From Thalassiosira profunda (Eukaryota > Bacillariophyta > Thalassiosirophyceae > Thalassiosirales > Thalassiosiraceae), in the NCBI GenBank assembly GCA_036939355.1, contig JALLAP010000550.1, forward strand, positions 1-16,954: 16,954 nt of DNA, given 5' to 3'. The position numbers were made by a program, and so were the translations under genes. The notes beneath the pieces were generated by a model that saw nothing but the letters and a program-made list of their open reading frames with translations, searched no databases and had not been told where the DNA came from. How positions within the stretch are numbered: the stretch's first letter is position 1; the number at the start of each line of letters is the position of its first letter. Shown one piece after another: positions 1 to 16,954 of the stretch.

Positions 1-434
1 CTCCAGTTGGTCTGAAGAGCGTTGCCCATCGTGCGGGTCGTTGGTGTGGCGCAGAGGAGCGAGAAGGAGATTGCGATGCGTTGTCGATGGCGTCGAGAGC
101 TTTTTATGAGACATTTGCCACGATGCAGAGTGCGTCGATCCGGCGACGGGCGACGTTCCCAGATCGACGCGCGATACTCCGCTGTTCTTTGGCTTTCTCT
201 GTTGTTCGTCATGCTTGACCACCATCTTGGGTCGAGGACAAAAGAGACAAATCGGGTTGTCGGCAGTGTCGGCGAGGACAAAATGTGACCAATGCGAGGA
301 AGATAAGCGGCAGCTTCGCAAGCGAAGGCATTGGCACTTCGATTGGGTTCTCGGACATTCTCCCGTTCTGCCAACAAGCAAGGCGAAGGTAAGGGGCGCG
401 AGGCCAGGCGCAGGGCCAAAGCCAAAAAGCCCAC
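1..434. other. Left edge with no supportable gene
   Basis: This stretch holds the 3' flank of the minus-strand gene that ends at 435. A short plus-strand open frame at 22-288 shows no recognisable domain, signal or family resemblance. By the strand alternation seen in the rest of the window, a plus-strand gene could end here, but nothing in the sequence demonstrates it. I see no repeat or RNA gene. Confidence 0.5.
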
Positions 435-2030
435 TCAGTCTGACTTCTTCTTCTGCTGCCGCCGTCGCTTGCTGCGCGCCTTGTTCTTCGCCTTCTTCGC
501 CACCGCCACCGACGCCTTCTGGCTTGTTCTGCTGGAGTCACCGTTCAGAAAGGCATCGACTTTCAGCCGCAGCCGCTTCCGCGCAATCTTTCGATTCTGC
601 TGCAGGGACCTCGTTTCCTGGCACTCCACACGGACCTGGGTCGGAAGGTGGACCAGTATCACCCGATTCGAGGTCTTGTTGACCTTTTGCCCGCCCGCGC
701 CGGATCCTTTTGTGAATTTCTCGTCCATCTCGTCCTCGTTCAGCTCCGGCAGTGCAGGCTGGCCTGCGTCGAAGGATGGGGTCGATCCACTATCTCCCAC
801 CGACCTTTTGATGACCTGCTCCACCTCATTCAGTATCTCCTCTCGCAATAGATCGTTGGGCAACAGAGCCACCAGATCGGAGAACAGATACAAAAAGCCG
901 GTAATGTCTGGGAAACCAGCCCCATCAGACGCTGCTTCCTGGCCGTCCGCTGATTGTTCTTCATCCTCCCTTTTGGCGTCGTGATACAAGCCCATCACCT
1001 TTTTCACGTAATCTCTGACGCTCTCTCTGTCCCACTCGTCGTGCATCAACTGCGACGACAGATCCTTTAGCACGCCCACCCTTCGTTCCTCGAGTATGGC
1101 GACCAATTCTTTCAGTATCTCCGCCTGCCATTGCCGATTTCTCTCTTCCCTCGCCTCCTTCTCCCTCTTCCACTCGTCGTACGTTTCGAGGACTTGATCG
1201 ATCGTCTCCTTCGAATTCATCGACCCGAACACGCAATCCAACCTTCGCCCTTTGTCCCATACCGTGCGATCGAGGTATTTCACCGCCTCTATCCGGTGTT
1301 CCGGCAGCGCGAATGCAAATTGCGTCTCCTTGCCGGAAATGGAGTCGTTCGGCGCGTCGAAGGGCGTTTCGCACAGGCTGTCCTCCACCCGATCGTAGTG
1401 CACGACGGAGAAGGACGAAGATGGAAGAGTTGTATCCCACTTGATGCGGCGCAGTACCTCCTTCACCGGAGTCAGCCTTCCACTGGCGGTTGCATCTCCC
1501 TCGTCGTCGGACTCCTCCCGACTTTTTACGCTGCCATCTGCAAATAGCCGAGCGTAGGCGGTGCTGTCCACGTTCGTGAGCTTCTTCAGCCGAGCCTCGA
1601 CTCCGTGCATGCCCCTCCCCAGAAGCGACGCGAGGCGGACGGTGGATAGGTGTTTGTTGTCGTACAGCAGCCGATCGTCTTCCAACATCCACTCCCGGTA
1701 TATGTTTTCCATTGTGAGTGCATCAGCTTTGTCCTCGATCTCAACATCAACCGAACTGGAAGCGTATCGAGCACTCGGACATGGTGCATGTTGATGTGGG
1801 CGAGTACAATAGGATGCAATCAACAAATTGCAATTATGCGACGATGATTGTCGCGTGGCTATTGGCGGTGCATGTATTGACAGCGAGCGTCCCGGAGCTG
1901 CAAACGCTCGTGCGCATTGCAATCGAGACAAGAGCGGCAGCGCCAGCATTGTGGTGATGGCCAGAAGATGTCTTCTCCTGATGGCAGATGATGCGTAAGT
2001 GAGTGCACCAGCTGCGCGCCTTCGTTTCAT
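435..2030 (-). CDS. Plastid-targeted MJ1316 (DUF504)-GGQ fusion, putative ribosome-rescue peptidyl-tRNA hydrolase
   Basis: The protein has 531 residues if it starts at the first in-frame ATG (2030); the frame is open further upstream but only from a TTG. Residues 20-42 are a signal peptide after basic residues, ending ARA|FAAP, the diatom-type plastid junction (Phe43), followed by a Ser/His-rich transit region to about 100. Residues 109-163 resemble a SANT/Myb-like helical module (LASLLGRG, then VEARLKKL). Residues 186-270 match MJ1316/DUF504: EVLRRIKWD, then YDR, then LPEHRI, then TVWDKGRRLDCVFGS. Residues 275-410 are mostly helical and charged. Residues 437-495 are a class I release-factor GGQ domain (GSGAGGQKVNKTSNRV, GGQ at 446-448; then QETRSLQQNRKIARKRL) closest in wording to MTRFR/C12orf65-type rescue factors, and a Lys/Arg-rich tail follows, as in that family. 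There are no codon-recognition domains. Inferred role: release of peptides from stalled plastid ribosomes. The gene is divergent from the DNA glycosylase gene at 2273. Confidence 0.85.
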   Translation of the reverse strand: MKRRRAAGALTYASSAIRRRHLLAITTMLALPLLSRLQCARAFAAPGRSLSIHAPPIATRQSSSHNCNLLIASYCTRPHQHAPCPSARYASSSVDVEIEDKADALTMENIYREWMLEDDRLLYDNKHLSTVRLASLLGRGMHGVEARLKKLTNVDSTAYARLFADGSVKSREESDDEGDATASGRLTPVKEVLRRIKWDTTLPSSSFSVVHYDRVEDSLCETPFDAPNDSISGKETQFAFALPEHRIEAVKYLDRTVWDKGRRLDCVFGSMNSKETIDQVLETYDEWKREKEAREERNRQWQAEILKELVAILEERRVGVLKDLSSQLMHDEWDRESVRDYVKKVMGLYHDAKREDEEQSADGQEAASDGAGFPDITGFLYLFSDLVALLPNDLLREEILNEVEQVIKRSVGDSGSTPSFDAGQPALPELNEDEMDEKFTKGSGAGGQKVNKTSNRVILVHLPTQVRVECQETRSLQQNRKIARKRLRLKVDAFLNGDSSRTSQKASVAVAKKAKNKARSKRRRQQKKKSD

Positions 2031-2191
2031 GATAGCAGGCGCCGACGGGGATAATGCGAGCAAAATGGGTGTGGGAAATGATTGTGACTGTGATCAGGAT
2101 CAGGAGGAGCGGCGGAGCCCCCTGGAGATGAGGGAGAGCCGCAGGTCTAGGTAGGCGGGGGAGGCGGATGGGGGGAAGATAAGGCGGAAAA

Positions 2192-2236
2192 ATGAGTCAG
2201 CAAATAAATCAGAGGAAGCAGCCAGCCGAAAAATGA
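2192..2236 (+). promoter_or_regulatory. Upstream ORF 1 before the DNA glycosylase
   Basis: A 14-codon frame begins with ATG at 2192 and ends with TGA at 2234-2236. Its stop overlaps the next upstream start in an ATGA arrangement (2233-2236). Whether it is on the mRNA depends on the transcription start, which cannot be seen. Confidence 0.3.
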
Positions 2237-2270
2237 GCCTGCGGCGCGCAGAGACAGAGAGCTCATTTTT
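2229..2270 (+). repeat. Perfect 10-bp inverted repeat ending two bases before the first ATG of the glycosylase gene
   Basis: The arms are AAAAATGAGC (2229-2238) and GCTCATTTTT (2261-2270), perfectly complementary, separated by 22 bases. Inside the spacer, CTGCG (2239-2243) and CGCAG (2247-2251) form a second 5-bp stem with a 3-base loop stacked directly on the outer left arm. In RNA this would be a compound hairpin against the ATG at 2273. Confidence 0.6.
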
Positions 2271-2334
2271 AGATGAAGACGCCGTGGCAATTGACCTTCC
2301 TCGTCCTCGTCCTCATCATCCTCGCATCCATTGA
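2233..2334 (+). promoter_or_regulatory. Upstream ORF 2, overlapping the first ATG of the glycosylase
   Basis: A 33-codon frame starts inside the left arm of the hairpin (ATG at 2233) and stops at 2332-2334, out of frame with and across the start codon at 2273. There is no ATG between its stop and the ATG at 2420, so ribosomes reinitiating after it would next meet Met50 of the glycosylase frame. Confidence 0.35.
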
Positions 2335-3865
2335 GGGGTCCACAACAAAGGCTGACACATCTGCGTTTGTTCCCTATAGTCACATCCGCCCCTCCGCCGC
2401 CCTCACACCCTCCATCAGAATGGTGGAAGGCCACTCAGTCCACCGCATTGCCTCGCGCTTCCGCGCCCAACTCGTCGGGCGGAAGTTTGCCGCGCGCTCG
2501 CCCAATGGGCGCTTCGCCGATGGCGCGTCAGCCATCGACGGGCGGGTGCTGTCCCGCATGGAGGCGGTGGGGAAGAACCTGTTCGCCTTCTTCGGTGGCG
2601 GCGGCGAGGAGGAGACTGTGGTGCACGTGCACTTTGGCATGAGCGGCGCGTGGGCCGTCTTCGATACGTTGCTCGAGGATGAGCCGGAGGTGAAGCCCAC
2701 CACGCGCCTCCGCCTCGAAGAAATCCCGGGCGCATCGTCGAAGAATGCTACGAGGTTTGTGACGCATCTCTCAGCTATGACGGTTGCCCACTCAGACATG
2801 TCGCTCTATACTTCCAAGAAGCTATCGCTTGGCGAGGATCCTCTTAGACCCGATGCCGATCCGCACGCCCTCTATGAAAGGGTCTCTAAGTCAAAGAAGA
2901 GCATCGGGCAGCTTATTATGGATCAGAGCTATTTCACGGGGCCGGGGAACATCTACAGGGCCGAGATTCTGTTTCTTGCGGGCGTGTATCCGACCACGCC
3001 GGGGAATGCGCTGGACAGGCCGACGTTCGACCGCATCTGGGCAGCCACGGTATCTTTGCTAAGGCGAGGATACGATACCGGCAGCATCCTCACGGTGGAT
3101 GCCAAACTGGATCCGGAGGTGGCAGCTCGTGGTGAGAGGAGGTACATCTACAACAAAAGTTCGTGTGCGAGGTGCGGCGGACGGGTGAGCTCGTGGGATA
3201 TGTCCGGAAGGACTTGTTACTCTTGTGAGGGCGGTTGCCAGCCCAAGATCAAGGCGGAGGCGAAAGCGCCGAGTGGCGACTCCAGCAAAAAGGTCGTGGC
3301 AAAGGAGAGTAAGGGCAAGAATCAGGTGAAGAAAGAGAAGCCGCAGCACGTGCCATTCATCTCCCACTGTGCTCCGATCAACTACCGCCAAAGGCTCGCT
3401 AAGGGCGGCGCCAAGGCGCTCACTGTTGCTGAGATCCGATCCACCATCGAGCAGATGACAGGTGGGTCTTCGTCTGAGTTTCTTCCTGCAAAAAGCGCGA
3501 GGAAGTCCGTGCACGTGGAGGCACTCGACAATCTGCTTCAGCAGCAGAAGGGAACGAAATCTCTGAAGGGTGACACGAGTGTGAAGGCTGCAAAGCCGCT
3601 GCCGCCGCCGCGGGTCAGCGCCGAGGACGCCGCGCGCGAGAAGGCCACAAGCGGCGAGAACCGGGCCGTGGAGCATGTCGCGGAGCTCTCGCGGGAGCAG
3701 GCCGTCAAGGCCATTACGGCGGTGACCCCATCGCCAGGTGCCGCTGGTGGGACGAAAAAGTCCAGGAAGAAAGCGACCGGGAAGAGGGGCAGCAGTGTTG
3801 CAAAGGAGGAAGGTGTTGGCGGAAAGAGGAGGAGCAGTCGTCGCAAATTGAACTACGATGCATGA
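2273..3865 (+). CDS. Fpg/Nei-family DNA glycosylase/AP lyase (endonuclease VIII-like) with plastid-type presequence and long basic tail
   Basis: The protein has 530 residues from ATG 2273, or 481 from the in-frame ATG at 2420 (Met50). The enzyme core starts at Met50 with MVEGHSVHR, equivalent to the usual N-terminal MPEG of this family; its residue 2 is the catalytic amine, here Val. Other landmarks are GRFADGASAIDGR, the GKNLF lysine, VHVHFGMSG, and an H2TH motif at 211-236 (IGQLIMDQ, then GPGNIYRAEILFL). A zinc finger at 298-322 has C298-x2-C301-x16-C318-x3-C322. The wording is closest, from memory, to actinobacterial Nei-type enzymes. Residues 1-49 are a signal peptide plus TSAFVP, a plastid-type junction. 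About 200 extra C-terminal residues are Lys-rich and end in KRRSSRRK-like basic clusters that could act as a nuclear signal. Inferred role: base excision repair of oxidised pyrimidines or purines. The gene is convergent with the CX9C gene, 60 bases away. Confidence 0.88.
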   Translation: MKTPWQLTFLVLVLIILASIEGSTTKADTSAFVPYSHIRPSAALTPSIRMVEGHSVHRIASRFRAQLVGRKFAARSPNGRFADGASAIDGRVLSRMEAVGKNLFAFFGGGGEEETVVHVHFGMSGAWAVFDTLLEDEPEVKPTTRLRLEEIPGASSKNATRFVTHLSAMTVAHSDMSLYTSKKLSLGEDPLRPDADPHALYERVSKSKKSIGQLIMDQSYFTGPGNIYRAEILFLAGVYPTTPGNALDRPTFDRIWAATVSLLRRGYDTGSILTVDAKLDPEVAARGERRYIYNKSSCARCGGRVSSWDMSGRTCYSCEGGCQPKIKAEAKAPSGDSSKKVVAKESKGKNQVKKEKPQHVPFISHCAPINYRQRLAKGGAKALTVAEIRSTIEQMTGGSSSEFLPAKSARKSVHVEALDNLLQQQKGTKSLKGDTSVKAAKPLPPPRVSAEDAAREKATSGENRAVEHVAELSREQAVKAITAVTPSPGAAGGTKKSRKKATGKRGSSVAKEEGVGGKRRSSRRKLNYDA

Positions 3866-3925
3866 GATCTGTGGCCAATAAGTAGAATTGGGGTAAAGGG
3901 AAACTGCTAGAGAAATCAGTGCAGA

Positions 3926-4690
3926 TTATCCCAGGATGTCCTTCATCGCTCGCTGCACCCCCAATCCCACGCATCGTTCCACCGCCTCTCGCTCTTCCAG
4001 ACAAATGTACTCATCCAGGCCCTGCTGTTCCATCAGCTTGGCTTCGGCTTTGTCCAATCCGTTCCAACACGACACCAGACTCCTCGTTCTATCGGGACAA
4101 ACCGCGCCCGCAAGGCACAGGCTGTAGTTCGCGCTGTGTATCTTTGCCATCAGGAAATTGCCAGGCATGGATAGAGGCGTGTATTCTGAATGGTATGGAG
4201 GCGGCGTCAGAGCAGGCGTAGATTCGTCGGGCGGTTGATCAGGTGTTGCAGCTGTTTGCTGTTCCCTCTCCTTCTTTGCCTTCAGCATCATCGCCCGCTT
4301 GTATTGGAATTGATTGTGATTCAGCAGCGCCCTGGATTTGTACGTTGCACATGTCGCCGCTATTTTCCTCACATCGTCCAGTGTCGACCGGTGTGTTGGC
4401 GTGGTGCTTCCATCCGATGCGTGCGTCGATGCCTCCCCATCACCATCGAGATAGTGATGCGCTATCAGAGAGACCATGGGCTCCACATTGCCATGCGCCC
4501 CGCCCGGAATGTGCATGGGGAACAAACATTGCTTCTCCAAGTATTGGCGCTTTGACGTGTTGTTCGGCGGCGTCGATTGGCCCTGTTTCTTCAGCCACTG
4601 CTCGATGAAGGTCGGCTGTTGGCTGTTGGCCGGCTCGTCTGCAATTGCAGGCGGGGGCGGCGGCGGCGGCGGCGGAGGCAGCGGCGACAT
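3926..4690 (-). CDS. Twin-CX9C (CHCH) protein, probably mitochondrial intermembrane space
   Basis: The protein has 254 residues and starts at ATG 4690, preceded by AAT (A at -3). Near the C-terminus it carries a twin CX9C array: C198-x9-C208, a 21-residue linker, then C230-x9-C240. This is the fold oxidised by the Mia40 relay in the mitochondrial intermembrane space, and no cleavable presequence is needed. The N-terminus has a run of ten prolines (residues 5-14), then the segment FIEQWLKKQGQ and a low-complexity Thr/Pro/Ser-rich middle. The remainder is unrecognised. Single-CHCH proteins include respiratory-complex subunits, assembly factors and MICOS parts, and I cannot choose among them. 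It is unusually long for a CHCH protein. The gene is divergent from the kelch-RING gene. Confidence 0.78.
   Translation of the reverse strand: MSPLPPPPPPPPPPAIADEPANSQQPTFIEQWLKKQGQSTPPNNTSKRQYLEKQCLFPMHIPGGAHGNVEPMVSLIAHHYLDGDGEASTHASDGSTTPTHRSTLDDVRKIAATCATYKSRALLNHNQFQYKRAMMLKAKKEREQQTAATPDQPPDESTPALTPPPYHSEYTPLSMPGNFLMAKIHSANYSLCLAGAVCPDRTRSLVSCWNGLDKAEAKLMEQQGLDEYICLEEREAVERCVGLGVQRAMKDILG
4650..4675 (+). repeat. GGC trinucleotide repeat coding the proline run
   Basis: An almost pure GGC run on the plus strand reads as consecutive CCG/CCC/CCT codons on the minus strand, giving ten prolines near the N-terminus of the twin-CX9C protein. Such microsatellites often vary in length between strains. 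Confidence 0.8.
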
Positions 4691-5119
4691 ATTATATCTC
4701 GACCAGTAGATGCACCCTCGGTATGTTCCAACACGTCAGCCTCTCTCCCTCACCGTCGCTGGCGGAGCTTGGGTCGGTGCATGCCCGCACCTGCGCGCTG
4801 CTGCATGCTAGCTGCACCGAGAGTGAATGAAGGCTCCCAGACTTCAGTTATGATGTTGAGCTATTACTGCAAAGAAAGCATTCTTTACTGATGTCTGTCC
4901 AGTATGTAGTTGGTGCGGAAGGAAACTGCGGCGAGGCGTCAGCTGCCGGCTACACCCCCAACCTCAGCCCCAACCAAGCTATTGTACTGGTCGGAACGCA
5001 CAACACCGTCTGTCAGAACATCGGCCGCTCTTCCGCCTCCGCTCCCAATACAGGGTGCGGGTGCAGCGGGTTGGGCGGCGATTGGGAGTGCAGGGCGCCG
5101 AGAGTGCGTCCGGCGCAAG
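4691..5119. promoter_or_regulatory. Shared divergent upstream region (CX9C / kelch-RING)
   Basis: The 429 bases between the two start codons contain no convincing ORF beginning with ATG. A CRE-like ACGTCA lies at 4733-4738, 43 bases upstream of the minus-strand ATG. An 8-bp perfect inverted repeat pairs TCGGTGCA (4774-4781) with TGCACCGA (4813-4820), with GCATGC elements next to the left arm and inside the spacer. A GGCGCC palindrome is at 5094-5099, 20 bases before the plus-strand ATG. Confidence 0.4.
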
Positions 5120-8100
5120 ATGCCGCCATGGAAAGCGATCGTGCTAGGTGCACTGGCCGCCCACACCGCCGGCGCTGCTGATCTGCGCGAGGTGTATCGG
5201 CTGATGCAGCAGCCACCGCAACACCATATGGAGCCTCATGGTGACAGGCTTCTTCCGACGCAGCCGATCCATCGGAGCATATTGTCAAACAGAAAGCGGA
5301 GGGTGTTGCAAAGCCCCGGAGCAAACAACGATAACAATTCACAGATACAAGATGAGCCACTAGACAAACAGTCGTCCCGTCCGGGCGAACCTGTGCCCCC
5401 GCTACTGACTGCGGGATGGTGGGTGCGCGTCAGCGAAGAGACGGGGCAGAATGTGTGGAATTACGTGCCCGAGAGCCGACGCGCGGCCTCCTCGGTGATA
5501 TACACATACAAGGTGCATAGAGAGGGTAGGGGATTGGAGGAGAACGAGGACGGGGTGGAGGAGGGGAGCGATCAAGCAAAGGTTGTGAACAATCATGCAT
5601 CAAATAATACCTCTGGGCCAGTGGGGGAGGAAGTTGTAGCAATTGACAGTGCAACTACAGCTGCATCTGCATCTGCAGATGAAGCACCCAGCCCCATTAC
5701 TGACGCAAAGGCCAATGGGAAAGCTGAAAAGACTGACAGTGCAAATGCGACCAAACCTGAACCTGCAACAGCAGAAGAAGCACCCAGCCAGGAGCAGCAT
5801 ACATCACAACCTCCAAAAGAGAAACACAAGGGCTCGACGACCAACACCGAAGGGGATGAATACATGATAATATCGGGTGGGTACACAGACCACGATTGGG
5901 CCACATTCCCCGTCTACGCGTTCCCAATCACATCCACCATCCGCACGGGTAGCGGTCAGTGGATCGACCTGTCCCCCTCGGACAATTTCGGGCAGATCAA
6001 TATGGACTCCAATTGTACCGAGGAAGACTCGGTGGCGGCGAGGGACAAGCTCTATGCCCAAGCGCAGTTTCTGGATGCCGAGGATGCCGAGGATCCGTGG
6101 GAGAAGGCGCAGTCTTGCGCACCGACGGGGAGAATGGGGCACGCGAGCGTCGTACACCGCGACAAACTTTACGTGTTTGGCGGCCTGATTTACGACGAGG
6201 AGCAGGCGTCCACCAGTCGGTACCGGAAGGAGTCGTTTCGATTAGAAGACGTCCCGTTTGTGTACAGGCTCGACCTGAAGGAGATGTTCGAGGCGAGGCG
6301 TGCCGAGAGCGAGGGGCGGACGCCGCCCAAGGTGACAGGATGGCAGCGCATCGTTCCTAGGGTGAAACCTTTTCCTACCTCGACCGGCATGTCGTCCACA
6401 TCGGCCGCCGAAGTGCTCCTCACGTCCATCAACCGAGGCGAGATGCAGGGCGGACTGTGGTCTGATTCAGCAGGAGGGAACGACAAGTTCGTCATGTACG
6501 GCGGTCTGCGAATAGCACAGCTCGAGTACGAGGGATACGGGCACAACGACCCGTCCAAGTTCGTGAAAGGAGAGACCACCTTTGGATCGTCGTCGCAGCA
6601 TTCGCATAAGATTGTGGAGCTGCCGCTGGGAGATGCATGGGCGTTAGATCTCAAGGAGGTCTGCTGGGAGAAGATCACAAACTCTTATGGGCGGCCCATC
6701 AAAGATGGCGTGGATCTGGAAAGCAGCGATGAAGTTGACGAGGAAGCGAACGATGCGTACGCAACACTTCCAACTCCAAACACCGACGACTCTTTGGACG
6801 ATGACTGGATCTTTGACGATATCTCGGCGTACCCTCGCCCTCGGACTGCCCACGCAGCGACTGTCGTGGGAGACGAACTTATCATTCACGGCGGGATGGG
6901 GTGGAACGAGCGCACCAATGACTGGGACGGCAGCACCGACTGGGAGACGCTCGATGATATGTGGATTATAGATCTCAACACACGCGAATGGAGGAGGCGG
7001 TTCCTCTTTCCTTCCCTAGTTCGGTCCTACCACACGTTGGTTGGCTGGAGCATGGAGGACAGCATTCCCGGATGGGGCAAGGACTTCGGCTTTTCTAATT
7101 ACACATCCTGGGAGGGGTCCGTCGTCGCGGCATTTGGGGGGTACACTACGGGCATCGACGTCTTCAGCGGAGAGGAGCTCGCCTATGTATTTGACGACTT
7201 GCTGATATCCTATCCACCTCCGCCAAAGTCCGCACTCGACCAACCACTGTCTCCTTGGCTGAAGGTTTACATGAAGGAAGAGCGGGATGGCGCCGAGATG
7301 ATCTCAACGCGCTATGAGCACTCGGCGGTACTCTCGAAGGAGGGAGTGCTGGTGGTGTGGGGCGGCAGCTTTTCCAATACCAAGAGCATCAAGGGCATTT
7401 GGTTTATCAATGTTGCGGGAGAAGATTCGACGCTGCAACTGACAATGGCTCAAGCCGACGAGATCTTCAACGATTACGAGCGAACGATCACTGCTCTCCA
7501 CACGATCGTCATCATGTTGATGTTCATGTCCATTTCTCTGACGCTCCTTTTGGGCCTCACTCAGCGCTACCAAGAACTGGTCCAGCAGGCAAACGACGAG
7601 GCTGCGGTCGCTGCCGGAATGGCGCTGGAGGGACAAGATGGCGTAACCGAGCAGCCAGCACACAGAGGAAATGGGCTGCATCCTGAGATCATAGATACGC
7701 TCCCTCGCAAGCTATACAGTGCGGGCGACGAGACAGAGGGAAGTGACCAAGATTGTTGCCCGATCTGCATGGATGAGTACCAAGAAGGAGACGAATTGCG
7801 AGTCCTTCCGTGCGATCATGCAATGCACCTTACGTGTCTGGATGCGTGGCTTCTGAATCATCCGAGCTGCCCTTCGTGTCGGCACTCTCTGAGCGAGCTT
7901 GTCGATGATCGACCAATGATGCAGCTACGGACACTCCGGTCTCGGCTATCCAACGGCTCTGCATTGGCTCGCTTCCTGCAGAGTCACTCGGAGGAGGGCG
8001 TCGAGCTTGGTGAGATCCGCATTCCCAGAGAGACTGTCATTGATTTCCGGTTCATCACAAGCTTGGATCTCACAGAGGAAGATGGCGACGCCGAGGCAAC

Positions 8101-8257
8101 TGAAGATCAGGGATCGGATCTGGCCAGGTGGAGGAGGCGACGGCACCAACCACGGGAAAGCAGAGTATCGAGGCTGTCGAGACTGCGCTCGAATGTTCCT
8201 CGAATCCGCAGCCAGCGCCCTGCTCGCATTCCGTTGGCTGACGTTGACGAAGAGTAA
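5120..8257 (+). CDS. Membrane-anchored kelch-repeat RING-H2 protein, putative E3 ubiquitin ligase
   Basis: The protein has 1045 residues from the first in-frame ATG at 5120; the frame is open to 4910 but only from a TTG. Residues 1-20 (KAIVLGALAAHTAGA) are a signal peptide without a plastid Phe junction. Residues about 140-250 are a low-complexity acidic/Ala/Thr linker. Kelch-type blades follow: GHASVVHRDKLYVFGG near 340-355, FVMYGG near 457, AHAATVVGDELIIHGG near 577-592, a Y-H plus FGG pair near 637-675, and HSAVLSKEGVLVVWGG near 734-750, with long acidic insertions. One membrane segment lies at about 792-816 (VIMLMFMSISLTLLLGL). The RING-H2 finger is at 880-920: C-x2-C, then CDHAMH, x2-C, x10-C-x2-C. 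Topology inferred: kelch in the ER/endosomal lumen or outside the cell, RING in the cytosol. RING-H2 proteins transfer ubiquitin from an E2. The gene is convergent with the AKR7 gene, 50 bases away. Confidence 0.9.
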   Translation: MPPWKAIVLGALAAHTAGAADLREVYRLMQQPPQHHMEPHGDRLLPTQPIHRSILSNRKRRVLQSPGANNDNNSQIQDEPLDKQSSRPGEPVPPLLTAGWWVRVSEETGQNVWNYVPESRRAASSVIYTYKVHREGRGLEENEDGVEEGSDQAKVVNNHASNNTSGPVGEEVVAIDSATTAASASADEAPSPITDAKANGKAEKTDSANATKPEPATAEEAPSQEQHTSQPPKEKHKGSTTNTEGDEYMIISGGYTDHDWATFPVYAFPITSTIRTGSGQWIDLSPSDNFGQINMDSNCTEEDSVAARDKLYAQAQFLDAEDAEDPWEKAQSCAPTGRMGHASVVHRDKLYVFGGLIYDEEQASTSRYRKESFRLEDVPFVYRLDLKEMFEARRAESEGRTPPKVTGWQRIVPRVKPFPTSTGMSSTSAAEVLLTSINRGEMQGGLWSDSAGGNDKFVMYGGLRIAQLEYEGYGHNDPSKFVKGETTFGSSSQHSHKIVELPLGDAWALDLKEVCWEKITNSYGRPIKDGVDLESSDEVDEEANDAYATLPTPNTDDSLDDDWIFDDISAYPRPRTAHAATVVGDELIIHGGMGWNERTNDWDGSTDWETLDDMWIIDLNTREWRRRFLFPSLVRSYHTLVGWSMEDSIPGWGKDFGFSNYTSWEGSVVAAFGGYTTGIDVFSGEELAYVFDDLLISYPPPPKSALDQPLSPWLKVYMKEERDGAEMISTRYEHSAVLSKEGVLVVWGGSFSNTKSIKGIWFINVAGEDSTLQLTMAQADEIFNDYERTITALHTIVIMLMFMSISLTLLLGLTQRYQELVQQANDEAAVAAGMALEGQDGVTEQPAHRGNGLHPEIIDTLPRKLYSAGDETEGSDQDCCPICMDEYQEGDELRVLPCDHAMHLTCLDAWLLNHPSCPSCRHSLSELVDDRPMMQLRTLRSRLSNGSALARFLQSHSEEGVELGEIRIPRETVIDFRFITSLDLTEEDGDAEATEDQGSDLARWRRRRHQPRESRVSRLSRLRSNVPRIRSQRPARIPLADVDEE
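5645..5789 (+). repeat. Diverged two-copy tandem repeat in the kelch-RING linker
   Basis: GACAGTGCAA occurs at 5645 and 5735, and GAAGCACCCAGCC at 5681 and 5777, giving two in-frame copies of a roughly 30-codon unit that differ by small insertions. It encodes Ala/Thr/Glu/Pro-rich, probably disordered, sequence. Confidence 0.6.
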
Positions 8258-8307
8258 TCACTGCACATAACTCAGCCATTAAGCTACTGCCCATCCATTG
8301 CCAACCA

Positions 8308-9483
8308 TTACTTTGCTTTCGCAGCGTTGTAGGATGCGCCTGGATCCAGTTTTTCTTTGTTCGGCATGTCCGAGCTGTAAGCCCTCCAATAGGGAAACGG
8401 CCCTGATTCTTTGTCACCCAAGATGACCTTCCAAGCCGCTTCGAATGCATCTAGCACAGGTTGAGGGAGGCTGCCATTTTCCACATCTTTCGCTTTCCCG
8501 CAGCAACGCAAATTCTCCTCCAACTGTTGCATGGAGCTAGCGCCGAGCAAGATCCCATCGCTGATACTACCGTCTTCACTGGCCTGCAAAGCAGAATGAC
8601 GCAACAGCCAGCGATACGTAGCCTCGGTCATTGACAAGCCAGCATCATCACAAGCGGCTTGAATCAACCCTAGAGCTTCAAAGTTTGCCTGCGTATAGAA
8701 CCGAGGAAGATAATTCTGGTTGTTCTTGAACCTGCCCTCCTTCACATCCCCTTCTTCAAGATGCTTGCCAGTGAGGAGGCCTGCGGCCAATGGATTGTAC
8801 GCCACAAAACTGCATCCGTTCTCCCTCAGCACGGGCAGCAATTCATCTTCCACGCAACGATTCAGCGGATTGTATAGTCCTTGGTACGCTGCCGGTTTCG
8901 CAAGGTTGTGCTCTTTGCACAAGTCGAAGGCACGTTGCACTTCCGAGAAATGATAGTTGCTCATACCGATCGATGCAATCTTCCCTTCCTCTACCAATTC
9001 GTTCAGCGTCTTGAGTGAGTCCAACAGAGAATGCTCCTCGTCCGGCTGATGTAGATAAAACTCCCCCACAGAATCGACTTTCATGGCACTCAGAGACGAT
9101 TGCAGCTGGGCGCGGATCCCCTTGGGAGACAGGCCATCCGGCTGCGACGGATGCGCCTTGGTCCCCAATGTGATGGCCGGAGAATCGGAGGGCAGGATGC
9201 GTCCCAGCATGCGCTCCGAATCGCCCCCGGCGTAGATGCGCGCGGTATCGACGCGAACGGGAGCGCCCTCGTCGTAATTGTTCACGAAGGCGTTCAGCAT
9301 CTGCGTCGCCACGGAATCTGCGCACGAGATGTTATCCAAATTGTCAGACGGCATACACAACATTTGCAAATGTGTTGAGTGTGTATCCTTACCATTGACT
9401 TGCGACGACGCCTGTGCCCACGAAAACGTCATCGTCCCGAGGTAGACGTTGGGCAGGCGGGGGAGAGGAGGCGTCGCTCTCAT
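8308..9483 (-). CDS. Aldo/keto reductase, AKR7 (aflatoxin aldehyde reductase)-like, one intron
   Basis: Two exons (9483-9393 and 9317-8308) give a 366-residue NADPH-dependent aldo/keto reductase, the usual family length. The start at ATG 9483 (A at -3) is the first ATG in frame; the open frame continues upstream only from a GTG. The core begins NVYLGTMTFSW. The catalytic tetrad is visible: D54 and Y59 in VDTARIYAGG, K84 in LGTK and H120 in EFYLHQPD. The sequence ASIGMSNY, then YQGLYNPLNR and YNPLAAGLLTGK matches the AKR7 subfamily closely. Such enzymes reduce aldehydes, including succinic semialdehyde and reactive dicarbonyls, probably in the cytosol as no targeting sequence is seen. Splicing joins N30 to D31 and restores the family alignment. 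The gene is divergent from the WD40 gene. Confidence 0.92.
   Translation of the reverse strand: MRATPPLPRLPNVYLGTMTFSWAQASSQVNGKDTHSTHLQMLCMPSDNLDNISCADSVATQMLNAFVNNYDEGAPVRVDTARIYAGGDSERMLGRILPSDSPAITLGTKAHPSQPDGLSPKGIRAQLQSSLSAMKVDSVGEFYLHQPDEEHSLLDSLKTLNELVEEGKIASIGMSNYHFSEVQRAFDLCKEHNLAKPAAYQGLYNPLNRCVEDELLPVLRENGCSFVAYNPLAAGLLTGKHLEEGDVKEGRFKNNQNYLPRFYTQANFEALGLIQAACDDAGLSMTEATYRWLLRHSALQASEDGSISDGILLGASSMQQLEENLRCCGKAKDVENGSLPQPVLDAFEAAWKVILGDKESGPFPYWRAYSSDMPNKEKLDPGASYNAAKAK
9318..9392 (-). other. Intron of the AKR7-like gene (75 nt, phase 1)
   Basis: On the minus strand it begins GTAAGG and ends GCGCAG. Its length is a multiple of three and it contains no stop in the reading frame, so the unspliced message also encodes a continuous protein with a 25-residue insert. 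Removing it joins ASSQVN directly to DSVATQ, as AKR7 proteins require. Confidence 0.85.
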
Positions 9484-9904
9484 CTTGGTTCGGCGGGGCT
9501 GAGCGCTTGGCTGACGGTGAACGAGTGGGTGCAACGAGGTATCAACAGAAACTATCGAAGAAAAGGGAACCACCGAGCGCACAGGATGGTAGCAATCGAC
9601 GGAGCTGTCCCCTACTCTGATGAGGAGGCGAGGGGCGGCTAGGACAGGGCGTGGGACGTGGGATGCCAGGGTTGCGGAGGGAAGGGGGAAGGGAAGGTGG
9701 CACCCCCACACCTGGCCCTCCCGCAGGTAGGTACGATACGTAGTACGGAGAGTGGCGTAGTACGGCGGAATCAGTACCAGTTGTAAGTACAGTGTTTCTT
9801 TCCGGCGGCGCCAACTTTTTGGCGCCTCCGAGAGCCGTCATTGCAAAGAATTGCAGCCCTCGCCTCCCCTCTGGCTCGCCACCCTCCACACAACGTCAAC
9901 GACA
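9484..9904. promoter_or_regulatory. Shared divergent upstream region (AKR7 / WD40)
   Basis: The 421 bases between the two start codons contain open frames but no supportable gene. A 10-bp direct repeat CGTAGTACGG lies at 9739-9748 and 9756-9765. A strong palindrome with an E2F-type sequence lies at 9807-9826, about 80 bases before the WD40 ATG. CATTGCAA occurs at 9839-9846. Confidence 0.45.
9807..9826. promoter_or_regulatory. Palindromic E2F/DP-like site
   Basis: GGCGCCAA (9807-9814) and TTGGCGCC (9819-9826) form a perfect 8-bp inverted repeat around a 4-base centre. The plus strand reads TTTGGCGC at 9818-9825, matching the E2F consensus TTTSSCGC. Function is inferred from consensus only. 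Confidence 0.4.
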
Positions 9905-11411
9905 ATGGCCGCGCTCATCCCCGCCGATAGCACGGATACAGTGGCAGAGCCACTCGGCAACGCCGAGCCGCAAAACAACGAAATCCGGCCCAATGCATTC
10001 CGCGAGGCGTCGACTCTCCACTCGGCGTTCTTCAACCGCCCGCTGCCCACCTCCTCCGACGCGGCCGCCGCCAATGGCAGCGCGTTGTCCTCCAAGCGGC
10101 GGCCCGCGCCCAAAAACGAGCGCCTCTGCATGGGAGGCCACCGCGAAACAATCTTCGGCGTCGCCTTCTCCCCCGACGGCAAGTACCTCGCGTCGGCGTC
10201 GCAGGAATCGAGCGTGTGCATCTGGGACGTGGCCTCCCACCGCCTCGCGGCGCGGCTGTCCGACGGATTGGACGTCGAGTACGAGTGCCTCCGGGTGGCG
10301 TGGCTGACGCCCAGCGGGGAGGCATCGGAATCCGATGCGGGGGAGAAGTACCTGCTGGCGTCGGCGGGGGCGGACGGCATCGTGCGGCTCTGGTCGGGCG
10401 CGGGGGAGGGGAAATTGGACTGGCGGTGCGCGGGCTCCCTCGATCATTTTACGATTGATCAGGATGTAGACGAGAGCGGGACCACATCCCACGAGAAGGA
10501 TCGGCCTCAAATCTACGCATTGCAATTCCTGCGAGGCACCGGCGACGAGGGGAACGCGACATTGCTCACGTCGGCCAATGACACAATTTATCTCTGGAAC
10601 GTCGTCGACGACAAGGGGACAGAGTCCTCGAACGGCGCGGCGAAGCGCAGAAATTTTGTGTCCCATTCCTCCATCTGCTTTGGGCACCTGGACGATAGTC
10701 AGGAGGCCAACCAATTCGGGGGACCACGAAACCCCAACAACGAATTGTACGTGTTCGATGCCTCCTACAGCGACTCTAGCGGTTTGCTCGCCGTGGCTTT
10801 ATCCGATGGGACGTGCCGAGTATTGCCCCTGTTGGGCGACTCGTTCGGCAAAGACCAGTGCGTGCTGAGCCTCCCTCCGGGGTATTTTCCGGGCCGAGCG
10901 GGGCACCTCACCGCACTCTCGTGGGACATGTCGGGGACGAGGCTGGCCACTTGCATCGCCAGCGGGCGGGTGGTGCTGTGGCTGCTGCAGGCAGTGAGCA
11001 ACAACGGAAAGCAAGTTTTGCATCCGTCGTGCATATCTGTGCTTGAGGGCGGTCACGACGCTGGCCGGCCGCTGTTTGGTGCGAGGTACTNTGCATCCGT
11101 CGTGCATATCTGTGCTTGAGGGCGGTCACGACGCTGGCCGGCCGCTGTTTGGTGCGAGGTACTGCGGTGGGGAAAAGGAAGAACTGCTGATGTCCTGGGG
11201 TGTGGACGGCAAAGTGTGCGTTTGGGATTCATACTCCGTGGGTGAAGTTCTGTCTCCACTGTGCACCTTGGTTTCGCGTTCCGACTATCCAATTTATGCA
11301 TTGGACATCGCAACGAGCGGAGCGGGCGAGAACCAGAAAGTTCACATTGCGGCCGGCGGAGGAACAGACGGAGGGTTCCTCGGCGTGCCTGTCTACCTCT
11401 ACGATGTGTAG
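9905..11411 (+). CDS. WD40-repeat protein, reading frame broken by an assembly join
   Basis: The start at ATG 9905 has a favourable context (ACA before, G after); the open frame upstream to 9851 has only a TTG. The N-terminal 75 residues are low-complexity. WD40 repeats follow: GHRETIFGVAFSPDGKYLAS, then CIWDVA; LLASAGADGIVRLWSG; TLLTSANDTIYLWNV; GHLTALSWDMSGTRLATC, then VVLWLL; and, after the break, LLMSWGVDGKVCVWD. I do not recognise the orthologue. At 11091 there is a single N, and the 72 bases before it (11019-11090) are repeated exactly after it (11092-11163), shifting the frame. Without those 73 bases the frame is continuous to the TAG at 11409-11411 and encodes 477 residues. WD40 propellers are scaffolds, so no specific role is claimed. 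The gene is divergent from the AKR7 gene and convergent with the lumen protein gene. Confidence 0.85.
11019..11163 (+). repeat. 72-bp exact duplication flanking a single N (assembly artefact)
   Basis: Copy one is 11019-11090, the ambiguous base is 11091 and copy two is 11092-11163. The copies read identically by eye. The pattern is what arises when two overlapping contig ends are placed side by side instead of merged. Confidence 0.92.
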
Positions 11412-11450
11412 ACCCGCATACGGAGCAATGCCATGCGAAAGCAATGCGCG

Positions 11451-11525
11451 TGGATTCTAGCTCATTAGTAGCGCATCTGCTAGCAAGACGCACGACGGTG
11501 CACCCGCGGTTCAATTCTCATAGCC
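11451..11525 (+). other. Degenerate tRNA-like element (Pol III A/B-box-like)
   Basis: Between the convergent WD40 and lumen-protein genes, 11458-11474 resembles an A box and D arm (TAGCTCATTAGTAGCGC) and 11508-11518 resembles a B box (GGTTCAATTCT). Between them are an anticodon-like stem GCATCT/AGACGC (one mismatch, 7-base loop at 11479-11485) and a 4-bp GCAC/GTGC stem (11490-11501) where a long variable arm would sit. The T stem and acceptor stem do not pair. It is therefore at best a decayed tRNA or tRNA-derived fragment, and may be chance. Confidence 0.22.
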
Positions 11526-11550
11526 CCAAATGATATCACTGATGCATAAT

Positions 11551-12276
11551 TCAATAGGAGGGCATCGCCGTATCCACAAACTTCGCTCCCTTCAGCCTCG
11601 CCTCGTCCGCCGCAGCGGCCTCCGCTGCCGCCTTTTCTTCTTTGGCCGCCTCCCTCGCCGCAATCTTCTCCAACCGCGCCTGCTTGATCCGCTCCTGCAC
11701 TTCCGCCGCCCGCTCCGCCTCTGTGGCCGCATCCTCCGCTTCCTTCGCCTTCCGCTGCGCCACCCTCTCGGCCAGCGCGGCGGCCGATGCCTCCTTGCGC
11801 TCGGCCTGATCAACCGGCTGCTTCTTCTCCTTCTTTGGAGCCGCCTCCTTCTTCTTTGTCGTCTTGCCAGTGACGACGTTGACGGTCTTCGTCAGCTCTT
11901 CCGTGCCGGAAGCAACGGGATCGGCGATGCTGTCGTAGGACGAGGGGAGGGCGAAGTCCATCGTCTTGATTTCGACGGAGAGTGTCAGCGACGATTGCAT
12001 CATGTGCTCGTTTGGTGACATGTGTTGCAATGCGGCGGTATCCTGGACGGCGAGGGCGCCCGCAGCAGGGAACAGCAGCCCGACTCCAATCGCCGAGGCT
12101 GCCACGAGCGCGCGGATGGATTCGGTAGTCGTTGAGCGCTCGCTGCCATCCTCTGTGGCGCGAAGGATTGGCAGTGATGGACGGGACGTCGCGCGGGATG
12201 GGGATACCGCAGTGAAAGAAGCGGCGGGCGCTGCCAGCGCCAGCCCGATCAACGCGAGGGACCGTGAAGGGTACAT
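11551..12276 (-). CDS. Thylakoid-lumen-type coiled-coil protein, function unknown
   Basis: The protein has 241 residues from ATG 12276, the first in-frame ATG (the frame is open upstream only from a GTG). Three targeting layers are visible. A signal peptide ends AAS|F (Phe21, plastid junction). A basic, Ser-rich transit stretch runs to about residue 40. A second hydrophobic segment at 55-76 ends GALA|V, a thylakoidal processing type of site. No twin arginine precedes the second segment, which favours a Sec-type route. The mature part (about 165 residues) has an N-terminal unrecognised section, a Lys-rich patch near 140-160, then an almost pure Ala/Glu/Lys/Arg helix (about 165-230) and an ending AMPSY. 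An echo of that ending occurs as ALPSSYD earlier. No enzyme motif is seen. The gene is divergent from the NR2C2AP-like gene. Confidence 0.75.
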   Translation of the reverse strand: MYPSRSLALIGLALAAPAASFTAVSPSRATSRPSLPILRATEDGSERSTTTESIRALVAASAIGVGLLFPAAGALAVQDTAALQHMSPNEHMMQSSLTLSVEIKTMDFALPSSYDSIADPVASGTEELTKTVNVVTGKTTKKKEAAPKKEKKQPVDQAERKEASAAALAERVAQRKAKEAEDAATEAERAAEVQERIKQARLEKIAAREAAKEEKAAAEAAAADEARLKGAKFVDTAMPSY

Positions 12277-12586
12277 CCTGCTCAGAGAGCGCTTGAAGGT
12301 GGGGTCGGTTCCGTCGGAGCACTGGAGGAGGGAGGAAGTGGAGAGGAGGAGCCGCCACTGCACTCACGTTGTTGTTGTGCTGGGCAGTCGCTGCTTGCTC
12401 GCTCGGGCGGCGCGCGGGGTGTCAAGCAAAGATTTCCTCAACTTTTTTCCTGGCCACTCATTTCCACGCGGGCGCCAGGCGCCAGAGCCCGGCGCCCCTC
12501 TTGTCGTCGGCACCACAACACCCACTCCAACGCGCCTTCATAGCCGCTGGCCGTCCGACGAGATACATTGATACATCTACGATAAA
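12277..12586. promoter_or_regulatory. Shared divergent upstream region (lumen protein / NR2C2AP-like)
   Basis: The 310 bases contain three GGCGCC palindromes within 26 bases (12481-12486, 12488-12493 and 12501-12506). GATACAT occurs twice shortly before the plus-strand ATG (about 12561-12576). On the minus strand a GTGAGT at 12367-12362 and a CAG at 12280-12278 could bound a 5' UTR intron, which only transcript data could confirm. Confidence 0.4.
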
Positions 12587-13281
12587 ATGGCGAATATCGA
12601 CGGAGAGAGCGGGATGGTGAAGCTCAGTTGCACCTCCAAGGGGACGTCGGCACGGTGAGTGTCGCACGATGCTGCAAGCAACGGCCCAGCACATGAATTG
12701 TGCTGCAAATGGCACGAGCATCTAACGAATATCGATATGAATATGATTTGCATCAATTCATGTGATGCGCAAATACTAATGGCATTTCGTATCGCTGCAT
12801 TTGATGTGCAATCCGCAGAGCGTCGTCGTCGTGGAAGCACGACACGCGCAAATTCGGACCGCAGCACGCGCTCGACGGGCAAACCGACTCCGCGTGGAAA
12901 TCGGCACCGTCGGAGGGAAACGATCCGGCCTTCTACGAGGTGCATTTCCATCGCCCAGTGTTAGTGAAGGAGATGCGCGTGCAATTTCAAGGAGGATTCG
13001 TGGGCATGGATTGCATAGTGCATCGAAGGACATCGGGCGATTCCGCAGCAGGGGAACAAAGCAATGGTGAAAGCGAATGGAAAGAGTTCGACGAGCTATA
13101 TTTGGATCCAGTGGACTCGAACAAAGTGCAGACATTTGCAGTAGAAACAGAGTCGGATGGAAACGAGACACCACAGCCATGCACTGCGCTTCGAATTGAG
13201 TTTGGAAGAAGCACCGATTTCTACGGGAGGATAGTCATTTACTCGTTGGAAGTTTGGGGCGAAGAAACGACTGCATTATGA
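12587..13281 (+). CDS. NR2C2AP: NR2C2AP (TRA16)-like galactose-binding/DOC-fold protein, one intron
   Basis: Two exons (12587-12654 and 12819-13281) encode 176 residues, close to the family length. The spliced product reads TSARASSSWKHDTRKFGPQH, then ALDGQTDSAW, YEVHFHRPVLVKEMRVQFQGGF, QTFAVE and FGRSTDFYGRIVIYSLEVWGE. This follows nuclear receptor 2C2-associated protein in order and spacing, including the hallmark QFQGGF and the D-F-G/Y-G-R-V/I-VIY strand. The fold is the F5/8 type C (discoidin-like) beta-sandwich. In animals the protein was described as a nuclear receptor partner, but its broad presence in protists argues for another basic role that remains unclear. No targeting sequence is seen. 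The start has A at -3. The gene is convergent with the CIA30 gene, 63 bases away. Confidence 0.87.
12655..12818 (+). other. Intron of the NR2C2AP-like gene (164 nt, phase 2)
   Basis: It begins GTGAGT and ends CCGCAG. A near-consensus branch site TACTAAT lies at 12774-12780, 38 bases before the acceptor. Just upstream is a hairpin: ATTTGCATCA (12746-12755) pairs with TGATGC and AAAT (12763-12768, 12771-12774) around a 7-base loop with a 2-base bulge. A 10-bp palindrome ATATCGATAT lies at 12729-12738. Splicing joins the two parts of the NR2C2AP alignment in frame. Confidence 0.88.
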
Positions 13282-13344
13282 CTCATGGTGGTTTGACATC
13301 TCGTTGCAATATACTGCTGCTAGACACATAGTCCAGCACGACTC

Positions 13345-14112
13345 TCAATTCATCTCATCCGCTTTGATTGCCTCAATGGATCGTACTTTCAACGAAAAGG
13401 GGAAGATGCCGGTGCCAAAGGTTTCAACGGGATTGCTCTCGCCATTGCTCAGCTTCAACGAAAGCATAAACCCAATCTCTTTCACTTGCGTCGGATCCAG
13501 CTTGGCATCCGTATTGACTGGGCCTCCCTGCAACGAAGGCGTTAACGAATCGAGCGTTAAGGTTGCCGTTTCTTCCACCCCCGCCGTCGTCGGAAGATCT
13601 TTCTGCCACGAGGGACTGCGCCGGCTCGGACCAAATGCACTCTTGTTGCCGTCCGAGAAGAGCACCTTGTAAGTTTTGCCGTCCCCTAGATAGCATATCC
13701 GCACCGCGGCCGTGTCCGACGGCAACCCCCCTTCGACGGGCGAACGGATGCTGCAGAACCCTCCGCCCTGGGTGTTGATGTGTCCCGCGAAATGCAATTC
13801 TTCTGTGCCTTCGGCTGACGAGTGGACTGTCTCGCTCTGTCCGCCCATCACCCCATCGTCGAGGCGATGCCATCTCAGTGCGCGGCCGAGCAAGTTCAGG
13901 CTGGCTGCGGAAGGATTCAAGTCGATCGCAAAGATGAGAGAAGATGAGAATTGCAAAGTGCATGGGGAAGTGACATCACACATCACCCATCACTTACGCA
14001 CTGCATTGCGCTCGTTCGCAGCTCGATCATAACGCGTTGCTCGAATCACTTGTCCCATTGTTGTCGCTATCAAAAGAAGGAAGAGAGCACGGCGCCTGCC
14101 AGATGATACCAT
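13345..14112 (-). CDS. CIA30-domain protein (NDUFAF1-related fold) with N-terminal signal, one intron
   Basis: Two exons (14112-13998 and 13904-13345) encode 224 residues. The CIA30 hallmark follows the splice junction: LRWHRLDDGVMGGQSE, then LHFAGHINTQGGGFCSIRSP, with later YKVLFSDGN and VKEIGFMLSLK. CIA30 proteins are galactose-binding-like beta-sandwiches. The founding members assemble mitochondrial complex I, while other members act in plastids or elsewhere. The N-terminus (GRRRALFLLLIATTMGQVIRA) looks like a secretory signal peptide rather than a mitochondrial presequence, and there is no clear Phe plastid junction. The start at 14112 is the ATG that gives a compact signal. The frame is open upstream to 14433, including a further ATG-type region that overlaps the divergent promoter and seems less likely. 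Location is uncertain. Confidence 0.82.
13905..13997 (-). other. Intron of the CIA30 gene (93 nt, phase 1)
   Basis: On the minus strand it begins GTAAGT and ends TTCCGCAG. An in-frame TGA directly follows the donor, so retention truncates the protein when reading from the upstream exon. Splicing joins NERNAV to the PSLNLLGRALRW segment in frame. Confidence 0.83.
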
Positions 14113-14478
14113 GCCTTGTGTGCAAGCGCCGCGAGAGCAATGGAAGAGTTTTCCCGTGGAAGAAGTGAGGCGGGCGAGGAGAGCGAGGAGAGGAGAGTGG
14201 AGCTTTCGTAGATACTTAGAGCAGTACACAAAACAAAGGATATCTCGATCCATTGCAAAGGCTGCAGCTGCCGCGCTCCCCTCCCCACCACCTCGTTCAT
14301 CGAGAACTCCGTCACGGCCGTCACTCGCTCGTCGTTGTTCGTTCGTCGTCATTCCTCTCGCAGTTCCTCGCTCCGAGCGCCACGTCCGCCGCCGCGGAAC
14401 TGCCACGCCGCGCGCTGCCCACCCTGCCCTCACTTCTTGGCCGTCATTGCAATAATAGGCAAAGTTCTCGCTCGACGA
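14113..14478. promoter_or_regulatory. Shared divergent upstream region (CIA30 / COG1453-type AKR)
   Basis: The 366 bases between the start codons show no gene I can support. CATTGCAA occurs at 14249-14256 and CATTGCAAT at 14446-14454, the second about 25 bases before the plus-strand ATG. No TATA box is evident. Confidence 0.4.
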
Positions 14479-16473
14479 ATGCTAATCGGGGGTATCCGTG
14501 GCCTCTTATTTGCAACTTCTTGCATCCTCCTCTCCACCATGCACCGTGCAAAGAGTCTGCTCCTCTCCGACGCGGCCTTCTTCACCGCCGCGGCATCGAG
14601 CCTCACCGACCAGGAGAAGGCGCGCGGCGGCCTCGCTCGGCAGTACAGCAACTTCGACCTCACCTCGAAGAGCGGCGACAACGAGCCTGTGATTGCAGCA
14701 GCAAAAGACTTCCTCCGCACCGCGTGTCCCGAGCTGCTCGCCGTCCTCGAGGCGCACGGGGATCAAGATGGCGCGCGCGACCGACTGGTGAAGATCGGCC
14801 GCAATATCAACGCCACCCTGCGCTACGGGCAGGAGGTCCTCGAACGGAAGGAACGCGGGGAGGCGGCGTTGATGGACGTCTGGTCTCCCGAGGAGGAGGA
14901 GGAAGTGTGCAACGAGCTGGGACGGAAGCTCAAGTCGGACGCGAGCTTGCAGCGCCTCGTGCGGGAATGCAAGGATCTGGCCAAGGTCCTGGCGTCGCCG
15001 GTGAAAGTGCCTACCGTGCGATATGGGCGCACGGGGATCCAAATGCCCATCGTTACCCTCGGGTGCATGCGGTTTCAACAGTCGTGGAACCGGGGCGGGA
15101 AGCCCATCAAATCGGCGGAGCAGATTGAGGAGGACTGCCAGAGTAACCTCGTCGCAATCCTCAGACACGCTATTCACTGCGGCGTCAACCATATCGAGAC
15201 GGCCCAGGGATACGGTTGCTCTGAGCTGCAGATCGGTATGGCGCTAAAGACTTTGTTCGACGAAGGAGTTTGCAAACGCGAAGACCTCATAATTCAGACG
15301 AAAGGTGGCATCTCCGCGAGCACCAGCAAATCCGACTACAAGTCGAGCATCCTGCAGCAGATCCAACGTCTGGGCGTGGGCTACGTCGATTTGTTCAGCG
15401 TCCACGGACTCAACACCGACGATCACTGCGAATGGTTGTTCGATCACGGCGAGAAGGGCAACTTGATCGAGGCGGTGCGCGAGCTCAAGGCGGAGGGCAA
15501 GATTCGCTGGATCGGCTTCTCCACGCACGCGCCGAGCCATGTGATCAAGAGGGCGATCGAGACGGATGCGTTCGACTACCTGAATCTTCACTACCACTTC
15601 ATGGGCTCGTACACTGCCAGCGGAGACGGAGACGAGGTTGACGCCCAATTGGAGAACATTCGACTTGCTCGCAAACACGATATGGGAGTGTTCGTAATCT
15701 CGCCGTACGACAAAGGCGGCCGCATGTACACGCCGTCCCATCTTACGCGGGAGTTGATGCTGCCTGAGATGGAGCCTATGGAGTACGCGTCGTCATGGCT
15801 TTGGAATCACGAGAAACATTGCCAGGGCGGCGACTCCGCCCCCATCCACACGATTGTGTGCGGAGCCGCTCGTGCGAGTGATTTAGATCAGCCTGTCATG
15901 GCGGCGATCCGTTACCAAACGACGGAGGCGCAGGAGGAGTTTGCTGCGGTGTCGCGCCGCATCCAGGAAAGGAAGGACCGCGTGCTTGGAACTGCTGGCT
16001 GGCAGGAGACGTGGCGTGTGGGGCTGCCGAATTATACCCAGAGCCAGAAGCACGGCTTCCAAATTGGCAACATGGTGTGGCTGTACAACGCGATCCACGT
16101 CTATGGAATGCTCGACTTTGCAAAAGACCGGTATGCCACATTGGTGGGCAATTCGGAGAAGTGGGATGCGGAGAAGAGCTTCAAGGAGAACGTGTTCGCA
16201 AGTCCCGCCTTTCACTGGATGCCGGGATGTGGCTACCATCCATCCTATGACTACAGCTCCGAGCTGAGCAATGTTCCGGAGAAGATCAGAGCTCGTGTGC
16301 TTGAGGCAATGGAGTTCGTCCACGAATGGTGCTGTCCTGTGAACTCCAAATCAATGGCAAAGGAGGCAGGAGCCGATGAGAAGAAGGAGGAGGAAGCGGA
16401 AACCAAAATGGTTCCACTGGAGTGGCAAATTGCGTATGATATGCGTCCCTGGACGGCCTTCCCGGAGCGTTAA
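14479..16473 (+). CDS. Aldo/keto reductase, COG1453 type, with a 175-residue N-terminal extension
   Basis: The protein has 664 residues from ATG 14479, or 644 from ATG 14539, which sits in a much better context (CCACC before it). The frame above 14479 opens only from a TTG. Residues 1-20 from the first start are hydrophobic and could be a signal, while the second start lacks it. Residues about 30-175 are helical, charged and unrecognised. The reductase barrel begins near 178 (RYGRTGIQMPIVTLGCMRF). The tetrad is E240 and Y245 in HIETAQGYGCSE, K275 in QTKGG and H309 in FSVHGLN, with Glu in place of the usual Asp as in cyanobacterial-type relatives I recall. GFSTHAP, then FDYLNLHYHF and ISPYDKGGRMY confirm the subfamily. 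The C-terminal 150 residues (WLYNAIHVYGMLDFAKDRY) match the helical tail of COG1453 proteins, but the cysteines of a ferredoxin-like domain are absent. Substrate unknown. Confidence 0.87.
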   Translation: MLIGGIRGLLFATSCILLSTMHRAKSLLLSDAAFFTAAASSLTDQEKARGGLARQYSNFDLTSKSGDNEPVIAAAKDFLRTACPELLAVLEAHGDQDGARDRLVKIGRNINATLRYGQEVLERKERGEAALMDVWSPEEEEEVCNELGRKLKSDASLQRLVRECKDLAKVLASPVKVPTVRYGRTGIQMPIVTLGCMRFQQSWNRGGKPIKSAEQIEEDCQSNLVAILRHAIHCGVNHIETAQGYGCSELQIGMALKTLFDEGVCKREDLIIQTKGGISASTSKSDYKSSILQQIQRLGVGYVDLFSVHGLNTDDHCEWLFDHGEKGNLIEAVRELKAEGKIRWIGFSTHAPSHVIKRAIETDAFDYLNLHYHFMGSYTASGDGDEVDAQLENIRLARKHDMGVFVISPYDKGGRMYTPSHLTRELMLPEMEPMEYASSWLWNHEKHCQGGDSAPIHTIVCGAARASDLDQPVMAAIRYQTTEAQEEFAAVSRRIQERKDRVLGTAGWQETWRVGLPNYTQSQKHGFQIGNMVWLYNAIHVYGMLDFAKDRYATLVGNSEKWDAEKSFKENVFASPAFHWMPGCGYHPSYDYSSELSNVPEKIRARVLEAMEFVHEWCCPVNSKSMAKEAGADEKKEEEAETKMVPLEWQIAYDMRPWTAFPER

Positions 16474-16753
16474 TCCGAGAGTTCTTCTGTACAGAATAGG
16501 TTGGTGATTGTAATAGCGTAGCTGAACACCATTGACCCACTCCAGTACGATACCATGGTTGATGATCACAGAGCTTTCCAAATTCCTACTTCCACTCGTC
16601 TGAAGTCTGAGAAGCAAGAAGTAGATAAGGAGGGCGGGAAGGAACGTCGCTGACGTATGCGGTTGTCAGCAGTTTGACACCCAAGATTTGCCTTGTGCTT
16701 TTCACCTGCTCCTCTGCCTCACTTTTCAGCACTCCAAACAAAGAGCCGTTACC
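16474..16753 (+). promoter_or_regulatory. Intergenic region and presumed promoter of the right-edge plastid gene
   Basis: The 280 bases hold the 3' flank of the AKR gene and the upstream region of the next gene on the same strand. A CRE-like TGACGT lies at 16651-16656, 98 bases before the ATG. This hexamer is part of a CO2/cAMP-responsive element described for diatom plastid carbonic anhydrase genes. Its relevance here is inferred. Confidence 0.3.
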
Positions 16754-16954
16754 ATGAAGGTCCCTCTCCTACTGGCGTCTGCGCTGCCCGCGGCCATCGG
16801 GGCATCGGCGTTCCGTCCCCGCAGCGGCCGCGGAAACGTTCTCTCCGGAGCCCGCCGCACAAACGTAAAGCACGATGCAACCGTTGCAATCGAAGAGGAA
16901 GTGATGGGGGGTGTCACCTCCACCGACCATCAGCATCAGTGCAAGAAGGCCCTC
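16754..16954 (+). CDS. 5' end of a plastid-targeted protein, cut by the window edge
   Basis: ATG 16754 (ACC before it) opens a frame with no stop for the remaining 67 codons. Residues 1-19 (KVPLLLASALPAAIG core) are a signal peptide followed by ASA|FRP, a textbook ASAFAP plastid junction, and then an Arg/Ser-rich transit segment. The mature start probably lies near KHDATVAIEEE. Too little is present to identify the protein, and later exons lie outside the window. Confidence 0.78.
   Translation, partial: MKVPLLLASALPAAIGASAFRPRSGRGNVLSGARRTNVKHDATVAIEEEVMGGVTSTDHQHQCKKAL

Follow-up and report, generated by a model that had tools for sequence, protein, structure and literature searches.

The best described counterparts of the locus analysed here are GGQ-bearing release factors that act in ribosome rescue or alongside RNA repair. 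Human C12orf65 (MTRFR, mtRF-R) acts with MTRES1 on split large subunits; in the available part of the same account, release by C12orf65 was undetected when 55S or 70S ribosomes had no codon in the A site, and truncated mRNA is the substrate handled by ICT1 (PMC8786322). An alpha-i insertion serves as the criterion separating C12orf65 from ICT1/ArfB class 1, according to the accessible text of PMC6514570. In the PrfH-RtcB2 system, directed against colicin E3, a GGQ factor is coupled to cleaved RNA or its repair, as the available sections of PMC9223846 describe; PrfH retains a version of the codon-recognition domain, and prfH-rtcB is presented in the accessible text as a patchy conflict system (PMC6514570). 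The MJ1316 domain, in turn, is described as recognising RNA 2',3'-cyclic-phosphate ends (accessible text of PMC6514570 and works cited there). Closest of all is a C12orf65-MJ1316 fusion that was reported by Burroughs and Aravind (2019), and for which release coupled to organellar RNA damage was proposed (PMC6514570, section 2.5, Figure 4C).

Beyond that paper, our literature search returned no further description of the MJ1316-C12orf65 pairing, nor did it return a description of diatom plastid ribosome rescue by a release factor, a subject on which the searched literature says little. Here we describe such a fusion gene from a diatom. We tentatively propose that its product is a plastid large-subunit peptidyl-tRNA hydrolase recruited by the end of a cleaved RNA, a reading that we regard as plausible while rating it slightly short of probable.

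The gene lies in the window, by which we mean the whole 16,954-nucleotide stretch of Thalassiosira profunda DNA that was analysed, on contig C549, one of the 1366 that make up a 21.8-Mb assembly. The gene (435..2030, minus strand; protein P0001) is defined by its open reading frame, its Pfam matches, and its relatives. It encodes 531 amino acids in one frame running from 2030 to 435 with no internal stop, from an ATG at 2030 to a stop codon at 435-437, and the frame contains no N; an in-frame TTG lies upstream of the ATG, at 2063. The uninterrupted 531-residue frame of the original prediction is therefore real, with the qualification that its minus-strand location had been left unstated: frame 1 of the plus strand contains several stops across 435-2030.

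The gene stands head-to-head, about 240 bases away, with a DNA repair gene of the formamidopyrimidine-DNA-glycosylase type (2273-3865, plus strand; PF06831, PF01149). Elsewhere in the window, two genes on opposite strands carry aldo/keto reductase domains (PF00248; 8308-9711, minus, and 14335-16473, plus), and a gene of the CIA30 (complex I intermediate-associated protein 30) family lies at 13345-13986 (minus strand; PF08547, E 2.4e-24). At 11019-11163, an exact 72-base direct repeat with one N between its copies interrupts a WD40 frame (ORFs 9851-11119 and 11043-11411); it is most likely a contig-join artefact.

A protein search scored 7998 candidates, 337 of which had E <= 1e-3; we describe the best 120 of these 337, mostly close kin of the window protein. 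The best relative has 65 per cent identity (E 4e-202). By precomputed Pfam annotation, both domains occur together in 105 of the best 120, MJ1316 alone in 14, and RF-1 alone in one. All twelve organism names readable among the best 120 of 337 are those of diatoms, and they include Odontella, Mediolabrus, and Attheya, confirmed in the taxonomy, as well as Thalassiosira, Skeletonema, Cyclotella, and Conticribra, which we take to be diatoms. Transcriptome collections supplied three of the relatives (P0005, P0009, and P0065), in which both domains are therefore encoded by a single transcript.

Alignment A1 (85 rows) combines the window protein with 84 of the 105 relatives that have both domains; the other 21, for the most part shorter pieces or near-duplicates, were set aside by visual inspection. 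Each of the 85 rows matches both Pfam families. The MJ1316-GGQ pairing is confirmed as real and common to many diatoms. That the assembly misjoined two genes, an idea to which the join artefact at 11019-11163 lends some colour, has a negligible probability in our view: the frame is free of N, and relatives of identical architecture, the transcriptome entries included, refute it. A 340-residue relative with 37 per cent identity (P0231) has the N-terminal block described below, MJ1316, and part of the helical block, with RF-1 unmatched; it may be a truncated, unfused, or non-diatom form and hints at a range wider than diatoms. A search of prokaryotic genomes gave 52 pattern matches, none of which was confirmed, and in viral contigs 14 loci matched the GGQ region only.

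The C-terminal part of the protein (residues 429-529; 444..746, minus strand) is an RF-1 peptidyl-tRNA hydrolase domain, with a significant PF00472 match (E 4.4e-20; 72.2 bits against a cut-off of 35). Its catalytic GGQ motif (residues 446-448; 687..695, minus) is invariant in all 85 rows of A1, and a lysine- and arginine-rich C-terminal tail spans residues 497-531 (438..542, minus). The nearest solved relative is human C12orf65/MTRFR (7a5h; E 8.9e-26, 93.8 bits), followed by a C12orf65 homologue (2rsm); the next, an RF1, scores only 41.6 bits. Aligned with human C12orf65 and with an ICT1-like protein of the same genome, the fusion lacks the alpha-i insertion between the last two strands. To judge from these comparisons, the GGQ part is of the MTRFR/C12orf65 type, as had been predicted.

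Pfam finds RF-1 and MJ1316 only, and hence no codon-recognition or GTPase-interacting domain; the prfA and prfB models match just the GGQ stretch and the adjoining tail, far under their cut-offs. Two other identities were considered and rejected: PrfH, whose equivalog TIGR03072 reaches 45.6 bits against a cut-off of 166.65, and ArfB/ICT1, whose equivalog NF006718 reaches 28.8 bits against 100 and whose alpha-i insertion is absent.

The MJ1316 domain (residues 187-260; 1251..1472, minus strand) is likewise significant, with a PF04457 match covering profile positions 2-75 of 75 (E 4.3e-13; 50.2 bits against a cut-off of 26.3). Archaeal MJ1316 ORFs for comparison were present in 4 of 14 archaeal genomes searched, and a profile-to-profile comparison of the diatom domain with these four proteins gave E 1.3e-10. 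Among three diatom and four archaeal sequences, the only invariant columns are R214, P243, H245, and R246, and the same four residues are invariant in 85 of 85 rows of A1. Such a pattern would be expected of a ligand site that has been kept, and the alignments suggest that these residues form a candidate site. The binding of cyclic-phosphate ends by MJ1316 is itself a prediction from the literature; a sequence search found no solved MJ1316 structure.

The domain continues into a conserved extension (residues 261-292, R.D.VFGSM.G.G.TID.V...YDEWK in A1; 1155..1250, minus). PF02976 (MutH) is weakly matched by 35 of the 85 rows at E <= 10 (best E 4e-4) over residues ~225-292, a stretch that takes in the latter half of MJ1316 as well as the extension.

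The conservation profile resolves four blocks, namely residues 105-165, 186-292, 293-412, and 425-528, the third of which contains a variable acidic insert. The original prediction had spoken of a helical linker between the two domains; that wording understated the protein, since residues 105-165 and 293-412 are conserved blocks in their own right. In the N-terminal block (residues 105-165, W..EDD..L....LAS.LGRG..GVE.RL.KL...S.AY.RLF; 1536..1718, minus), the W, D, L, GRG..G, R, and K positions are invariant or nearly so in A1. The block looks like a small helix-turn-helix or HTH/Myb unit, in appearance only: a profile search of solved structures gave a single partial match to a c-Myb repeat (E 0.92), and 24 N-terminal-block pieces matched seven Pfam families, all weakly. 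These were HVO_A0114 (5 pieces, best 0.012), TatA_B_E (4, 0.011), HTH_24 (2, 0.11), ORF11CD3 (2), and HTH_20 (0.0014), Rap1_C, and DUF809 (1 each); the window protein's own N-terminal piece had no Pfam match.

The helical block (residues 293-412; 795..1154, minus) is recognised in A1 by the motifs LSS.L, YV, and SDLVALLP..LRE.IL. Its matches to solved structures, RIB57 (E 0.0096) and weaker ones, were judged to be chance. ZNF598 is a ribosome-collision sensor, and the Pfam model PAH_ZNF598 is named after it. This model matches 6 of the 85 full proteins at E <= 10, the best at 22.9 bits against a cut-off of 25 (profile 2-41 of 83), and 6 of 10 cut helical pieces at E <= 1 (best 0.0016), with the matches keeping the same register (P0070, P0098). 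We keep the likeness as a lead, not an assignment, because it stays below the cut-off, because neither P0001 nor its cut helical piece is matched (nor is the fusion gene in a six-frame search at E <= 1), because a general PAH protein from this very genome does as well against the model (22.6 bits), and because the six-frame search at that lax threshold gives chance matches in 2 of 14 control genomes. A search for RING_ZNF598 gave no match in any control genome.

Conservation across the blocks bears on the strongest rival to our reading, in which MJ1316 is a mere RNA-binding tether that, together with the extra blocks, holds the GGQ domain in place at the large subunit or its tRNA, much like MTRES1, with no sensing of ends. 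Parts of the extra blocks are conserved about as well as MJ1316, as a fixed constitutive particle would predict; human mtRF-R, as the available text describes it, works with MTRES1 on the split subunit (PMC8786322); and the gene is common to many diatoms, unlike prfH-rtcB, described in the accessible text as patchy (PMC6514570). Against this, 85 of 85 rows keep the four residues that the domain has in common with stand-alone MJ1316 proteins of archaea, which suggests that the ancestral ligand site still matters. We regard the tether as unlikely, though it is the alternative to be taken most seriously, and prefer recruitment by a cleaved-RNA end. That many diatoms have the fusion speaks for a housekeeping function and against a conflict system of sporadic occurrence, which bears on the 2019 proposal (PMC6514570).

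At its N-terminus, the protein has a hydrophobic, signal-peptide-like stretch (residues 22-42) followed by ARA|FAAP, a plastid-type bipartite signal within residues 1-46 (1893..2030, minus strand) that is also visible in the N-termini of relatives. We searched the relatives, with thresholds of our own setting, for [ASGVTC]x[AGSC] followed by F, W, Y, or L after a hydrophobic stretch. Usable N-termini, defined by a Met start and >= 45 residues before the first block, were available for 64 of the 85 rows, and 21 were dropped. The F form (xxA|F) occurs in 44 of the 64, against 5.6 expected from shuffled N-termini, and any form in 54 against 14.8; the rows are mutually related, and some matches lie away from the likeliest cleavage site. 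The predicted plastid presequence is thus present in most usable relatives, an enrichment that supports plastid import of the fusion without proving it.

Ten of the 64 have no qualifying motif and another 10 only a non-F form, so mitochondrial or dual targeting is possible, and the fusion could serve the mitochondrion or both organelles as simply the diatom form of mitochondrial mtRF-R. Human C12orf65 is mitochondrial, according to the available part of PMC8786322; this genome, which is apparently incomplete, yielded no separate stand-alone C12orf65; and no clear second diatom C12orf65 appeared among the 25 of 60 short RF-1 relatives that were inspected. Many of these 25 have remnants of the helical block before the GGQ motif, as expected of fusion fragments. 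The hydrophobic stretch followed by xxA|F in so many usable rows speaks against a mitochondrial address, which we find improbable.

The same genome encodes a second codon-independent GGQ protein, an ICT1/ArfB-like one of 247 residues (L006:701-1444, minus strand, contig C1337), in which an insertion precedes the last strand and the N-terminus is of plastid type (GVHA|F). Only three RF-1-family matches were found genome-wide, which makes the assembly look incomplete; anything said about partners is accordingly weak, and absences (of SmpB, of a second C12orf65) mean little. No SmpB was found in this assembly. A tmRNA search gave four matches of 73-90 bases, all under the gathering score; at the two that were scanned, on contigs C17 and C12 (the latter up to its last part), ARAGORN calls tRNAs. 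Contig C17 also carries an rps4-like gene, presumably of plastid type, and plastid DNA seems to be present in the assembly as well. On another contig lies a partial RtcB gene in two pieces (profile 255-426 of 426), which we count in favour of a connection with cleaved RNA; its tie to the fusion is putative.

According to the original prediction, MJ1316 could detect the cyclic-phosphate end of a cut mRNA within a stalled 70S plastid ribosome, which the fusion enters to release the chain. A GGQ factor with a basic tail and no codon-reading domain is in keeping with this, as is the description of MJ1316 as recognising cyclic-phosphate ends (accessible text of PMC6514570). The model nevertheless fits poorly with the behaviour of C12orf65, which uses split large subunits and whose release activity went undetected when the A site of 55S or 70S ribosomes was empty, truncated mRNA being the task of ICT1 (available part of PMC8786322); moreover, the same genome encodes the ICT1/ArfB-like protein described above, with its plastid-type N-terminus. 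We consider this model quite improbable. On the division of labour given below, MJ1316 would be more likely to meet a cut tRNA or rRNA, or a remnant of mRNA lying outside the channel, than an mRNA end in the A site.

In our preferred reading, recruitment to plastid large subunits by a cleaved-RNA end, the nuclear-encoded diatom protein would most likely be imported into the plastid and act there as an MTRFR/C12orf65-type hydrolase on large-subunit complexes that hold stranded peptidyl-tRNA. By analogy with the human factor, its GGQ loop would be expected to enter the peptidyl-transferase centre and its basic tail to hold rRNA. MJ1316, with the N-terminal and helical blocks, would bind the 2',3'-cyclic-phosphate end of an endonuclease-cut tRNA, rRNA, or mRNA, and release would thereby be recruited or favoured where RNA is cut. 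The simplest division of labour would have the ArfB-type protein clear non-stop 70S ribosomes and the fusion act on large subunits. For the pairing of a GGQ factor with cleaved RNA, PrfH-RtcB2 offers a precedent, as far as its available description goes (PMC9223846). Since a release domain is linked to a predicted RNA-end sensor, organellar monitoring of RNA cleavage at the ribosome becomes testable in genetically tractable diatoms.

A bolder extension, and in our judgement a speculative one that is probably wrong, would make the protein a dedicated four-part plastid quality-control factor composed of an HTH-like block that binds nucleic acid, an MJ1316 cut-end sensor, a PAH-like block, and an MTRFR-type GGQ hydrolase. 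If true, the factor's task would be to remove peptidyl-tRNA from plastid large subunits specifically at sites of RNA cleavage, its PAH-like block would be distantly related to that of ZNF598, and both the cytosolic collision pathway and PrfH-RtcB2 of bacteria would have in it an organellar counterpart.

Compared with the described systems, the fusion shares with human MTRFR (PDB 7a5h chain C) a GGQ domain free of a codon-reading domain and of the alpha-i insertion, a basic tail, and 49 per cent identity in the GGQ region. The human protein differs in being a 166-residue mitochondrial chain with MTRES1 as its partner, as the available text has it (PMC8786322), and in having no MJ1316, N-terminal, or helical block. 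The ICT1/ArfB-like protein of the same genome is also a GGQ hydrolase that acts independently of codons, and it too has a plastid-type N-terminus and a basic tail, yet it carries the insertion between the last strands and is only 36 per cent identical to the fusion in the GGQ region. Stand-alone archaeal MJ1316/UPF0248 proteins have the homologous domain (E 1.3e-10) with its R, P, H, R core, whereas they are single-domain proteins of about 79-86 residues as used here and the diatom form adds the conserved C-terminal extension. PrfH-RtcB2 resembles our proposal in that a GGQ factor works together with the repair of RNA cleavage (available sections of PMC9223846); it differs in being bacterial, in consisting of separate genes, and in that PrfH keeps a version of the codon-recognition domain.

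The nearest match is the fusion of Burroughs and Aravind (2019), which has both domains in one polypeptide and the same idea of coupling to RNA damage. The original prediction had been made in unawareness of any description of the pairing; as the accessible text of that paper makes plain, both the pairing and the idea have been in print since 2019 (PMC6514570). That accessible text mentions neither an organism nor a particular organelle for the fusion, and it describes no additional block, N-terminal or helical. The examples behind it may well be diatoms, and what the present locus apparently adds is the plastid address and the conserved blocks at residues 105-165 and 293-412.
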